Shown here one piece after another: positions 1-64,000 of a DNA stretch of 64,000 nt (within the stretch, counting starts at the first letter, position 1; every line of letters starts with the position of its first letter). The stretch is taken from contig NZ_CP043930.1 in assembly GCF_009720525.1 (NCBI RefSeq), positions 2,946,501 through 3,010,500 of the forward strand, in the 5' to 3' direction. The notes below the pieces were generated by a model, which made no database searches, had not been told where the DNA came from, and saw only the letters and a list, made by a program, of their open reading frames with translations. This DNA is from Gimesia benthica (GTDB lineage Bacteria; Planctomycetota; Planctomycetia; Planctomycetales; Planctomycetaceae). Both the position numbers and the translations under genes were made by a program.

Positions 1-1
1 T

Positions 2-52
2 GGCGACAAAGACGTGAATGAAGTGGCCCGCCTGCTGGAACGGGAAATTTAA
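2..52 (+). CDS. trpB: Tryptophan synthase beta chain, C-terminal end (partial)
   Basis: Only the last 16 codons and the TAA stop are in the window. They read GDKDVNEVARLLEREI. The GDKD start of this tail matches the well-known SGRGDKD segment near the end of TrpB, the subunit that joins indole and serine with pyridoxal phosphate. A complete trpA follows after 71 bases on the same strand, which is the usual trpB-trpA order, and this supports the call despite the short fragment. Confidence 0.75.
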   Translation, partial: GDKDVNEVARLLEREI

Positions 53-123
53 TCCCCGGCCGGTTTTGTCGTAACAATAAATATCATCCCTCTGAAATTC
101 AGTTAAAAGCAGTACCCCCCATC

Positions 124-945
124 GTGACAACTTCGATCTCTGAAACTTTTGCGACGTTAAAATCTGAAAACCGCATGGCGTTCATGCCTTTCATCACGGC
201 CGGCGATCCGGATCTGGCAACCACCGTTGATGTATTGAAAGAACTGTCACGACAGGGAGTCGACCTGATCGAAGTGGGCTTCCCGTATAGTGATCCAATT
301 GCAGATGGTCCGGTGATTCAGGAATCGTATACGCGGGCTCTCAATAACGGCTTCCACGTACACGACCTGTTTGAAGCTTTGAAAGCACTCTCAGCAGATG
401 AGTCCGTCGATCTCCCGGCCCTGGTCGGCATGGTTTCGTATGCGATTATCTTTCGTTATGGTGCAGAGCGTTTCCTGAAAGAAGCCGCTGAAGCCGGATT
501 CTCAGGTCTGATTGTTCCCGATCTTCCCGGAGATGAAGCAGCGGAGTTTGTGGAACTCACCAAGGCAGCTCAACTGGACCTGGTACAACTGGTCTCCCCA
601 CTCACGCCTGAAGATCGCACGAAGCGAATCGTGCAGTCTGCCTCGGGTTTCATTTACTGTATCGCTGTCGCCGGTACGACAGGTGTTCGTGATGAACTGC
701 CTGGGGAACTGACCGCGCATCTGGAGTCGTTACGCTCGCTGACGGATCTGCCTTTAGCAGTGGGCTTCGGCATCAGTAAGCCCGCGCATGTCGACACGCT
801 CCGCGGTAAAGCCGATGGATTCATTATTGGTTCGGCGATCGTCAAACAGTTCGCTGCTTTTTCTGATCCAGACCAGACGCGGGAAGCCGTGATTGCGTCG
901 ATCGGAAAATACGCAGGTGAGATGGCAACCGCAACAAAAGGCTGA
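124..945 (+). CDS. trpA: Tryptophan synthase alpha chain
   Basis: TrpA cleaves indole-3-glycerol phosphate and passes indole to TrpB in the last step of tryptophan synthesis. It is a cytoplasmic TIM barrel. The 273 residues match the usual 265-275. The signature LIEVGFPYSDPIADGPVIQ covers residues 48-66 and holds the catalytic Glu50 and Asp61. The FITAGDPD segment near residue 23 and the GTTGVR loop near residue 188 are also typical. The start is GTG; no clear Shine-Dalgarno site precedes it, but it gives the family's expected N-terminus. It follows trpB and converges on the ASCH gene, with a hairpin in the 21-base gap. Confidence 0.96.
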   Translation: MTTSISETFATLKSENRMAFMPFITAGDPDLATTVDVLKELSRQGVDLIEVGFPYSDPIADGPVIQESYTRALNNGFHVHDLFEALKALSADESVDLPALVGMVSYAIIFRYGAERFLKEAAEAGFSGLIVPDLPGDEAAEFVELTKAAQLDLVQLVSPLTPEDRTKRIVQSASGFIYCIAVAGTTGVRDELPGELTAHLESLRSLTDLPLAVGFGISKPAHVDTLRGKADGFIIGSAIVKQFAAFSDPDQTREAVIASIGKYAGEMATATKG

Positions 946-968
946 GGAACGGTTCCTTAACCGTTCCT
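945..968. terminator. Hairpin between convergent trpA and ASCH gene
   Basis: A perfect 10-base-pair stem with a four-base CCTT loop fills the short gap between two convergent genes and touches both stop codons. There is no long T run on either side, so termination may be weak or may need Rho. The placement suggests it serves both strands. Confidence 0.5.
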
Positions 969-1410
969 ATTTCTGGCGAGTCCCGGTCTGCTTGCGGACG
1001 AAGGGATAGAACCAGACTCCGTAAGGCAGGAACTGCGGCACGATAGGCGATTTGATGCGTTTGGGATTCGCGAGTTTCCAGCCGAACTTTCCCTTGAGCA
1101 AAGACGCGGGGACGCCTGACGCTTCCGCATGTTCAGCGGTCGCGGGGAAGGAATCGACGATCTCAACGGTGCCGATCAAGGTGCCCGTCGGGAGGGTCTC
1201 AGTGGTGATTTCCGCTTGCGCTGCTGCTTCGATCGCGTGCGGTGTCTTCGCGAGAGTCTTTGAAGCATAGACATAGATCGTCCCGCGGATCTTCGTCTGA
1301 CTGGAACGGAGCTCAATTGTTTTCACGCCCCGCATGATCAGTTCTGCCCACGGCTGCCTGATTCCGAGAGCCGGCAGACTCTTGTCGGGATGTTGAATCA
1401 CTTTCGCCAT
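967..1410 (-). CDS. ASCH domain protein
   Basis: The 147-residue product starts at ATG 1410 (MAKVIQHPDK), just 7 bases after the stop of the upstream beta-CASP gene. A longer frame starting at 1476 would run into that gene, so I reject it. Residues 14-36 carry the ASCH/PUA-like hallmark ALGIRQPWAELIMRGVKT followed by IELRS; this fold binds RNA or acts on modified nucleosides in known members. The rest is a compact beta-rich domain with an LPTGTLIGTVEIVDSF strand pair. The tight coupling to a predicted RNA nuclease suggests a role in RNA metabolism, which is inference. Confidence 0.8.
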   Translation of the reverse strand: MAKVIQHPDKSLPALGIRQPWAELIMRGVKTIELRSSQTKIRGTIYVYASKTLAKTPHAIEAAAQAEITTETLPTGTLIGTVEIVDSFPATAEHAEASGVPASLLKGKFGWKLANPKRIKSPIVPQFLPYGVWFYPFVRKQTGTRQK

Positions 1411-1417
1411 TGTCGCA

Positions 1418-2812
1418 TTAAACCTCGAACGATTGCTGATACTGAGGGATGATCGGTTCCTCATCGACTTCATCACGGATCAAGGCTGCGAGCGCCGTCG
1501 CCGATTCCGGTTCTCCGTGGACGAGGAAGACCTGGCCAATGTTTCCCCGTTTCGCGGAGGTTTCATACCACCATTTAAAATCTTCAACGTCGGCATGGCC
1601 TGAGAGACCGCTGAGCTGTACGACCCTGGCTTTGACCTGGTAATAACGATCAAAGATTTTCACTTTGGGATCGCGCTGCTGCAGGCGACGGCCCAGGGTA
1701 TGCTCCGCCTGGTAGCCCATCAGTACAACGGTATTCTCCGGATGTTCCAGGCCGTTCTTGAGGTGATGGCGGATACGACCGTTCTCACACATCCCACTCC
1801 CGGCGATGACGACGAACGCTCCTTCCCGTTTATTGAGTTCGATACTCTGCTGACGGGTCGAAACGTAATCCAGCAACGAGAAGCCGAAGGGATCCTTGTC
1901 TTCTTTCAAAACATCGCTGACATCCTGATCCATATCCTGCAGATGATGGCGGTAGACTGAAACCAGACGCGTGGAGAGGGGGCTGTCGACAAAAATCGGA
2001 ATGTGTGGTAGACGGTTTTCGTTATACAGATCATTCAGATAGTAAATGATCTGCTGGGTGCGTCCGAGGCTGAACGCGGGGATGATCACACGTCCTTCAA
2101 CACGATAGGCTTCATCGAGAATGTGATAGAGTTCCTCTTTCAGGTCCGATGCCTTTTCGTGAACCCGATTGCCGTAGGTACTTTCTGAAATCAGAATCTC
2201 ACAACCCTCGATCGTATCGGGATCTCGCAGCAGAGGCAGATCACGGCGCCCCAGATCACCGGTGAAGACCAGATGTCTCCATTCTCCCTGGTCCTTGATC
2301 TTCATCTCGATGATCGCAGATCCCAAAATATGGCCGGCATCCAGCAGTCGTACCCGGAGGTCGTCCCCCAGGTCGTGCCACTCATGATAGTCCAGGCGCT
2401 CGAACTGCTTCATGACCTGTCGCACATCTTCCTCATCGTAAAGGGGTTCGATGGGCGGATGCTTTTCGTTCAGTTTGCGAGACAGGTAACGGGCGTCTTC
2501 ATCCTGAATACGGGCGCTGTCCTTAAGCATGATCTCCGCGATGTCCGCCGTCGCGGAGGTACAGAAGATCGGTCCCCGAAAACCCTTATTGTACAGCCGG
2601 GGAATATTGCCACAATGATCCATATGTCCGTGCGAGAGGATGACGGCATCCAGGGACTCAGCGGGATAAGCGAAGCGGCAGTTCTTTTTGAATGACTCTG
2701 CCCGGTGGCCCTGAAACAGGCCACAATCGAGCAGAATCCGTCGCCCGTCTGTCTCGATCAAATGCTGGCTGCCGGTCACCTCACCGGCGGCACCAAGGAA
2801 CGTAATTTTCAT
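1418..2812 (-). CDS. Beta-CASP metallo-beta-lactamase ribonuclease (CPSF73/Ysh1-like)
   Basis: The 464-residue protein is a predicted zinc-dependent RNA endo- or exonuclease of the CPSF73/Ysh1 group. Residues 60-66 read SHGHMDH, giving His61, His63, Asp65 and His66. His161 lies in LLDAGHILGSA and Asp186 in FTGDLGRR, completing the metal site of the lactamase fold. A beta-CASP insert follows with the GSGMCENGRI segment, then LSGLSGHAD and LVHGEPES near the C-terminus, the RNA-specificity part. It lacks the C-terminal domain of RNase J. The length matches bacterial members such as the Thermus thermophilus enzyme. It is cotranscribed with the ASCH gene. Confidence 0.9.
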   Translation of the reverse strand: MKITFLGAAGEVTGSQHLIETDGRRILLDCGLFQGHRAESFKKNCRFAYPAESLDAVILSHGHMDHCGNIPRLYNKGFRGPIFCTSATADIAEIMLKDSARIQDEDARYLSRKLNEKHPPIEPLYDEEDVRQVMKQFERLDYHEWHDLGDDLRVRLLDAGHILGSAIIEMKIKDQGEWRHLVFTGDLGRRDLPLLRDPDTIEGCEILISESTYGNRVHEKASDLKEELYHILDEAYRVEGRVIIPAFSLGRTQQIIYYLNDLYNENRLPHIPIFVDSPLSTRLVSVYRHHLQDMDQDVSDVLKEDKDPFGFSLLDYVSTRQQSIELNKREGAFVVIAGSGMCENGRIRHHLKNGLEHPENTVVLMGYQAEHTLGRRLQQRDPKVKIFDRYYQVKARVVQLSGLSGHADVEDFKWWYETSAKRGNIGQVFLVHGEPESATALAALIRDEVDEEPIIPQYQQSFEV

Positions 2813-2897
2813 CTATGATTTCATTCCCAGACAGAGGGCTGGAGACCGATCCAGCCCGGACAGGATTACAGGATAGAGACAGTTGGAGATGTGCCAA

Positions 2898-3875
2898 TCA
2901 GATAATGATCTCCTGCTCGTTTTGAGAGGCGGTTTCCGTTCGTTCGGAAATGCTGTAGGTGTCCTGATGACGACCGGTATAGGCGACAATCAGTTCTGCC
3001 AAGAGCCCCAGGCTGATCGCTTGCGCTCCCAGAATGGTTGCAGCGACAGAATAGGCCAGCAGCGGACGGTTTCCGATCGGTCCGAGTCCCAGACCAAACA
3101 GATTGGTCAACAACCAGACCACGCCCAGGTAGCCCAGTCCGAGGAATCCAAGCATCAGACAGCTCAAGCCGATGGCGCCCAGCATGTGCTGTGGTCGTTG
3201 TCCATAGCCGGTAAGGAAGCGAACCGTCAGCAGATCGAGGAACCCGCGGAGGAAACGTCTCACGCCATACTTGGAATAACCGTGCTGTCGTTCGCGGTGA
3301 TGCACGGGAATCTCGGTCACTTTAAATCCACGGGCATCTGCCAGCACGGCGATGAAACGATGCAGTTCGCCGTAGATACGAATTTCCGCAGCGACTTCTT
3401 TGCGGAATAGTTTGAAGCCACAGTTGTGATCGTGCAGTTTGAGTCCGGTCAGTTTCCAGATCATCCAGTTGAAGACTTTACTGGGATACACTTTATGCCA
3501 GGGGTCGAGGCGACGCTCTTTCCAGCCATTGACGACATCGTAGCCTTCGTTGAGTTTGTCCAGAAAGCGGGGAATTTCTTTCGGGTTATCCTGCAGGTCA
3601 GCGTCCATCATCATGATCACCGAACCGCGGGCGGACCGCATGCCTGCGGTCAATGCGGCTGCCTTGGCGAAGTTCCGACGGAAACGGATCCCCGAAACGC
3701 GTTCATCCTGCTTGGCCAGTTGCGAGATCAGTTCCCAGGACTTGTCGGTCGAACCGTCGTCAATAAAGATAATTTCCAGGTCAATCTGATGCTGCTGGCT
3801 GGTTTCGCAGATCTCCTGATACAGTTGTGGCAGACTTTCCGATTCATTCAATACCGGAATCATAATCGAGAGCAC
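2898..3875 (-). CDS. Family 2 glycosyltransferase with two C-terminal membrane helices
   Basis: This 325-residue protein resembles polyprenyl-phosphate sugar synthases (DPM1, ArnC and YfdH type), which move a sugar from a nucleotide donor to a lipid carrier. The GT-A domain has the IDDGSTD motif near residue 40 and DADLQD near residue 95. CGFKLFR and the H-rich [10 protein letters not shown] segment are typical of this subgroup. Two hydrophobic helices lie at about 232-256 and 269-295. The start is GTG, with an AAAGG stretch upstream. It sits 30 bases after the UPF0104 gene, so carrier-linked sugar made here may be used together with that membrane protein. Confidence 0.9.
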
Positions 3876-3905
3876 GACGCAGACCTTTCACTCAACAAAC
3901 AGAAA

Positions 3906-4973
3906 TCACAGGGAATCAATGGACTGGGAATCGGCGGCAGACTGTACGGAATCATCCTCGCCTGAAGCCGATTTGCCAAAACTATAGTATAGAACAAAAG
4001 CAGCCAGAATTTCACTAGCAAATGAGACGATCCGGATCAGTAAGGCAGCGACAAACGCATTTGCAGGACCAATCAGGGCGGAACCGGCGAGAATCGTGAT
4101 GATCAGACCTTCCCGTACTCCCAGGCCGGCAGGTGCGAAAATCGCCAGAAAGCCCAGGGCATACGCGGCGGAGACAGCAGCGGTCCAGCGTGGCCATTCC
4201 TGCCATTCGAGTCCTGCTCCGTTGATGGAGGCGAGTGCCAGACCCAGGCTGAGCCCATGCAGCGTCCAGCTCACAAGAAACAACAACACGCCCGCATAGA
4301 GTAAACGTAACGAGAAAGCAGCAGGAGGAGCTGAATCGGTCGCTTCGACATCGGACTTTGTAAATTTCTTCGCGAACAGATTCAACAGACGAGACAATAG
4401 TGGCAGAGAGACAAACAGCGCCAGTAGAAATAGACCGGGAACCAGCCAGGGACGGGCCTGTACTGACTGCATCCACTCAGGCCACTGCTGAACCTGCTCT
4501 GCATTCAACACAACGGGAATCAAGGAAAGGAACACAACCAAACCGACTCCCATGACAGCCAGCGTCTCGTAAGCAGCCGTGAGGGCGGCAACCGAAACGC
4601 GAACACCGAAATCTTTCAGCAGGGTCGCCCGGATCAAGAGAACCGAAACCTTGCCGGGAATGTATTTCCCCAGATGCCCGCAGTAGTAGGCGCGAGCGAC
4701 AGGTCCGAAGCGAACCTGTTCTCCGGAACTGAGAACCAACTGACGCCAGAACCAGACCGAGGGTAACCAGGCTATGAAATAACAGGCTGCAGATAGAACC
4801 AGCCAGAGCGGATCAATGCTGATACCGGTAAGCGTGTCCCCCTGCTCTGCATACAGTTCCGCTCCCTGCTGCCAGACGAAGTACAGGACCAGCGCGAGCA
4901 ACAGCCATTTGACTCCCCTCCAGATTTTCCGCGAGACGGAAGGGGATTCAGCTGTGGTGGGAGTGTCGGACAT
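3906..4973 (-). CDS. Lysylphosphatidylglycerol synthase transmembrane region / UPF0104 flippase-like protein
   Basis: A 355-residue integral membrane protein with about eight hydrophobic helices. It shows the two hallmarks of this family: YCGHLGKYIPGKV near residue 100 and FAPAGLGVREG near residue 285. The family is the membrane part of MprF/AglD-type proteins and is often paired with GT2 enzymes; a lipid-flipping role is inferred. The catalytic aminoacyl-transfer domain of true MprF is missing. I chose the ATG at 4973 over the TTG just before it. It is the middle gene of a three-gene operon, with gaps of about 30 bases on both sides. Confidence 0.85.
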   Translation of the reverse strand: MSDTPTTAESPSVSRKIWRGVKWLLLALVLYFVWQQGAELYAEQGDTLTGISIDPLWLVLSAACYFIAWLPSVWFWRQLVLSSGEQVRFGPVARAYYCGHLGKYIPGKVSVLLIRATLLKDFGVRVSVAALTAAYETLAVMGVGLVVFLSLIPVVLNAEQVQQWPEWMQSVQARPWLVPGLFLLALFVSLPLLSRLLNLFAKKFTKSDVEATDSAPPAAFSLRLLYAGVLLFLVSWTLHGLSLGLALASINGAGLEWQEWPRWTAAVSAAYALGFLAIFAPAGLGVREGLIITILAGSALIGPANAFVAALLIRIVSFASEILAAFVLYYSFGKSASGEDDSVQSAADSQSIDSL

Positions 4974-5005
4974 CAATCGTGGGTTTCGTGAGCTGGCGGT
5001 AAAGT

Positions 5006-5425
5006 TCAGGCCGTGGCCTGGTCGGCAGGACTTTCCGGTGGTGGTTGAGATTTAAACAAAGCTCTGACCGAGGGGCGTCGCAAAACCAGAATCGTCCAGA
5101 TACCGATGATGGTTCCTAAGGGGATCAGGAGACATTCAAAAATCGCAACCAGCATACAGAATTCATAGCTTTCGTGGCGGGACAGTGACTGACCAGCCAG
5201 AATGATACAGAACAGGATCGCAACGCCAACCAGAAAGATCACCAGCCCGAATCCCAGTTCCAGTTCCACCTGATGATCCGGCTTAGTCTGTTCCATCGTC
5301 TTACGATACGCATCGAAACCAAAATAAATGGTCTCATAAAACAGGTAAGTCACAAAAACATTAACGATCCCATAAATGACCTGAATCTTGGATAGCAGTT
5401 TCAATTGCCGTTCGTCTCGTTCCAT
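5006..5425 (-). CDS. Small membrane protein of unknown function
   Basis: The 139-residue product has three strongly hydrophobic segments at about 13-32, 57-79 and 89-113, with a charged amphipathic stretch between the first two and a short proline-rich tail. I do not recognise a family. It is the first gene of the operon with the UPF0104 protein and the GT2 enzyme, with only 32 bases to the next gene, and an AGGT ribosome-binding sequence precedes the ATG. A structural or accessory role in the same envelope-lipid step is possible but unproven. Confidence 0.75.
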   Translation of the reverse strand: MERDERQLKLLSKIQVIYGIVNVFVTYLFYETIYFGFDAYRKTMEQTKPDHQVELELGFGLVIFLVGVAILFCIILAGQSLSRHESYEFCMLVAIFECLLIPLGTIIGIWTILVLRRPSVRALFKSQPPPESPADQATA

Positions 5426-5504
5426 CCGTTCTACCTGTCGTCTGAAAAAAGCGGGGATTCACTGGTCACTGAATTACGCTTATACCTGTTGTTATCGACG
5501 GATT

Positions 5505-6524
5505 TTAAGGGGCCGCCGCAGCTTCGACCTCAGGAATCGGCTGTGATTCACCAGATTCGCGGAATTTTCCGGTCTTGAGGAACCGCAGGGTATGTGAAAT
5601 TGACTGGGGATCATTCATCATAAAAGAGTGCAGCACGGGCAACAGAACAAAATCCGCGGCTCCCGGCAGTCGCGTGCTACTGACGCTGACTGTACCGTCA
5701 TCGTCACCTCGGATCAGAGGATTAAAGCCTTTCAAGGTATCCCGGCCGCCGGCAATGACTCCAAATGGAAAGGTAGGTGTCGGCAGACTCGAAATGAAGT
5801 CCCCGTTCAATTCGGTCACCAGCTGCTGACCCGCTGGCCCGTAAACAACTTTGAATAGAAGATTCGAACGAAAGCGGTCTGCCATGTCTGCCCCCCGATT
5901 GGGGACTCCCAGCATGACCATGCGTCTGACACGAGGATCGACTTCCTCCTGCTGATCCAACCAGGAGCGTACCACGAGACCGCCCATGCTGTGGACAACC
6001 AGATCGATCTCCTCAACGCCTTCCAGCGATTTAATCACCTGCCCGAGGAACTGGGCATTCTCCGGGATCGTCTTCTGGGTACTAGGATAATCAAAGGGAA
6101 TCGTAATCCAGCCCTCTTTGAGGCAGGCCAGTCTCATTTTTTCAAAGGACTTGGAAGAACGGATGATCCCATGAATCAGAATCACCGCCCGGCCCTGCAT
6201 CGGAGGAAGCTTGCGGTCCTCTCTGATTTCTGCGAGCTTCTGCCGGCATTCCGCGAGAGTTCCACTGGCATGCCGCTGATCACTGGGATCAAGCAGGCGG
6301 TAGTGCTGGCTGATCACATTCTGTTGAATTTTCCAGCCTTGAAAAAACTGCACATCGCCCCAGAATTGACGTCCACCCATTGTTTTCATTGCCGGTACCT
6401 TCTCAGAGAGGCGATTCCAGAGTTCATTCAGATTCTGACTGTCGGGCAGGTCTTGTGCCTGACAGACAGTCGCATAAGCCGACAGCCATACCACGACTGC
6501 CCAGGCTGCAGATCGCTGTAACAT
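5505..6524 (-). CDS. Secreted alpha/beta hydrolase, lipase-like
   Basis: The product is 339 residues from the ATG at 6524; this start yields a clean signal peptide (MLQRSAAWAVVVWLSAYATV then a CQAQ cleavage region), whereas the longer frame from 6587 begins with charged residues. The fold signature is AVILIHGIIRSS (oxyanion strand), followed by VHSMGGLVVRS with the nucleophile serine in GHSMG-like context. An Asp in GDDDGTVSV and a His in LPVLHSFMM complete a plausible triad. This resembles DUF676/lipase-type esterases. Substrate is unknown. The gene stands alone, divergent from the oligopeptidase gene. Confidence 0.85.
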   Translation of the reverse strand: MLQRSAAWAVVVWLSAYATVCQAQDLPDSQNLNELWNRLSEKVPAMKTMGGRQFWGDVQFFQGWKIQQNVISQHYRLLDPSDQRHASGTLAECRQKLAEIREDRKLPPMQGRAVILIHGIIRSSKSFEKMRLACLKEGWITIPFDYPSTQKTIPENAQFLGQVIKSLEGVEEIDLVVHSMGGLVVRSWLDQQEEVDPRVRRMVMLGVPNRGADMADRFRSNLLFKVVYGPAGQQLVTELNGDFISSLPTPTFPFGVIAGGRDTLKGFNPLIRGDDDGTVSVSSTRLPGAADFVLLPVLHSFMMNDPQSISHTLRFLKTGKFRESGESQPIPEVEAAAAP

Positions 6525-6743
6525 AATTCGATTTCCACAGATCCGAGAGTCCCTGCAGCGGGTTTTCCACTGCGACAAACTGTACACATAGCATTGTATC
6601 GATTTGACGAATAGATAGAATGCCTTTTCAATCGAACCTGAGATATTTTATGATGAACGCTCGGAATTGATTTCCGACGAAGCACACAACCTGCCTCGAA
6701 CCAGATTTACTGAAGCAAACTTAAGGAAGGACATTAAAACGTT

Positions 6744-8834
6744 ATGGATCAGCAACAGCCTCTGTCAGACAATCCGCTTCTGGTACTGGAGGGCCTTCCC
6801 CGCTTCGATGAAATTGAGCCTGAGCATATTAAACCCGCAGTGAAATCCCTGCTGGAACAGTCGGAAGCAAGCCTGCGTAAAATCGAAAGCGAAGCACAGC
6901 CAAGTTGGGAAGGCTTGATGCAACCGCTCGAAGAACTCGATTACCCCTGGGAACGCTCCTGGGGTTCCGTGGGACATCTACTGGGAGTGAGAAACACACC
7001 CGAATTACGGGAAGCCTATGAAAGTGTACTCCCCGAAATCGTCGCTTTTTCGCTGAGTGTCAGACAAAGCAAGCCGATCTATGAAGCCATGAAGGCCATC
7101 CGAGACAACGGCTCCTGGGATCAGTTGAATGATGCCCAGAAACGCATTATCGAAAAGCGAATCCTCTCTGCAGAGCTGGCCGGCATCGGTCTCTCGGGAG
7201 ACGATTTAAAGCGATTTAATGAAATTGCCACCGAGCTGTCCCAGCTCTCCACCCGTTTCGCCAACAACGTGCTGGATGCAACCAAAGCCTACACGCTCCT
7301 GATTACAGACAGCAAAGATGTAGCGGGATTCCCCGACAGTCTGAAGCAGCTTGCGGCCCAATCCTACAACACCTGGGACGATAAAGACGCAGACACCGAA
7401 GCCACCGCGGATGCGGGTCCCTGGCGAATCACGCTCGACTTCCCCTGCTTCGGTCCTTTCATGCAACATTGTCGCAACCGCATTTTGAGAGAGCAGGTTT
7501 ACCGCGCATTCATTACCCGTGCATCGGAAGGGGAATACGATAATACATCGCTCATTCCCCAGATCCTCCAGTTACGCCAGGAAAAAGCAAAGCTTCTGGG
7601 CTACGCGAATTTTGCAGAAGTCAGCCTGGCTGAAAAAATGGCGCCCGGCATTGATGCGGTTCTCGAAATGGAAGAACAGCTGCGAAGTTCTTCCTGGGAT
7701 AACGGACAGCAGGACCTGGCTGATCTGCAGGAGTACGCGAAAGAGCAGGGAGAAACCGAACCCATCATTCAATGGGATTTCTCATTCTGGTCAGAGCGGC
7801 TCCGTGAAAAACGCTTCAGTTACACCGACGAACAGCTGCGACCTTATTTCTCACTGGAGAAAGTTCTGGACGGTCTGTTCAGCCTGGTAAACCGGATCTT
7901 CGGCATTACGGTAACTCCCGCTGCAGAGACCGTTCCGCTCTGGAATAAAGATGTGCGTTTCTTCCACATCGCGGATGAAGCAGGTAAAACGATCGCCGGG
8001 TTCTACCTCGATCCCTACGCCCGTCCTGCAGACAAGCGGGGTGGTGCCTGGATGGATGACTGCCTGGGTCGCAAGCTGGTCAATGGGGAAGTTCAGCTTC
8101 CGGTCGCACATCTGGTCTGTAACTCGACTCCACCTGTAGGAAACAAGCCTTCGCTGATGACCTTCCGGGAAGTGGAAACTCTGTTCCATGAATTCGGACA
8201 TGGTCTGCAGCACATGCTGACCACGATTGATGAAGCCGATGCCGCTGGCATTAATGGCGTTGAGTGGGATGCCGTCGAACTGGCCAGCCAGTTCATGGAA
8301 AACTGGTGCTATCACAAACCGACCCTGCTGGGGATGGCCAAGCATTACGAAACGGGTGAAACCCTGCCCGATGAACTCTTTGAAAAAATCAAGGCGGCCC
8401 GCAACTTCCAGGCAGGAACTCAGATGCTGCGTCAGATTCAGTTCGGCGTGGTCGATCTGAAACTGCACAGCGAATTTGATCCTGCGGGTGAAAAATCGGT
8501 CTTCGATGTCCAGCGGGAAATCAGCCAGACGACGTCTGTTCTGCCAATGCTCCCTGAAGACCGTTTCCTCTGTTCGTTCCAGCACATTTTTGCAGGCGGG
8601 TACGCAGCCGGTTACTTCAGTTACAAATGGGCCGAGGTTCTCAGTGCAGACGCCTTCAGCGCCTTTGAAGAAGCGGGTCTGGATAACGAGCAGGCCGTTG
8701 CCGAAACCGGCCGTCGGTTCCGAGATACCATCCTGGCGATGGGAGGCAGTCGGCATCCAATGGATCTCTTCAAGGAGTTCCGCGGACGCGAGCCCAGCCC
8801 TGAACCATTGTTACGTCATTCCGGACTGCTGTAA
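6744..8834 (+). CDS. prlC: Oligopeptidase A, M3 metallopeptidase
   Basis: A 696-residue cytoplasmic zinc peptidase of family M3, close in length to Escherichia coli oligopeptidase A (680). It degrades short peptides, including cleaved signal peptides. The zinc motif HEFGH lies at residues 482-486 in [14 protein letters not shown]. The third ligand Glu sits downstream in [15 protein letters not shown]. Family-typical segments such as [13 protein letters not shown] and the C-terminal [16 protein letters not shown] are present. A GGAAGGA sequence lies about 13 bases before the ATG. No signal peptide is seen. A 14-base-pair hairpin follows the gene. Confidence 0.95.
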
Positions 8835-8856
8835 CCGGGATAAAACAAAGTCATAC

Positions 8857-8893
8857 CGACAGGCCAGCTGGATCCGTTTCAGCTGGCCTGTCG
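8857..8893 (+). terminator. Hairpin downstream of oligopeptidase A
   Basis: A perfect 14-base-pair inverted repeat with a nine-base loop starts 22 bases after the stop codon. The tail (TCGTATTTC) is only moderately T-rich, so this is a probable rather than a textbook intrinsic terminator. Confidence 0.65.
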
Positions 8894-9084
8894 TCGTATT
8901 TCATAGTTACCAGCCCTGCTCTTTGTCTGGACATCTGCTCCAAAAACAATGAGATTCCGCTGTGATCCGGCGACTTCTGCCGGTCCGCTAAAATGCTTGC
9001 ACGAAATAAGTTCGACTGATATGATCCGCCCCATTCAGCTGCACATTTACCTGCATTTCAGAATTAAGCAAGGACGGTATTCAG

Positions 9085-10404
9085 ATGGCAAATCAGCTTG
9101 AGCAGGCGATCAAGGACAAATCAGCAATTATTGGCATTATCGGCCTGGGCTACGTCGGGCTCCCGCTGATTGACGCGTTCGTCAACACTGGTTTCAAAAC
9201 AATGGGGTTTGACGTTGATCAGAACAAAGTCGATCAACTGCAGGCCGGCAAAAGTTATATTAAGCACATCCCATCCGAAACCGTTGCCAAATGGATAGCG
9301 AAAGAGCAGTTCGAAGCGACCGCCGACTTCTCCCGGATGAAAGAAGCAGACGCCCTGCTGATCTGTGTTCCAACTCCCCTGACCACGAGCCGGGACCCCG
9401 ACCTGACCTATGTGGAAAACACCGCGAAAGTCATCGCGGAAACCCTGCGGCCCGGTCAACTGGTCGTGCTGGAAAGTACCACTTATCCCACGACGACCCG
9501 GGACGTCATGCTACCCATTCTGGACAACGCCGGCCTGAAAGTGGGCGAAGATTATTACCTCGCCTACAGCCCCGAACGCGAAGATCCCGGCAACCCTGAC
9601 TTCTCAGCAGCCGGCATCCCCAAAGTGGTCGGCGGTATGGAAGAAAACAGCCTGCGGATTGCTTCGGCCCTCTACTCACACGCAGTGGTGAATGTGATCC
9701 AGGTCTCGTCTCCGGAAGTCGCCGAAGCCTGTAAGATTCTGGAGAATACCTACCGGGCCGTGAACATCGCGATGGTCAACGAACTCAAAACACTCTTCGA
9801 TCGCATGGACATCGATGTCTGGGAAGTCATCGACGCTGCCAAGACCAAGCCTTTCGGGTTCCAGGCATTTTATCCCGGTCCCGGACTGGGTGGACACTGT
9901 ATTCCCATCGATCCGTTCTACCTCAGCTGGCTGGCACGTAAAGAAGGTCAGACAACCCGCTTCATCGAACTGGCCGGTGAAGTCAACACCCGCATGCCGC
10001 GTTACGTGATTGACCGGCTGGCGGAATTCATGAACGAAAAAGCAAAACCACTCAAAGGCAGTAAGATCTGCATGCTGGGTGTGGCTTATAAAAAAGATGT
10101 CGACGATCCGCGTGAAAGTCCTTCGTTCCACCTGCTGGATCTGCTGATGGAGCGGGGCGTGGACTTCACCTACAACGATCCCCACATTCCGAAACTGCCC
10201 AAGATGCGGCATCACGATGTACCTGCGATGGAAAGCCAGGAACTCACCCCCGAGTATCTGGCAGCTCAGGATTGTGTACTGATCGCAACAGACCACAGTG
10301 CTTATGACTATGACTTTATCGTCAAGCACAGCCAGATGGTTCTCGACACACGCAATGCAACCAAGAATGTGACTGAAGGCCGCGAGAAAATCTTTAAAGC
10401 CTGA
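9085..10404 (+). CDS. Nucleotide-sugar 6-dehydrogenase (UDP-N-acetylglucosamine dehydrogenase, WbpA/WecC-like)
   Basis: A 439-residue NAD-dependent enzyme that oxidises C6 of a UDP-sugar to a uronic acid for cell-surface polysaccharide. The Rossmann motif is IGLGYVGLP near residue 18. The catalytic Cys272 lies in GLGGHCIPIDPFYL. The central dimerisation helix and the C-terminal GVAYKKDVDDPRESPS segment are standard. Sequence details such as CVPTPLTTSRDPDL and the EDPGNP segment fit the UDP-GlcNAc (WbpA) branch more than UDP-glucose dehydrogenase, but substrate is inferred. It stands alone, so the matching polysaccharide cluster lies elsewhere. Confidence 0.92.
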   Translation: MANQLEQAIKDKSAIIGIIGLGYVGLPLIDAFVNTGFKTMGFDVDQNKVDQLQAGKSYIKHIPSETVAKWIAKEQFEATADFSRMKEADALLICVPTPLTTSRDPDLTYVENTAKVIAETLRPGQLVVLESTTYPTTTRDVMLPILDNAGLKVGEDYYLAYSPEREDPGNPDFSAAGIPKVVGGMEENSLRIASALYSHAVVNVIQVSSPEVAEACKILENTYRAVNIAMVNELKTLFDRMDIDVWEVIDAAKTKPFGFQAFYPGPGLGGHCIPIDPFYLSWLARKEGQTTRFIELAGEVNTRMPRYVIDRLAEFMNEKAKPLKGSKICMLGVAYKKDVDDPRESPSFHLLDLLMERGVDFTYNDPHIPKLPKMRHHDVPAMESQELTPEYLAAQDCVLIATDHSAYDYDFIVKHSQMVLDTRNATKNVTEGREKIFKA

Positions 10405-10421
10405 TGCCGAACAGAAAAAAC

Positions 10422-10452
10422 AACAGCCCGGTGCGATTTTGCCCGGGCTGTT
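10422..10452 (+). terminator. Intrinsic terminator after the UDP-sugar dehydrogenase
   Basis: A 10-base-pair GC-rich stem (AACAGCCCGG and its complement) with a ten-base loop, followed by TTTTCGTTT. It lies 18 bases after the stop and just before the end of the convergent DUF1802 gene, which may also use it because A-rich sequence precedes it on the plus strand. Confidence 0.85.
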
Positions 10453-10477
10453 TTCGTTTATAGACTACTGATTGAAT

Positions 10478-11044
10478 TCAGCTCAACCAGGTTTCCAGGG
10501 CCTGTTTCTGCTGCTGAAACTGTTCCTCGGTCAAAATCGGCGTTGCCCCCTCTGTTGAATAAGCCTGAGTGAGTTCTACCCAGGAACGGCAACCGCCGTA
10601 ACGGGCTTCATCTTCGATCTCAAAGGGCTGCGGCATCTGATACGCCCTAACCAGCAGAACGTACAACCCGGGACGCTTATACACAAAACGTTGTGCGAGC
10701 GTCTCCTGGTTGAGGACCTGCAGTTCTTCCAGACCAGTGAGTTGTGACTCCTCTTGCAGCTCGAGCACCTGCTCAACCACGGCGTACAGTCCAAGCCTGA
10801 TCTGACCGGCTGCAGGTTCTTGCGCATAAGGTTGCGACAACAGGTTCTCCTGCCCTGCCTGCAATTGATCCGCGTCCTGGTGGAAGCGGGTCGGGAAGAG
10901 CCAGAACTCACGATGTTCAACACGAAAGCCATCGCGGCCTTCGTGAATGCCCCCCTTCCGTACGATCAGCGACTGTCGCCCCTCTGCCAGGGAAGCACAG
11001 ATAGCTCCCCACTCTTTAAAGGCGATCTGATTTTCTGCCTGCAT
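10478..11044 (-). CDS. DUF1802 family protein
   Basis: A 188-residue soluble protein. The N-terminus AFKEWGAICASLAEGRQS then RKGGIHEGRDGFRVEHREF and WLFPTRFHQ is the conserved core of the DUF1802 family, which has no assigned function. The recurring charged and aromatic motif RKGGIHEG suggests a nucleic-acid or nucleotide contact, which is only inference. It ends with an SRSWVELTQAYS-like helix and a Gln-rich tail. The gene is separated by 30 bases from the FG-GAP gene upstream on the same strand and may be cotranscribed with it. Confidence 0.85.
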   Translation of the reverse strand: MQAENQIAFKEWGAICASLAEGRQSLIVRKGGIHEGRDGFRVEHREFWLFPTRFHQDADQLQAGQENLLSQPYAQEPAAGQIRLGLYAVVEQVLELQEESQLTGLEELQVLNQETLAQRFVYKRPGLYVLLVRAYQMPQPFEIEDEARYGGCRSWVELTQAYSTEGATPILTEEQFQQQKQALETWLS

Positions 11045-11074
11045 TCTGCTACCAGTTTTCTCTTTTGGTCGAAG

Positions 11075-13024
11075 TTACTTTTGGGGTGAGTTCGGATTTT
11101 TCATCCAGTAGAGATAGCCGTCTTCCGCCCCGACAATCAGATCACGAACGCCATCTTGATCCCAGTCGACCGTGCAGGGACTGCTGGTATGGCCGGCCAG
11201 TTTGCGCTGACTGAGCGGCCCCTCATTCTTCAGGACCACTTTTCCATCCACGGTCTTCAGGTTGCGGTAGAAGTCCGCGTTTGTGCTGTTGACCAGCAGG
11301 TCCAGGCGACCATCGCCGTCCCAGTCGACTACGTGCAGTTTGTAGCGTCCACTGCCTCCGGCCCGCTTTTTGTTCATTTGAATCGGTTTGAGCGATTCAT
11401 CGACAAAGATCCGCTCACCGGGCAGCAGCTTGAGCTGATCTCCCTCTTTAACTCGCTTAAAGAAGGCGAGATACCCTTCGTGATCCAGCATCACCAGGTC
11501 CATCAGTCCGTCCTGGTTCCAGTCGACAGCGACGGGAGTTGTCCGCCACTGAGTGACCAGTTGTTTTCCCCGTGGATCCCACCAGTTCCAGGCTGGTTTG
11601 GGAACTGCTGCTTTCCACTCGACGTCAATCGTCTGTGCCGGCGCCAGTTTGGGCTCAGTCCGGGTGCCGATGTTCTTAAACAGCAGAATCTCTCCCCAGA
11701 TCGAATTCACCAGCAGATCCGGTAGTCCATCCTGATCCCAGTCTGCCACAGTCTGTGTCGTATAACCCCACTTCGCTTCACAGGGGCCCTGAATCGAACC
11801 ATTGGGGCCCGCCTGAATGCGAATCGGTCGTCCTCCAGCCTGCAGATAGCGAGGGGCTGCCAGTCGTGGCGACCGAGCATTGCCATCCAGATTTTCGAAG
11901 AAGCCAATGTAACCAGCGGTATTTCCACAGATCAGATCTTCGTCCCCATCGCCATCCCAGTCGAAGGCATAAGGAGTTGCCAGGGCGCCAAATTTGACAC
12001 CAGCCGCTTTCTGACGGAAATAGCGGGGTGGTAAAAATTGGGGGACGCCACCAATCAGTTCTCCGGTATTCTCAATGAATGCAACGCGACCATCTTCATC
12101 ACCGACAATCAGATCGATATCGCCATCCTTGTCCCAGTCAATCGCCTTGGGAACGATCATTTGCAGATCCATCTGAATCGGATCCCCATTGCTCGCCAGA
12201 CGCCGCCCGAGTGTATACTGCGGCTCAGTCCTGGAACCGGTGTTTTCGAAGTAGGTCAGCTGATCCAGAAATTCTCCACAAATCAGGTCCAGATCACCAT
12301 CATCATCGAAGTCGGCAAAGTTGGGAGACGGCCAGCCAAAGACTTCGAGGTCCTTATCGCCCACTTTGATGCGGGCAGGCTTAGCATACTCTGGTTTGGC
12401 ATCAGTCCCCTCATTGTTGAGCACATACACATATCCGCGGAGGGGTCCGTTGGTCCATTGCCCCAGTTGGTTGTAGGCATCGTCCCAACCGTAGTCGCTC
12501 CAGTCGCCAACACCGACCACCAGATCCTGGTCGCCGTCACCGTCGTAGTCCACGTAATACCATTGATTGGCCCGCACCTTGCCGCCGTGCACATTCCGTT
12601 CAACGGGCAGATCGGTGAGTTTATCAAACCCATGCTGTTTAAAATCGATCACTTCCCGACCGGCGACCAGTACACGTGGCTTGCCGTTCACAAAGGAAAG
12701 GCACGTATTATGATAGCCTTTGCCCAGTCTGACCCCCGGCTCGAATACCGGCATCGAATCTTTGCCATCCGACTTGTTTTCAAAGAAATAAGTGCCGTTC
12801 GATGGTTTGTCGGGGCAGGAAACGAGCAGATCCAGATCGCCGTCGCCATCATAATCCATCGGTAAAGGCCAGGCCCATAAGCCGACGCCCAGATCCACTT
12901 CCAGTTGCGGATTCTGATACGTCAATTGTTCAAGTTCCTCAGCCTGGGTAAAAGCAGAGGCAGAGAGAGCCAGACACAAGAGACAAAGGTAAAAAGGCGT
13001 ACGAAGCAGGTGTCGAGCGAGCAT
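11075..13024 (-). CDS. Secreted FG-GAP/VCBS repeat protein
   Basis: A 649-residue exported protein with an N-terminal signal peptide (cleavage likely near ASAFTQAEE). It carries nine calcium-binding loops of the DxDxDG type, spaced along the whole chain; examples are DYDGDGDLDLL, DFDDDGDLDLI, DWDKDGDIDLI and DWDQDGVRDLI. Such repeats form an integrin-like beta propeller. The ends also contain loops, so the protein may be one or two complete propellers with nothing else attached. Function is likely carbohydrate or protein binding at the cell surface. No enzyme domain is visible. Confidence 0.9.
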   Translation of the reverse strand: MLARHLLRTPFYLCLLCLALSASAFTQAEELEQLTYQNPQLEVDLGVGLWAWPLPMDYDGDGDLDLLVSCPDKPSNGTYFFENKSDGKDSMPVFEPGVRLGKGYHNTCLSFVNGKPRVLVAGREVIDFKQHGFDKLTDLPVERNVHGGKVRANQWYYVDYDGDGDQDLVVGVGDWSDYGWDDAYNQLGQWTNGPLRGYVYVLNNEGTDAKPEYAKPARIKVGDKDLEVFGWPSPNFADFDDDGDLDLICGEFLDQLTYFENTGSRTEPQYTLGRRLASNGDPIQMDLQMIVPKAIDWDKDGDIDLIVGDEDGRVAFIENTGELIGGVPQFLPPRYFRQKAAGVKFGALATPYAFDWDGDGDEDLICGNTAGYIGFFENLDGNARSPRLAAPRYLQAGGRPIRIQAGPNGSIQGPCEAKWGYTTQTVADWDQDGLPDLLVNSIWGEILLFKNIGTRTEPKLAPAQTIDVEWKAAVPKPAWNWWDPRGKQLVTQWRTTPVAVDWNQDGLMDLVMLDHEGYLAFFKRVKEGDQLKLLPGERIFVDESLKPIQMNKKRAGGSGRYKLHVVDWDGDGRLDLLVNSTNADFYRNLKTVDGKVVLKNEGPLSQRKLAGHTSSPCTVDWDQDGVRDLIVGAEDGYLYWMKNPNSPQK

Positions 13025-13177
13025 AAATGGAATTTCCTAAATCGGAATGAGTGGTATCGTTCCCGAGGAACAGACGTGCTATAATCTTCGCTTTTATAGA
13101 TCTCTCTATATTTAACTCGAACAGACTGGAAGATTCCAGTCGTTCCTGACTGCACTAAATCAATAAGTTGAAATCGA

Positions 13178-14737
13178 ATGAATTGGTTGCTTCTCTGCCG
13201 ACTGCTGGGCCTGGTAGGCATGCTGGTCGGTGCGTCAATGGTATTCAGTCTCCCCTGGGCATTCCCCGTTTTTGGAGAGGCTGTCGAATTTGAATCCGCG
13301 GGTTTCTGGGGCATCTGTGGTGCGATTGCCTGCAGTCTGGTCTCCGGTTCCCTGCTCTACCTGGCCGGGCGAAAAGAGCATGGCACGATCCTGCGCAAAG
13401 AGGCGCTCGCCGTTGTCGGCTTGAGCTGGATTTATTCCGGTGTCCTGGGCTGCCTCCCCTTTCTGTTCTCCGGCTCGATGGTCTCCCCCGACGTTCCGAT
13501 GACAGTTCCCGATGCGCTATTCGAATCGATCTCCGGTTTCACAACAACAGGAGCCTCGGTACTCAGAGAGCTGGAAGATCCGAAGCTGATACCGCGCTGC
13601 GTCCTCTTCTGGCGGAGTTTCACCCACTGCCTGGGTGGTATGGGAATCATCGTGCTGTTCGTCGCAATCCTGAGTCATCTGGGTGCGGGGGGCAAAGCGC
13701 TCATGCGGCGCGAAGTACCCGGCCCGACCAGTGAAGCGGTCCGTCCGCGGGTGCGCGAATCAGCGATCGTCATGTGGACCATCTATGTCGCCTTCACCCT
13801 CGTGCTGGCGCTGATCCTCTGGCTGGAAGGTATGAGCGTCTTCGATGCATTCTGCCACAGTTTCGGATCGATGGCGACCGGGGGTTTCAGTACGCACAAC
13901 GCCAGTGTCGGGTATTTCAACAGCTCACTGATTGAATTTACGATCGCGGTATTCATGGTGGCAGCGGGAACCAACTTCTCGCTTTACTTCCTTTCGTTAA
14001 AAAACATGCGTTCGCACGATTTCTCCTGGAAGAGTATGGTCGCCCCGCTGCGCAATGATATTGAGTTCCGCACCTACCTGTTGATTCTCAGTGGTGCAAT
14101 CATCTTTCTGACCTATAACCTGATTAACAACCATATTTACGACACCCTGCCCGACGCCCTGCGTTATGCCGGCTTTCAGGCGGTCTCCATCATGACCACC
14201 ACCGGCTACGGGACCGGCGACTTCGATACCTGGAATGAATCGTCCAAAATGCTGCTGCTGTTACTGATGTTTGTGGGAGGCTGTGCCGGTTCGACGGCGG
14301 GGGGCATCAAGGTCATTCGCGTTGTACTGTTTGCCAAGATCATCTGGCTGGAAATCGAAAAATCGTTTCGCCCGAACGTGGTCCGTCCTCTGCGAATTGG
14401 CACTACGAACATCGAACAGGGGATTCGTAATGACGTCACCGTGTACTTCAGCCTGGTGCTGGTCATCTTCATCTTCAGCAGTCTGTTGCTGACCGCCATC
14501 GAACCCAATACCGAGTGGCAGACAAACAAACCGGAAAAGCTGATCGACTGCACCAGTGCCGTGGTCGCCACCTTGAATAATATCGGCCCGGGGGTCGGCG
14601 AACTGGGTCCGACCGAAAACTATGCCGACTTCACGCTCACGGGGAAAGTCATCCTGACGATCCTCATGCTGCTGGGCCGCCTGGAACTGTTTGCCATCCT
14701 GGTCCTGTTCGTTCCCTCCTTCTGGAAGAATTACTGA
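13178..14737 (+). CDS. trkH: Trk/Ktr-type potassium transporter membrane subunit
   Basis: The 519-residue protein is the K+-translocating subunit of a Trk or Ktr system in the inner membrane. Four pore-loop filters are visible: TTTGAS at residues 122-127, MATGGFSTH near 230, [10 protein letters not shown] near 340 and LNNIGPGVG near 470. The [10 protein letters not shown] and [13 protein letters not shown] segments are family hallmarks. The regulatory NAD-binding subunit (TrkA/KtrA) is not adjacent and must be encoded elsewhere. The gene is divergent from the FG-GAP gene. Confidence 0.94.
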
Positions 14738-14743
14738 CGGTAC

Positions 14744-14778
14744 ATTAAAAAAGCCCGCAGCTTTGTCGCCGCGGGCTT
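14744..14778 (-). terminator. Intrinsic terminator of the ThuA gene
   Basis: Read on the minus strand, an 8-base-pair stem (AAGCCCGC and complement, loop 12) is followed by a TTTTTT run. It lies 23 bases past the stop of the ThuA gene and also sits just after the convergent trkH stop. Confidence 0.8.
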
Positions 14779-14801
14779 CAGGATCTCTACACTCTTTCCA
14801 A

Positions 14802-15782
14802 TCAGAGTTTTTCCGGTTTCAGCCCTGTTTTATATTTTTTCGGCCCGGTGCCGGAGTTGTTCGGATCATAGTCATCGACGGTATCCGTGTTTGCTCCCTG
14901 GGAGGGAATCTCTGCTTCCCTGCCCAGCGACCACAGAATTCCGTTGAGTGCCAGCTTCCGCACGTTGGGATCTTTGAAGTCAAAAGGGTGCGCCGTCGTG
15001 GTAAAGAAGACACGGCCCTGGGTTCCGTCTGCTCCCTTGTAAGTCTTGGTCCAGGCGACCGGGTTGGTCAGCGGATATTTATCGAGGTTGCCTTTCTGCT
15101 CATGACCGGATTTGAGCGAGCGTCCCGTCAACAGGGGCTTGCTGTCCCCCGCCAGTTGATGCCCTTCGCTGCCACCATCCACATGATACAGCCAGGAATA
15201 CGCCTTGTACGGTTTAACGCCCCGCAAAATCGGATGTTCTGCAGCCTCCTCATTCACGGTGACTTCCGTCAGGTATTCGTGCCCGTCACCGAAATGTCCG
15301 TGGTGGGTGATCCACTTCTGCCCAACCAGTTCGGCGATTTTCTGATCGTTCCACGCCTTGAAGGGGCTCTTCGGATCTCGGAACATGAAAGCATGTGTGG
15401 CTGTCCGGAAACCGACAACTGGTTTCCCCGACTTCACATAGTTCAGGAAGTGCTGGAACTGTTCGGGAGGCAGATCGCGAAACCGCGTGAAGAGCACCAT
15501 CAGGTCTGCATCGTCGAGGGCTTCCAGGCCACTGATCGATTTCTGATTCCCGGGTGAGATATTGCCCTCATCATCCAGGGAATAACAGACGGTGACATCG
15601 AAACCGTAATCCCGTTTCAGAATCTTGGCCAGCATCGGCATCGATTCTTCAGACCGGTACTCATCATCGCCGGTAACGAACACCACATGCGGCTTCTTCT
15701 CTGCCCGGGCTTCACTCACAAAGGCAGTCCCCAGAAACAAGGTGGATAGACAACACGCGATCAGAAAAGACAACGATTTCAT
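14802..15782 (-). CDS. Secreted ThuA-domain protein
   Basis: The product has 326 residues from the ATG at 15782, which begins a good signal peptide ([18 protein letters not shown], cleavage near SEARA). The longer frame from 15929 adds a non-hydrophobic leader and is rejected. The mature part is a ThuA-like class I glutamine amidotransferase-like fold: [34 protein letters not shown], and [14 protein letters not shown] around the nucleophile elbow; Cys is replaced here by Thr or Ala, as in ThuA proteins, so amidotransferase activity is not expected. Planctomycetes have many such proteins, thought to act on sugars. A terminator follows. Confidence 0.88.
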
Positions 15783-16005
15783 TACAACTCCTGCCAGCGC
15801 TGCGGGCTCTTTGTATATGTCACAGGGAAACACGGTAAATTGAAACAGGCATCTATCGTATCGAATCCCTGAACCTGAAATCAATTGTTGCCCGGCAGAA
15901 CTCTTGACCTGGCCCCCTGGATTCTGCATGCTGGAAGAGGCTGATATTTGCCTTTCACCGCGGTACTTTCCAGTTTTGTTCTTTCCAGTATGAGCTCGCC
16001 CGACT

Positions 16006-17220
16006 ATGAACTATGCCCGATCCCCGTTTCGTCTGCTGTCTGCCCTCCTCTGCCTGGTTTTATGTCATGCCTCGACTGAATTGAGCGCAGCCACTCCGGA
16101 GAACCTGCCCGAAGTCTCAAACAAAAACATTCATCTGCGCGGCAGCTATCAGAACAGCAAACAGAAATTCGAATCTACTAAAACGGGCCATGTCGCTTTC
16201 CTGGGTGGCTCAATCACCGAAATGAACGGCTATCGACCGATGGTCTGTGAGTTCCTGGAAAAGACTTTCCCCGAGACCAAATTCACATTTACCAACGCCG
16301 GCATCTCCTCCACCTGCTCGAACACGGGTGCGTTTCGTACGAATCGCGATGTTCTCAGCCAGGGACCGGTCGATCTCTTCTTCGTCGAGTTCGCTGTGAA
16401 TGACGATCAGGATGCAGGGCACTCCCGGGAAGCCGCGATTCGCGGGATGGAAGGAGTGATCGCCCAGATCCGGCGGCACAATCCTTATGCCGACATCGTC
16501 ATGGTGCATTTCGTGAACCCGTCGATGCTGGAAACCATTCAACAGAAGAAAAAGCCGCTCTCCAGTTCCAGTCATGAGCAGGTTGCGAAACACTACCAGA
16601 TTTCAACCATCGATCTGGCCAGTGAAGTCGCCCGTCTGATCGACGCTGACCAACTGACCTGGAAACAGTATGGTGGAACACACCCGGCTCCTTTCGGTAA
16701 TGCCATTTGTGCCGCCATGATTGATAAGCTGCTGACTCGTGCCTGGCAGGAATCCGGACCAAAAGAAAAACATTCCACACCGGATCAGCCGCTGGATGCT
16801 TTCAGTTTCCGCAATGGCCGTTTGATTAACGTTAAGCAAGCGAAACAAGTATCGGGCTGGGAGATCAAGATTCCTGACTGGGAATCCATTCCGGGTAGCA
16901 AACGCAGTCGCTTTACCAGCATCCCCATGTTGTGTGCAGAGCAACCGGGTGCCGAACTGGAGTTGGATTTTGAGGGAACCGCACTAGGCGCGTTCATTGT
17001 CGCCGGCCCCGATGCAGGTCAGCTGGAAGTCAGCATCGATGGTGGACCGTTCAAAACACACGATCTGTACCATCATTACAGCAAAGGCCTGCACTATCCC
17101 CGCACAGTGGTTTTTAACAGCGAACTCAAACCAGGCAAGCATCAGGCGAAAATCCGGGTGAGTCCGAAATCGTCCAGCCCGGGACATGCTGCCCGCATCA
17201 TGTACTTCACCGGCAACTGA
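16006..17220 (+). CDS. Secreted SGNH/GDSL hydrolase
   Basis: A 404-residue exported esterase-like protein. A signal peptide covers about residues 1-29 (cleavage near ELSAAT). SGNH blocks are visible: Ser69 in FLGGSITE, Gly99 in NAGIS, Asn132 in FAVNDD and His226 in GGTHPAPFG. Residues from about 260 onward form a separate C-terminal beta-rich region ([19 protein letters not shown]), resembling the carbohydrate-binding or jelly-roll part of CE2/SGNH esterases. Likely substrate is an acetylated polysaccharide, which is inference. It is divergent from the ThuA gene with a 223-base shared promoter region. Confidence 0.88.
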
Positions 17221-17243
17221 AACTGTCAGCCGAGTCGATGCAT

Positions 17244-17268
17244 CCGGCTCTCCTAAAAATCGAGCCGG
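17244..17268. terminator. Weak hairpin between convergent SGNH and hydrolase genes
   Basis: A 7-base-pair stem CCGGCTC/GAGCCGG with an eleven-base loop spans the stop codon of the minus-strand gene. No strong T tract follows, so the terminator call is tentative. Confidence 0.3.
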
Positions 17269-19661
17269 GCGTCGAACAGCTTCTGCCGATCGCCCCGATC
17301 GCGGAAATCGTCAAGCATTGCTTTCATATCGGGACGCAGAAAGTCGTTAAACTTGATCTTGTTGTCGACGTGGACTTCCAGCCGCTTGTCAAAATCGACC
17401 AGTTCCGGATTGAGCCAGAGTGAATAGGATTTACCCCCCGATTTCACATAGATCACGTTGCCCAGCTTGATGCTGACTCCCAGCGTAACCGGACGGGCGC
17501 GAATCCGGCCGTTGCCAACGTACTCGGGCCCCTGCATGATATGGCGGGGGAAATCGTCGGTGCGGACCCAGTAATACCGGTTGTCCAGCGGACGGAGAAT
17601 CTTGGCATCGATCTCTTTGGGATATTTCACGCGCTGATGAAGTTCCATCCAGTCAAAAAGCCGGTGGATTTCTTCATAATAATGCTCATACCCACGGCCC
17701 TTATACTCTGCATAGATCACATCGTGACCGTTGCGCATCATCCGGTTGACCAGCAGTGAATTATGCTCCAGCGTATCGCGGTCAAGTTCGCCTCCCACAA
17801 TATACCAGGCCAGATTACTGGCGTTCTGCCAGTAATGCAGGTTGAAGGCACTGCTTTTCCCTGCGATCGGAATCACTCCCGCAAACAGTCCCGGATGCGA
17901 CATGCCGATATCAAAGGCAGCATCTGCGCCTGTTCCATGACCGGCCAGAAAGACCCGGTCGGAATCCACGTTGAAGCGTTTGCGGGCATCGCGGATGGAC
18001 TGAATCACAGCATAATGCGCTGTCGCATTATCGGTGTATCGATCTCGCCCTTCCTGCAGGTAATCGGGAGCAATCACGATATAGCCACGGCGTTGTGACT
18101 GCCCCGGTCCATCTTTGTATTTCCCCCACCAGTGCAGTTCCATCTCCGGTTTGGCACCGGCTGTCGGTAATGCCACAATCATCGGGTATGAATGATGCGG
18201 ATTGTATTCGAGAGGCAGTAACACCGTATAAGACACGGGGAGTTCCGCCCCGGGATCTGTCACCTGAATCGGAAACGCAGTCTCGGTATTTCTGATGGGG
18301 GCATCGAGAATCGGAGGCAGCAGAGGAATCATCTGCTTGAGCACTGCCGTCGAAACACCTTCCAGCTTCGAAAGTGTTTCGATCATGTTCCCGTCCAGCT
18401 GCTCATCTTCATTGCGCAGGTATTCCAGCACATGCGCCCGGGCCGTCCAGAGGTTGAGAGCGGTATCCAGATCGGTCACCACGTTAGCCGCTCCCACAAT
18501 CCAGCCGGAATAGGCCAGAGCCAGCTTCTCACGCGGTGAGAGGGAGTCATCACTTTCCAGGTTCAGGAACGATCCCAGGCGATCGATAGATTCAAAATTT
18601 AACTGGCTCATCACTTCACGGCGGCAGGCCTGCAGTCGTGATTTGTTCTTGACCTCTTCAATTTCTGCTTCGAGTTCCCCCAGGCGGAACAATGCTTTCT
18701 CAATCCGTTCGCTGCGTTTGGCGTAGTCTGATTCCACTTCGCGGATCTGGCGGAGAATTGACTGGTCGACATTATTCGTGGGGAACTTGGCAATCGCAGT
18801 CTGCGCCAGCTGATGCTGCCCTGCCTTGCGGCGCTGTTCCAGCTCATTCAATAACTGCTGGCCGTGCAGCGTCCGCAGTTCGGTGACGAAACCTGCAATC
18901 TTCTCCTTGTACTCCGGGAAGTTTGCCTCGATGTAATCAAACTCTTTACCGGCCGGCAGATACAGGCCAGCCTGAATGTAGAAGCGGGCGACTGCGATCC
19001 GATCATTAGGCTCCAGCGGATCGATGTTCTTTTTCAGCATGGCATCCAGAATCTCTTCCTTGACGGAAGTCGTCCGCATCCCCAGGTTCCATTGCTGCTT
19101 AAGCCCGGTAATCTTCAGGTAGTGTGGCGTGATCTCCGTCACTCCCTGTAACAGGGGCATCAACCCTTTGCTGGTTCGGAGAGTGACTTTCCGCCGTCCG
19201 AACTCATCGAAGTCGGTCACATCCTCATAATTTCCGACGACCTTCAGCATCTGTCCCCGTCCGGTCACCCGTTGAGGCAGTTCGAATGTTTCATATCGCG
19301 AAAGGTCCTGATCGTTATTGATCCGTTGGATCTCGCGTCGGGATACAAAATAACGGACGACTCCGTCATCGACCATGATGATCGGATACCCCTCCAGCTT
19401 CCGCTTGGGGATCGCAACTTCGGTATCGCCATATTCCAGACGGGATGCCAGGGCGTCAGTTAGTCCCAGGATGGGCACAATGTCACCGCGGAGGATCGTG
19501 CCGTGCTTCACTTCCACTTCCCCGGCTCGCGTCGGTAGTGCGTAAAGCAGGGTGAAAACCAGGCACAGGCAGCCTGCTGCGAGAATGCGAGGAAACCAAC
19601 GCACCATCACATTCTTTTGAGACGACAACAGTCCGGATTGAGGAAATAATCGTACAGTCAT
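17253..19661 (-). CDS. Large secreted alpha/beta-hydrolase-fold protein lacking the nucleophile serine
   Basis: An 802-residue protein with an N-terminal hydrophobic export segment. The ATG at 19607 (MVRWFPRILAAG) would also give a signal peptide. The first 430 residues are a helical and coiled-coil region with an alpha-solenoid look and no recognised enzyme motif. Residues 470-740 form an esterase/PHB-depolymerase-type alpha/beta hydrolase domain: MIVALPTAGAKP, GYIVIAPDYLQEG and DSDRVFLAGHGTGADAAFD. At the nucleophile elbow the sequence is GHGTG, with Gly576 where Ser is expected. The Asp (GELDRDT) and His (GRGYEHYYEE) positions look kept. It may therefore be a binding protein rather than an esterase. 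Confidence 0.8.
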   Translation of the reverse strand: MTVRLFPQSGLLSSQKNVMVRWFPRILAAGCLCLVFTLLYALPTRAGEVEVKHGTILRGDIVPILGLTDALASRLEYGDTEVAIPKRKLEGYPIIMVDDGVVRYFVSRREIQRINNDQDLSRYETFELPQRVTGRGQMLKVVGNYEDVTDFDEFGRRKVTLRTSKGLMPLLQGVTEITPHYLKITGLKQQWNLGMRTTSVKEEILDAMLKKNIDPLEPNDRIAVARFYIQAGLYLPAGKEFDYIEANFPEYKEKIAGFVTELRTLHGQQLLNELEQRRKAGQHQLAQTAIAKFPTNNVDQSILRQIREVESDYAKRSERIEKALFRLGELEAEIEEVKNKSRLQACRREVMSQLNFESIDRLGSFLNLESDDSLSPREKLALAYSGWIVGAANVVTDLDTALNLWTARAHVLEYLRNEDEQLDGNMIETLSKLEGVSTAVLKQMIPLLPPILDAPIRNTETAFPIQVTDPGAELPVSYTVLLPLEYNPHHSYPMIVALPTAGAKPEMELHWWGKYKDGPGQSQRRGYIVIAPDYLQEGRDRYTDNATAHYAVIQSIRDARKRFNVDSDRVFLAGHGTGADAAFDIGMSHPGLFAGVIPIAGKSSAFNLHYWQNASNLAWYIVGGELDRDTLEHNSLLVNRMMRNGHDVIYAEYKGRGYEHYYEEIHRLFDWMELHQRVKYPKEIDAKILRPLDNRYYWVRTDDFPRHIMQGPEYVGNGRIRARPVTLGVSIKLGNVIYVKSGGKSYSLWLNPELVDFDKRLEVHVDNKIKFNDFLRPDMKAMLDDFRDRGDRQKLFDARLDF

Positions 19662-20011
19662 ACTGATTTCATCGACACTCTGACCGCCGGAATTTGAGAA
19701 TTAAAAAAGCCGGTCTCTTTCCTACGTTACCAGAATCCGTTTATTGGCTAAAAAGTCCGTCTCCATGGAGTTTTTCACGAATTCGAGAGCCAGATTCCCC
19801 ACGGATCAGCCTTTAGAATACCATGTTTTCAGAGGCGATCCCAGACTGTCGTCGCTTTTCAGCGGGACAGACGCTACGTACCGGGCCTGCTTTCGCAGAA
19901 AACTGAGTACCAGTCGCTGTTTAGATCCCAAGTGAAGAATAGATCAAATTGAAGTCGATGCGAGCATTATAATCGACACTACCCGCAGGACCGGCACCTT
20001 ATTCGCAGGGC
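19662..20011. other. Intergenic region between purC and the large hydrolase gene
   Basis: 350 bases. Both neighbours are on the minus strand, so it holds the 3' leader of purC and the promoter of the hydrolase gene. I see no convincing RNA gene or strong hairpin. A plus-strand frame of 63 codons is present but has no family resemblance or ribosome-binding site. Confidence 0.5.
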
Positions 20012-20917
20012 CTACCAGGTACATTCCTCGCCGGTCAGCATTTTGTATGCTTCAAAATACTTCTCGCGCGTCTTTTCAACAATCTGATCCGGCAGTACAG
20101 GGGGAGTGCTGTTCTTATCCCAGTCGGTCGTCTCCAGCCAGTCGCGAACGAACTGCTTATCGAGCGAAGGCTGTGCGCCACCCGGCTGGTAGGTCTCCGC
20201 AGGCCAGAAACGGGAGCTGTCGGGAGTCAGAACTTCATCAATCAGAATCGGTGTTCCGTCCAGCAGGCCGAACTCAAATTTGGTGTCGGCCAGGATGATG
20301 CCACGTTCCCGGGCATATTCAGAACCCTGCTGATAAATCTGGATACTCTTTTCCCGCAGGCTGTCAGCCAGTTCCTTACCGATGGCCTGACTCATCACTT
20401 CGAATGAGACGTTTTCATCATGGCCGGACTCCGCTTTGGTTGCCGGTGTAAACAGGGGCTCGGGCAGTTGATCACTCTGTTTGAGACCCGCTGGCAAATC
20501 GATACCACATACGGCTCCAGTCGCCCGATAGTCTTTCCACCCAGATCCGGACAGATAGCCGCGGACGACACATTCAAAGGGAACCACTTCGGTCTTCCGT
20601 ACCACCATGCAACGGCCACGCAGCGCTTCGAGATCGGCATCAGCGGGGAGCGGCAGATCGGCTGGATCCATGCTCAGCAGATGATTCGGAATCGTGGTGA
20701 ATCGTTCAAACCAGAACCGACTGATCTGGGTCAACACCCGCCCCTTGTCGGGAATTCCTGGTGAGAGAATCCAGTCGAAGGCACTGATTCGATCGGTGGC
20801 CACAAACAGCAGCCGATCGCCAAAATCATATACATCGCGGACTTTTCCCCGTTTGACGGGAATGCCGGTGAGTGAACTTTCGGTAAACGCGGAGGATGTC
20901 ATGCTTCGTGACCACAT
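20012..20917 (-). CDS. purC: SAICAR synthase
   Basis: PurC joins aspartate to carboxyaminoimidazole ribotide with ATP in purine synthesis. The 301-residue length fits the longer, yeast-like form. Motifs in order: [20 protein letters not shown] near residue 24, [35 protein letters not shown], and [13 protein letters not shown]. An alternative start at ATG 20902 ([10 protein letters not shown]) would shorten the protein by five residues; neither start has a clear ribosome-binding site. The gene stands alone, away from other pur genes. Confidence 0.95.
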
Positions 20918-21176
20918 TCATGAAAAACGGATGAATCGAGACACTGGAAGTTTAGCGAGAACCAGCAGCCTAAACAATTGAGTGCTGTTCATAACCGCTA
21001 AATCCCTGCTAATTCGAGCGATCGTCAGTTTCCTGCCAGCCGCCGGCTCCAGCCAGCCTGATGTACATACATACGAGTCTACACTTGCCACCAGTGCTGC
21101 AAACGCGATAATGGGAGAAGTAGCTTGAAGTTAACTTCTTAATTTTAAAATCAGAGAATGATTGTGACCCGTTCTT

Positions 21177-22682
21177 ATGGGCAACTTGCGCTTTTTAATT
21201 GCACCTACTCAAGTACCTGAAGACTGGTCTGATCTTCACCGCGCTTATCTGAACGCCGTCGACGGACGTGTGTTTCCTACGCGGATTGAGGTGGACGGAA
21301 ATGTTCTCACTTTCCGCCGCCAGACATCACAAAGCTGCAAACTGAATATCGTCTGGCACGTCACTGACTTTGGCCGCCCGATCGTGCGGACTGCCTCCCT
21401 TGCAGAACGCGAAGAACCCTACGTTCTCTCACTGGAACTGGCCCGTGGAAAAATTTCCACGCTCAAAGATCAGTTGAGCAACTGGCAGATCGCCGGTCTG
21501 GTCATTCCCCAGGCACTGGTCAAGCTGCACGACGAAGCCTTCCATGCATTTTCCCAGGCGGCCGTCATCCAGGATCAACTGGAACGCTGCTCGGAACTCG
21601 CCGACCTCGCCCTGCAGAAAGCGCATGCCGCAGCTGAAATGCTGGTCCAGCTTTATGCACGTCAGCGTCTGACGATTCTGCATCAGCGGGCACAGTCACT
21701 GAAACTACCCGTTTCACTGGGCTGTAACCTGGGAACCCTGATTCCTGACAGTTCCGAACGGGCTCAGATCTGCCAGGCCTTTGATGCCGTCAACGTGGAT
21801 CTGGTGAACTGGAAAAACATCGAACTCTACGAGGGCGAGCAGAACTGGGACCAGTGCGATCAGCAGGTTGACTGGTGCGAAAAAAACAATCTGCTGATTC
21901 GTGGAGGCTGCCTGCTCGATTTCGCCCCGGAAGGACTCCCCGACTGGCTCGAGTCCTGGAAGCTGGATATGGTCAACTTCCAGAGCATCGTTTCCCATTT
22001 CATTGAGACCGCGATCACCCGGTATACGGGCAGTATTCGAAACTGGACGCTGGTTTCTGCCATGAACACCGGCGGCGTCTTCGGACTCAATGAAGAGACC
22101 CGGCTCACTCTCACCGCCCGCGCCATCGAAGTTGCTAAACAGACGGATGACTCCATCCAGTGTTTCATCAGAGTCGAACAGCCCTGGGGAGATTACCTTT
22201 CCAAGGGGCAGCACCAGCTCTCTCCCATGCAGTTCGTCGATGCCATCGACCGACTGGGAGTCGGGCTTTCCGGAATCGACCTGGAACTGAGCATCGGTTA
22301 TTTCCCGAACGGCTCGCATCATCATGACATGCTGGATATGTCAAAACTGATTGACAAATGGAGCATGCTGAACCTGCCGCTGCACCTGACCCTGGCTTTC
22401 CCCAGTGACGATACGGTCGTCAACGAACGGGACAAAAGCATCTCGCGGGTCCAGGCCAGCCAGTGGAAAACCGGCTGGAGTGAAGCCGCCCAGTCGGAGT
22501 GGCTTGAGCTTTATCTCCCCCTGCTGCTGGCCAAGCCGGCCGTAACCGGCGTTTACTGGTCGCAGTTCCGCGATCAGGATGACTGTCGTTTTCCCCACTC
22601 GGGTCTGGTTAACCAGGACGGCAAAGCCAAACCGGCCCTGGACACGGTCACGAAGTACCATCGCCAATACTGGCGCGCCTGA
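21177..22682 (+). CDS. Glycoside hydrolase family 10-like protein
   Basis: A 501-residue protein without a signal peptide. The first 170 residues are a conserved planctomycete domain (FLIAPTQVPEDW, REEPYVLSLELARGKIS) that precedes a TIM barrel resembling family 10 xylanases (LGCNLGTLIPDS, DLVNWKNIELYEGEQNWDQCDQQVDWC, IRNWTLVSAMNTGG). In real xylanases the acid/base Glu sits in a WDVVNE motif; here the equivalent stretch reads WTLVSAMN, with no Glu. A possible nucleophile Glu is in SGIDLELSIGY. It may be a divergent glycosidase or a non-catalytic relative. Cytoplasmic location is likely. Confidence 0.75.
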   Translation: MGNLRFLIAPTQVPEDWSDLHRAYLNAVDGRVFPTRIEVDGNVLTFRRQTSQSCKLNIVWHVTDFGRPIVRTASLAEREEPYVLSLELARGKISTLKDQLSNWQIAGLVIPQALVKLHDEAFHAFSQAAVIQDQLERCSELADLALQKAHAAAEMLVQLYARQRLTILHQRAQSLKLPVSLGCNLGTLIPDSSERAQICQAFDAVNVDLVNWKNIELYEGEQNWDQCDQQVDWCEKNNLLIRGGCLLDFAPEGLPDWLESWKLDMVNFQSIVSHFIETAITRYTGSIRNWTLVSAMNTGGVFGLNEETRLTLTARAIEVAKQTDDSIQCFIRVEQPWGDYLSKGQHQLSPMQFVDAIDRLGVGLSGIDLELSIGYFPNGSHHHDMLDMSKLIDKWSMLNLPLHLTLAFPSDDTVVNERDKSISRVQASQWKTGWSEAAQSEWLELYLPLLLAKPAVTGVYWSQFRDQDDCRFPHSGLVNQDGKAKPALDTVTKYHRQYWRA

Positions 22683-22863
22683 TTTCAAACAGGTTCTACC
22701 GCATTGCACAGCGGCTCTCAGTCGAAAATTCCGTGTCAGACTGTTATCATGCAGGCACGTGACTGAAGTTTTGCATTCCAGTCTGATTCGTATTCCGACT
22801 GGCTTCATTGCGCCATTACGAACCTGCCCCGGTTCACCCCTCAGACCTCATCAAGGAATCAAC

Positions 22864-23349
22864 ATGGCTACCGATAGCAAAGTACCTGAAGTTGGCAAGC
22901 GTGCTCCTGCTTTTACTCTCCCCGCTTATCCGGAAGGCAAAGTCCGCCTGAGCGAATTCAAAGGGGAAAAGAACGTACTCCTGTACTTCTACCCCAAAGA
23001 CAATACTCCGGGCTGCACCACTGAATCCTGTGACTTCCGGGATCGGGTTACTACCTTCAAGAAAAATGACACCGTCATTCTGGGTATCAGCCCCGACTCG
23101 GTTAAGTCTCACGAAAAATTCGCGACCAAGTTCGAGCTGCCTTTTACCCTGCTCGCAGACGAAGACCATGCCATTGCTGAGAAGTATGGCGTGTGGGTAG
23201 AAAAGAGCATGTACGGTAAGAAGTACATGGGGATCCAGCGTGCGACCTTCCTGATCGACAAGGAAGGCAAGATTGCCGCAGCCTGGCCCAAAGTGAAAGT
23301 CAACGGACACGCCGAAGAGGTCGCCCAGGCATTAAAAGAGCTTGACTGA
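22864..23349 (+). CDS. bcp: Thioredoxin-dependent peroxiredoxin, Bcp type
   Basis: The 161-residue product starts at ATG 22864 (MATDSKVPEV). A longer frame from 22579 overlaps the upstream gene and lacks homology. It reduces hydroperoxides using thioredoxin. The active site is PKDNTPGCTTESC with peroxidatic Cys51 and resolving Cys56, the helical arrangement of Bcp/PrxQ proteins. FYPKDNTPGCT and the VEKSMYGKKYMGIQRATFLID segment are typical of the family. It converges on the Gfo/Idh gene. Confidence 0.94.
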   Translation: MATDSKVPEVGKRAPAFTLPAYPEGKVRLSEFKGEKNVLLYFYPKDNTPGCTTESCDFRDRVTTFKKNDTVILGISPDSVKSHEKFATKFELPFTLLADEDHAIAEKYGVWVEKSMYGKKYMGIQRATFLIDKEGKIAAAWPKVKVNGHAEEVAQALKELD

Positions 23350-23427
23350 TCAAGCTGCCTGAGGACCTCGACTCAAAAGCCTCGAACATCGCAGGTTGGC
23401 TGACGCAGTTCCCTCTTCAGGGGCCTG

Positions 23428-24504
23428 CTAGCCGGCCATGCGGCGTTGTTCGTTCGGAAACTGGATGAAGGGGCCAACAGGTCCCTGCTGGCTTCCATCC
23501 CACTGATGAGCATTGACTGCTTCCAGTACTCGCTCTGCAACCTGCATTGCTTCCAGAGCCTGGGTTCCGCCTACCAGGGGCGCTGTATTACTACGGATCG
23601 ATTCCACAAAGCTGCTCAGCTCTGCAGTCAGGGCATCTGCCGAAGAAACTTCGGGATTCTCCACTTTCAGAAACGTTCCGAAGACTTCCTGTTTCAATGC
23701 TTCCAGGTTTACGCCTGCTTTCCGGGCGCGCTCCAGGGGAGGAGTGCCGTACAGCAGAGTTTCGGAAGGTCGATAGGAGTTGACTTCCCGGCTGGTGAAG
23801 TCAACGGTCACGCATCCGGAAACGCCCCAGAGCTGCATGGTCCGTTTCGCTACCGGACAGATCCGGCTGGCAGTCAGGTCGGCAATACATCCATTCTGGA
23901 ATCGCAGCCGCGCCTGAACGGCGTCTTCATGTTCGCCCATCACTGAGATGCCAAACGCTTCCACGCTTTGCAGCGGAGACTGGACGACGGACAGTACCAG
24001 GTCAATGTCATGAATCAACAGGTCGTGAATCACACCGATATCAGTTGAACGGAAAGTGTAAGGGCTGACACGTTCGCTGCGAATGAAGCGTGGTTGCGGA
24101 CAGCGCTGGAAAGCAGCCTGGGTTGCCGGATTGAAACGCTCGACATGACCAATCTGCAAAAGAGTCTGATTCGCTTCTGCAATCTGCACCAGTTCTTCTG
24201 CTTCTGCCAGGTTACAGGCGATTGGTTTTTCGACCAGTACGGGAATCTGCTGGGAAAGAAATTCACCCGCGATCGCCAGATGGGCATGGGTTGGTACGGC
24301 CAGAGAAACCGCGTCCACGGAATCAAACAGCTCACGGTAATTCGCCACCCAGCGGGTGCCATGCTGTTCGGCGATGGCCTGTCCCTGATCAGGATTGGTA
24401 TCGGCGACTGCGCACAGATTGACCCCTTCCATGCCAGCTAAAATCCGGGCGTGATGCCGCCCTAAAGCTCCGACCCCGACGACGGCCACGTTCAATGAAC
24501 TCAT
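23428..24504 (-). CDS. Gfo/Idh/MocA oxidoreductase of the lipid A gene cluster
   Basis: A 358-residue NAD(P)-dependent oxidoreductase. The N-terminus VAVVGVGALGRHHARIL is a Rossmann motif, and VPVLVEKPIACNLAEAEELV near residue 90 carries the EKP lysine. Its ATG overlaps the lpxA stop by four bases (ATGA), showing translational coupling. In bacteria such as Leptospira and Acidithiobacillus the gene next to lpxA in this position (GnnA) oxidises UDP-GlcNAc at C3 for amide-linked lipid A. This protein could do the same, but the partner aminotransferase GnnB is not adjacent, so the function is inferred from context. Confidence 0.82.
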   Translation of the reverse strand: MSSLNVAVVGVGALGRHHARILAGMEGVNLCAVADTNPDQGQAIAEQHGTRWVANYRELFDSVDAVSLAVPTHAHLAIAGEFLSQQIPVLVEKPIACNLAEAEELVQIAEANQTLLQIGHVERFNPATQAAFQRCPQPRFIRSERVSPYTFRSTDIGVIHDLLIHDIDLVLSVVQSPLQSVEAFGISVMGEHEDAVQARLRFQNGCIADLTASRICPVAKRTMQLWGVSGCVTVDFTSREVNSYRPSETLLYGTPPLERARKAGVNLEALKQEVFGTFLKVENPEVSSADALTAELSSFVESIRSNTAPLVGGTQALEAMQVAERVLEAVNAHQWDGSQQGPVGPFIQFPNEQRRMAG

Positions 24505-25367
24505 GCTGCTCTCCGTGTTGAATCTTGACTGTTTTCTTCAGGAACGTATTTGGCGCTGCGGGCGGCTGCTTCGCGTCCTCGTCCCGCTTTACTCCCCTGA
24601 ATTCCTTCAAAATGATTAAACAGAGTCTGCAATGCCATAGGCATTACACCCTCCAGTTCCTGACTGAAAATTTCGCGGACTTCGTCCAGTTTTTTATTCT
24701 TGCGATAGAACAGACGGTACGCTTTGCGGATGACTGCAATTGAGCTCTCCGAAATTCCCGCACGCTGCATGCCAACCAGGTTGACAAACCGCACGCGAAA
24801 ATCATCGGAGCCCGTGCAGATCATAAAGGGAGGCACGTCGATCGTGGCCCGGGCACCGCCGCTGACGAAGGCCAGCGTTCCTACCGTACAGAACTGATGG
24901 ACGACCGTGTTTCCGGAAACAATCGCCCGGTCGTGCACATGCACATGTCCGCCCAGCAGCACGCCGTTGACGAGTGTCACATCATCAAAGATCCGGCAGT
25001 TGTGCGCGACATGAGAATTACACAGGAATGTATTTCGATTGCCAATGCGTGTGCAGTGGTCTTCTTTTTCGGCGCCGCGATGAATCGTGCATCCTTCTCG
25101 AAACAGGTTGTCGTCACCGATAATCAATCGGGTGGGAGCACCATGATAGCCGGCATCCTGTGGCTCGCTGCCAATGACTGATGTCGGGAAAAAACGATTT
25201 CGTTCGCCAATTGTAGTATGTCCCGTGATGGAAACATGACTGTCCAGTACAGTCCCATTCCCAATTTTGACATCCGGTCCCACAAAACAGAACGGACCGA
25301 TTGTCACATCCTCTCCAATTTCTGCCTGGGGATCGACGTAGGAGAGATTTGAGATACTTGTCGCCAT
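24501..25367 (-). CDS. lpxA: Acyl-ACP--UDP-N-acetylglucosamine O-acyltransferase
   Basis: LpxA adds the first acyl chain to UDP-GlcNAc in lipid A synthesis, in the cytoplasm. The product is 288 residues from ATG 25367 (MATSISNLSYVDPQ); an AGGAC sequence lies upstream. Left-handed beta-helix hexapeptide repeats cover residues 10-190. The catalytic base is His122 in SHVAHNC, matching His125 of the E. coli enzyme. EGCTIHRG, GSEPQDAGYHG and HQFCTVG are also conserved family segments. The protein is about 25 residues longer than E. coli LpxA, mainly at the C-terminal helical part. Confidence 0.96.
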   Translation of the reverse strand: MATSISNLSYVDPQAEIGEDVTIGPFCFVGPDVKIGNGTVLDSHVSITGHTTIGERNRFFPTSVIGSEPQDAGYHGAPTRLIIGDDNLFREGCTIHRGAEKEDHCTRIGNRNTFLCNSHVAHNCRIFDDVTLVNGVLLGGHVHVHDRAIVSGNTVVHQFCTVGTLAFVSGGARATIDVPPFMICTGSDDFRVRFVNLVGMQRAGISESSIAVIRKAYRLFYRKNKKLDEVREIFSQELEGVMPMALQTLFNHFEGIQGSKAGRGREAAARSAKYVPEENSQDSTRRAA

Positions 25368-25451
25368 GTGTGTTGACGTCCTAAAAAGTCTGCAGTCAGT
25401 GACATACCAGAGTGAGATGGAATAGCTGCTCAGCAGCTGAATCAATACTTT

Positions 25452-26333
25452 TTAAGCAACCTTCCAGGCTGTTTCGGATTCCGTGGATTGATGCGTTAAC
25501 CTGATCTGCCGGATCAGCTCTCGATTCAGAGCGTGCCCCGACTGATTTGCGCTGAAATAACCGTGCAGGTCACAGCCCAGCAGAGCAAAATCTCCCAGGC
25601 AATCCAGCATTTTGTGTCGGACACATTCGTCGAGTGTCCTTAATTCGTTATCAACGGGACCATCCGGCCCCAGAACCAGAAGATCGGCGGCACTCAACCG
25701 CTGACCGTAGCCCAGCTCACGCATGGCTGCGACTTCTTCTTCCAGCACAAACGTGCGGGAAAAAGCCAACTGGTTCATCCAGACCTCCGGATTGATTTCC
25801 AGTGTCAGGCACTGAGGTTCAACCGGCGACTTTGCGCCATAGTCCAGATAGTAGCCGATCGCCATGACAGACCGGTTTAAAGGCCGGGCCTGAATAAAGC
25901 TGCCCGCCTCATTGTCCACAGTCACTGGCTGCTGAATCGAAATTACTTTTCGGGGGAATGGCTGTTCTACGATTCCCGCTTCCAGAAACTCCTCTGACAG
26001 TTCCAGCGCGGAACCATCAAAACAGGGAGCCTCGGGAGCATTGATCTCGATGCGGCAATTATCGATCTGCAATCCTGCCAGAGCGGCCATGACATGCTCG
26101 ATCATTTCGACGGAAGCGTCCTCGAATTCAATCGCAGTCCGCCGCTGCCGAAAGACGGCATTCTCAATCAAAGCCGGGATTGGTTTGGATCCACTCAGAT
26201 CCGTCCGGACAAACTGGATTCCATGATTTTCCGGTGCGGGGAAAAAGCGAATTTTCACATCAGAGTTTGTGAAGATCCCCACTCCGCTACACTGTACTGA
26301 TCTGGCCAGCGTTCTCTGTTGGCGAGTTCGCAT
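25452..26333 (-). CDS. lpxC: UDP-3-O-acyl-N-acetylglucosamine deacetylase
   Basis: LpxC is the zinc enzyme for the committed step of lipid A synthesis. The ATG at 26333 is chosen because AAGGAG lies seven bases upstream; the longer TTG frame would include that site in the coding region. The 293 residues match the family. Zinc ligands are His80 (EMIEHVMAA), His240 and Asp244 (HKMLDCLGD); Glu79 is the catalytic base and His267 (NQSGHALNR) the acid. It is not fused to FabZ, unlike the bifunctional form in some Bacteroidetes. Confidence 0.96.
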   Translation of the reverse strand: MRTRQQRTLARSVQCSGVGIFTNSDVKIRFFPAPENHGIQFVRTDLSGSKPIPALIENAVFRQRRTAIEFEDASVEMIEHVMAALAGLQIDNCRIEINAPEAPCFDGSALELSEEFLEAGIVEQPFPRKVISIQQPVTVDNEAGSFIQARPLNRSVMAIGYYLDYGAKSPVEPQCLTLEINPEVWMNQLAFSRTFVLEEEVAAMRELGYGQRLSAADLLVLGPDGPVDNELRTLDECVRHKMLDCLGDFALLGCDLHGYFSANQSGHALNRELIRQIRLTHQSTESETAWKVA

Positions 26334-26451
26334 GGGCTGCTCCTTCAAAAAGAAAGATGATCCTGGTGCACTGAAACAACCACAAAAAGGATGCAGGCAG
26401 ATTCAGACCTGCGCTGCATCCGTTTGAGGAGTGCATGAGAACCCGTCTCTA

Positions 26452-27114
26452 CTACTGCCGGGTTTTACCGGGAGTCGGACGAGTAGCAGAACCACCGGCA
26501 GCTCCTGCCTGGCTCTTGTAGTTGCGGTTCAGGTAGTCCAGAACGGACAGAGTGATGTCATCGTCAGCACGATGAAATACCACCTGGCGATTCATACCCT
26601 GGATCAGTTTCTTGGGATCATCGGTGTCGAGGCTTTCACGATTAAACCGCATGATCAGAGTGTAGTTGTAGATCTTTGCGTACTTCTGAACCGTTTCAGT
26701 CACTTCCATGTAAATGGTGTGATAGATCCGGGATTCTTTCCGCAGAAAATCACGCTGTGCTACTTTACGGAATGCTTCGAAGTCGGAAGCGGCCTGGGCC
26801 AGCTGCTTTTCGCGAGCCAGGTACTCAGGGCTGCCCTGTTTGAAATCCTGCATCTCTTTCTGAACAGCCTGAATCTGCTCTGCCATGGCTTTCGCTTTGG
26901 CATCGCTCTGCTGAATTTCAGTTTTGAGCTCTTCACGCAGGGCGGTGAATTTCTCGTAGTTCTTGAACACATGAGCCATATCAATCAGGCCCACTTTGTG
27001 TACCACAGAAGAGGTCTTGCTGGGAGCATTGTTTTGTGCAGATGCTGTTTCGGTGAAACAGGCAAAGCAACCAACAATAGCAAGAACTGTAGCAGATGTC
27101 ATTAATTTTTTCAC
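26452..27114 (-). CDS. OmpH/Skp family periplasmic chaperone
   Basis: A 220-residue exported protein: signal peptide at residues 1-26 (cleavage near ETASAQ), then KVGLIDMAHVFKNYEKF, the usual start of OmpH, and a long charged coiled coil (about 50-130) that forms the tentacles of Skp. The C-terminal part (residues 130-190) completes the beta body. Skp chaperones outer-membrane proteins. Start is GTG with AAGGAG 11 bases upstream. It heads the ompH-lpxC-lpxA-Gfo/Idh run, the same functional neighbourhood seen in proteobacterial bamA-skp-lpxD-fabZ-lpxA. Confidence 0.88.
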   Translation of the reverse strand: MKKLMTSATVLAIVGCFACFTETASAQNNAPSKTSSVVHKVGLIDMAHVFKNYEKFTALREELKTEIQQSDAKAKAMAEQIQAVQKEMQDFKQGSPEYLAREKQLAQAASDFEAFRKVAQRDFLRKESRIYHTIYMEVTETVQKYAKIYNYTLIMRFNRESLDTDDPKKLIQGMNRQVVFHRADDDITLSVLDYLNRNYKSQAGAAGGSATRPTPGKTRQ

Positions 27115-27625
27115 GACCGAAGCACTCCTTTGCAGAATGGACCACTGTCCGTAGTGGCAATCAAACGAAAATAGATTTTCTGAATCAGGCCCGATTCCGT
27201 CTCACGTTTTCAGGAGACCTTCACGGAACCCGTACATCATGGAAATGTAAGTTTAACTATCGCGTTCAGTGGAAAACATCTCATATTTTTCCGACTGCCC
27301 GCATCGAGAGAACGGTAATTTTGCATAGTTTTAAAATCAGGTCAATACGAAAAAATCCGCTTTCACGCTCAATTTACAAACCGATTTCGGGTTTTTCGTC
27401 GCAGGTCCCTGCGCAGTTCCAGTCACTCGGTTTTTGGTCTTGCCTTGAAATGGCGTTTGAATTATCACACGCACCTCTTTCAATTCTCAATTTCAACCTT
27501 TCCCCGATATGAATCGCCCCCGATTCGTATTTCCCAAACAATTCTGGTTGTCCTCAAACACTCGCGACAACTCACCTTATACCTTTCAAATGGGCTGTAA
27601 AAAAGTCAGCACGGAGGCTTATTCC
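27115..27625. other. Divergent intergenic region between ompH and the SH3 protein gene
   Basis: 511 bases between divergent genes, so promoters for both must lie here. A plus-strand open frame from 27096 crosses it but has no recognisable product and starts inside the ompH leader. An upstream TTG/ATG extension of the SH3 gene (from 27509) is possible but lacks a ribosome-binding site. Confidence 0.5.
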
Positions 27626-29077
27626 ATGTGTCCGTTAGACCGCTGGATCCTGACACCTATATTAATGACAGGGCTGTTCCTCAGCCTGGCTGACGATGTT
27701 TTTGCGAAAAAACGGACCTTTCCCTACGAAGCGGTCGTCAATGCAGACGAAGCCCTGGTTCGCAGCGGCAATGGACGTCGCTATTATCCGACGCTCAAAC
27801 TCAAACGGGGCAACCGCGTCACCGTACACCGCCACGATCCGGGTGGGTGGTTTATGATCGCCCCTCCCCAGGGAAGTTTCAGCTGGGTTCGTGCAGAACA
27901 TGTACAGAAACTCAACGGCAATCGGGGACGCGTGACTGAAAACGGCGTCGTCGTCCGGGTCGGAAGTGCCTTTGATGAATCGCGGGAAGTCGAGCAGATC
28001 CGACTCTCAAAAAATGATGAAATCACCATTCTGGACAGCAAAAATGTTCAAACGGAATTTGGTAATGTGCTGATGTATCGCATCAAACCTCCCGTTGGCG
28101 AATGGCGCTGGGTTGAAGGACACCTGTTGCTCCCCACAGACGAATATCAGCCTGGGAAGAGTACCCCGGCAATCATTGATTCGCCGATCGCTCAGAATGA
28201 CGCTGATCCCTTCAGCCAGGGTATGCCCGAAATCAAGACGCCAGCTGCTCCGAATCGGGAACAGATTCAAACTCCCACCGATGGCTCTGCCCGGCGGAGT
28301 GTTCCTCAAGTTGACGAAATCGCTGCCGCCAAGGACGCGATCAAAACCATCGACACTCAGTTCCGGGCGATGATTGAAGCCGAACCGACGAGCTGGGATC
28401 TGGATGGCCTGGAGCAGGACTATAAAACTCTGCAGCAGGAAATCAAACTTCCGGCTATCGCCAGTAAGATCGATCTCCGCATTGATGCCGTCAATCGTTA
28501 TCGCAAAGTCAAAGAAGAGTACAAGGACTTCCTGAAGCTGGCAGAAGAAACCAGCAAGCGGGATGCAGAACTGGTCTCGATGGCTCCGGACCAGAACAAA
28601 ACGAATCGCTATCCCTCACCGGAAGTTCCAGTGGGAGAGAACGGACTGCTCCCCCCCACTCCCGAACCTGCTGATTCCATGATTCCCGGGCAGCCTGCTG
28701 CTCCCAGTCAACCAGTCATCCCGAGCCAGCCGACTCCACCACTGCCACAACCGAGTGCACCAACGCCAACTGTCCCCCAGCCTCAGATGCAGCAGCCTTC
28801 TCAGCCGGCTCAACCTCAGTTCTCAGGAGCGGGGATCGTACGCCGTCTGTCCAATATCAGCCGTGGGATGCCAACACATGCTCTGGTTGCCCCGGACGGA
28901 CGCTTTCTGGCCTATCTGCAGCCGGTCTCTCCTCAGATCAATTTGGACGCCGTACAGGGTCGCGCAATCGGCGTGACTGGCAAACGCTGGTTCCGAAATG
29001 ATTTACGCGGGGAATACATCCTCGTCGAATCCATGACTCCTGTTCGCCTGCAGGCAGCACCGGTTCCCGGACGGTAA
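27626..29077 (+). CDS. Secreted SH3-domain, proline-rich protein
   Basis: The product has 483 residues from ATG 27626, preceded by GGAGG at a good distance; it starts with a signal peptide (MCPLDRWILTPILMTGLFLS, cleavage near DVFAKK). Two SH3-like beta domains follow at about residues 28-90 (EALVRSGNGRRYYPTLKLKR) and 95-165 (VVVRVGSAFDESREVEQI). A charged helical stretch is next, then a Pro/Gln-rich linker at about 355-400 and a conserved C-terminal domain (RRLSNISRGMPTHALVAPDG). Bacterial SH3 domains often bind peptidoglycan; planctomycete cell walls are unusual, so the ligand is open. Confidence 0.8.
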   Translation: MCPLDRWILTPILMTGLFLSLADDVFAKKRTFPYEAVVNADEALVRSGNGRRYYPTLKLKRGNRVTVHRHDPGGWFMIAPPQGSFSWVRAEHVQKLNGNRGRVTENGVVVRVGSAFDESREVEQIRLSKNDEITILDSKNVQTEFGNVLMYRIKPPVGEWRWVEGHLLLPTDEYQPGKSTPAIIDSPIAQNDADPFSQGMPEIKTPAAPNREQIQTPTDGSARRSVPQVDEIAAAKDAIKTIDTQFRAMIEAEPTSWDLDGLEQDYKTLQQEIKLPAIASKIDLRIDAVNRYRKVKEEYKDFLKLAEETSKRDAELVSMAPDQNKTNRYPSPEVPVGENGLLPPTPEPADSMIPGQPAAPSQPVIPSQPTPPLPQPSAPTPTVPQPQMQQPSQPAQPQFSGAGIVRRLSNISRGMPTHALVAPDGRFLAYLQPVSPQINLDAVQGRAIGVTGKRWFRNDLRGEYILVESMTPVRLQAAPVPGR

Positions 29078-29107
29078 AGGCCCGTAAAGTTAGCTTACTG
29101 ACAAACA

Positions 29108-29144
29108 AAAACGCCCGCTGGAGCTCTTAGCCAGCGGGCGTTTT
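29108..29144. terminator. Bidirectional intrinsic terminator
   Basis: A perfect 14-base-pair stem (AAAACGCCCGCTGG and complement) with a nine-base loop lies between convergent genes. A-run on one side and T-run on the other give a U tract in both directions. Confidence 0.9.
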
Positions 29145-29173
29145 CCATTTCAGATTGAGATCCAATCAGTAGC

Positions 29174-30457
29174 TTAGACCATCTCTTCGGCACCAGCGGC
29201 CTTCGCGACATCTTCTTCGCTGACTTCTTGAGGTGCCTGTGGAGAATCCTTAAACAACAGGAAGAACAGGACCATAATCACCAGCGCTGCTACGGTCGGA
29301 ATGATCCAGAACTCTTTCCAGTTCTGTAGTTTGGCTGCTCCTTCGCCGGTCACAATCGTATTGATCAGGTTTCCGCTGATCAGTGCCCCCAGCAACATCC
29401 CAACTCCCTGAGTCGCGAATACCAGAAAGCCCTGGGCCTGAGCACGAATTGAGGGTCCCGCTTTCTGATCGACATAGATCTGCCCTGTTACAAAAAAGAA
29501 GTCATAACAGATACCGTGCAGCAGAATCCCGATGACAATCATCCAGACAACACCATCAGTGGCTCCAGCAGCAAACAGGCCATAACGGACAACCCAGGCG
29601 AACATGCCGAACAGCAGCATGCGTTTCACTCCCAGGAATTTGAAGAAGAAGGGCATCAGCACCATGAACAACACTTCGGACATCTGACCGAAGGACATCT
29701 TAAATGCAGGGTTCGCAATACCGGCATCGGCGACAAACACCGGTGCGTAAGCGTAATAAGCTGCCAGGGGAATACAGATCAGCAGTGAGCTGACCATGAA
29801 GACCAGAAAAGATCGATCTTTCAGCAGGGCCAGCGAATCCAGTCCGAGAATATCCCGAATTGAAATTTCTTTACCTTTAGACGGTGGCGGAGTGTGTGGC
29901 AGGGTCAGACTGTAAATCCCCATCAGCACTGCAGCTCCACCAGCCACGAACAGTGGCTTGGGAGTCATGTCGGCTTGCATGAATTTACTGACCACGACGT
30001 TAGCGACAATCCAGCCCAGGGTTCCGAAAACACGGACCAGCGGGAACCAGACTTCCTGATTCTTGAGATGCGAAAAAGCGATTGTATTGGTCAGCCCCAG
30101 GGTCGGCATGTAACACAACATGTGTAACAGAAGTAACAGGATGAATGTTTTGCTCCCTTCCCCATCAGGTCCTACTACATGCGGAGCATAATAGAGTGCA
30201 GCACCGCCGATGACCATCAGCACGGCCAGGACGCGTTCGGAAGAGAAAAAGCGGTCTGCAACCATACCCAGGATAAAAGGTGAGACGATCGCCGCGATCG
30301 GACCCACAGTGTATGCCCAGTAAATCGCATCCCCCATTCCGTTGGCTCCCATGTAGTTACCAACGGTTACATACCAGGCTCCCCAGACGAAGAACTCCAG
30401 GAACATCATAATTGAGAGACGAATACCAATGCTGAGTGGCGATTGTTGTGAGGACAT
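29174..30457 (-). CDS. MFS transporter, nucleoside:H+ symporter family
   Basis: A 427-residue inner-membrane protein with about 12 hydrophobic helices. The N-terminus IRLSIMMFLEFFVWGAWYVT and the MYSLTLPHTPPP loop resemble the NupG/XapB nucleoside-proton symporter group rather than sugar MFS proteins. FAVIAAIVSPFILGMVADRFF-like sequence at about residues 50-70 fits motif A. The C-terminus is acidic (VSEEDVAKAAGAEEMV). Planctomycetes use this group widely; the real substrate could be a nucleoside or a sugar. A GGAGAAGGG stretch precedes the ATG. Confidence 0.85.
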   Translation of the reverse strand: MSSQQSPLSIGIRLSIMMFLEFFVWGAWYVTVGNYMGANGMGDAIYWAYTVGPIAAIVSPFILGMVADRFFSSERVLAVLMVIGGAALYYAPHVVGPDGEGSKTFILLLLLHMLCYMPTLGLTNTIAFSHLKNQEVWFPLVRVFGTLGWIVANVVVSKFMQADMTPKPLFVAGGAAVLMGIYSLTLPHTPPPSKGKEISIRDILGLDSLALLKDRSFLVFMVSSLLICIPLAAYYAYAPVFVADAGIANPAFKMSFGQMSEVLFMVLMPFFFKFLGVKRMLLFGMFAWVVRYGLFAAGATDGVVWMIVIGILLHGICYDFFFVTGQIYVDQKAGPSIRAQAQGFLVFATQGVGMLLGALISGNLINTIVTGEGAAKLQNWKEFWIIPTVAALVIMVLFFLLFKDSPQAPQEVSEEDVAKAAGAEEMV

Positions 30458-30962
30458 ACTCGTTAAACCCTTCTCCTGCTCTGTTGCTAAATACCGTATT
30501 TGTCGGATCTTTGATCGGTACGATCATGTCCCGAATGACCTTAACAGGCAAGTATAAAGGGATTCAGTCCCGGGAATTTCTCCTGAATGCATCACTGCTG
30601 TGCTCTGACTGAAACGTGCCCCGGGGTCCAATCAGTCGCTGCATGCCAGCTAAGCCAGGCTTCTTCTCCTTGAAGTACTCCTGACATGATGCAATCAAAC
30701 TAGCTGCCTGATCAGCTCCCAAAGCGGTGTCATCCTTTGCAGATCAGCAGGTAATTCTCCATATCACACTATAAAATAGAGACTTACAGCATTTACACGC
30801 AAAAGAAACACACTTATTCACACTTTTTATATTACCTATATTTACATTAGCAGGAAAATCGATACAATCCGTTTAACCCGAATAATCACTACAATCGGAA
30901 CAGGCGGAACTCACTCTCACCTCACTCTCAAGAAACTGTCACCACTTTCTGAGAGGTCTATC
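30458..30962. other. Divergent intergenic region upstream of the pilin-like gene
   Basis: 505 bases between divergent genes. The right half (30760-30900) is notably A/T-rich with TATAAA and TTTTTATATTACC tracts, consistent with promoter DNA for the pilin-like gene. I found no gene, RNA or clear -35/-10 pair. Confidence 0.45.
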
Positions 30963-31370
30963 ATGAAACTGTTAACGAACTTCTGGCGCGATGAAGCCGG
31001 TCTGGTCATGTCAGCCGAGCTGGTCATGCTGGGAACGGTCGGAGTCATCGGTGCCACTGTCGGCCTGAGCGCTGCTTCCACCGCCATTAATGATGAACTG
31101 GTTGAATTCAGCCACGCGATTCGCAGCCTGGATCAGAGCTATGAAGTCCAGGGGCACACCAGTTGCCGTGCCTGGACTGCTGGATCATCCTATCGGCAGC
31201 AGGACGTCGAGAAGTCACTGGCTGATCTGTGTGGTCAGGTTGAAAAAGGCAATCGCGCTGTCGAGAAAAAACGTGAGTTGAAACGCAAAGCGCCACCCAC
31301 ATCCAAAGAGCTTCGTAAAAAAATGGAAGCTAAAAAGCGGAAACAACAGCAGAAGAAAAACGAAGCCTGA
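30963..31370 (+). CDS. Small single-helix membrane protein, pilin/TadE-like
   Basis: A 135-residue protein with a short charged N-terminus (KLLTNFWRDEAG), one hydrophobic helix at about residues 14-42 (LVMSAELVMLGTVGVIGATV), a soluble middle with two cysteines, and a very Lys/Arg-rich tail (about residues 100-135). The Gly-hydrophobic-Glu pattern before the helix resembles class III (Flp) or TadE-like prepilins, but the glutamate is at +6 rather than +5. No Tad genes are in the window. GAGAGG precedes the ATG. A 16-base-pair terminator follows. Confidence 0.7.
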   Translation: MKLLTNFWRDEAGLVMSAELVMLGTVGVIGATVGLSAASTAINDELVEFSHAIRSLDQSYEVQGHTSCRAWTAGSSYRQQDVEKSLADLCGQVEKGNRAVEKKRELKRKAPPTSKELRKKMEAKKRKQQQKKNEA

Positions 31371-31408
31371 TCTGTCAGCTTCATAAGTTCCTGCTAACCC
31401 CATAATGC

Positions 31409-31450
31409 AACAGGCCCGCTCTGATCCGATTTCAGAGCGGGCCTGTTTTT
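31409..31450. terminator. Strong bidirectional terminator
   Basis: A perfect 16-base-pair GC-rich inverted repeat with a seven-base loop and a TTTTT tail, placed between the convergent pilin-like gene and the disordered membrane protein gene. Confidence 0.92.
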
Positions 31451-31471
31451 GATTTCCGTTTCGGTGGCAGC

Positions 31472-32377
31472 TTACTGCTGACGGTTCCACTCATCCACCT
31501 GCTGCAATACTTTGATCACGGCTTTCAAAGGATCGAGTGCTTCTGCTTCGAACCTTCTGGAAATCCGCGGATTCTGTGGTGGTGAATAGGAACAGCTGAA
31601 GAGAAATTCGTCAGGGCGGACACCGGGTTCAAGACGATAATCGCGAATGCCCAGTTCGTTCAACTTCTGAACTGCGGCACTCCAGGTTGCGGGATCCCGT
31701 CTGAGCATCAGTTCGGCTCGCTGCCGGAACTGGGGATCTACTTCGCGTACTGGTTCCTGGGCTGCAGCCTGCTGAATGGCGGATGGCTGCTGCGGTGTGT
31801 CAAATGGATTGGCAGTATTCGCCTGGCTTTCAAACTGCTGAAGTTCCTGCCCCAGTGCATTCTCAACACCTGGTGCGAACTCAGACTGACCATCAAAGCC
31901 GGCCTGTTGTATTGGATTCGGTTCCCGGTTGTCCTGCATCTGTGCTTCACCAGGAAAATCAGCCGGAGGGTTCAACCCTGCCATTTCCTGACCGGGCTCG
32001 CGTTTTTGTGCAGATGGTTCCAGTTCCCAGCCATCCAGCGCCCCCGCAGGTGGCAGCCACTCGTCATCGCGTCGACTTCGCCGGGGAGACTGGGAGGCTG
32101 TGTTACCAAACGGATTCTGTGCGGACTGACCATTGCCAGCGGCACCATTCAAACTACCTTCGCCACCCAGATCGATTTCATGGGAAGAAGAGTCGAAAGA
32201 GATTTCCTCAAAGGGAGACTGCGTAGAGTCTTCCTGGTTGAAGAGGTCATTTTCATTGAGAGCAGACTTTTTCACAGGAGCGATTTCCGGAATCCCGAAG
32301 ATGGCCAGCATCGGTACAGCCACCAATGGGATTAACACTAGAATCGTCGAAAAAAAGTCATTCGTTTTGGAGCGCAT
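31472..32377 (-). CDS. Membrane-anchored protein with a disordered Gln/Asn-rich linker
   Basis: A 301-residue protein. Residues 10-32 are one hydrophobic anchor. Residues 35-215 are low-complexity, rich in Gln, Asn, Pro, Ser and acidic residues, with repeated NPFG/NPFD-like motifs. The last 90 residues (about 215-301) look folded: RQRAELMLRRDPATWSAAVQ, then GIRDYRLEPG and a Cys-containing strand. I recognise no family. A very good ribosome-binding site (GGAGGAG) precedes the ATG. The architecture suggests an envelope protein with a periplasmic C-terminal domain. Confidence 0.75.
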   Translation of the reverse strand: MRSKTNDFFSTILVLIPLVAVPMLAIFGIPEIAPVKKSALNENDLFNQEDSTQSPFEEISFDSSSHEIDLGGEGSLNGAAGNGQSAQNPFGNTASQSPRRSRRDDEWLPPAGALDGWELEPSAQKREPGQEMAGLNPPADFPGEAQMQDNREPNPIQQAGFDGQSEFAPGVENALGQELQQFESQANTANPFDTPQQPSAIQQAAAQEPVREVDPQFRQRAELMLRRDPATWSAAVQKLNELGIRDYRLEPGVRPDEFLFSCSYSPPQNPRISRRFEAEALDPLKAVIKVLQQVDEWNRQQ

Positions 32378-33085
32378 TTGCGTTTCTCCTCCATGTTCGC
32401 AATCACGCTATCGGATCAGATCCGATCGGAACAATGGGAACACTCCTTGTTCTCAATGTGTCTGGTTAACAGAAACCTTCCTGGTTAACCACAATTGATC
32501 TGGTCAGAAATTCGCCTTCGCTGTGGGGCCCGGTTGTTAGACTGGCTTCTGAATTCCTGAGGCAGATCAGCATTTTTTGAAATGTTTCTGGTCAGTTTCA
32601 AGGTCGCGAATCATACAGAATTGCCTTAATTCCAACAATTGAAGTTTCTGAAAATCTGTTGAATTCGGCAAATCTTCAAAGAATCATGTATCTTAACACC
32701 CCTCGCCCCATGTTAAAATAGGAAGCCCGTCAACTCCAGGCAGAATAAAAAGCTCACAAACTTAGATGACGACGAGTCAATCTAAAGAATCTGTCTTGAC
32801 AATTTATCAAAAAACCAAGAGAACACGTGATCTGATTTATTACGGTCTGTGTATTGGTTCGATTATTTATACAGTGCCGTAAGAGTTTTGAATGCTCAAA
32901 TCTCTGCTCGACATCGAATCTAAACACCGTATCATTTCATATGAGGGAAACTCAGTCAGACGTTTCCGTACTGCAGAGTGATCTATATATTTCTTACTGG
33001 TTTTGAGACCGTTCCTCCGCCAAAAGTGCTCATTCGGAATCAGTCCAAAACAAGTGGATTTCGACAAAGGGAGTCACGAAATTCA
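32378..33085. other. Long intergenic region upstream of the DUF1571 gene
   Basis: 708 bases between divergent genes, AT-rich in its centre (32620-32860). A TTGACA at 32796 has no good -10 partner at normal spacing. The 66-codon frames here have no resemblance to known proteins. A small RNA is possible but nothing specific supports one. Confidence 0.45.
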
Positions 33086-33916
33086 ATGGTAAAACAATTC
33101 GCTTACCAAACGCGCATCGTTCTGGGTCGCCAGATGGGAAAAGTGGCTGCGTTCACTGGAGTTCTTGCTCTCGCCCTGACCGCCAGCCTCACTCAGGTCA
33201 ATAACCTGCACGCTGAAACCCCCAGTTCAGGCCATGCTCTGGATCCGGCTATCCGCCTGGCAATGCAGAGCTACGAAACAACGGCTGACATCAAAGACTT
33301 TCAGGGGACCTTCATCAAACGTGAAAAAGTAGGACGCAGAATGCAGCCTACTCACACGATGCAGATCAAGTTTCGTGAAAAACCACTCAGTGTCTATCTG
33401 AACTTCCTCAATCCTCATGAAGGACGTGAAGTGATCTACTTCCATGGTCGCAATGGAAACCAGATCCTCGCACACGAAACAGGCATTAAAGGTCTGGTCG
33501 GTACCGTCTCTCTGCAGCCTAACAGCCCGCAGGCCATGGATGAAAGCCGCTACCCGATTACAACCATCGGCATTCGCAAAATGCTGTACCAGATTCTGAA
33601 ACAATGGAATGAAGAACGGAAACAGGATGCTGGCGTTGCTGTCAAATACTTCCCGGATGCCAAACTGGGCAACATGCAGTGTAAAGTTCTGCAGACCAGC
33701 TACCCTCAACAGCGTCAGGGAATCCGCTTCCAGATGACCCGACTCTACATCGACAAAGCAACCAACCTGCCCGTACGCGTCGAACAGTATGACTGGCCGA
33801 CACGTCGCAACGCGAAACCGGAACTGGTGGAAGAATACACCTACTCCAACATCCGCACTAACGTTGGTCTGACCGATGCTGACTTCGATCCGCAGAACCC
33901 GAATTACAACTTCTAA
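33086..33916 (+). CDS. DUF1571 domain exported protein
   Basis: The product is 276 residues from ATG 33086. A hydrophobic export segment follows a basic N-region (VAAFTGVLALALTASL, cleavage near LHAETP). Residues 75-270 form the DUF1571 domain, whose opening (IKDFQGTFIKREKVGRRMQ) and central segment (EGREVIYFHGRNGNQILA) are characteristic; the fold is related to LolA/LolB-type lipoprotein carriers. It may bind a lipid or lipoprotein in the periplasm; this is inferred. A textbook terminator follows 50 bases after the stop. Confidence 0.88.
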   Translation: MVKQFAYQTRIVLGRQMGKVAAFTGVLALALTASLTQVNNLHAETPSSGHALDPAIRLAMQSYETTADIKDFQGTFIKREKVGRRMQPTHTMQIKFREKPLSVYLNFLNPHEGREVIYFHGRNGNQILAHETGIKGLVGTVSLQPNSPQAMDESRYPITTIGIRKMLYQILKQWNEERKQDAGVAVKYFPDAKLGNMQCKVLQTSYPQQRQGIRFQMTRLYIDKATNLPVRVEQYDWPTRRNAKPELVEEYTYSNIRTNVGLTDADFDPQNPNYNF

Positions 33917-34238
33917 TCTGCCTGGGATTCGACTCCACTTAAATTAAGATCACTTAGTAATCACCCGCCGAAGACTCGTCTCGAGTCTTCGGCTTTTTTT
34001 ATCGCTTCCTCTCCGCAAAACCCTGTTTCGTAACTCTTCACATTCTTTACGAACAAGTTGCAACTGCCTCTTTCGCATTGATATAATCAGATATCATCAT
34101 ACGTATTTTTATCTGATTGTATTCCGCTTTCCATTAAACGGTCATTCGATTGATTCTCTGCTTTCCTTTTTCAATCAGCCGGTCAGATAAACCTTCCATC
34201 TGTTTTCAACTTCATTAGCTACAACTAAGGAGCCCAAC
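33917..34238. other. Intergenic region with DUF1571 terminator
   Basis: 322 bases. The left part holds the DUF1571 terminator; the rest is the leader of the Tat-exported Gfo/Idh gene, ending in a good AAGGAG six bases before the ATG. Confidence 0.6.
33967..34000 (+). terminator. Intrinsic terminator of the DUF1571 gene
   Basis: A perfect 12-base-pair stem GCCGAAGACTCG and its complement with a three-base TCT loop, followed by seven Ts. A classic intrinsic terminator. Confidence 0.95.
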
Positions 34239-35615
34239 ATGAGTGAAGCGCCCAAGTACATCTCATCACGTCGCGAATTTTTAAAGAATTCCAGTCGACT
34301 TGCTGCAGGGGCTTCTGTGCTGGCAGGCACGTCTATTCCGCACGTACATGCTGCCGAAGATAACACGATTAAAATCGCCCTTGTTGGCTGTGGCGGACGT
34401 GGTACCGGAGCTGCCTCCAATGCGCTCTCCACCACCAGTGGTCCCATTAAACTCGTCGCGATGGCAGACGTCTTCGACCATCGTCTCAATACCAGCTACA
34501 ACAGCCTGAAGAAAATTCACGGCGACAAAGTCGATGTTCCCGACAGCCAGAAATTCATCGGCTTTGATGGCTACGAGAAAGCAATCAGCTGCCTTGGCCC
34601 GGGGGATGTGGTTCTGCTCGTCACCCCTCCCGCTTTCCGTTGGGTTCACTTCGGTTACGCCATCGAAAAAGGCATCAATGTCTTCATGGAAAAACCGATC
34701 ACCGTCGACGGTCCCAGTACCCGCAAGATGCTTGAGCTTGGCAAAAAGTCTGTTGAGAAGAACCTCAAGGTCGGCGTCGGTCTGATGTGCCGGCACTGTA
34801 AAGCACGCCAGGAACTTTATGATCGCATCAAAGATGGTCAGATCGGTGATGTCCTCGAACTGCGGGCCTATCGTATGGCAGGTCTCACCGGTTCTGCTGC
34901 CACCGGCCCCCAGCCGCCTGACATGAAAAGCGAACTCCTGTATCAGATCTCCCGCTTCCATGGTTTCCTCTGGGCCAGCGGTGGTGGATACAGTGACTTC
35001 CTGATCCACAACATCGACGAAAGCTGCTGGATGAAAGATGCCTGGCCGGTTCAAGCCGATGGATCGGGGGGACGCCATTACCGGGGCGATAACGTCGACC
35101 AGAACTTCGACAATTACAGCGTCGAATACACGTTCGCCGATGGAACCAAACTCTTCCTGCGCGGTCGTACGATTCCCGGCTGTCGCCAGAAGTTTGCCAG
35201 CTTTGCTCACGGTACCAAGGGACTGGCAGTCATCTCAACCTCGGCACACCACCCGGCGAAACCCCGGATCTACAAAGGCTACAATGAGGATAAGGACAAT
35301 CTTCTCTGGGAATTCCCGCAGCCTGAGCCGAACCCGTATCAGATCGAATGGGACGATCTGATTACCGCCATTCGTGAGGATCAACCTTATAACGAAGTTC
35401 AGCGTGGTGCGGAAGCCAGCCTGGTTACCGCCATGGGTCGTATGGCAGCCCACACAGGGCAGATCGTTACCTACGATGAAATGTTGAATTGCAAACAGGA
35501 GTTCGCTCCCGATGTAGATAAACTGACCATGGACTCGCCCGCACCAGTGATTGCTCGTGCCGACGGATCGTATCCCGTTCCACTGCCGGGTATCCTGAAG
35601 CACCGTGAGTATTAA
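34239..35615 (+). CDS. Tat-exported Gfo/Idh/MocA oxidoreductase
   Basis: A 458-residue periplasmic oxidoreductase. The N-terminus has the twin-arginine motif SRREFLK (Arg11-Arg12) before a hydrophobic stretch and a VHAAE cleavage region, so it is exported folded with its cofactor. The Rossmann part follows: KIALVGCGGRGTGAA, then VFMEKPITVDGP with the EKP lysine. A long C-terminal beta sheet domain binds the sugar. Such proteins are very numerous in planctomycetes and probably modify sugars from degraded polysaccharides. Strong AAGGAG ribosome-binding site. A terminator follows. Confidence 0.92.
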   Translation: MSEAPKYISSRREFLKNSSRLAAGASVLAGTSIPHVHAAEDNTIKIALVGCGGRGTGAASNALSTTSGPIKLVAMADVFDHRLNTSYNSLKKIHGDKVDVPDSQKFIGFDGYEKAISCLGPGDVVLLVTPPAFRWVHFGYAIEKGINVFMEKPITVDGPSTRKMLELGKKSVEKNLKVGVGLMCRHCKARQELYDRIKDGQIGDVLELRAYRMAGLTGSAATGPQPPDMKSELLYQISRFHGFLWASGGGYSDFLIHNIDESCWMKDAWPVQADGSGGRHYRGDNVDQNFDNYSVEYTFADGTKLFLRGRTIPGCRQKFASFAHGTKGLAVISTSAHHPAKPRIYKGYNEDKDNLLWEFPQPEPNPYQIEWDDLITAIREDQPYNEVQRGAEASLVTAMGRMAAHTGQIVTYDEMLNCKQEFAPDVDKLTMDSPAPVIARADGSYPVPLPGILKHREY

Positions 35616-36066
35616 GATTCACCGACGGCTACAGTCGTCTCTCAAGTGAATGATCAACAGGCGACCTCCGAATTGATTTCGGAGGTCGCTTTTTTTATTT
35701 CAAGTCATGCTAAAGTTCCGCAATACACACTCAACACGCTTCCATCCACTGTCGTATCGACTTCCCTTCTCATTCAGCCTGCACAGGCCCACCTCGCTTA
35801 CAAGCGTTACACTTCACCCAATAATTCTCAGAGCGGGAAAAACACTCATATCAGCGTCAGACAGAAAAATTGACAAAATCAGGAGAATCAGACAATCAGT
35901 GATTGCCTTTTTGAATTGCGAACGGTAAATTCGGTTCTTAGTGGGTTTCCTGCCCAATTGATCTTTGATAACTAGTTGATTGTGGGTTATCCGCCCAGTA
36001 CAATATTGAAATCATTCAAGATTGCTGCAAATCGGGTTTAATCACCCCTGTTTCGTCAGGCTGACT
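35616..36066. other. Intergenic region before mraZ
   Basis: 451 bases. It starts with the Gfo/Idh terminator. The remainder is the leader of mraZ. Two plus-strand frames of 73-75 codons in it have no homology and low-complexity composition. I see no obvious MraZ-type operator repeat, but a precise search was not possible by eye. Confidence 0.45.
35661..35696 (+). terminator. Intrinsic terminator of the Tat-Gfo/Idh gene
   Basis: A perfect 12-base-pair stem GCGACCTCCGAA and complement, five-base loop, then seven Ts. It lies 45 bases after the stop. Confidence 0.95.
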
Positions 36067-36549
36067 ATGAGCGGTGAAACTTTTATCACAGGAGAGATCA
36101 AACGGACGGTCGACGACCGTTTCCGGATTTCGCTCCCTGCTGATATGGCTCAAGCTGTGACTGACGAATCTGGGGAAACGATGCTCACCAAAGAGCGTGC
36201 TGGCTGCCTCAGTCTCTGGAAAGCCTCCGACTGGCAATCCAGACATGATCAGGGAGTTGACCTGATCAAACAGAAGATTCAGGCTCATCGCCTGGAGAAT
36301 CGCTGGGATGAAGTGCAACGTCTGGGGCGACTGCTGTCGACCCGGAACCGCACGATTCAGTTGGCCAATCGTTCTCGCTGCACAATTCCGGAAGGATTTC
36401 GCGAGTTTCTGGGAGTCCAACCCAACCAGGAGGTCATGATTGTTGGCGCAGTGATCTGCGTTGAAATCTGGAATCTCTCGGCCTGGCAGAATCTGCTCGA
36501 ACAGGACATGCCTGAATTCGGCACACTCTTCAAAGAGCTCTCTGGTTAA
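36067..36549 (+). CDS. mraZ: MraZ-like transcriptional regulator
   Basis: A 160-residue DNA-binding protein from ATG 36067. It has two SpoVT/AbrB-type swapped-hairpin domains: residues 5-45 ([19 protein letters not shown]) and about 95-140 ([20 protein letters not shown]). The duplicated domain architecture and the linker helix are those of MraZ, which represses the division and cell-wall (dcw) cluster in other bacteria and normally sits as its first gene. Here mutY follows instead, on the opposite strand, and no mraW, ftsL or mur gene is nearby. A terminator lies 165 bases downstream. Confidence 0.85.
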
Positions 36550-36713
36550 TCCACAATCGATCTACGATACATATAGACCTTCAGCGTCTTTGACTACGGG
36601 AGAGGGAGCGACTCATTCAGTACCCCCATCACATCCGGTAAACCTAAAGTCTATTTCCATGGAAGGCTTTTTTGGCACGGATGCCGCTTTCTTCTCTTGA
36701 GTCAAATGCGTTT

Positions 36714-36757
36714 TCCCCATTCTCAATCTCAGGCAATTTTGAGAATGGGGATTTTTT
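36714..36757 (+). terminator. Terminator downstream of mraZ
   Basis: A 13-base-pair stem TCCCCATTCTCAA and complement with a twelve-base loop, followed by TTTTTT. It lies between mraZ and the convergent mutY. Confidence 0.9.
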
Positions 36758-36781
36758 ACGCGCCGCCCCAAACCGATGCGG

Positions 36782-37993
36782 TCAGCTCCCTACCTGCCCG
36801 GCCAGCAGCTGCGCAAACTTTCGCCCCGTGACTGACAGGGGATATTCGCCCAATTCACTCACAGGCACCCACCGATATTCGGACGACTCCAGAGCTTCGT
36901 CCGCTTCAACCTCGGCGATAAAACACAACAGCCGAATCTTGTATCGCGTCACACTGTGACGGATCTCCTGAGCGAAATGACGAATCGAAGCCGCCACGCC
37001 TGAGTGCTCGCGCACATACGCCTCCAACTGAGGAATGACAGACGCGTTCAACCCCTCCGGAATTTCCGCGATGTTGCTACCCGCTTCCATTTCCTCATCG
37101 AACAGCAACTGCTCCCGGGAGGATTTCTTACGGGGGGCAGCCGGATGCGGAGTACCATTCAATTCTTCCAGAGTGAATCTGGGAAAATCCCAGAGCCCCG
37201 CCCAGCGCTCGCCTGCTGTCCGCTGTCGAATCAGAACGTTCTGCCCATCGAAAACGGCGATCGAAGCATCCGTCAGAGGAGTAATCACTGGCCGCGCTTT
37301 AGGAACCGGAATCTGCTGCTGTCGCTGCGTGAGAAATGCTTCACAACAGGCACTCACCGGACACTCAGCACACTGTGGATTCTGAGGCGTACAAACCAGA
37401 CTCCCCAAATCCATCAACGCCTGGTTAAACGCTCCCGGTGCTTTGCGAGGCAGAATCAACTCTGCGAATTCCCACAACTGCTCCTGTCCGGATTTTGAGC
37501 GGGGATCCAACTCCAGCCCGATTAAACGCGAATACAGGCGGAGCGTATTCGCCTCTACAATCGGTGCCCGCTGATCATAGGCGAACGAACAGATGGCCCC
37601 AGCGGTATATCTGCCGATTCCAGGTAGCGCCTGCAGACCATCGACGTCCCGCGGAAAGGCGCCGTCGCGCTCCTCGGTAATCACCCGAGCCGCTTTATGA
37701 ATGTTCCGAGCGCGACTGTAGTAACCCAGCCCCTCCCAGTATTGCAGCACTTCACCCTCTTCCGCAGCAGCCAGAGTCTGCACATCGGGAAAGCGATCCA
37801 TAAACTTTTCGAAATAGGGGATCACCGCAGCAACAACGGTCTGCTGCAACATGATCTCGCTGATCCAGACTTTGTAGGGATCGTCAATATTCCGCCAGGG
37901 AAGATCCCGCTGATGGACCACATACCAGGCCTGCAGTCCACGTCGAAACCGCTGCCGTCGACCAGCGTCAAACAGATCACTTAACTCAGACAT
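36782..37993 (-). CDS. mutY: A/G-specific adenine DNA glycosylase
   Basis: MutY removes adenine mispaired with 8-oxoguanine. The product has 403 residues from ATG 37993 (MSELSDLFDAG); a longer frame upstream overlaps the GTPase gene and lacks homology. The N-terminal domain holds Glu46 (SEIMLQQT), the HhH motif LPGIGRYTAGA, and a 4Fe-4S ligand set Cys201, Cys208, Cys211, Cys217. The C-terminal Nudix-like recognition domain is present (ASIAVFDGQNVLIRQR). At the catalytic aspartate (ILDGNVKRV in E. coli) it reads IVEANTLRL, giving Glu147. It is cotranscribed with the CobW gene. Confidence 0.94.
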   Translation of the reverse strand: MSELSDLFDAGRRQRFRRGLQAWYVVHQRDLPWRNIDDPYKVWISEIMLQQTVVAAVIPYFEKFMDRFPDVQTLAAAEEGEVLQYWEGLGYYSRARNIHKAARVITEERDGAFPRDVDGLQALPGIGRYTAGAICSFAYDQRAPIVEANTLRLYSRLIGLELDPRSKSGQEQLWEFAELILPRKAPGAFNQALMDLGSLVCTPQNPQCAECPVSACCEAFLTQRQQQIPVPKARPVITPLTDASIAVFDGQNVLIRQRTAGERWAGLWDFPRFTLEELNGTPHPAAPRKKSSREQLLFDEEMEAGSNIAEIPEGLNASVIPQLEAYVREHSGVAASIRHFAQEIRHSVTRYKIRLLCFIAEVEADEALESSEYRWVPVSELGEYPLSVTGRKFAQLLAGQVGS

Positions 37994-38046
37994 CACATCC
38001 CCGAACTGAAGCCGACCCTGCCGGCCCCGTCCGGAACCTGCAGGAA

Positions 38047-39153
38047 TTACTTGGGCGTTGCATACCGATGGGTGGGCACCGGTCGACCTGGGCGGAAACT
38101 CTGAGTCTGATTGAACTCCAGCTTCGCATTCAAAGCCCCGGCACACTGCTCCAGAACCTTCATGACCTGCTCGGTCAACGCGTCTGGATCGCAGGCCACG
38201 CGGGCGTTCACAATCAGATCGACTTCCTTGACCGTACAGTCGGATGCCAGTGACAGCTTCGGTTCACTGTCGTTACTGACCAGGTTCGAGACACCAAAAA
38301 ATCCTTCCCACAAACCGATCACTTTCAGGTGAGCGGTCTCTACCCCCTGTTCGCGGAACGAAGTCTGCAGCTGACTGATCACATCCAGCAACAGCTGATC
38401 CAGGGAGAACTCCGTCTCAGCTGAAACATGCACGCTGCTGTTTAACCAGCCCAGCTCTGCTTCACCTTCCGCATAGATATCATAATCAATGTCCAGAATT
38501 TTACCGCCGAAATCACCTTCCTGTTCCAGAAATTCGACCAATCCTTCAAAGCCTGCCCCCGTCAGAGCGGATGTCCTCAGGACAGGTGTTCCGGGAAACT
38601 GTTCATTGACCAGCGTTGTCAGTTCTTCCACGGCCTCTTCAGATAATTCATCGATCCGATTGATGAGAATCAGATCTGCCTCTTCCAGCTGCTTCTTCAG
38701 AATATACGCCGCCTTCGGTGAGAACCCGGAACCCTGCTCATTTTTCAGAATTTTCAGACCATGACTGGGTTTCATCAGCACGGCATAAGGTTGGATTTTG
38801 AAATCGGCATCGTACAACTGCTTGATCGGCTGAATCACAGTGGCTACCAGGTCGGTGCAACTGCCGACCGGTTCGGCCAGAATTACGTCAGGCCTCTGTT
38901 GTGAACCAAGTTCGCCAATGGTGTCCATCAGCGAATTAAAATGGCAGCAGAAACAGGCACCTGCGACTTCTCCGACATTCAGCCCCTGGGAACGCAGTGA
39001 GTTCGTATCAACCAGATCAGCCGCCTGATCGTTGGTAACCACACCAACGTTCAATCCCTGATTTGTGTAATGTTTTGCCAACCGTCCGAGCGTGGTGGTT
39101 TTTCCTGCTCCTAAAAACCCACCCACCATGATAAATTTGATTTGATGTGACAT
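38047..39153 (-). CDS. CobW/COG0523-type GTPase metallochaperone
   Basis: A 368-residue G3E-family GTPase from ATG 39153 ([12 protein letters not shown]). It has a P-loop [12 protein letters not shown] (Lys18), the CxCC metal motif in GACFCCHF, and LINRIDELS as the nucleotide-specificity loop. A C-terminal domain of about 130 residues follows. Members of this family deliver zinc, nickel, cobalt or iron to target enzymes; the target here is unknown. The gene is divergent from the DegT aminotransferase and lies 53 bases before mutY, a possible operon of two. The [4Fe-4S] MutY makes a metal link conceivable, but this is speculation. Confidence 0.87.
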
Positions 39154-39334
39154 CTTGGTTTCACCTGCCAATACGAGTATGCTGGATTTCAGACGAATTT
39201 CTGATTCAACCTGGTAACCTGATACATGAATCAGAGCACCGAAGATTGACACCATCATACTCTAACGTTCTTAAGTATAACAGTATGTTATTTACGTTTT
39301 GCGTCTTCCTGTTTAAATATTAGAGTGTAGAACC

Positions 39335-40570
39335 ATGCTCGTGAACAGCCCCTTCAGCGAAAAACCAGCGATCCTCGGCGGCATTCCCTGTCTGCCTGCA
39401 GGTCCACCAGCCTGGCCTTTCCCGAGCGCAGCCACCACCCAGGTATTACAGGAGGCCCAGAAGACAGGCCTCTGGGGGAAATACCATGGCCCCTGGACGA
39501 AAGAACTGCAGCAGCGACTGTGTGAGCTGCATCAAAAAGACGTAGCCCTGCTCTGTTCCAGTGGTACTGTCGCCATCGAACTCGCGCTACGAGGGCTGAA
39601 TGTTGGACCGGGAGATGAAGTCATCCTCGCCGCTTATGACTTTGAAGGGAATTTTAAAAATATCCTGACGGTAGACGCGACACCAATGCTGGTCGACGTG
39701 GATCGCCGCAACGGCAATCTCGATATCGAACTGGTAGAACAGGCGATCACACCTGCCACACGCTGCATTCTGGTTTCACACCTGCATGGAGGATTAGTCC
39801 CCATGCGGGCTCTGACAGCTCTCGCTGCAGCCCGTGGCATCCCAGTAATTGAAGATGCCTGCCAGGTCCCGGGAGCAATGATTGAAGGCCGCACAGCGGG
39901 CAGTTGGGGCGAGATTGGTACCCTCAGCTTCGGAGGTAGTAAATTATTGACCGCAGGGCGAGGGGGAGCTGTACTGACATCCTCACCACAGATCGCCCAG
40001 CGGATCCGACTCTATTCCTTTCGGGGCAATGACGCCTATCCGCTCTCTGAACTGCAGGCCGGCCTTTTAATTCCTCAGTTGGACCAGCTGCCCACGCAAA
40101 ACCAGTTACGACAGGATAACGTGACACACCTCATCAGAAAGCTGGGCAGTGACTCAGGACTGACCAGCCTTGAGAACCACCGGCTCAATTCTGCGCATGC
40201 TTCGCAGCCAGGATATTACAAGCTGGCGCTCTGGTATGACTCAGAGCGATTTGAGGGCCTCCCACGCGAGCTGTTCTGCCTCGCAATGCAAGCCGAGGGA
40301 ATTGCCCTGTTCCCAGGCTTCAGGGCTCTGCACGCGATCCACAGCCGTCGACGCTACCTGCAGGCTGACGAACTCTCTGTCGCCTCTGAATGTGATCTGC
40401 GAATGATAGTTCTACACCACCCTATCCTGCTTTCTGAGGCAGAGAGCATGACACAAATCGCAGAAGCGGTTCGGCGGATTCAGATCCATGCAGCCGAAAT
40501 CAGACAACAAACCACCCCCGAGATTCAAGAGGCAGTGCGCAAAAAAAACAGCGACCATTCTTTCGAATGA
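39335..40570 (+). CDS. DegT/DnrJ/EryC1/StrS family sugar aminotransferase
   Basis: A 411-residue PLP enzyme that would transfer an amino group to a keto-sugar nucleotide for surface polysaccharide or a modified glycan. Residues around 83 (LLCSSGTVAIELALRGL) and the EDACQVPGA segment near 175 contain cofactor contacts; the Schiff-base lysine is Lys203 in FGGSKLLTAGRGG. The N-terminus matches the family pattern, with HGPWTKELQQRL. It has no UDP-sugar partner gene next to it. The gene's stop is embedded in a terminator hairpin. Confidence 0.88.
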   Translation: MLVNSPFSEKPAILGGIPCLPAGPPAWPFPSAATTQVLQEAQKTGLWGKYHGPWTKELQQRLCELHQKDVALLCSSGTVAIELALRGLNVGPGDEVILAAYDFEGNFKNILTVDATPMLVDVDRRNGNLDIELVEQAITPATRCILVSHLHGGLVPMRALTALAAARGIPVIEDACQVPGAMIEGRTAGSWGEIGTLSFGGSKLLTAGRGGAVLTSSPQIAQRIRLYSFRGNDAYPLSELQAGLLIPQLDQLPTQNQLRQDNVTHLIRKLGSDSGLTSLENHRLNSAHASQPGYYKLALWYDSERFEGLPRELFCLAMQAEGIALFPGFRALHAIHSRRRYLQADELSVASECDLRMIVLHHPILLSEAESMTQIAEAVRRIQIHAAEIRQQTTPEIQEAVRKKNSDHSFE

Positions 40571-40580
40571 TCGCTGTTTT
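40545..40580. terminator. Terminator overlapping the aminotransferase stop codon
   Basis: A long stem of 15 paired bases with one C-A mismatch, loop TTTC, covers codons for SDHSFE and the TGA. Four Ts close it on the plus strand and an A-run precedes it, so it can terminate transcription in both directions, including that of the tRNA on the minus strand. Confidence 0.8.
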
Positions 40581-40586
40581 CAAATC

Positions 40587-40661
40587 TGACCCCAAGGGGA
40601 TTTGAACCCCTGTTTTCGGGATGAAAACCCGATGTCCTGGGCCTAACTAGACGATGGGGCC
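40587..40661 (-). tRNA. tRNA-Glu (anticodon TTC)
   Basis: The minus strand folds into a full cloverleaf of 75 nt including the discriminator A: acceptor GGCCCCA/TGGGGTC (one G-T pair), anticodon stem TCGGG/CCCGA with loop TTTTCAT giving anticodon TTC, and T arm AGGGG-TTCAAAT-CCCCT. No CCA is encoded. It sits between the aminotransferase terminator and csrA. Confidence 0.96.
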
Positions 40662-40784
40662 GACGAGATTAGTAATCTAAGCTTTCCATCGGATAAGTCA
40701 AGCGGACGGCGTTAATAGAATTCAGGTTCTCTGAAAAAAAACTGGAATACGCCAGCTGGATGGAATCGGGCTGAAATCAGTCGC

Positions 40785-40808
40785 TAAAAAAAGCCGCTGT
40801 GAAGCGGC
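40785..40808 (-). terminator. Intrinsic terminator of csrA
   Basis: On the minus strand a 6-base-pair stem GCCGCT-TCAC-AGCGGC is followed by seven Ts, 30 bases after the csrA stop. Confidence 0.85.
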
Positions 40809-40837
40809 CTTCTAGTATTCATAGATGCACAGCAAGG

Positions 40838-41050
40838 TTACTGCAGTAACTCGGAAGCATCATTCTCAGATCCTGAAACCGAATTCTGTTCGTTCTGAAT
40901 TGCTTCATAAACTTCGCTACGATGAATGGGTACTTCGCGGGGCGCTTCAATCCCCAGACGCACTTTGTCGCCGCGAATTTCGACAATCGTAATCACGATG
41001 TTTTCATCGATTACGATCTTCTCATTTTTCTTACGAGATAAAACTAACAT
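40838..41050 (-). CDS. csrA: Carbon storage regulator
   Basis: A 70-residue RNA-binding protein from ATG 41050 ([14 protein letters not shown]), the exact CsrA/RsmA opening. It binds GGA-containing mRNA leaders and blocks or stabilises translation. Arg44 in VPIHR, a key RNA-contact residue, is present. The upstream frame extension to 41158 is rejected because it has no homology. A GAGAGA stretch serves as a weak ribosome-binding site. It is not next to flagellar genes here. The C-terminus is longer and acidic ([12 protein letters not shown]). Confidence 0.96.
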
Positions 41051-41578
41051 GCCATCTTCTCTCTCAGGATGACTGATCATCCTACGTAAATCCTGACGTA
41101 GTGTGCCGTGCAATATAGGGACACTACAACGATCCATCAGTAGTCGCACTGAGATCAATTAACGTTGAGATTTTACATGCCCACATTTATACCGTCAAGA
41201 GGCTGGCGCGCGGGATCAGCGCACAGGCCGTCCGATATGAGCCCTTCAGAAGAGGCAGTAGAGAAAATGAGGCGTTACACTGCAGGCGCAACATGTACTA
41301 TAAAATACACTTACAGCAAGAGTTTCCCCTTCCGACGGTAATCGGAAAGACTTTACAAAAAACGCTTTAATTTCGAAGAAATTTTGCTTTTTTTGAGTTT
41401 TTGACCTGAATCGGGCTTTTTCTCGCGAAAACCTGATGAGGTATTCCAGAGCAACGACAGTCGGTTCAGTTCAAAGAGAGTAGAGGAAACTACTACCCGA
41501 ATTCAAACTTGATGCAGCTTCTACGAAGAGAAGCTGCATCGGAATGAATTCATTCATCCTGCAATCAGACGCAGGAGA
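41051..41578. other. Intergenic region between HU-like gene and csrA
   Basis: 528 bases holding the csrA promoter region and, at its right end, the HU hairpin. It is AT-rich (long T and A tracts around 41330-41430), as expected for promoter DNA. No gene or structured RNA is recognised. Confidence 0.5.
41511..41540 (-). terminator. Perfect hairpin downstream of the HU-like gene
   Basis: A 12-base-pair perfect stem GATGCAGCTTCT/AGAAGCTGCATC with a six-base loop, 39 bases past the stop of the HU-like gene. It lacks a solid T run on the minus strand (AAGTTTGAATT), so it may be a transcript-stabilising 3' end rather than a classic terminator. Confidence 0.6.
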
Positions 41579-41905
41579 CTAGACCATCTCTTTGAGTGCT
41601 TTGAGAGGTCGAACCTTGACGACGTTGCGAGCAGGCTTTGCAGCAACCTGCATCATTTCGCCAGGCTTGAATGGATTGGGACGGGTGGTGGCTTTGGTAG
41701 CCGGTTTACGCTGAACCTGAATCTTCAGCAGACCAGGTACGTTGAAGACACCAGGGCCACGTTTGCCAAGGTTCTTGGCAATCAGTGAGCTTAATTCATC
41801 AAGAACAGCGGTAACTTCTTTCTTAGTGAGTCCAGAACCTTCAGCTAGTGCATTGAGGATCTCTGTTTTGGTAAGTGGCTTATCTTTCGTAGCCTTTGCT
41901 GCCAT
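41579..41905 (-). CDS. HU/IHF family DNA-binding protein
   Basis: A 108-residue basic nucleoid protein. The fold markers are TKTEILNALAEGSGLTKKEV at the N-terminal helices, GPGVFNVPGLLKIQVQRKP as the first sheet, and TTRPNPFKPGEMMQVAAK, a form of the DNA-intercalating arm (NP motif). It lacks the long C-terminal Lys/Ala tail seen in some planctomycete HUs. An AGGAG ribosome-binding site lies seven bases before the ATG. It is alone, with an AT-rich promoter region of more than 400 bases. Confidence 0.9.
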   Translation of the reverse strand: MAAKATKDKPLTKTEILNALAEGSGLTKKEVTAVLDELSSLIAKNLGKRGPGVFNVPGLLKIQVQRKPATKATTRPNPFKPGEMMQVAAKPARNVVKVRPLKALKEMV

Positions 41906-42330
41906 TGTGAACTCCTGATACTGGTAAATGAAAATGAAAGAAGTGGACTACCACCTCGTCATAGTGTGTTGTCATATCCGTGTTGTGGCCAGGCAAAAAA
42001 CGTTGTTTTCCCCTAGAACCAAGGGTAAGTAAAGTATTTGTAAATCCAAAAGTCAATGTGTTTGCCCCTGTTTTTCAGGAGTTTTTGTTATTTCCGCCGA
42101 AAAAAAAACTTTTCCTGTGTCATTTTTCAGACGCTGTGAGATAATAAATTCTTGGTATTTCTCACCAGAAGATCCAGATTCAACCCACACTACTATTGAC
42201 GAATGAGAGTGAATTCACACACCACTTTTTAACAGGATCGTTATCGCGAAAAAAATTACCGCCGTATAGTTCCATTCACAAAGCAGGCCCGACGGAATCG
42301 GGGACACTGAATTAAGGAGTCTCCACTACT
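41906..42330. other. Divergent AT-rich promoter region of HU-like and response regulator genes
   Basis: 425 bases with runs of A and T (for example at 42060-42125), likely intrinsically bent and a good place for nucleoid proteins. It ends in AAGGAG before the response regulator ATG. No gene seen. Confidence 0.5.
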
Positions 42331-42894
42331 ATGGCAACACACGAACCGCGCTTGGACATGACCTCTTCGATTGTCAATCATATCCTGGTCGTTGAAGACG
42401 ATCCGGATACGGCGTTCTTCATCAAAACTCTACTGGAAGAACATCACTATCATGTCACCCTGGCTAAAGATGGCGGCCAGGCTCATTCATCTTTCTCAAT
42501 GCACAAACCTGATTTTGTCATCCTGGATCTGATCATGCCCCAGGAGAGCGGGTTTGAAATCTGCGAGCATATGAAGCAACGGGAAGGTGACGTCCCGATT
42601 CTGATTCTGACAGCCATCGATTTACCAGAGTCCCGTAAACTGGCTGCACGCGTGGGTGCTAACGGGTATCTGCTCAAACCCTTTGATCCCGACGAACTCC
42701 TGGAACTGATCCGGGAGATCGCAGACGATGCCTGGGAAGAAGGACACCTCACCGATCATCGAGAACAGCAGGAAGAACGCATACAGTTTTCCTGCGGCTG
42801 CGGCAAGAAACTGAAAGTCCGCAGTAAACACCGGGGCCGCACGATGACCTGTCCCGCCTGTAACGACGCTTTAATTGTCCCGCTACATGATTGA
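42331..42894 (+). CDS. Response regulator with C-terminal zinc ribbon
   Basis: A 187-residue protein. Residues 15-135 are a complete receiver domain: acidic pair in VVEDDPDTA, phospho-acceptor Asp66 (VILDLIMP), Thr94 and Lys116 (LLKPFDP). Instead of a DNA-binding output, residues 152-187 make a short zinc ribbon with Cys155, Cys157, Cys174 and Cys177 (SCGCGKKLKVRSKHRGR then TCPAC). This ribbon type is frequent in planctomycete proteins, but coupling to a receiver is unusual. The partner kinase is not in the window. A good AAGGAG site precedes the ATG. Confidence 0.9.
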   Translation: MATHEPRLDMTSSIVNHILVVEDDPDTAFFIKTLLEEHHYHVTLAKDGGQAHSSFSMHKPDFVILDLIMPQESGFEICEHMKQREGDVPILILTAIDLPESRKLAARVGANGYLLKPFDPDELLELIREIADDAWEEGHLTDHREQQEERIQFSCGCGKKLKVRSKHRGRTMTCPACNDALIVPLHD

Positions 42895-43077
42895 TCCACT
42901 TCTGAAAAACAAAGCAACGAGGAAAACATGACCTGATTCAGTCCCTTCATTTCTGTGCCGTACAAACCAGTACAATACGAAGTTATTCAAACCAGCCTGC
43001 CACTTTTAAGTCTGTTGAAATCGACCATCATTGTTCACAGCACGAATCACATCTTCCTGATGTAAGGCCCGCCAGAC

Positions 43078-43641
43078 ATGCCCAAATTCATTATAAAAAC
43101 AGGTAAATACCAGGGAAAAACGCTCAAACTCCCCGCAAGAGAGGTCACACTAGGACGCGACCCCGAATGTGAAATTCGCATCCCCGATCCAGATGTCAGC
43201 CGAAAGCATTGTCAGTTTTCGACCCGGGAAGGCACACTCTACGTCGTTGATCTGAAGAGTCGTAATGGCACCTATGTCAACGACCGGGTAATTCAGACAG
43301 AGACCCCGCTGCAGCCGGGCGATCAATTGCGCGTCGGACCAATGCTGCTTGAGCTGGCCGGCGCCCGGAAAGCCATTTCGAAGCCTGCTAACCTCAACCC
43401 CGACCAGGCGGCTCCCCTGTCCGATGATGACATTTCCACCTGGCTTTCTGAAGAAACGCCGGAAGGGGAACCTGGCGAATCGATTGGCGATACCACCATT
43501 ATCTCCACATCACAGCTACCTCAGCCGGAAGCACCTGTTCCGAAAGCAAAGAAGGAGTTTCACTCGATTGCCGAAGAAGCGGCCGAAATCATTCGGCAGC
43601 ACTGGGCAAAAGTGGCCCGGCAGAAGCAGGAAAAGCAGTGA
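43078..43641 (+). CDS. FHA domain protein
   Basis: A 187-residue protein. Residues 1-95 form an FHA phosphothreonine-binding domain: VTLGRDPECEIRIPDPDVSRKHCQF and DLKSRNGTYVND contain the Gly-Arg, Ser-Arg-Lys-His and Asn signature residues. The remainder is a low-complexity acidic linker and a C-terminal amphipathic helix (AEEAAEIIRQHWAKVARQKQ). It probably binds a phosphorylated partner of a Ser/Thr kinase. It is separated by 183 bases from the response regulator and may form a functional pair with it. Confidence 0.88.
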   Translation: MPKFIIKTGKYQGKTLKLPAREVTLGRDPECEIRIPDPDVSRKHCQFSTREGTLYVVDLKSRNGTYVNDRVIQTETPLQPGDQLRVGPMLLELAGARKAISKPANLNPDQAAPLSDDDISTWLSEETPEGEPGESIGDTTIISTSQLPQPEAPVPKAKKEFHSIAEEAAEIIRQHWAKVARQKQEKQ

Positions 43642-43745
43642 TCCTTCTCTTTGCCGCGTCTCCGTTATACAATCGCGGCATCGTATTTTGTTGTGTTTCG
43701 TGTGAATCCCGAGATTCACGCTCGATTTATTGAAATGTCATTACC

Positions 43746-44333
43746 GTGCGTATTATTGCTGGCAAATATCGTCGACGTAAATTACAGGCCAACCCCGGTC
43801 AGACCACCCGTCCCATCACCGACTTCGTCAAGGAAGTCCTTTTCGAATGGCTCGGAGATTCAGTCAAAGACAAGCGAGTGGCGGATATTTACGCCGGAAC
43901 CGGATCTCTGGGACTGGAAGCACTCAGTCGCGGCGCGACCAGCGCCGTGTTCATCGAACAGGACTGGAAGGCTCATGAGTTGCTGAAACAGAATGTGGCG
44001 CACGTCGGCGTTGAAGCAGATTCCCTCTGCTGGAAGACCAACGCCCTGCTCTCGTCGTTCCGTCCCAAAAATGTGCCAGACTTCGTCCCCTTCGACCTGA
44101 TCTTCTTCGATCCCCCTTACAAAATGATCGATGATCTCAAGCCCGGCTCCCGGCTGTATGAATCAATGCAGCGACTGGCCCGTGACAACGTTTCCAGCCC
44201 CGACTGTCGCCTGCTACTCCGCACGCCCCGCGATGCTGAGTTCGAGGCACCTCCGGAATGGCAGCAATACGACCTGCTGCAGAAGTCGAGCATGGATATC
44301 TACTTCCTGAAAAAGCAGGAACCATCGGCGTAA
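43746..44333 (+). CDS. rsmD: 16S rRNA (guanine(966)-N2)-methyltransferase
   Basis: RsmD methylates G966 in 16S rRNA during small-subunit assembly. The 195-residue protein starts at GTG 43746 with MRIIAGKYRRRKL, the family's usual opening. The SAM motif is ADIYAGTGSLGLEALSRGA near residue 48. The DPPY motif at residues 122-125 carries the target-base contacts. Everything fits an active enzyme. Confidence 0.93.
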   Translation: MRIIAGKYRRRKLQANPGQTTRPITDFVKEVLFEWLGDSVKDKRVADIYAGTGSLGLEALSRGATSAVFIEQDWKAHELLKQNVAHVGVEADSLCWKTNALLSSFRPKNVPDFVPFDLIFFDPPYKMIDDLKPGSRLYESMQRLARDNVSSPDCRLLLRTPRDAEFEAPPEWQQYDLLQKSSMDIYFLKKQEPSA

Positions 44334-44411
44334 ACCCTGCCCCCAAAAGCGATCTTTGAGGCCCTGCCTCTACGACACTGCGATCATCGCAAAGCCATTC
44401 CGAAAGGACAC

Positions 44412-47318
44412 TTACGTCTCGAAAGACTGTTCAGACTGAGCCCGCTTGACCACATGTGAAAGATGAGGCTTTGACTCTTTCCCTTCCTGTAACAGCGGAT
44501 GTTTCTCAGTCGCTTTCTGCTCTCGTTTCTGCGAGTTCACAATCAGCGTTCCCAAGGGGCCAGCCAGCAGTGCGGGTAGGAAGATGATGTCGGCCAGCAG
44601 TGCTGCGGTAATCAGAGCACACATGAGAATGCCGAAGCGACTTACCAGCAGCAATTCAGCCGGATAGAGCATCGCCAGGCTGATCGCCACCACGGCACTG
44701 GTCTGCCACATCGCAGGGCCACAATGCCCCAACGCTGCAGCCACCGCTTCACTCTTGGTTTTACCTTCTTCGATTCCGATTTTGAACCAGGTCAGTAGAT
44801 GCAGAGTGCCGTCCACAGCGATCCCCAGAGCGACGGATGCGGTAATCATCGTTCCAATATCCACAGCCACGTGCATCCAGGACAACAGCCCGAAGATCAC
44901 ACCGATGGGCATCAGGTTCGGTAACATCGTAATCAGACCTGCTGTCGGACTCCGCAGCAGTACCATCATCACCACGGCGATGACAGCAAAGGCCAGCCCA
45001 AAGCTTTTGATCAAGCTCTCCAATACAGCCTGCTGGGTTCGCAGAAACAGGGGAATCGTTCCGGTCACCAGATGCGTCGTCCCGGCATGATCACGTAAGA
45101 CAGACTGCGTTACCTGGTTCAATTCATTCGTTAGATCTGCATAGTTGAGATCGGTCATAATGGCGACCTGTGCGGTGATCCGCCACATTTCGTCGCCCTT
45201 CTGAATGTCGACCATTCGTGCGCCGTTAGCAGTCTCCTGCTCCAGATCCGCAGTATGGTCGGCAATATTCAGGAATGATTTTACGGTATCCCCTTCCAGG
45301 TTTACTTCGCCTGATTTTTCCTTTTTCAGGCTCTCGCGAACGCGGCGTTCGGTTTCGTTCACCCGTTTTGCGTGACGCAGTTTCTGGAAGGTACTTGCAT
45401 CTTTGGGCAGTGGTTCAGAGACGGGACGAAAATCAGCCAGCGAGATCGTACCGCTGATCTCAGGATGTTCGGCGATTTTCCGCTCGATGTTTCGCACCAG
45501 TTCGACACGTTCTTCAAAGTTCAGATCTTCCTGTGCTTTTTCATCGAAACAGATCACGGTATCGACGGGGGTAATCCCCGACAGGTTCTCTTCCAGAAAC
45601 AGGTAGTCCTGAATCACGCGGGAAGAGTCGGGAAAATACCGGATCACTTTGGTCTCGGTCCGGAACCATTTGAACCCGTAACAGGCAGCAACAAAAATCG
45701 CCAGGCAGGAGAACGAAACCAGCCACTGGTGCCGTGACAGTCCCCGCCCGAACGCCTGCCAGTGTCGGGTATCGATCTCGGAAGCTTTCGGCGGTTTAGC
45801 CGGCCATAACTGGAGTAACGAAGGCAGACCGTAGAGCACCATCAGCAGGGAAACCACACAGCCGATCGAAGCGTAGAGGCCAAAATCGCGAACTGGTGAT
45901 AGCGGGCTGGTCAGCAGTGAAGCCAGACCAATGGCTGTTGTCAGACTTGCCATCATACAGGGAGCCCGTGCCATCTCCACTGCTTTAACGACAGCGGTTT
46001 TCATATCTACATGGGCTGCGTGCTTCCAGTAATTCGCAACGTGAATCGACCCAGACAGCGTTAGTACGGTCAATAGTGTCGGCATAACGACCAGCACCAT
46101 ATTCATCGTGCCGCCCGTCATGGGAATGATGGAAACCGCGACAAACGTCGTGTAATAGGCGACCAGCAGCACCAGGCAGGCCAGTCGCACACTCCGCAGC
46201 ATCAGGAATGCCAGGGCAATTCCGATCAGTCCGGAGAACAGCGTCACCGAGCGTTTATGGAACTGCCACAGAGGATACGCCGTATTCCAGGAGGACTCTT
46301 TTACCATCCGGTTCAGAGCAGCCCCCGCAACCGGGCGTCCCCCCATGTGGAGGTTTTCTTCCGGAATACCTGCAGCAACGGCAGCTGTTTTAATGGCTGC
46401 AACTGCCGAAGCATGGTCGGCATCGCCTGTGTCAGAGAGTGAAATCGCCACTGCGATGGGAGTACCAATCGCGAAAAAACAGTCTTCAATGAGCTTGGGT
46501 TCTTCACCTGGCTGATCGCTTTTCGCTTCCTGGTCCGCAGCAGTTGAAGCCCCAACCAGGATCTCGGGACGTCTTAAAGACAGAGCGATTTCTTTGATCT
46601 GGTCGGCCTGCTTAGAATGGGCCTGCATCCGCGGCCAGATTAACTGAAAATCGTGTTCGGGGATCGCCTCGACCAGCGTCTTAAAGTCGACCTGATCTTC
46701 GTCCGGCTCTTCCACGGGTGCATCAGTAACGCTGCCTTCTTCCGTCTCATCAACCATCTCCACCCAGGGAGTGAAAGCGGGTTTGACAGTCAGATCGATG
46801 CCCAGTTCGCGTTTTGTAGTTGCGATCAGTTCCTGAATCGTCTGTTCTCGTCGTTTTTTACCGGCAGGGCTCAAACGTACCTTAAGCATCCCCGTCCCGA
46901 TCAGAACCCCCTTCAGGCGACGCTCTGCTTCATCAGGGTCGATGTGGTAATCCACCATCTTCTGAATCGCATCCTGGGGAGTTGCGACGTCCAGAATGTA
47001 GGGTGAACCACCTCGACGAACGCCTTTGGCATCTTTCTGCCCCAGCAAGGAATGCTTCAGTCGCTCGGCGCGCAAGTCCGTCAGCGAACTGCCATCCCAG
47101 GAGACCAGCACGCGATCTTCTATACCGAAGCTGTCGCGATGCCACTGCAGAACTTTTGACTGTGGATCATCAGGGGGGAGCCAGTTCTCAACGTTGTTTT
47201 CCTGGCGGATCTCCCGCAACACTCCAAACAGCACTGGAGTGATGAAGATCATCAGAACCACAACCCACAAAGATAGACTGTGTCCCCATGGATCGCGTTT
47301 TTCAAAAAACGAAGCCAT
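44412..47318 (-). CDS. RND/MMPL family membrane transporter
   Basis: A 968-residue inner-membrane protein with the RND layout: helix 1 near residue 20, a first large soluble loop to about residue 350, five more helices, a second loop, then six C-terminal helices (about 765-930). The paired sterol-sensing-like helices contain polar segments such as MASLTTAIGLASLL and TSAVVAISLAMLY. It lacks an adjacent membrane-fusion gene. The group includes HpnN-like lipid transporters, so a lipid or hopanoid cargo is possible. The N-terminal loop has an acidic insertion near residue 205. Confidence 0.86.
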   Translation of the reverse strand: MASFFEKRDPWGHSLSLWVVVLMIFITPVLFGVLREIRQENNVENWLPPDDPQSKVLQWHRDSFGIEDRVLVSWDGSSLTDLRAERLKHSLLGQKDAKGVRRGGSPYILDVATPQDAIQKMVDYHIDPDEAERRLKGVLIGTGMLKVRLSPAGKKRREQTIQELIATTKRELGIDLTVKPAFTPWVEMVDETEEGSVTDAPVEEPDEDQVDFKTLVEAIPEHDFQLIWPRMQAHSKQADQIKEIALSLRRPEILVGASTAADQEAKSDQPGEEPKLIEDCFFAIGTPIAVAISLSDTGDADHASAVAAIKTAAVAAGIPEENLHMGGRPVAGAALNRMVKESSWNTAYPLWQFHKRSVTLFSGLIGIALAFLMLRSVRLACLVLLVAYYTTFVAVSIIPMTGGTMNMVLVVMPTLLTVLTLSGSIHVANYWKHAAHVDMKTAVVKAVEMARAPCMMASLTTAIGLASLLTSPLSPVRDFGLYASIGCVVSLLMVLYGLPSLLQLWPAKPPKASEIDTRHWQAFGRGLSRHQWLVSFSCLAIFVAACYGFKWFRTETKVIRYFPDSSRVIQDYLFLEENLSGITPVDTVICFDEKAQEDLNFEERVELVRNIERKIAEHPEISGTISLADFRPVSEPLPKDASTFQKLRHAKRVNETERRVRESLKKEKSGEVNLEGDTVKSFLNIADHTADLEQETANGARMVDIQKGDEMWRITAQVAIMTDLNYADLTNELNQVTQSVLRDHAGTTHLVTGTIPLFLRTQQAVLESLIKSFGLAFAVIAVVMMVLLRSPTAGLITMLPNLMPIGVIFGLLSWMHVAVDIGTMITASVALGIAVDGTLHLLTWFKIGIEEGKTKSEAVAAALGHCGPAMWQTSAVVAISLAMLYPAELLLVSRFGILMCALITAALLADIIFLPALLAGPLGTLIVNSQKREQKATEKHPLLQEGKESKPHLSHVVKRAQSEQSFET

Positions 47319-47843
47319 TACTTAATCCATTAGCCGAGTAGGCTTTATCAATAACATGAATTCGCGTTCAAAAATCAGGGAACTGCGAGATTCATATTGA
47401 AAACGGTTTGATCCAAAATATCTCAACAACTGAGTCCAACTTGAGCTTTCTTCACTGAAAAACAGGAAAATGCTCAAACCAGATCTCATGAATTGTCACG
47501 GTTTCGCTAAATGAATCAATCTCGAATGCATAAAAAATAGAAATGCCCGCTTCCGCTGCTCGATTTGAATTGCGTTGTTCCGGTCAACGCATATCGGTAT
47601 TTTTCGTCGCCGCGTCTGGTTAAACTTGTCGCAGCACAGGCAACATCTGTGATTATCGTAAAGATCCTGCGCATGATAGCAGTTTTGACGATTATAGCAG
47701 CAGGAATTTGCCCTCTGGGAGCTGCTTCTACCTTAAAAAGTGGAAAATACAGCCTCGTGAGTGCGTTTCAGACACCTGTATTCATAGCGCGCAGGGCGTC
47801 CCACATGAACACAGATTCATACAAAAGCACTGAAAATCAGACG
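47319..47843. other. Intergenic region between RND transporter and MBL hydrolase genes
   Basis: 525 bases. A plus-strand TTG frame (47565-47903) contains a hydrophobic stretch but overlaps the hydrolase gene in antisense and has no homology; I treat it as noise. The rest is promoter DNA of the transporter gene. Confidence 0.45.
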
Positions 47844-48644
47844 TTATTCGGCAGTTTCCGGGTCAAAGCCTTTGAGCAGCTCTTCGTCCCACTCGTCCTG
47901 TAAAGGCCAGTCGACCGCACAGGTACCGAAGTCTGCCATATGCAGATATGTGTTCAAACGGTCAATGGTTGATTGCAAGAGTTCCCGTTTATTGCGGAAA
48001 ATAGGACCGTGGCTGGGGAGCAGCCATTTCGCGTCGCAGTCGCGGATCCGCTCCAGGGACGCGATGAAATCAGGAATATCCGAACCGTGGTGGGCGTCTA
48101 TATGACCGACGCAGCCATCCCGGTAGATGTTATCCCCGGAAAACAGCAGATCGCCAAAACGGAAGGCCAGCTGTCCGTCGGTGTGTCCGGGGGTGTGCCA
48201 GACTTCCAGTTTGACGTCGCCCCCCAGGTCAATCACATCACCTTCTTTGACTTCCCAATCAACTTTGCACGCAGGCATATCGATTGAAATGCCCTGGGCG
48301 CTGATCTCGGCGTAGGTGCTGATCCGATCCCCTTCCTCCAGTGGTTTCGCTGCACTGGGATGCGCGATAACCTGGGCATTGGGTAGAAGTTCTTTCGCTT
48401 TACTCAACCCCTGGATGTGGTCGACATCAGCGTGGGTGGCAATCAGATATTTGCAGTTTGCCAGCGGAAAATCCATCTGCCGGATCATCTCGATGATTTC
48501 GGAAACGGTATCTTCGTAGCCGATATCGATCAGTAACCACTCATTCTGGTCGTTAAATACCAGATAGACACAACACCCCAAACGCTGTCTGGCCTGATAA
48601 TTGATTTCGATCACGTGGGGAAATACTTCGCGTCGGGGTAACAT
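47844..48644 (-). CDS. Metallo-beta-lactamase fold hydrolase
   Basis: A 266-residue protein of the glyoxalase II/COG0491 group. The metal motif is THADVDH (His71, Asp73, Asp75, His76), so the usual second His of HxHxDH is Asp. Other ligands are present: His in [10 protein letters not shown], Asp in [10 protein letters not shown] and His in LPSHGPIF. A reduced or different metal site is possible. AGGAG precedes the ATG at a good spacing. Substrate unknown. Confidence 0.85.
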
Positions 48645-48900
48645 ACCCGTAAGCTCCTCGTAGTTTTAAGCGCGGCGGTTGTTTTGAGATTCGGAACGGA
48701 AAGACCGGTCAGGCACTGGTTATAGAAATTGAATATCCAGCAGACAGAACGCCCTGTAAATCCAGTCTTTGCACTGCCGTCATTCTAAGCGGGGGAATTC
48801 ACCGAAACAACCAATATCAAAGCAGATGTAGGGGTATATGTCTGATTTCATAGACAAAACCGCTACGTTTTCGATTCACATCGACAGCCGCAGAACCGAT

Positions 48901-50247
48901 TTACAGCTTCCAGTACTTGGGAAGACCCCTCCGGGTTTCGATCAGGATCTCCAGAATCGCCCGACGGTCCTCGACACTGAGATGCGCGTACTCCTTACTC
49001 TGGTTCTTACCAGTCAGCACTTCCCACAACTGACGATATACCACTTCCAGAACCGGCTCAGGCAGGCTTTCGAACGACTCGCTGTAGATCAGGTAGCTGC
49101 AGGGATACTTGAACAATCGCCGCTTCAGATCAAAGTCGCGTAACGAACGACCCTGGCTGTCTCGCGGGCCTGCTTTGGAAAACTCAGCCTGGAAACCAGA
49201 GATCCCCTGAATCTGATCTTCCAGTTGCAGTTCGTCTGTAAACAACATGTAGTCCACGAGCCGTTTTGCGGAGCTCTCGTAGCGTCGCTTTGTGCTGTCA
49301 CTCTGAAACGCTGCTTCCCGTTCCAGCATGCGGTTCATCACCAGGGAGTCCCGATCAGTAATTCGCCCTTCAAACTGCGCCCGGGTGATCAGGTTATGCA
49401 TCTTGGCCTGATGTTCCAGAACCATCAACGACACAATATCACTGTAAGGCGTCAGATAGGGGTCAGTGTTGAACCAGCGTTCCAGGTCGTCGGCGTTTGC
49501 TCCACGATCTCGATTCAGATTCCGTGCACTGTCCCCCTGTCGGAAGATCAGGTTTCCCATGTGACGCATTTTTCCATGCGTTCCTGAGACGTACCAGCCC
49601 CCCCAGCGTTCTTCGAAGGGACTGCTGTGGTCGCTACGATAAGTTCCCTCACGGAACACAGGCATTCCATCCGGTCCCGGATAGACCGACCGCATGATAT
49701 GTCCCGGCACTCCCTGTGTCATGGAACCGGCATGGCACTGCGTGCACTCAAACGTCTTCCGAACAAATTGGGGACGCGATGCTTCAAACTGTGAGAGCGT
49801 GTAAAAAACGGTTCCCAGTTCTGGATCGCTGGCCGAAACTTCCAGCACGGATCCCCCCTGCACGAAGCCGAGGTACAGATCGTCATTGTAATACAACGCA
49901 CGTGGCGATAACGGATCGATGCGTTTGACCTGCAGACTGGTCTTGGAAAAGACCAGCACCTGCGAAGAAACCGGAATCTTCAACGCATCCAGTACCGCAG
50001 GCAGATAGCCACGGCCCTCTTTCCGATCAAATGTCAGTTTGGCTTCGCCTGCATCCAGTTTTTTCTGAAAGCGAGAGATCGCATTAGCGGGAGAGGCCTG
50101 ATTATAGTTGATCGGTGCCTCTTCGAAATTGACCTGGGCCGACGCAGATCCGGTCCCCACCACACCAAAGGCAGCCAGGCAGACAATCACCCAGCACAAA
50201 CTGAGTTTGAAAGGCGACAGAATTTTCGACTTCGGGAACACGTTCAT
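48901..50247 (-). CDS. Exported single-haem (CxxCH) protein of unknown family
   Basis: A 448-residue protein with a signal peptide (cleavage near ASAQVN). One CxxCH haem motif lies at Cys168-Cys171-His172 in FECTQCHAGSM. The surrounding region (VPGHIMRSVYPGPDG, HGKMRHMGNLIFR) is His- and Met-rich and could supply the distal ligand. The second half is helical (DYMLFTDELQLEDQIQG). I do not recognise a standard cytochrome family beyond the motif; similar proteins are known only as planctomycete hypothetical proteins. A periplasmic electron-transfer or sensing role is inferred. Confidence 0.8.
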   Translation of the reverse strand: MNVFPKSKILSPFKLSLCWVIVCLAAFGVVGTGSASAQVNFEEAPINYNQASPANAISRFQKKLDAGEAKLTFDRKEGRGYLPAVLDALKIPVSSQVLVFSKTSLQVKRIDPLSPRALYYNDDLYLGFVQGGSVLEVSASDPELGTVFYTLSQFEASRPQFVRKTFECTQCHAGSMTQGVPGHIMRSVYPGPDGMPVFREGTYRSDHSSPFEERWGGWYVSGTHGKMRHMGNLIFRQGDSARNLNRDRGANADDLERWFNTDPYLTPYSDIVSLMVLEHQAKMHNLITRAQFEGRITDRDSLVMNRMLEREAAFQSDSTKRRYESSAKRLVDYMLFTDELQLEDQIQGISGFQAEFSKAGPRDSQGRSLRDFDLKRRLFKYPCSYLIYSESFESLPEPVLEVVYRQLWEVLTGKNQSKEYAHLSVEDRRAILEILIETRRGLPKYWKL

Positions 50248-50482
50248 CGGTGGAGCACTTCTTTCAACGGGCGGGACGTTACCAGAGTCAGATGATCCGA
50301 GCTCTGATTTGAGGTTTGAGGCAGGTATCCAGACTCAATATCGGACATTAATATCCATTTTATTTACTAATTATCCCCTGTCAACATACTTTTCAGACTG
50401 GTCTTCTCATTTTAAACTGATTCAACAGTAAAAACAGCACCTTCTTACCTGAAAACAGCGACACGATTAGAAAACCAAAATC

Positions 50483-51223
50483 ATGAAAATCACCAGATTC
50501 CCTGTCGTACTGCTCCTGAGTTTTCTCATCCACATTCCGGTCTTCACGAGAAGCAGCCTTGAAGCCGCTGAGCCAGCCCTCCGCATCATGCTGATCGGCG
50601 ACTCAACAGTCTCGGATTATCATAAACGTCCCAAAGACAAACCAGACCTCACCGGCTGGGGACAGGTCTTCGGCGAATATTTCAACGATGATGTGACCAT
50701 TCTGAACCGGGCCCTCTCCGGCCGCAGCTCCAGCAGTTTCATCCGCGAAGGACGCTGGAAAGATGCACTCGAAGAAAAAGCGGATTACCTCTTCATCCAG
50801 TTCGGCCACAACGACTGTCCCGGCAAAGGTGATCGGGAAACTGATCCCGCATCGACCTATCAGGACTATCTCAAAAAATATATCGATGAAGCCCGCGCCG
50901 CTGGGATGCAGCCGGTTCTGGTTACTCCCATGACACGTCGTGTATTTGAAAACGGAAAGATCAGAACCATTCTCCGTCCTTACGCCGAAGCCATGCTCAA
51001 AGTCGGCCATGAAAAAAATGTACCCGTCATCGACCTGCACCAGAAAAGCGTCACCCTGTTTAATCAGTTGGGAGATGCAGGCAGTGCATACTTCAGCCCC
51101 AGCAAAGATGACCGCACTCATTTCTCAGGGAAAGGCGCCCGCGAGATCGCCCGGCTCGTTGTGGAAGAGATTCCAGCCAAAGTCCCCAGTCTGAAACCAT
51201 ACCTCAAGCAGCCAGCTCCCTGA
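50483..51223 (+). CDS. Rhamnogalacturonan acetylesterase-like SGNH hydrolase (CE12)
   Basis: A 246-residue exported esterase that removes acetyl groups from pectic polysaccharides. Signal peptide to about residue 29. SGNH blocks: Ser41 in IGDSTVSDY, Gly in NRALSGRSS, Asn in FGHNDCPG and the Asp210-x-x-His213 pair in DDRTHFSGKG. The GDSTV/GHND version is typical of CE12. It opens a run of secreted carbohydrate-acting genes and is convergent with the GH5 gene. Confidence 0.9.
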   Translation: MKITRFPVVLLLSFLIHIPVFTRSSLEAAEPALRIMLIGDSTVSDYHKRPKDKPDLTGWGQVFGEYFNDDVTILNRALSGRSSSSFIREGRWKDALEEKADYLFIQFGHNDCPGKGDRETDPASTYQDYLKKYIDEARAAGMQPVLVTPMTRRVFENGKIRTILRPYAEAMLKVGHEKNVPVIDLHQKSVTLFNQLGDAGSAYFSPSKDDRTHFSGKGAREIARLVVEEIPAKVPSLKPYLKQPAP

Positions 51224-51255
51224 AGCTGTGAGAGATTACCGGCACTCTTGCGATA

Positions 51256-52353
51256 TCACGGCGTCTCTTTGAATCGGGAACCATTCTGTTTGAAGAACTC
51301 CAGCCAGCGGGCCATGATGGCATCACTTATCGTGGTCCCTTGCTGGTATTCCTGCAGGCTCTGCCCCCAATAAAAGCCGATCCAGCCCTCCGCATATTTC
51401 CGCGACTCGAGCATAAACTGTTCAAATTCTTCGGGGGAACTCTTCAGCGGAAACGTTTCTTCAATCACCAGTGGCTTGCCGATATCAAAGCCTTTGAGCG
51501 TCTCTATCGCCTCGTCCACTTTACCTTTCTCGGGATAGAGATGCACACAGATGAAATCCAGATGTGCGCTCACCTTCTCAGGTACAAAACCAGACTGCAG
51601 CCCTTTTCGTTCCAGACTCCAGGGAACCATGCCGACCGTGATCAGGTGCTTTGAATCCTGTTCGCGAATCGCTTGAGAGAGCGTTTTGATCCAGGCTGCC
51701 GCAATCTCAGGACGCGTCCGCTCATCCGGGCTGAGCGTAATCCGCTGCACGAAATGCTTGCCTGCAAACCCGGGCCCCAGCCAGTCGGTCCCTTTTTTCT
51801 TTCCGCCGTGCACCACCGGTTCATTCATCAGATCGTAGCAGAAAATGGCCGGACTCCCCGCACACCGCTTCGCGACAGCTGACCAGAAATGCGTCTGAGC
51901 TTCCCAGCGGCCTTGATCGCTCAGAGCATCGTACCAGGCGGGCACGTCCTGTTTGTGATAACAGCCCAGGCCGGTCAAATCGAGATAGAGCCCGGTCTGC
52001 TCCGCAAGTTCCAGAAGATCACCCAGTTTCTTGAGGGCCTCTTTGCGTGGCTGATCGGGGACCGACATGAACTTGCCGAACTGAATGTGAATCCGCACTA
52101 CATTCGCCCCGAGCGCTTTCATCTCGGCAAAGTCGGCTTCGATCTCCTGCCACTCTTTATCCCAGTAATCTTCCAGCAGGCGGCTTTTCCGATCGTGATC
52201 GTAATTGAAACCCCAGGGAACAAAGCGTTGCTGAGACTCTGCGGTCACGAACGATTTTCCATCCGCGCTGACCTGAATCCATTCCAGTTCAGCAGCCTGC
52301 AGATATGAAGTAGACCAGAGACAGACAATGACAGCCAGCGAGCGCATACACAT
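51256..52353 (-). CDS. Secreted glycoside hydrolase family 5-like protein
   Basis: A 365-residue protein with a signal peptide (cleavage near LQAAELEW). The TIM barrel has the GH5 acid/base Glu178 in YDLMNEPV and a nucleophile Glu298 or Glu299 in PLVIEETFP. RIHIQFGKF and FICVHLYPE are also barrel markers. It probably cuts beta-1,4-mannan or glucan, which cannot be told from sequence alone. GGAG lies seven bases before this ATG, and a second ATG two codons later is possible. Confidence 0.87.
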   Translation of the reverse strand: MCMRSLAVIVCLWSTSYLQAAELEWIQVSADGKSFVTAESQQRFVPWGFNYDHDRKSRLLEDYWDKEWQEIEADFAEMKALGANVVRIHIQFGKFMSVPDQPRKEALKKLGDLLELAEQTGLYLDLTGLGCYHKQDVPAWYDALSDQGRWEAQTHFWSAVAKRCAGSPAIFCYDLMNEPVVHGGKKKGTDWLGPGFAGKHFVQRITLSPDERTRPEIAAAWIKTLSQAIREQDSKHLITVGMVPWSLERKGLQSGFVPEKVSAHLDFICVHLYPEKGKVDEAIETLKGFDIGKPLVIEETFPLKSSPEEFEQFMLESRKYAEGWIGFYWGQSLQEYQQGTTISDAIMARWLEFFKQNGSRFKETP

Positions 52354-52529
52354 AGTTCAACTCCAGAAACAGGAGCAAGGAAAAAGGACTACTATGAATC
52401 ATTGTAAAGTCTGCTGCTGGAAGAATTCAACAACTCCTCTCCCAGGTTGACCGCTCTGCTATTGAGGAAGCCTTGCATTCTGCGTATCGTTAAAGGACTT
52501 ACCAGATCTCATCCAATCAGAGGTTCTCC

Positions 52530-53741
52530 ATGAAAACACGCAGCCTGCTCTGTCTCGTATTAGGCCTGTTGACCATCGGCCCGGCTTCACTTACCGCAGA
52601 CGACTCAGCACCACTCACCTATGAAGTCGACCTGAGAACCGTGCGGGAAGGCTTTGACGGCAAGACCTGCTGGGTGCAGGCCCGCGCGGGTGCGATTCCC
52701 CAGTCGGGCGATTTTCCGGCAACCGTGGTCCTCACAATGCAGAAGCTGCTTTTGACCGGTTCGGATGTGTTCTATGCTCTGAATGAAATGCGGACCACCG
52801 ATGGCAAAAACTGGATTGGCCCCATCAAACACGAGACCCTGGCCCGTCGCCGGCTGTCTGACACGCGTGAGATCGCCATTTGTGATTTCACTCCAGGCTG
52901 GCACGCGAAGACCAAAAAACTGTTAGGGACCGGACACTCGGTCCGCTACGAAAACAACAAAGTCATGCACGTTCGCAAGCGGAGCGTTGCCTACTCGGTG
53001 TACAATCAGCAGGACCACACCTGGTCTGACTGGACGACGATGAGCATGCCTGACGAATCCCGCTTCGAAGACTGCGGTGCCGGCTCTGCGCAGCGCTGGG
53101 ATCTACAGGATGGCACGATCCTGCTTCCCGTTTACTTCAAGCCAAAAAAAGAAAAGCAGTACAGCACCACTGTAGTCCTCTGTGACTTTGACGGTGAGAA
53201 ACTGACTTACAAAAAGCATGGCAGCACACATACGGTGCCGGTGAAGCGGGGCTTGTATGAACCGTCTATCACAAAATTCCAGCAGAAGTATTACCTGACA
53301 ATGCGCAATGATGATAAGGGCTACGTCTCCGTCAGTGATGACGGCCTGAACTATACCGAGCCGGTCGTCTGGAAATTTGATGATGGCGAGGAACTGGGCA
53401 ACTACAACACGCAGCAGCACTGGGTCACGCACAGCGACGGGCTCTTTCTGGTCTACACCCGTCGCGGTGCGAACAACGATCATGTCTTCCGGCACCGGGC
53501 GCCCCTGTTCATGGCAGAAGTCGATCCCGCAACACTCCGTGTCAATCGGAGTACCGAACGGATCATCGTCCCAGAAAAAGGGGCCCGCATGGGTAACTTC
53601 GCCGTCGTCAACATCAGCCCCTCTGAAACCTGGGTCGTTGTTGCCGAGTGGATGCAGCCGATCGGCATCGAAAAATATGGCAGCAACAATCGGGTCTACA
53701 CATCCCGAATCAAATGGTCTCGTCCATCTAAAACGGAATAA
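52530..53741 (+). CDS. Secreted sialidase-like (BNR) beta-propeller protein
   Basis: A 403-residue protein with a signal peptide (cleavage near LTADDSA). The mature part has repeated beta-strand blades with DDGLNYTEPVVW and DGKNWIGPIKHET motifs resembling the Asp-box (SxDxGxxW) of sialidases, plus Asp and Arg clusters. It could cleave or bind sialic acid-like or other acidic sugars. The family assignment is by motif resemblance only. It is divergent from the GH5 gene. Confidence 0.75.
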   Translation: MKTRSLLCLVLGLLTIGPASLTADDSAPLTYEVDLRTVREGFDGKTCWVQARAGAIPQSGDFPATVVLTMQKLLLTGSDVFYALNEMRTTDGKNWIGPIKHETLARRRLSDTREIAICDFTPGWHAKTKKLLGTGHSVRYENNKVMHVRKRSVAYSVYNQQDHTWSDWTTMSMPDESRFEDCGAGSAQRWDLQDGTILLPVYFKPKKEKQYSTTVVLCDFDGEKLTYKKHGSTHTVPVKRGLYEPSITKFQQKYYLTMRNDDKGYVSVSDDGLNYTEPVVWKFDDGEELGNYNTQQHWVTHSDGLFLVYTRRGANNDHVFRHRAPLFMAEVDPATLRVNRSTERIIVPEKGARMGNFAVVNISPSETWVVVAEWMQPIGIEKYGSNNRVYTSRIKWSRPSKTE

Positions 53742-53765
53742 ACGATTCCTGAAGCACTGCTACTT

Positions 53766-55172
53766 TTACTTGCCCATAACCAGTTCCCGTAACGTCTGCA
53801 TCAGCACATCCTCGACTTCCGGTGCCGTACGTGAAACGCGGCCGGTTTCGTAGCCTCCCTGGGCATACGCGATCGTCGTGCCGATATAACCGGGGCCCTG
53901 ATCTCCATAAGCGGCCATGCAGACGAAATCCTCGGGGGCCATTTTCTGCGCTGCGAGCTGATATTCCACGAACAGTTCGCCCGGCATTTGGACCACCTGG
54001 GCTGGTCCGATTTTCAGGCGGGTGATGTCGATCGTCTCTCCAGCCTGTGTCCGTTTCAGATAATCCAGATCGCGGGCAGCCCGGATACGATCGGTGATCC
54101 GTCCCTGGGGATTTTTTAAAATCGTAGTGAGCTTGTCCTCATCAAGGGTATCCCGCAGCGGAAGCAGTACCGGTTTCACACTCCAGCTGACATCTTGTGC
54201 TGTTACCGGTGTTTTTTCGGTCGACTTCCAGGCGGCTTGCATCCCGTCTGCCAGTCGTTGTGCGAGCAGAGGGCGATTCTCCGGATCACCGTTGTTGTAT
54301 TTTCCAGCACCGATGTTGCCTCCTGCTCCATCAAAATGAATCTGCAGTGCGCCGGGCAACTGTTTTTCATGCAGTCCCCGCGCCAGGCCCACCGTGTCAC
54401 AACTGATGCCGCCACGTCCGTAATAACTTTGTGGATGGGTCGCGTAGTAACTGAGTACGACCACAGGCTGATCCCCGTCCCACAGGCTGAGCAGACGGAC
54501 ATAAGGATCGATCACACCTTCCGGTGCCTTGATGGCAGCCAGGTTTCGGGATGAACTGAAACGTACGATTTTCACTTTGCCATCCGGCCCCAGGATGCGA
54601 CGGTTGGAAGCGAACTGCTTCACCTTCCCTTTTCCGGTTCCGACATGGGTCACGGGGCGGGCCTGTTTCAGACTCTGCTGTGCCGCTTCGATCGTACGCT
54701 GCATCACATCTTTCAAATACTCATCCTGGTACATCACCCCATCCAGGCCGTTCTCTTTGAGCCGTTGATTCGCCGTGATATCGACACCGGGTGCGTCATG
54801 CTGATGCAGGCAGTGAACCGCACAATGGTCGGGCGATGTCCCCACCGCTGCCGCCAGTGCTTTCTTCCATTCATCCTGGGCACCGTTGTTCGCTCCCACC
54901 CAGTCCAGGGCCAGCAGGACGACCGGTTGATCTCCGCCCAGCAGAATCATGCCGCGGGCACTTAACGGATCCACTACTTTTTTAGCCGGTGCAATGTGCC
55001 CGTAACAGAGCGGATGCCCGATGGGGGGTGTGATGTCGATCGCAAACGTCGCGACTTTGAGTGTCCCTTCCTTTGACTGTTTTGTGGAATCTTCTGCGAA
55101 GACAGGGACCACCATCAATATCAGAGAACAGAGACTGAGGACGATCATACGGGGCAGGGACTTTACGGACAT
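53766..55172 (-). CDS. Secreted neutral/alkaline ceramidase-like protein
   Basis: A 468-residue exported protein (signal peptide to about residue 26, cleavage near VFAEDS). It resembles the N-terminal domain of neutral ceramidases: KVATFAIDITPPIGHPLCYG at the start and CAVHCLHQHDAPGVDI with His residues for metal binding. VVVLSYYATHPQSYYGRGG also holds a zinc ligand pattern. The family's C-terminal immunoglobulin-like domain is missing, so the enzyme is shorter than human or Pseudomonas ceramidases. Activity on ceramide is not established; this subgroup is common in planctomycetes. AGGAAAG precedes the ATG. Confidence 0.78.
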   Translation of the reverse strand: MSVKSLPRMIVLSLCSLILMVVPVFAEDSTKQSKEGTLKVATFAIDITPPIGHPLCYGHIAPAKKVVDPLSARGMILLGGDQPVVLLALDWVGANNGAQDEWKKALAAAVGTSPDHCAVHCLHQHDAPGVDITANQRLKENGLDGVMYQDEYLKDVMQRTIEAAQQSLKQARPVTHVGTGKGKVKQFASNRRILGPDGKVKIVRFSSSRNLAAIKAPEGVIDPYVRLLSLWDGDQPVVVLSYYATHPQSYYGRGGISCDTVGLARGLHEKQLPGALQIHFDGAGGNIGAGKYNNGDPENRPLLAQRLADGMQAAWKSTEKTPVTAQDVSWSVKPVLLPLRDTLDEDKLTTILKNPQGRITDRIRAARDLDYLKRTQAGETIDITRLKIGPAQVVQMPGELFVEYQLAAQKMAPEDFVCMAAYGDQGPGYIGTTIAYAQGGYETGRVSRTAPEVEDVLMQTLRELVMGK

Positions 55173-55317
55173 CGGTTGACTTTCCTGAGAATTTGGGTGT
55201 GAGGATAGTTTCGGATGGAAGCAGATAGTATAACAGATTTTTGATTCGTCTGCCCAATCCCGATGATCAACTTCTGTTGAGAATATTCCGTTCCGCTCCC
55301 GTCATATTGACTACCAC

Positions 55318-56529
55318 ATGCCTCGTTTTTTTTACGGTAACTTTGATTTCGAACATCAGCTCGCCGGGGAGACGTATGGCACTTCGACCGGCGCAGCAGC
55401 CTCGCTCACATCGAGCCTGGCCTGTTGCTGGCTGGGCCTGGCCGAGGCGAGAGATCAGATTTATTTACCGGCGACTCTTCCCCGGGAATTTACAGAACAA
55501 CTGGCGACATCCGGATTCCCCCCTGTTGAGTTCACGTCTGAGTGGCCCCCCGTCGAAGCAGCCCGCTCCCTGACGTTCATTCCCTGGGGGTGGTCTAATG
55601 AAGTGGCAAAGCTCGCAGAAGCGAAAGGCTTCTCCATTGAGACGGGCGTCCTGTCTGCTGCGAGTACGGTCAACGCGCGTTCTTTCTCATTCCAGCTGGA
55701 AACGGACTGGGGACTAGCTCTGCCCGGCAGCTGTCGCGTCGAAAGCCTGGAATCTCTGGAACAGGCGCTGCGAGCCTTCCCTGATTCAGACGACTCCAGC
55801 TGGGTATTGAAAGCGAACTTCAGCATGTCGGCCCGGGAACGCATGTGCGGACGCGGCTCGAAGCTCAGCGAACCAATCCGAGGCTGGGCCGCAAAACGAC
55901 TGACACAGGGACAACCCCTGTTTCTGGAACCGTGGGTCGAGCGGATGAGTGAAGCTGGAATTCAAATGGAAATCCCCTCTAGGGGTGAACCGAAGCTCGT
56001 CGGGCTGACGGTGCTGCTGAATGATACGCGCGGTCAGTATCGTGGCAGCCGTATCAACGTCGATGATTCGACACTTCAACAATGGCAACCCGCGATTGAC
56101 GTCGCACAACGGGTCGCCTGCGCCGTTCAGCAGACTGGCTATACAGGACCAGTGGGCATCGATGCGATGCAGTACCGCGATGCTGAGGGAAACACGCGAT
56201 TACGACCGCTGCAGGATCTCAATGCACGGTATACCATGGGGCGACTCGCGCTCGGTTTTCAGCGATTCCTGACTGCAGACCAGGTTGCCAGCTGGCTGCA
56301 CTTCCCCTGGAAAGAGTCGTATGGTATCGACTTTTCAAACTGGTTAAGATGTGTGACACAACAGTTGCCGAGCGATGTCAGTGTGCGACCAACTTCTCCC
56401 GATCGAATTGAGGGGCAGCCTCCACGTCTGGCCAGTCTCTTGTTGATCGCGGAAAATGCGACAGACCTGCTCACATCTGAAGCAGCGTTGTATGACGCGC
56501 ATAATAACCTGAATCAAACGACCGGTTGA
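55318..56529 (+). CDS. ATP-grasp-like ligase of unknown substrate
   Basis: A 403-residue protein. The second half carries ATP-grasp features: WVLKANFSMSARERMCGRG (lysine at the ATP site), LFLEPWVERMSE, GPVGIDAM and QDLNARYTMGRLA, where the Asn-Ala-Arg triplet resembles metal-binding residues of this fold. The N-terminal third (GNFDFEHQLAG) is unassigned. It is 37 bases upstream of a flippase-like membrane gene, so it probably makes or activates a lipid-linked precursor. Peptide-ligase and carboxylate-amine activity are possible. Confidence 0.7.
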   Translation: MPRFFYGNFDFEHQLAGETYGTSTGAAASLTSSLACCWLGLAEARDQIYLPATLPREFTEQLATSGFPPVEFTSEWPPVEAARSLTFIPWGWSNEVAKLAEAKGFSIETGVLSAASTVNARSFSFQLETDWGLALPGSCRVESLESLEQALRAFPDSDDSSWVLKANFSMSARERMCGRGSKLSEPIRGWAAKRLTQGQPLFLEPWVERMSEAGIQMEIPSRGEPKLVGLTVLLNDTRGQYRGSRINVDDSTLQQWQPAIDVAQRVACAVQQTGYTGPVGIDAMQYRDAEGNTRLRPLQDLNARYTMGRLALGFQRFLTADQVASWLHFPWKESYGIDFSNWLRCVTQQLPSDVSVRPTSPDRIEGQPPRLASLLLIAENATDLLTSEAALYDAHNNLNQTTG

Positions 56530-56566
56530 GACGTCACGATTGAACAAACAGAATTGACCAGACTTC

Positions 56567-57991
56567 ATGAGCGAACAGCGGGAACCTCAACCACATCAGC
56601 GTAGCTGGCCTCGGCGACTCCTGAACCGCATGGAAGTCAACCGGGCCGTCTTTTATGCGCTGGTCAGTCGGGGCTGGCAGTTCGTATCAGGCCCGGTGAC
56701 GATGTTGCTGATCGTCGCTTTTTTCTCCAGTGAATTGCAGGGCTATTATTATACCTTTGGTGCACTGGTCGCATTGCAGACGTTTGTCGAAATGGGAATG
56801 CAGGTCGTAACCCTTTATCTGACGAGCCATGAATGGTCGAAGCTGGAAATTGATGAGCGGGGATATCTGATCGGAGAAGAGGCAGCTCTCTCCCGGATGC
56901 GCAGTCTGGCGGCCCTGGTTCTTAAATGGTACAGCATCGCCGGACTGTTCTTTGTCGGAGGTATCGGCATCGCAGGTTACTGGTTCTTTCAGTCGCAACC
57001 TGCAGATGGCGTTTACTGGCAGGGCCCCTGGTACTGCATTGTCGGACTCACCGCGCTGACACTCGTCGCCACTCCCTGCCTGACACTGCTGGATGGCTGT
57101 GATCAGGTTTCGGTAACCAATCGCTATCGCGCCTTTCAGAGTGTCACGGCCACCCTGGTTGTCTGGATCGCGATCTCCAGTGGCGCGGGACTCTGGACCA
57201 GTGTTGCCATCTGTGCCGTCCGCCTGTTCTGGGAACTCTGGTTGATTGGCGTGCGCTATCGTCGTTTTTTTGCTTCCCTGCTGCCGGCACGCTCCGGCCC
57301 CGGCGTCAGCTGGTCGGAAGAGGTCTGGCCTCTACACTGGAAGCTGGCAATCCAGGCGATGGCAACCTACTTCACCAGTTCATTTGTGATTCCCCTGATG
57401 TTTGAATACCAGGGCCCGGAGGTCGCCGGCCAGCTGGGTCTGACCTGGACTGCCCTGCTGACACTGCAAATGGCCGCCTATTCCTGGATGCTGAGTCGGG
57501 CACCCCTGTTTGGTTCGCTGGTAGCCCAAAACAATCTCCAGGAATTCAAGCGGGTGTTCTGGCGTCTGTTCCAGGTCTCCACGCAGGTCCTGATTGTAGG
57601 AGGGACGCTGTTCTGTCTGATTGTCTGGATCCTGCAACTGCTCCAGGGAACGGAACTTCCGGAGTCCTGGAGTATTCTGCAGCCCCTCTGGGATCTGGTT
57701 CATAAATTACAGCGTCGGATTCTCCCCCTGTATCCGACGGTCCTGCTGGCACTCGCCCTGATTCCGATTCATATCGCCCAGTGTGTGATGGCGTATATCC
57801 GCCCCTTTAAGCAGGAACCCTTCCTGTTCCTCAATACCGGTTCGCAACTCATCACCGGAGGGCTGGTCTGGTACCTGGGAAAAACCTACGGGCCGGTGGG
57901 CGCGGGCTGGGGTTTTCTACTGACTGGCCTGCTGCTGACCATTCCCGGATTTTTATTCATCCTGAAACGGTTTACTCAAAAACAGTTGTGA
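56567..57991 (+). CDS. Flippase-like polytopic membrane protein
   Basis: A 474-residue inner-membrane protein with about 12 hydrophobic helices, starting after a basic N-terminus (PHQRSWPRRLLNRMEV). It looks like the polysaccharide flippase (Wzx/MOP) superfamily: LKLAIQAM-type central segment (HWKLAIQAMATYFTSSF) and QMAAYSWMLSRAPLFGSL. It is cotranscribed with the ATP-grasp gene. Together they could produce and export a small lipid-linked or peptide-linked compound. Family assignment is moderate. Confidence 0.75.
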   Translation: MSEQREPQPHQRSWPRRLLNRMEVNRAVFYALVSRGWQFVSGPVTMLLIVAFFSSELQGYYYTFGALVALQTFVEMGMQVVTLYLTSHEWSKLEIDERGYLIGEEAALSRMRSLAALVLKWYSIAGLFFVGGIGIAGYWFFQSQPADGVYWQGPWYCIVGLTALTLVATPCLTLLDGCDQVSVTNRYRAFQSVTATLVVWIAISSGAGLWTSVAICAVRLFWELWLIGVRYRRFFASLLPARSGPGVSWSEEVWPLHWKLAIQAMATYFTSSFVIPLMFEYQGPEVAGQLGLTWTALLTLQMAAYSWMLSRAPLFGSLVAQNNLQEFKRVFWRLFQVSTQVLIVGGTLFCLIVWILQLLQGTELPESWSILQPLWDLVHKLQRRILPLYPTVLLALALIPIHIAQCVMAYIRPFKQEPFLFLNTGSQLITGGLVWYLGKTYGPVGAGWGFLLTGLLLTIPGFLFILKRFTQKQL

Positions 57992-58293
57992 TCCGGTGCG
58001 TTGTCCATTCGCTGCTTTACTCCAGAAATTTGTTGACAGATAGAATTCAGCCGTTTACCATCAGGCAATATACATGGATTCATTTATATCATCTCTTATG
58101 GTCTCAAGTTTATACCTTTTCATTTCTGTATTTGATTGAGCCCATTAATTGCAAACCGGTTTCTGTCGGGCCAGTACATCAGGCTTTGAGACGGAGACGT
58201 TCTCGACGGTATTTCACCACTTGAACTGACAAAGTACTTTCTCACTCACAGTCAGTGTCAACTGTTTTCACCTGCGCATTGAAGGAGTCTGCT
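57992..58293. other. Upstream region of the tandem secretin-domain cluster
   Basis: 302 bases containing a possible sigma-70 promoter (see the promoter entry) and ending in GAAGGAG before the ATG of the first paralogue. No gene is recognised. Confidence 0.5.
58033..58061 (+). promoter_or_regulatory. Putative sigma-70 promoter of the tandem paralogue cluster
   Basis: A perfect -35 box TTGACA at 58033-58038 and a -10 box TACCAT (4 of 6 matches) at 58056-58061 with 17 bases between them. It would drive transcription of the three paralogues, about 230 bases upstream of the first ATG. Sequence match only. Confidence 0.4.
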
Positions 58294-59121
58294 ATGCGAG
58301 CGTTATTCATTGCCACTTCTATTTGTCTGATGTGCATTGGCACGACGCTACCGATCACTGCCCAGGCAGAAGACAAGCCAGCAAAGCCAACCTTAAAAAC
58401 GGTTAACTGGCCTGTTAAATTCACAGTTAAGCAAAAGCAGGCAGCGGTTCCACAACAGGTCGTTAAGGTCAAACAGCCGTTCTATCCGGAACTAAATCCC
58501 CGCGTACAGCAAATTCAGGATGCTCTCAATACCAACACGAGAGCCAACTTTCCCAATGTCCCCCTCACTCAGGCACTTAATGAAATCCAGAAGCAGCATG
58601 GCATTAATATGTATGTCTCGGGATCAGCATTGAAAGAACTCGGAATCACTGCCGATGAGCCTGTTAATGTTTCCCTGCATGGGGTATCTCTCAAATCGGC
58701 GTTAAAAATCATTCTGGAGCCGCTGGGACTGGCCTATGAAATTGACCAGGAAGTCCTCAAGATCACCACACAGGCAGAAGTCGACCGCCATCTGATAACG
58801 CGGATTTACCCGGTCGGCATTCTGTGCCATTCTGCTGAAGAATACGAGGCCATCGAAAAAGCGATCGGCACTGCCTGTCGGCCGAACATCTGGGCCCGAC
58901 GTCAACGACTCTCGGCCCAATCCCAGGTCATGAGCACTCCTGCACCATCGCCTTTCGCTGCACCAACTGGAATGCTCAGTTCTTCCATCACGGCCGTCCC
59001 CCAGTGCCAGGCTCTGGTAGTTAATGAGACAGAGGAAATCCATGAGAAAATCGTGGAGCTGCTCACGCAATTACGGCAGGTTCGTCAGATTCAGATGAGA
59101 GCAGTCCCGGAAACGAATTGA
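58294..59121 (+). CDS. STN/secretin-N-domain protein, paralogue 1
   Basis: A 275-residue exported protein (signal peptide MRALFIATSICLMCIG, cleavage near AQAEDK) with GAAGGAG seven bases before the ATG. After a Lys-rich linker, KQPFYPELNP begins a shared domain. Residues 85-175 form an STN-like beta-alpha-beta unit (DEPVNVSLHGVSLKSALKII then TRIYPVGILC). A short linker at 200-235 is Pro/Ser-rich. The last 40 residues (AVPQCQALVVNETEEIHEK then IVELLTQLR) look like the secretin N1 domain. No secretin barrel follows. It is the first of three tandem paralogues. Confidence 0.8.
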   Translation: MRALFIATSICLMCIGTTLPITAQAEDKPAKPTLKTVNWPVKFTVKQKQAAVPQQVVKVKQPFYPELNPRVQQIQDALNTNTRANFPNVPLTQALNEIQKQHGINMYVSGSALKELGITADEPVNVSLHGVSLKSALKIILEPLGLAYEIDQEVLKITTQAEVDRHLITRIYPVGILCHSAEEYEAIEKAIGTACRPNIWARRQRLSAQSQVMSTPAPSPFAAPTGMLSSSITAVPQCQALVVNETEEIHEKIVELLTQLRQVRQIQMRAVPETN

Positions 59122-59165
59122 AGTTCAGTCAGACATTCACCCCTGAAAATCAATTGGAGTAAAGC

Positions 59166-60053
59166 GTGTTACAAACTGGAAAACGCAGAATAACCTGGAC
59201 GCTGCTGGGACTCCTTGCAGGCGGATTATTAGTTACAGCCCAGGCTGAAGACAAACAGCAGACTAAAGCCAGGCAGGCTAAAAAACCAGCTCCGCCAGCG
59301 GTTGCCTCCGATTTAGCGACAGCAACAGCACAAACGGCCCCGACAAAACAGATCTTTTTCCCCCCTCTCACAAAGTTTGAAAAAGAGTTTCAGGAAAAGC
59401 TCAATGAAACGGTCGCCGCAGAATTCGTCGATGCCGCTCTGAGCGACGTCATCACGTTTTACCAGGACTCTACGGGTATCAACTTTGTGATTTTTGCTAA
59501 TGTTCTGGAAGAGGAAGGGCTGACAACCGATGAGCCGGTCAACATCTCTGTCGAGAATATCTCGCTCAAAACAGCCTTGGATCTGATCTTAAATCCGCTC
59601 GATCTCTCGTACGTCGCCGACCGAGATGTGGTCATAATCACTAGCCGATCTCACGCTGAGGATATGCTGAAAACACGCGTCTACCCGGTAGGTGATTTAT
59701 GTCAGACCCCCATCGATTACCTGATGCTGGAATCGGTCATCAAAAACACCAGTGTGGGCAGATGGCGGACGCTTAAAAGTGAAGTCACCCCCAGTCAGCA
59801 GGCGGGAGGTGGATTCGGAGGCGGTGGTGGTATAGGTGGCGGCGCTGGGGATGCTGGAGGCGGTTTCTTCCAGGTTTCCGATCAAAATGGCATGAACGCA
59901 GTACTGGGAGCCAGTCTGTACCACGATGACGATGGTGGAACCGTCTCGATCGTGCCGCAAAGCAAAGCCCTGGTCATCTGCCAGACTTACCACGCTCATA
60001 ATGCAATCGTTGAATTGTTGACCCAACTCCGGGAAGCCCGCGATGTGAATTGA
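59166..60053 (+). CDS. STN/secretin-N-domain protein, paralogue 2 with Gly-rich linker
   Basis: A 295-residue paralogue starting at GTG 59166 after a GGAG, 44 bases behind the first copy. Signal peptide with cleavage near VTAQAEDK. The same sequence of blocks occurs: KQIFFPPLT, DEPVNISVENISLKTALDLI, TRVYPVGDLCQT, then a linker, VSIVPQSKALVICQTYHAHN and IVELLTQLREAR. Between them is a glycine run (about residues 215-236) that is absent from copies 1 and 3, and an acidic loop. The order of motifs is the same in all copies. Confidence 0.8.
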   Translation: MLQTGKRRITWTLLGLLAGGLLVTAQAEDKQQTKARQAKKPAPPAVASDLATATAQTAPTKQIFFPPLTKFEKEFQEKLNETVAAEFVDAALSDVITFYQDSTGINFVIFANVLEEEGLTTDEPVNISVENISLKTALDLILNPLDLSYVADRDVVIITSRSHAEDMLKTRVYPVGDLCQTPIDYLMLESVIKNTSVGRWRTLKSEVTPSQQAGGGFGGGGGIGGGAGDAGGGFFQVSDQNGMNAVLGASLYHDDDGGTVSIVPQSKALVICQTYHAHNAIVELLTQLREARDVN

Positions 60054-60131
60054 TCCATTAGATTAACGTATGGATTTCATTTGACCCTGCTTGGCAACCA
60101 AACCACATTCATTCAAAAACAGGAGACTAAG

Positions 60132-61028
60132 ATGACAGTATATAAGCGACGCAAGATCAGATGCGCCGCACTGGCAATGCTCGTCGGCAGCGTGGTCGTT
60201 TCCGGCTGGTCCATTAGCCTGGCTCTGGGAGATAAAAAACCATCCAAGCTGATAACCAGTTCAGCAGATAAGAACATCGCTAAAAAAACGACTCTGAAAC
60301 AATCGTTTTACCCCGCGTTGACGGCACGCGAAGAAAATCTGGAGGCGGCACTGCAGGCAGAGACAGAAGCGAATTTCCCGGAGATTCCCTTGGATGAAGT
60401 CATGACCTATTTCAGTGAACTCCACAATGTTCCTGTTGTCATTCAGGCCCAGGACCTGGGAGCAATTGGTTTGACGCCTGAAGAGCCCATCGACACTCGA
60501 CTCAAAAACATCACCTTTGAAAATGCATTGGAACAGATTCTGGATCCCCTCAATCTGACCTACGTAGTCGATCGGGATTTGATCCTGATTACTTCGCAAG
60601 CCAAAGCTGACGCAACCTTCAAAACACGCGTATATCCTGTGGGAGATCTCTGTCAGACGGATGATGATTACCAGGCCCTGATTGCAGCCATTCAGAAAGC
60701 AAACCTTGGCATCTGGGAACGCACTGGGAAATCATCTCAGGCAATCAATTCGGCTCAGAACAAAAAGGGAACTCCCAACTCTGAGAAAGATAACGGATTT
60801 TTCAACATCCAGGGGAGCGTCATCGTAGAAGTCGCCAGCCCGCTGCAGGGTGATACTTCAGGGAAAAAGCACAATCCCGGCAGTACGCATCCGAACTACA
60901 CGGGTACGATTTCGGCGGTGCCTCATTCGAAATCTCTGGTCATCAGCCAGACGTACCATACCCACAAGGCAATCGTAGAACTTTTAACCCAACTCCGGAA
61001 ATCCCGGGCTGATCAAAGAGGTAACTAG
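60132..61028 (+). CDS. STN/secretin-N-domain protein, paralogue 3
   Basis: A 298-residue paralogue starting at ATG 60132 (MTVYKRRKIRC), preceded by AGGAG; the earlier frame start at 60081 is rejected. Signal helix ALAMLVGSVVVSGW. Blocks: KQSFYPALT, EEPIDTRLKNITFENALEQI, TRVYPVGDLCQT, a Lys/Ser/Asn-rich linker, and ISAVPHSKSLVISQTYHTHK before IVELLTQLRKSR. Copies 2 and 3 share the exact TRVYPVGDLCQT and IVELLTQLR segments, so they look closer to each other than to copy 1. A hairpin follows in the convergent gap. Confidence 0.8.
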   Translation: MTVYKRRKIRCAALAMLVGSVVVSGWSISLALGDKKPSKLITSSADKNIAKKTTLKQSFYPALTAREENLEAALQAETEANFPEIPLDEVMTYFSELHNVPVVIQAQDLGAIGLTPEEPIDTRLKNITFENALEQILDPLNLTYVVDRDLILITSQAKADATFKTRVYPVGDLCQTDDDYQALIAAIQKANLGIWERTGKSSQAINSAQNKKGTPNSEKDNGFFNIQGSVIVEVASPLQGDTSGKKHNPGSTHPNYTGTISAVPHSKSLVISQTYHTHKAIVELLTQLRKSRADQRGN

Positions 61029-61043
61029 TTAGAGAGCAGCGTA

Positions 61044-61082
61044 AGAAAACAGGAAGCGGACCGAGGGGAGCAGCCCGCTTCC
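61044..61082 (-). terminator. Terminator hairpin in the convergent gap at 61 kb
   Basis: A perfect 8-base-pair GGAAGCGG/CCGCTTCC stem (61052-61082) with a 15-base loop. On the minus strand TGTTTTCTT follows, so it mainly fits termination of the haem-binding dehydrogenase gene. Confidence 0.6.
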
Positions 61083-61091
61083 CGGGGAGAC

Positions 61092-64000
61092 CTATTTTCC
61101 TCCGTTGGGAGTGCGGCTCATAATATAGGAAAACAGGTCTTTGACTTCCTGATCGCTCAGGTTTTTGGTCAGACCATCCGGCATCAGGGAGAGATCGAGG
61201 GCCTTCAGGATCTCGATCTCGTCCTTGTTGATCAGCACTGTCTGCCCTTTGACGTCACGCAGGGTAATCGTCTTCGTCGTCTGCTCGTCGATCAGACCGG
61301 TCACGGTGCGTCCGTCATCGGTCACAATCAGGAAGTTTGTAAACTCCTCACGGATCGCGGCACTCGGATCGACCACCGCCAGCAGCATGAAGTCCAGGTT
61401 ATCCCGTTCGTAGCCGGTCAGCTTGGGACCGGCTTTGCCCCCTTCACCATACAGGGTATGGCAGACAGCACACGTCTTGTTGAACAGAACTTTGCCTGAA
61501 GAGAACTGCCCGCCACCGGCTTTCACCAGACGTGCCACGCGCTGCATTTCTTCCTGTTTTTCTGCTGGAGTGCTGCCGCGAACCTTACCCCAGTGTTTCT
61601 TAATGCTGGCTTTGATGTCGGGATCGTCGTGCAATGCCATCTGCTGTACCACATCCAGCGGAATCGTGTTCGCCTTGATGCGCCAGGCATCCACTTCATT
61701 CAGGAACTGTTTGCTCCATGCTTTACGGCTGGCCAGCACACGTTGCGCGGTACCCCGTACATCATGCTCGTCCAGCAGCGTACTGTGATAGCGGGCCAGA
61801 ATGCTCTTGCCGATACTCGGATTCTCAAAGTTCATCAGCGCCTGCAACGCCACCCGTTTGAGTGAATGGGTATCGGAGCCGGTCAGTGACAGAATCGATG
61901 TCAACGGGCCGATAGCCGCTTTCGTTTTCAGCTGTCCCAGAATCTCGATGTAGGTCAGCCGTGTCGGCCGGTCTGCATTTTTGTCTGCGATGATTTTCAA
62001 GGCGCGACTGGTCGCTTCCTTATCACCCAGACGCAGCGCCAACGCGAGATCGGTTTCACCCAGATTCTTCTGGTACTCCGCCAGACCTTTACTGAGGTCT
62101 TCGGGCAGGTTCGTAATTTTCTGACCGCGGAAGGCTTCCAGCATCCCCACCATCAGTTTTTCCTTGTGTTGATCGGAGGGAGCCAGCTTAAGCAGTTTGG
62201 CACACATCGCATAATTCTCATCGCCGCCTGCCATCGCGTACCGCTGCATGATCCGTTCCAGAATCACATCCTGGACCATCTTAACCTGCCAGAACTCGGG
62301 CTTGGAAAACAGCTTCAGGACGGCCTCCCGATCCGTAGTCGCTTTGCTCTCCAGTGACCACCAGAGCAACAGGGGAATATGCAGGTCTTCCTGATCTTCT
62401 TCTCGCTGCAGCAGGACTTCGGTAATCGCCAGTCCTGATTCCGCGGGGAAGCGTTTGGCTGACGATGCCAGCTGCGACCGCACCTCGGCATAAGGCTCGG
62501 TCTGCGCCAGCTCCACCAGGGATTTCGTCAGCTGTTTTGATGCCTGGTGTCGATCGCCGAGCAGACGAATCGTCCAGCGACGCACGTGTTGATCGCGGTG
62601 TCCCAGTAGTTCCAGGGCCAGTTCTTCATCGAACGCGCCGAGTTGATTCAAGGCCCATAATGCTTCCAGAGCCCGGTCGTCGTTGTCGCTTTTCGCAATC
62701 TTCAACAAGGCTGGTACCATGGACTGGTCACCCCGTTCGCCGATCACCTGCACGGCTTTCTGACGGAACCACTTATTCGAGTGTCCCATGGTTTCGATCA
62801 GTTCGGCATTGGTCTGCTTTGACAGATCGAAAGGTTTCACTGGTTCAAAGTTTTTCGGTTTGAGACGATAGATGCGGCCACTGGTTTTGTGCCAGTTGTC
62901 GCGAGGATCCACGTGTGTCAGACGGCTGTCATACCAGTCCGCCAGATAGATGCAGCCATCGGGGCCGACCTTGATATCCACCGGTCGGAACCAGCGATCC
63001 TGTGTGAGCACAATCGGCGGCATGTCTTCGGTTCGATACGTTGATGTATCCGGAATCAGGTTGCTGGCCATCACGCGGTTATGCAGTGAATTGGCTGCAA
63101 AGACCGCCCCATTATATTTGGGCGGGAAGATCCCCCCTTCATAGATCGAAAAAGTCTGGCTGAAACGCTCCTGGTAACCTTTGTGCCGCATATGTTCGTA
63201 ATAGCCGAAGGCGTACGGGTTCGTCAGCGGACCATGCTTGCCCCAGTTCTTCTTGGCATAGCCTCCCTGAGCGTAATGCATGCCGCGGGTTCCCCCGTTA
63301 TTGGTACCCGAGAAGACACGTCCCTTGGAATCGATTTCCAGGCTGAAGGTATTCCCGCCGCCTTCTGCGAAGATTTCGAAGATTTTCGTTTCGGGGTGAT
63401 AGCGCCAGATCATCTGGCCTTTGAAGTGCAGTCGCTTCGTGACTTCCGAACTCACTGTTCCCGTGGAAGTACTTCCGTTGGCACCGTACAACCAGCCATC
63501 AGGTCCCCACTTGATGCTGTTCGCTACCGAGTGGGTATCTTCCAGACCAAAACCCGAGAGATGCACTTCGGGATCGCCGTCCGGAATATCATCGCCATCC
63601 GCATCGGGATAGAAGAGCAGATAAGGAGGATTCAAAACCCAGATGCCCCCTTTGCCTACCGTGACAGCGGAGACAATATTCAGACCGGTAATCACATCTT
63701 TGATTTTATCGAAGGTCCCGTCTCCATCCGTATCCTCCAGCACAGAAATTTTATCAGCCCCTTTCACATGATTCGGCGGAGCCTGGGGGACTTTATCGAA
63801 GACTGCTCGCAGATACTGATCGTACTTGACGACTTTCAAGCCCGCAGGGAATGGATACTGCAGGTATTGCACAACCCACATCCGCCCCCGATGGTCAAAG
63901 CTCATATACAGCGGCTGCATCACTTCGGGTTCCGCGGCAATGGTTTCCATTTCAAAGTCCTGCTGAACCTGAAACAGTTTCACCGCTTCGGCGGGCGGGG
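61092..64000 (-). CDS. PVC-type membrane-bound dehydrogenase/haem-binding protein (partial, N-terminus outside window)
   Basis: At least 969 residues are visible; the reading frame stays open to the right window edge (PPAEAVKLFQVQ), so the true start and signal peptide are missing. The N-terminal part is the beta-propeller dehydrogenase domain found in planctomycetes and verrucomicrobia (YMSFDHRGRMWVVQYLQYP, EDTDGDGTFDKIK, ADWYDSRLTHVDPRDNW). The middle has HEAT-like helical repeats (about residues 400-820). The C-terminal haem domain has CAVCH and the conserved TDDGRTVTGLIDEQT and LMPDGLTKNLSDQEVKDLFSYI segments. It acts in the periplasm on an unknown, perhaps sugar, substrate. Confidence 0.93.
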   Translation of the reverse strand, partial: PPAEAVKLFQVQQDFEMETIAAEPEVMQPLYMSFDHRGRMWVVQYLQYPFPAGLKVVKYDQYLRAVFDKVPQAPPNHVKGADKISVLEDTDGDGTFDKIKDVITGLNIVSAVTVGKGGIWVLNPPYLLFYPDADGDDIPDGDPEVHLSGFGLEDTHSVANSIKWGPDGWLYGANGSTSTGTVSSEVTKRLHFKGQMIWRYHPETKIFEIFAEGGGNTFSLEIDSKGRVFSGTNNGGTRGMHYAQGGYAKKNWGKHGPLTNPYAFGYYEHMRHKGYQERFSQTFSIYEGGIFPPKYNGAVFAANSLHNRVMASNLIPDTSTYRTEDMPPIVLTQDRWFRPVDIKVGPDGCIYLADWYDSRLTHVDPRDNWHKTSGRIYRLKPKNFEPVKPFDLSKQTNAELIETMGHSNKWFRQKAVQVIGERGDQSMVPALLKIAKSDNDDRALEALWALNQLGAFDEELALELLGHRDQHVRRWTIRLLGDRHQASKQLTKSLVELAQTEPYAEVRSQLASSAKRFPAESGLAITEVLLQREEDQEDLHIPLLLWWSLESKATTDREAVLKLFSKPEFWQVKMVQDVILERIMQRYAMAGGDENYAMCAKLLKLAPSDQHKEKLMVGMLEAFRGQKITNLPEDLSKGLAEYQKNLGETDLALALRLGDKEATSRALKIIADKNADRPTRLTYIEILGQLKTKAAIGPLTSILSLTGSDTHSLKRVALQALMNFENPSIGKSILARYHSTLLDEHDVRGTAQRVLASRKAWSKQFLNEVDAWRIKANTIPLDVVQQMALHDDPDIKASIKKHWGKVRGSTPAEKQEEMQRVARLVKAGGGQFSSGKVLFNKTCAVCHTLYGEGGKAGPKLTGYERDNLDFMLLAVVDPSAAIREEFTNFLIVTDDGRTVTGLIDEQTTKTITLRDVKGQTVLINKDEIEILKALDLSLMPDGLTKNLSDQEVKDLFSYIMSRTPNGGK

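Follow-up and report, generated by a model that had tools for sequence, protein, structure and literature searches.

Secretin-type N0 and ring-building domains without a barrel, encoded by a conserved gene array of Gimesia benthica and its genus

Most known secretin N-domains belong to outer-membrane channels or TonB receptors. In the 64,000-nucleotide stretch of the Gimesia benthica genome analysed here (the window), three neighbouring genes appear to encode such domains as small, separate proteins, which raises the question of what these proteins are and what they may do in the cell envelope.

Genes and domain make-up of the array

The three same-strand genes occupy positions 58294-59121, 59166-60053 and 60132-61028 of the window, each preceded by a GGAG-type ribosome site, and proteins 2 and 3 are 35 and 32% identical to protein 1. 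The initial annotation had described three adjacent genes for exported proteins of 275, 295 and 298 residues, and its coordinates, lengths and motifs all hold. By eye, all three proteins carry hydrophobic leaders with neither a lipobox nor a Cys at the likely cleavage site, and no membrane anchor is seen beyond the leader; the proteins are probably exported and would act in the periplasm. The genes and the domains located in them are as follows.

58294-59121, + strand: array protein 1, first type (A), 275 aa plus stop, ATG start at 58294; N0 plus ring-building domain, short linker
58795-58878, + strand: ring-building domain of protein 1, strand 1 and helix 1 (residues 166-275 modelled with AlphaFold2)
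58984-59100, + strand: ring-building domain of protein 1, strands 2-3 and helix 2 (AlphaFold2 model; structural matches to secretin N1/N3 domains)
59166-60053, + strand: array protein 2, middle type, 295 aa plus stop, GTG start at 59166; Gly-rich linker
60132-61028, + strand: array protein 3, last type (Z), 298 aa plus stop, ATG start at 60132
60360-60596, + strand: N0/STN domain of protein 3, residues 77-155 (pLDDT 93-97 over blocks of ten residues, AlphaFold2; fold matches to PilQ, GspD, FecR-type and DotD)
60621-60698, + strand: ring-building domain of protein 3, strand 1 and helix 1 (AlphaFold2 model)
60903-61022, + strand: ring-building domain of protein 3, strands 2-3 and helix 2 (AlphaFold2 model)

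Each array protein consists of one secretin N0 (STN) domain and one ring-building (Secretin_N, N1/N3-type) domain and has no barrel, an identity that we regard as firm. The profile comparison suggested in the initial annotation, together with the fold matches, bears out a relation to STN and Secretin_N, although the Pfam STN model (PF07660) scores 21.1-21.6 bits in all three window proteins, below its cut-off of 28.4, and Secretin_N (PF03958) scores 18.2 bits in protein 1 and 12.6 bits in protein 3, below its cut-off of 28.2. Among 46 of the 57 array proteins known from the genus (nine near-copies and two others being left out), STN was matched in 36, with a best E value of 3.9e-9, and Secretin_N in 16 at E<=1. 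A hidden Markov model built from the three window proteins spans both domains, in order, on a 1697-residue secretin of the same genome (profile positions 53-300, E 5.3e-35), which itself carries the Secretin barrel domain (PF00263, 76.5 bits).

The AlphaFold2 model of protein 3 matches the periplasmic domains of PilQ, XcpQ, EscC and MxiD (best E 8.3e-5), and structural comparison of the array model gave EscC at Z 10.5 over 151 residues (rmsd 10.8) and DotD (3ady) at Z 7.8. The N0 fold is non-specific, with phage and injection-system baseplate proteins at Z 8-9.7 and an anti-sigma domain as the top match. When the ring-building domain was modelled alone, secretins filled the first nine places (BfpB at Z 8.6, the others at 7.5-7.8), the third being named merely as a type II secretion protein. 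This fold match is weak by itself, because copper-chaperone-like folds follow from the tenth place at Z 7.4, only 0.1 Z below the ninth, and a single chain reaches Z 8; the sequence alignment to the 1697-residue secretin carries more. Foldseek with the ring-building domain alone returned no match under E 0.001, and a phmmer search of protein 2 against the PDB returned none under E 0.02, the hits being mostly Gly-rich construct linkers. The models also revise the block order first proposed: the secretin-type N domains stand, while the TRxYPVG segment, the linker and the C-terminal unit are not separate units but one domain, with TRxYPVG as its strand 1 (AlphaFold2).

The chains of the array proteins stop right after the ring-building domain. 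PF00263 has no match in the three window proteins up to E 10, and it is absent among the 25 families listed of the 26 that match the 46 scanned members. A TonB-dependent transducer carries a plug and a barrel after its STN domain, and neither was matched by Pfam in the three window proteins; no barrel, TonB or ABC part was found in them, as the initial annotation had held. The array proteins share with the N-modules of secretins (GspD/XcpQ, PilQ, EscC/InvG) the order of N0 and ring-building domain and the fold matches; unlike secretins, they have only one ring-building domain and no C-terminal barrel, and they add a linker in the loop between helix 1 and strand 2, a conserved FYP segment (described below) and several paralogs in one array.

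Conservation within and beyond the genus

The array was found in 16 of 17 genomes of the genus, with 57 proteins and two to five copies per genome, as counted from the fetched genomic regions. The term tandem triplication used at first is right as to tandem duplication, whereas three is the copy number of this strain. A copy number of two to five also speaks against a fixed partner set. First-type paralogs lie ahead of last-type paralogs in all 14 genomes that have both, so the order of these two types is conserved, and the copies are neither unlinked nor unrelated in other genomes. The array is followed by a convergent cytochrome-c-type gene, the same one in 16/16 genomes; the three nearest upstream genes and the one downstream suggest no machine by Pfam.

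The three window genes gave dN/dS values of 0.14-0.36 against near orthologs, several of the dS values being saturated; orthologs were taken by position in three near genomes and elsewhere as the best BLAST match, with the longest open frame used. The three genes are, by these ratios, under purifying selection, and the array is more than chance to judge from the ratios together with 57 paralogs in 16 genomes.

A putative promoter precedes the first gene.

58033-58061, + strand: predicted sigma-70-type promoter of the array, TTGACA-N17-TACCAT, 10/12 consensus matches, elements and spacing kept in 16/16 genomes

The promoter scan by itself is at chance level (3 sites found vs 2.5 expected), and the promoter placed at 58033 in the initial annotation gains its weight from TTGACA-N17-TAnnAT recurring upstream of the first array gene in 16/16 genomes; distances and gene gaps were measured from the longest open frames. 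When the promoter was extended by a downstream ATATnCAT, the array was the sole zero-mismatch site in the genome, accompanied by one site with two mismatches (up to three allowed), and the extended motif was dropped as a regulon marker. Rfam matched nothing within 57900-61200 up to E 0.1, so no known leader RNA lies there. The array consists of genes behind one conserved, predicted promoter, and through the genus the copy number and linkers change, but not the domains, this predicted promoter or the order in which first and last paralogs come.

An array was also sought outside the genus. In the phylum search at E<=1e-52, seven of 294 genomes matched among the best eight candidates per genome; six belong to the genus, and the seventh, G045, has a single copy. 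In a sample of 100 genomes of the order, searched at E<=1e-35 with at most the best 24 candidates per genome, only G045 and G073, both of genus g25, fell below 1e-52 outside the genus of G. benthica, each with one copy of about 300 aa in a gene neighbourhood other than that of the array. Other planctomycetes possess barrel-less proteins in which the array profile is matched with its domain order preserved (e.g., L048, L076, L077, L080, L081 and L084, and with two units per chain L045, L078 and L079); unlike the array, they are single genes or doubled units in other neighbourhoods. None of the 13 barrel-less relatives scanned with Pfam carries PF00263. Domains like those of the array also occur in seemingly sensing contexts.

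In an N0 tree containing 24 array proteins from six of the 16 genomes, the nearest relative is a planctomycete vWA-STN protein (920 aa open frame in this genome, L006/L064; support 90/97), and two proteins of genome G018 (L087) sit inside the array on long branches. The vWA-STN protein shares a Gly-rich stretch, ending there in GFFNV; unlike the array proteins, it is a large vWA protein (VWA_3, 64.1 bits) with neither an FYP segment nor, by eye, the second half of a ring-building domain.

The variable linker and the F-[YF]-P-x-L-T segment

Two parts of the array proteins differ sharply in conservation, and their positions in the window are given here.

58471-58497, + strand: KQPFYPELN segment of protein 1 (proposed lid), conserved in array proteins
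59346-59372, + strand: KQIFFPPLT segment of protein 2 (proposed lid), conserved
60297-60323, + strand: KQSFYPALT segment of protein 3 (proposed lid), conserved
59760-59924, + strand: protein 2, variable linker rich in Gly, 55 residues long and containing GFFQV
60699-60902, + strand: protein 3, loop that forms the linker within the ring-building domain, with pLDDT below 50 at residues 200-222 and 224-253, also drawn from the linker counts

The linker is a disordered loop inserted into the ring-building domain, after helix 1 and before strand 2 (AlphaFold2, proteins 1 and 3), and ranges from 1 to 77 residues in array proteins. The strong linker differences noted at the outset are confirmed, and divergence is concentrated there: mean pairwise identity is 0.205 for the linker, from those 1378 of 1596 pairs that share at least 10 aligned columns, vs 0.611 for the last strand-strand-helix. 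A [GA]D[LF]C cysteine is present in 20/20 last-type proteins and a cysteine pair at the end of helix 1 and in strand 2 in 13/15 first-type proteins; these cysteines might form disulfides.

As a new observation, the array proteins have a conserved F-[YF]-P-x-L-T segment directly ahead of N0. F[YF]PxL[TNS] occurs in 52 of the 57 proteins and a looser pattern in all 57. One regular expression for it, picked like the classes of relatives after the sequences were seen, matches nine of 17 single-unit relatives (one of the nine, L082, loosely), none of 13 large secretin/vWA relatives and none of 12 units of doubled relatives, the 17 including L005 and L029, which have long C-terminal parts and by eye a secretin-derived look. 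In this part of the protein 3 model, only residue 60 is assigned to a strand, and the tail before it lies at pLDDT 38-52 (AlphaFold2). From motif conservation and analogy, we infer that the segment may act as a lid on N0.

The analogy is with the free-standing N0 proteins that have been described, DotD of Legionella (PMC2951367) and VirB7 (XAC2622) of Xanthomonas (PMC3093366). Like the array proteins, DotD stands alone as a protein and has an N0-type domain and a disordered N-terminal tail in which a short hydrophobic segment is conserved; part of that tail lies on the N0 cleft as a short beta segment, and a double mutant of the tail segment loses core-complex assembly (PMC2951367). VirB7 likewise combines an N0 domain with a flexible tail, residues 42-49 of which dock head-to-tail on N0, and oligomers form (PMC3093366). 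Unlike the array proteins, which have no lipobox, both are lipoproteins, DotD belonging to a type IVB system and VirB7 having a VirB9-binding segment, and the parts of these two accounts used here describe no ring-building domain (PMC2951367; PMC3093366). By analogy, the array proteins would fit the N0 adaptor trait of DotD and VirB7, i.e., a free N0 with a conserved segment in a disordered tail.

Possible roles in the cell envelope

We tentatively propose, at a probability somewhat short of even, that the array proteins form an oligomeric periplasmic adaptor or collar with an FYP lid on N0. The proteins would be exported and co-expressed as subunits in the periplasm, where F-[YF]-P-x-L-T in the disordered tail would dock as a lid on N0, either its own or that of a neighbouring paralog. 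The ring-building domains would pack side by side into an oligomer with no outer-membrane pore, which would probably sit on some envelope machine of the cell.

A different role, possible though unlikely, is sensing, in which the N0-ring-building unit would be the periplasmic receptor or docking part of a signal transduction system, comparable to FecA/PupA receptors and FecR/PupR anti-sigma factors, and the array a set of receptor variants. The array model finds its top structural match in the C-terminal domain of an anti-sigma factor (4m0n, Z 10.8), on a par with EscC (10.5), and FecR_C is weakly matched in 10 of the 46 scanned array members and exceeds its cut-off in the doubled relative L045 (31.6 vs 24.4 bits). 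Features of relatives point the same way: L084 has, in a row, a gene that looks BlaI-like by eye, a BlaR1/M56 gene and the relative, in L028 an M56 gene overlaps the frame of the relative, and the relative in L030 has an ExbD-type C-terminal domain (29.5 vs 25.4 bits). FecR/PupR anti-sigma factors have a cytoplasmic domain, a membrane helix and a neighbouring ECF sigma gene. Against the sensing role, no anchor beyond the leader is seen by eye in array proteins, and none of the four nearest flanking genes of the array was matched by Pfam to a sigma factor, M56 protease, TonB or ExbD (E<=0.001), two of the four being without any match.

It is rather improbable that the array proteins are secretin subunits or decoys that slot into the N0 ring of a true secretin, or cap it, to tune the assembly or gating of that secretin. 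The genome has seven secretin-barrel and 14 T2SSE-type ATPase matches, all over cut-off, and the 1697-residue secretin has both array domains in the same order. However, all seven secretin matches lie far from the array in this genome, the array and the array-like secretin are 38-39% identical over the shared part, and the N0 tree groups the array with the vWA-STN protein of the genus and the two G018 proteins rather than with the secretin of the genome, on 118 columns that give little resolution. This tree, with its few columns and weak forks, does not favour the genome's own secretin as the source of the array.

That the genes are decaying or neutral duplicates of an STN gene with no selected role is very hard to credit: copy number and linkers do vary widely, but the dN/dS of 0.14-0.36 opposes neutral decay, and the promoter is kept, as are the paralog types in their fixed order.

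The adaptor or collar that we propose can be carried further, to a speculation that we hold to be distinctly improbable: a secretin-like ring that has shed its pore, in which the paralogs of one operon would be joined by FYP lids and ring-building domains as a mixed collar displaying paralog-specific loops, as a genus-specific part of the envelope, e.g., in or under the crateriform structures, whose proteins go unnamed in the part of the source drawn on here (PMC5394234).

We found no paper in the open-access literature searched that pairs planctomycetes with "STN domain" or "secretin and TonB", and the passages that mention secretins of an anammox planctomycete hold nothing like the array. 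Since close relatives keep the cluster, at two to five copies and with its predicted promoter, the array looks like a real cell-envelope component. In a phylum with an odd cell envelope, N0-ring-building units seem to be made as separate proteins, and one genus appears to have expanded them into a conserved array. Genetic tools have been reported for Gimesia maris (PMC5539593). The FYP segment offers a direct handle for testing ring formation, and if rings do form, secretin-type rings could work without a pore.

The array locus and its conservation in Gimesia

The window spans positions 2946501-3010500 of a genome assembled as one 8.03-Mb contig, and three genes on the same strand lie there between a flippase-like gene and a convergent cytochrome-type gene:

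56567-57991, upstream flank, flippase-like gene (named by eye; no Pfam match)
58294-59121, plus strand, array protein 1, 275 aa
59166-60053, plus strand, array protein 2, 295 aa
60132-61028, plus strand, array protein 3, 298 aa
61092 onward, downstream flank, convergent gene matching DUF7133, HEAT and cytochrome-c in Pfam

The intergenic gaps are 44 nt and then 78 nt, the second counted from the ATG at 60132. All three proteins share one block order. A leader that by eye marks them for export comes first, and after an unconserved tail and KQ-x-F-[YF]-P-x-L follow the STN-type unit, TRxYPVG, the linker and the C-terminal unit. Gene coordinates, lengths and motifs confirm the three adjacent exported-type paralogs described in the initial annotation.

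Relatives were found in named records of Gimesia and other planctomycete assemblies. The array is present in this genome and 15 of 16 congeners, and was not found in the 74% complete genome G015. Over the 16 genomes, copy number is two (one genome), three (eight), four (four) or five (three), giving 57 proteins. Every copy of an array is on one strand, with gaps of -11 to 89 nt between longest open frames; the same cytochrome-type gene comes next in 16/16 genomes, while the flippase-like gene is upstream in 14/16, G001 and G002 having different upstream genes.

In a midpoint-rooted tree of the 57 proteins, the group of protein 1 (first-type) contains 15 rows from 14 genomes (support 99/100) and that of protein 3 (last-type) 20 rows from 15 genomes (support 100/99). 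The 3' end of the array is a last-type protein in 15/15 genomes, and first-type precedes last-type in 14/14 genomes having both, standing first in 13 of the 14 and third in G013. G003 is without either type, and middle copies were gained and lost across the genus. A single cysteine follows ring-building strand 1 in 20/20 last-type proteins, being the sole cysteine beyond residue 45 in 18; judged from sequence, it could possibly link subunits.

Compared with three near genomes, dN/dS is 0.14-0.36 for array genes 1-3. Among their neighbours it is 0.09-0.12 in the flippase-like and ceramidase-like genes, 0.25-0.27 in a 403-aa gene and 0.01-0.03 in the cytochrome-type gene; therefore, the array evolves faster than three of four neighbours. 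Synonymous divergence to the near orthologs (L052, L055 and L059) is 0.03-0.05 for protein 1 (58294-59121) versus 0.22-0.30 for proteins 2 and 3, which hints at recombination inside the array.

The promoter initially annotated at 58033 matches 10/12 consensus positions, and such matches are no commoner than chance in this stretch (3 found versus 2.5 expected). Cross-genome comparison adds weight to the assignment: in 16/16 genomes, which are related and not independent events, TTGACA-N17-TAnnAT, a pattern chosen after viewing an alignment of nine, begins 222-344 nt ahead of the first array gene, measured to its longest open frame; simple shuffles predict 0.0135 occurrences per upstream region. 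In the window it starts 261 nt ahead of the 58294 ATG, and it is retained in G001 and G002 despite their different upstream genes. When downstream ATATnCAT is added, the putative array promoter is the sole zero-mismatch site in this genome.

Domain anatomy and the segment preceding N0

The AlphaFold2 model of protein 3, built from 17 sequences, has pLDDT of at least 90 at 150 of 298 residues and predicts N0 at residues 77-155, followed by a single beta-alpha-beta-beta-alpha ring-building domain:

164-169, strand (TRVYPVG)
177-189, helix
258-263 and 268-273, strands
275-297, helix

The loop from helix 177-189 up to residue 257 is mostly of low confidence, and the ring-building domain of protein 1, modelled alone, repeats this arrangement with one additional short helix within the loop. 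Because both models place TRxYPVG, linker and C-terminal unit in one domain, the annotated blocks stand but the last three are not separate units; the variable linker is, in the predicted fold, the loop joining helix 1 to strand 2. By eye, the sequences of the secretin L065 and of the relative L048 instead place the long linker after strand 1 and ahead of helix 1; that of another relative, L030, has nearly none. Linkers in the array are 1-77 residues long, with mean pairwise identity of 0.205 versus 0.45-0.61 in the folded parts; [GN]-[LFYM]-F-x-[VI] occurs in 27/57 proteins, and the linker has at least 30 residues in 29.

Structure comparison of the protein 3 model matched N-domains of PilQ, XcpQ, GspD, EscC and MxiD. 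N0 alone superposes on secretin N-domains at about 1.9-3 A; superpositions spanning both domains give rmsd of at least 9 A, and therefore the relative domain placement differs or is badly modelled. For N0, the highest structural row belongs to an anti-sigma domain, and phage-baseplate proteins occupy several rows that rank level with secretins. A profile of 46 array members reached a solved PilQ (E 5.6e-5). The secretin C-terminal barrel was looked for in the array proteins and gave no match. We firmly identify them as proteins made of secretin N-domains that are not themselves secretins.

F[YF]PxL[TNS] precedes N0 in 52/57 array proteins; all 57 have it in looser form. With one regular expression, the segment was found in 9/17 single-unit relatives (a set including L005 and L029, whose long C-terminal parts look secretin-derived by eye, and one loose match, L082), 0/13 large secretin/vWA relatives and 0/12 units of doubled chains, both pattern and classes having been picked after the sequences were viewed. 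The disordered tail of DotD has a beta segment that sits on the N0 cleft, and core assembly is lost in its double mutant, the authors being undecided whether the segment acts in its own chain or on partners (PMC2951367); in Xanthomonas VirB7, head-to-tail docking of the tail on N0 yields oligomers (PMC3093366). Based on this conservation and these precedents, we propose that the segment may act as a lid on N0.

Relatives and possible function

Searching the same genome with protein 2 gave three large relatives:

open frame of 1724 aa that includes a secretin barrel
498-aa frame
920-aa frame with a vWA domain

The vWA-STN protein at G000:C1:1035249 (L006, L064) has a tail rich in Gly; many genomes have STN-matching frames of similar length, about 816-1062 aa, which may, by size alone, be of the same family. 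Elsewhere in planctomycetes, STN-ring-domain proteins lacking a barrel match occur as single genes, doubled chains and tandem genes of doubled chains, at loci selected for short open frames, from which prevalence is not inferable. The tandem genes, three in L078:6099-11436 and two in L079:7107-10810, have two STN-ring-domain units per chain and are a separate expansion in a different family of the class.

Some relatives keep a sensing role open for N0-ring-building units. At L084:5948-8488 an STN-ring-domain gene comes after a BlaR1/M56 gene, itself preceded by a gene that is BlaI-like by eye; an M56 gene overlaps the frame of the relative at L028:171-2355, and the protein at L030:1234-2550 has a C-terminal ExbD/TolR-type domain above the Pfam cut-off. 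The L084 and L028 relatives begin with a stretch resembling an M56 end, as though a sensor domain had split off.

Two secretins were listed for one anammox species when planctomycete outer-membrane proteins were surveyed in 2012 (PMC3422733). The crateriform structures of planctomycetes appear, in Planctopirus, to bridge the outer and cell membranes and bear pili-like fibres, and the word 'secretin' is absent from the text of that paper (PMC5394234); tying the array to such structures is speculation. PulD illustrates ring formation by N0 domains at the base of a secretin (PMC6882859). We infer that the array proteins may work like an N0 adaptor.
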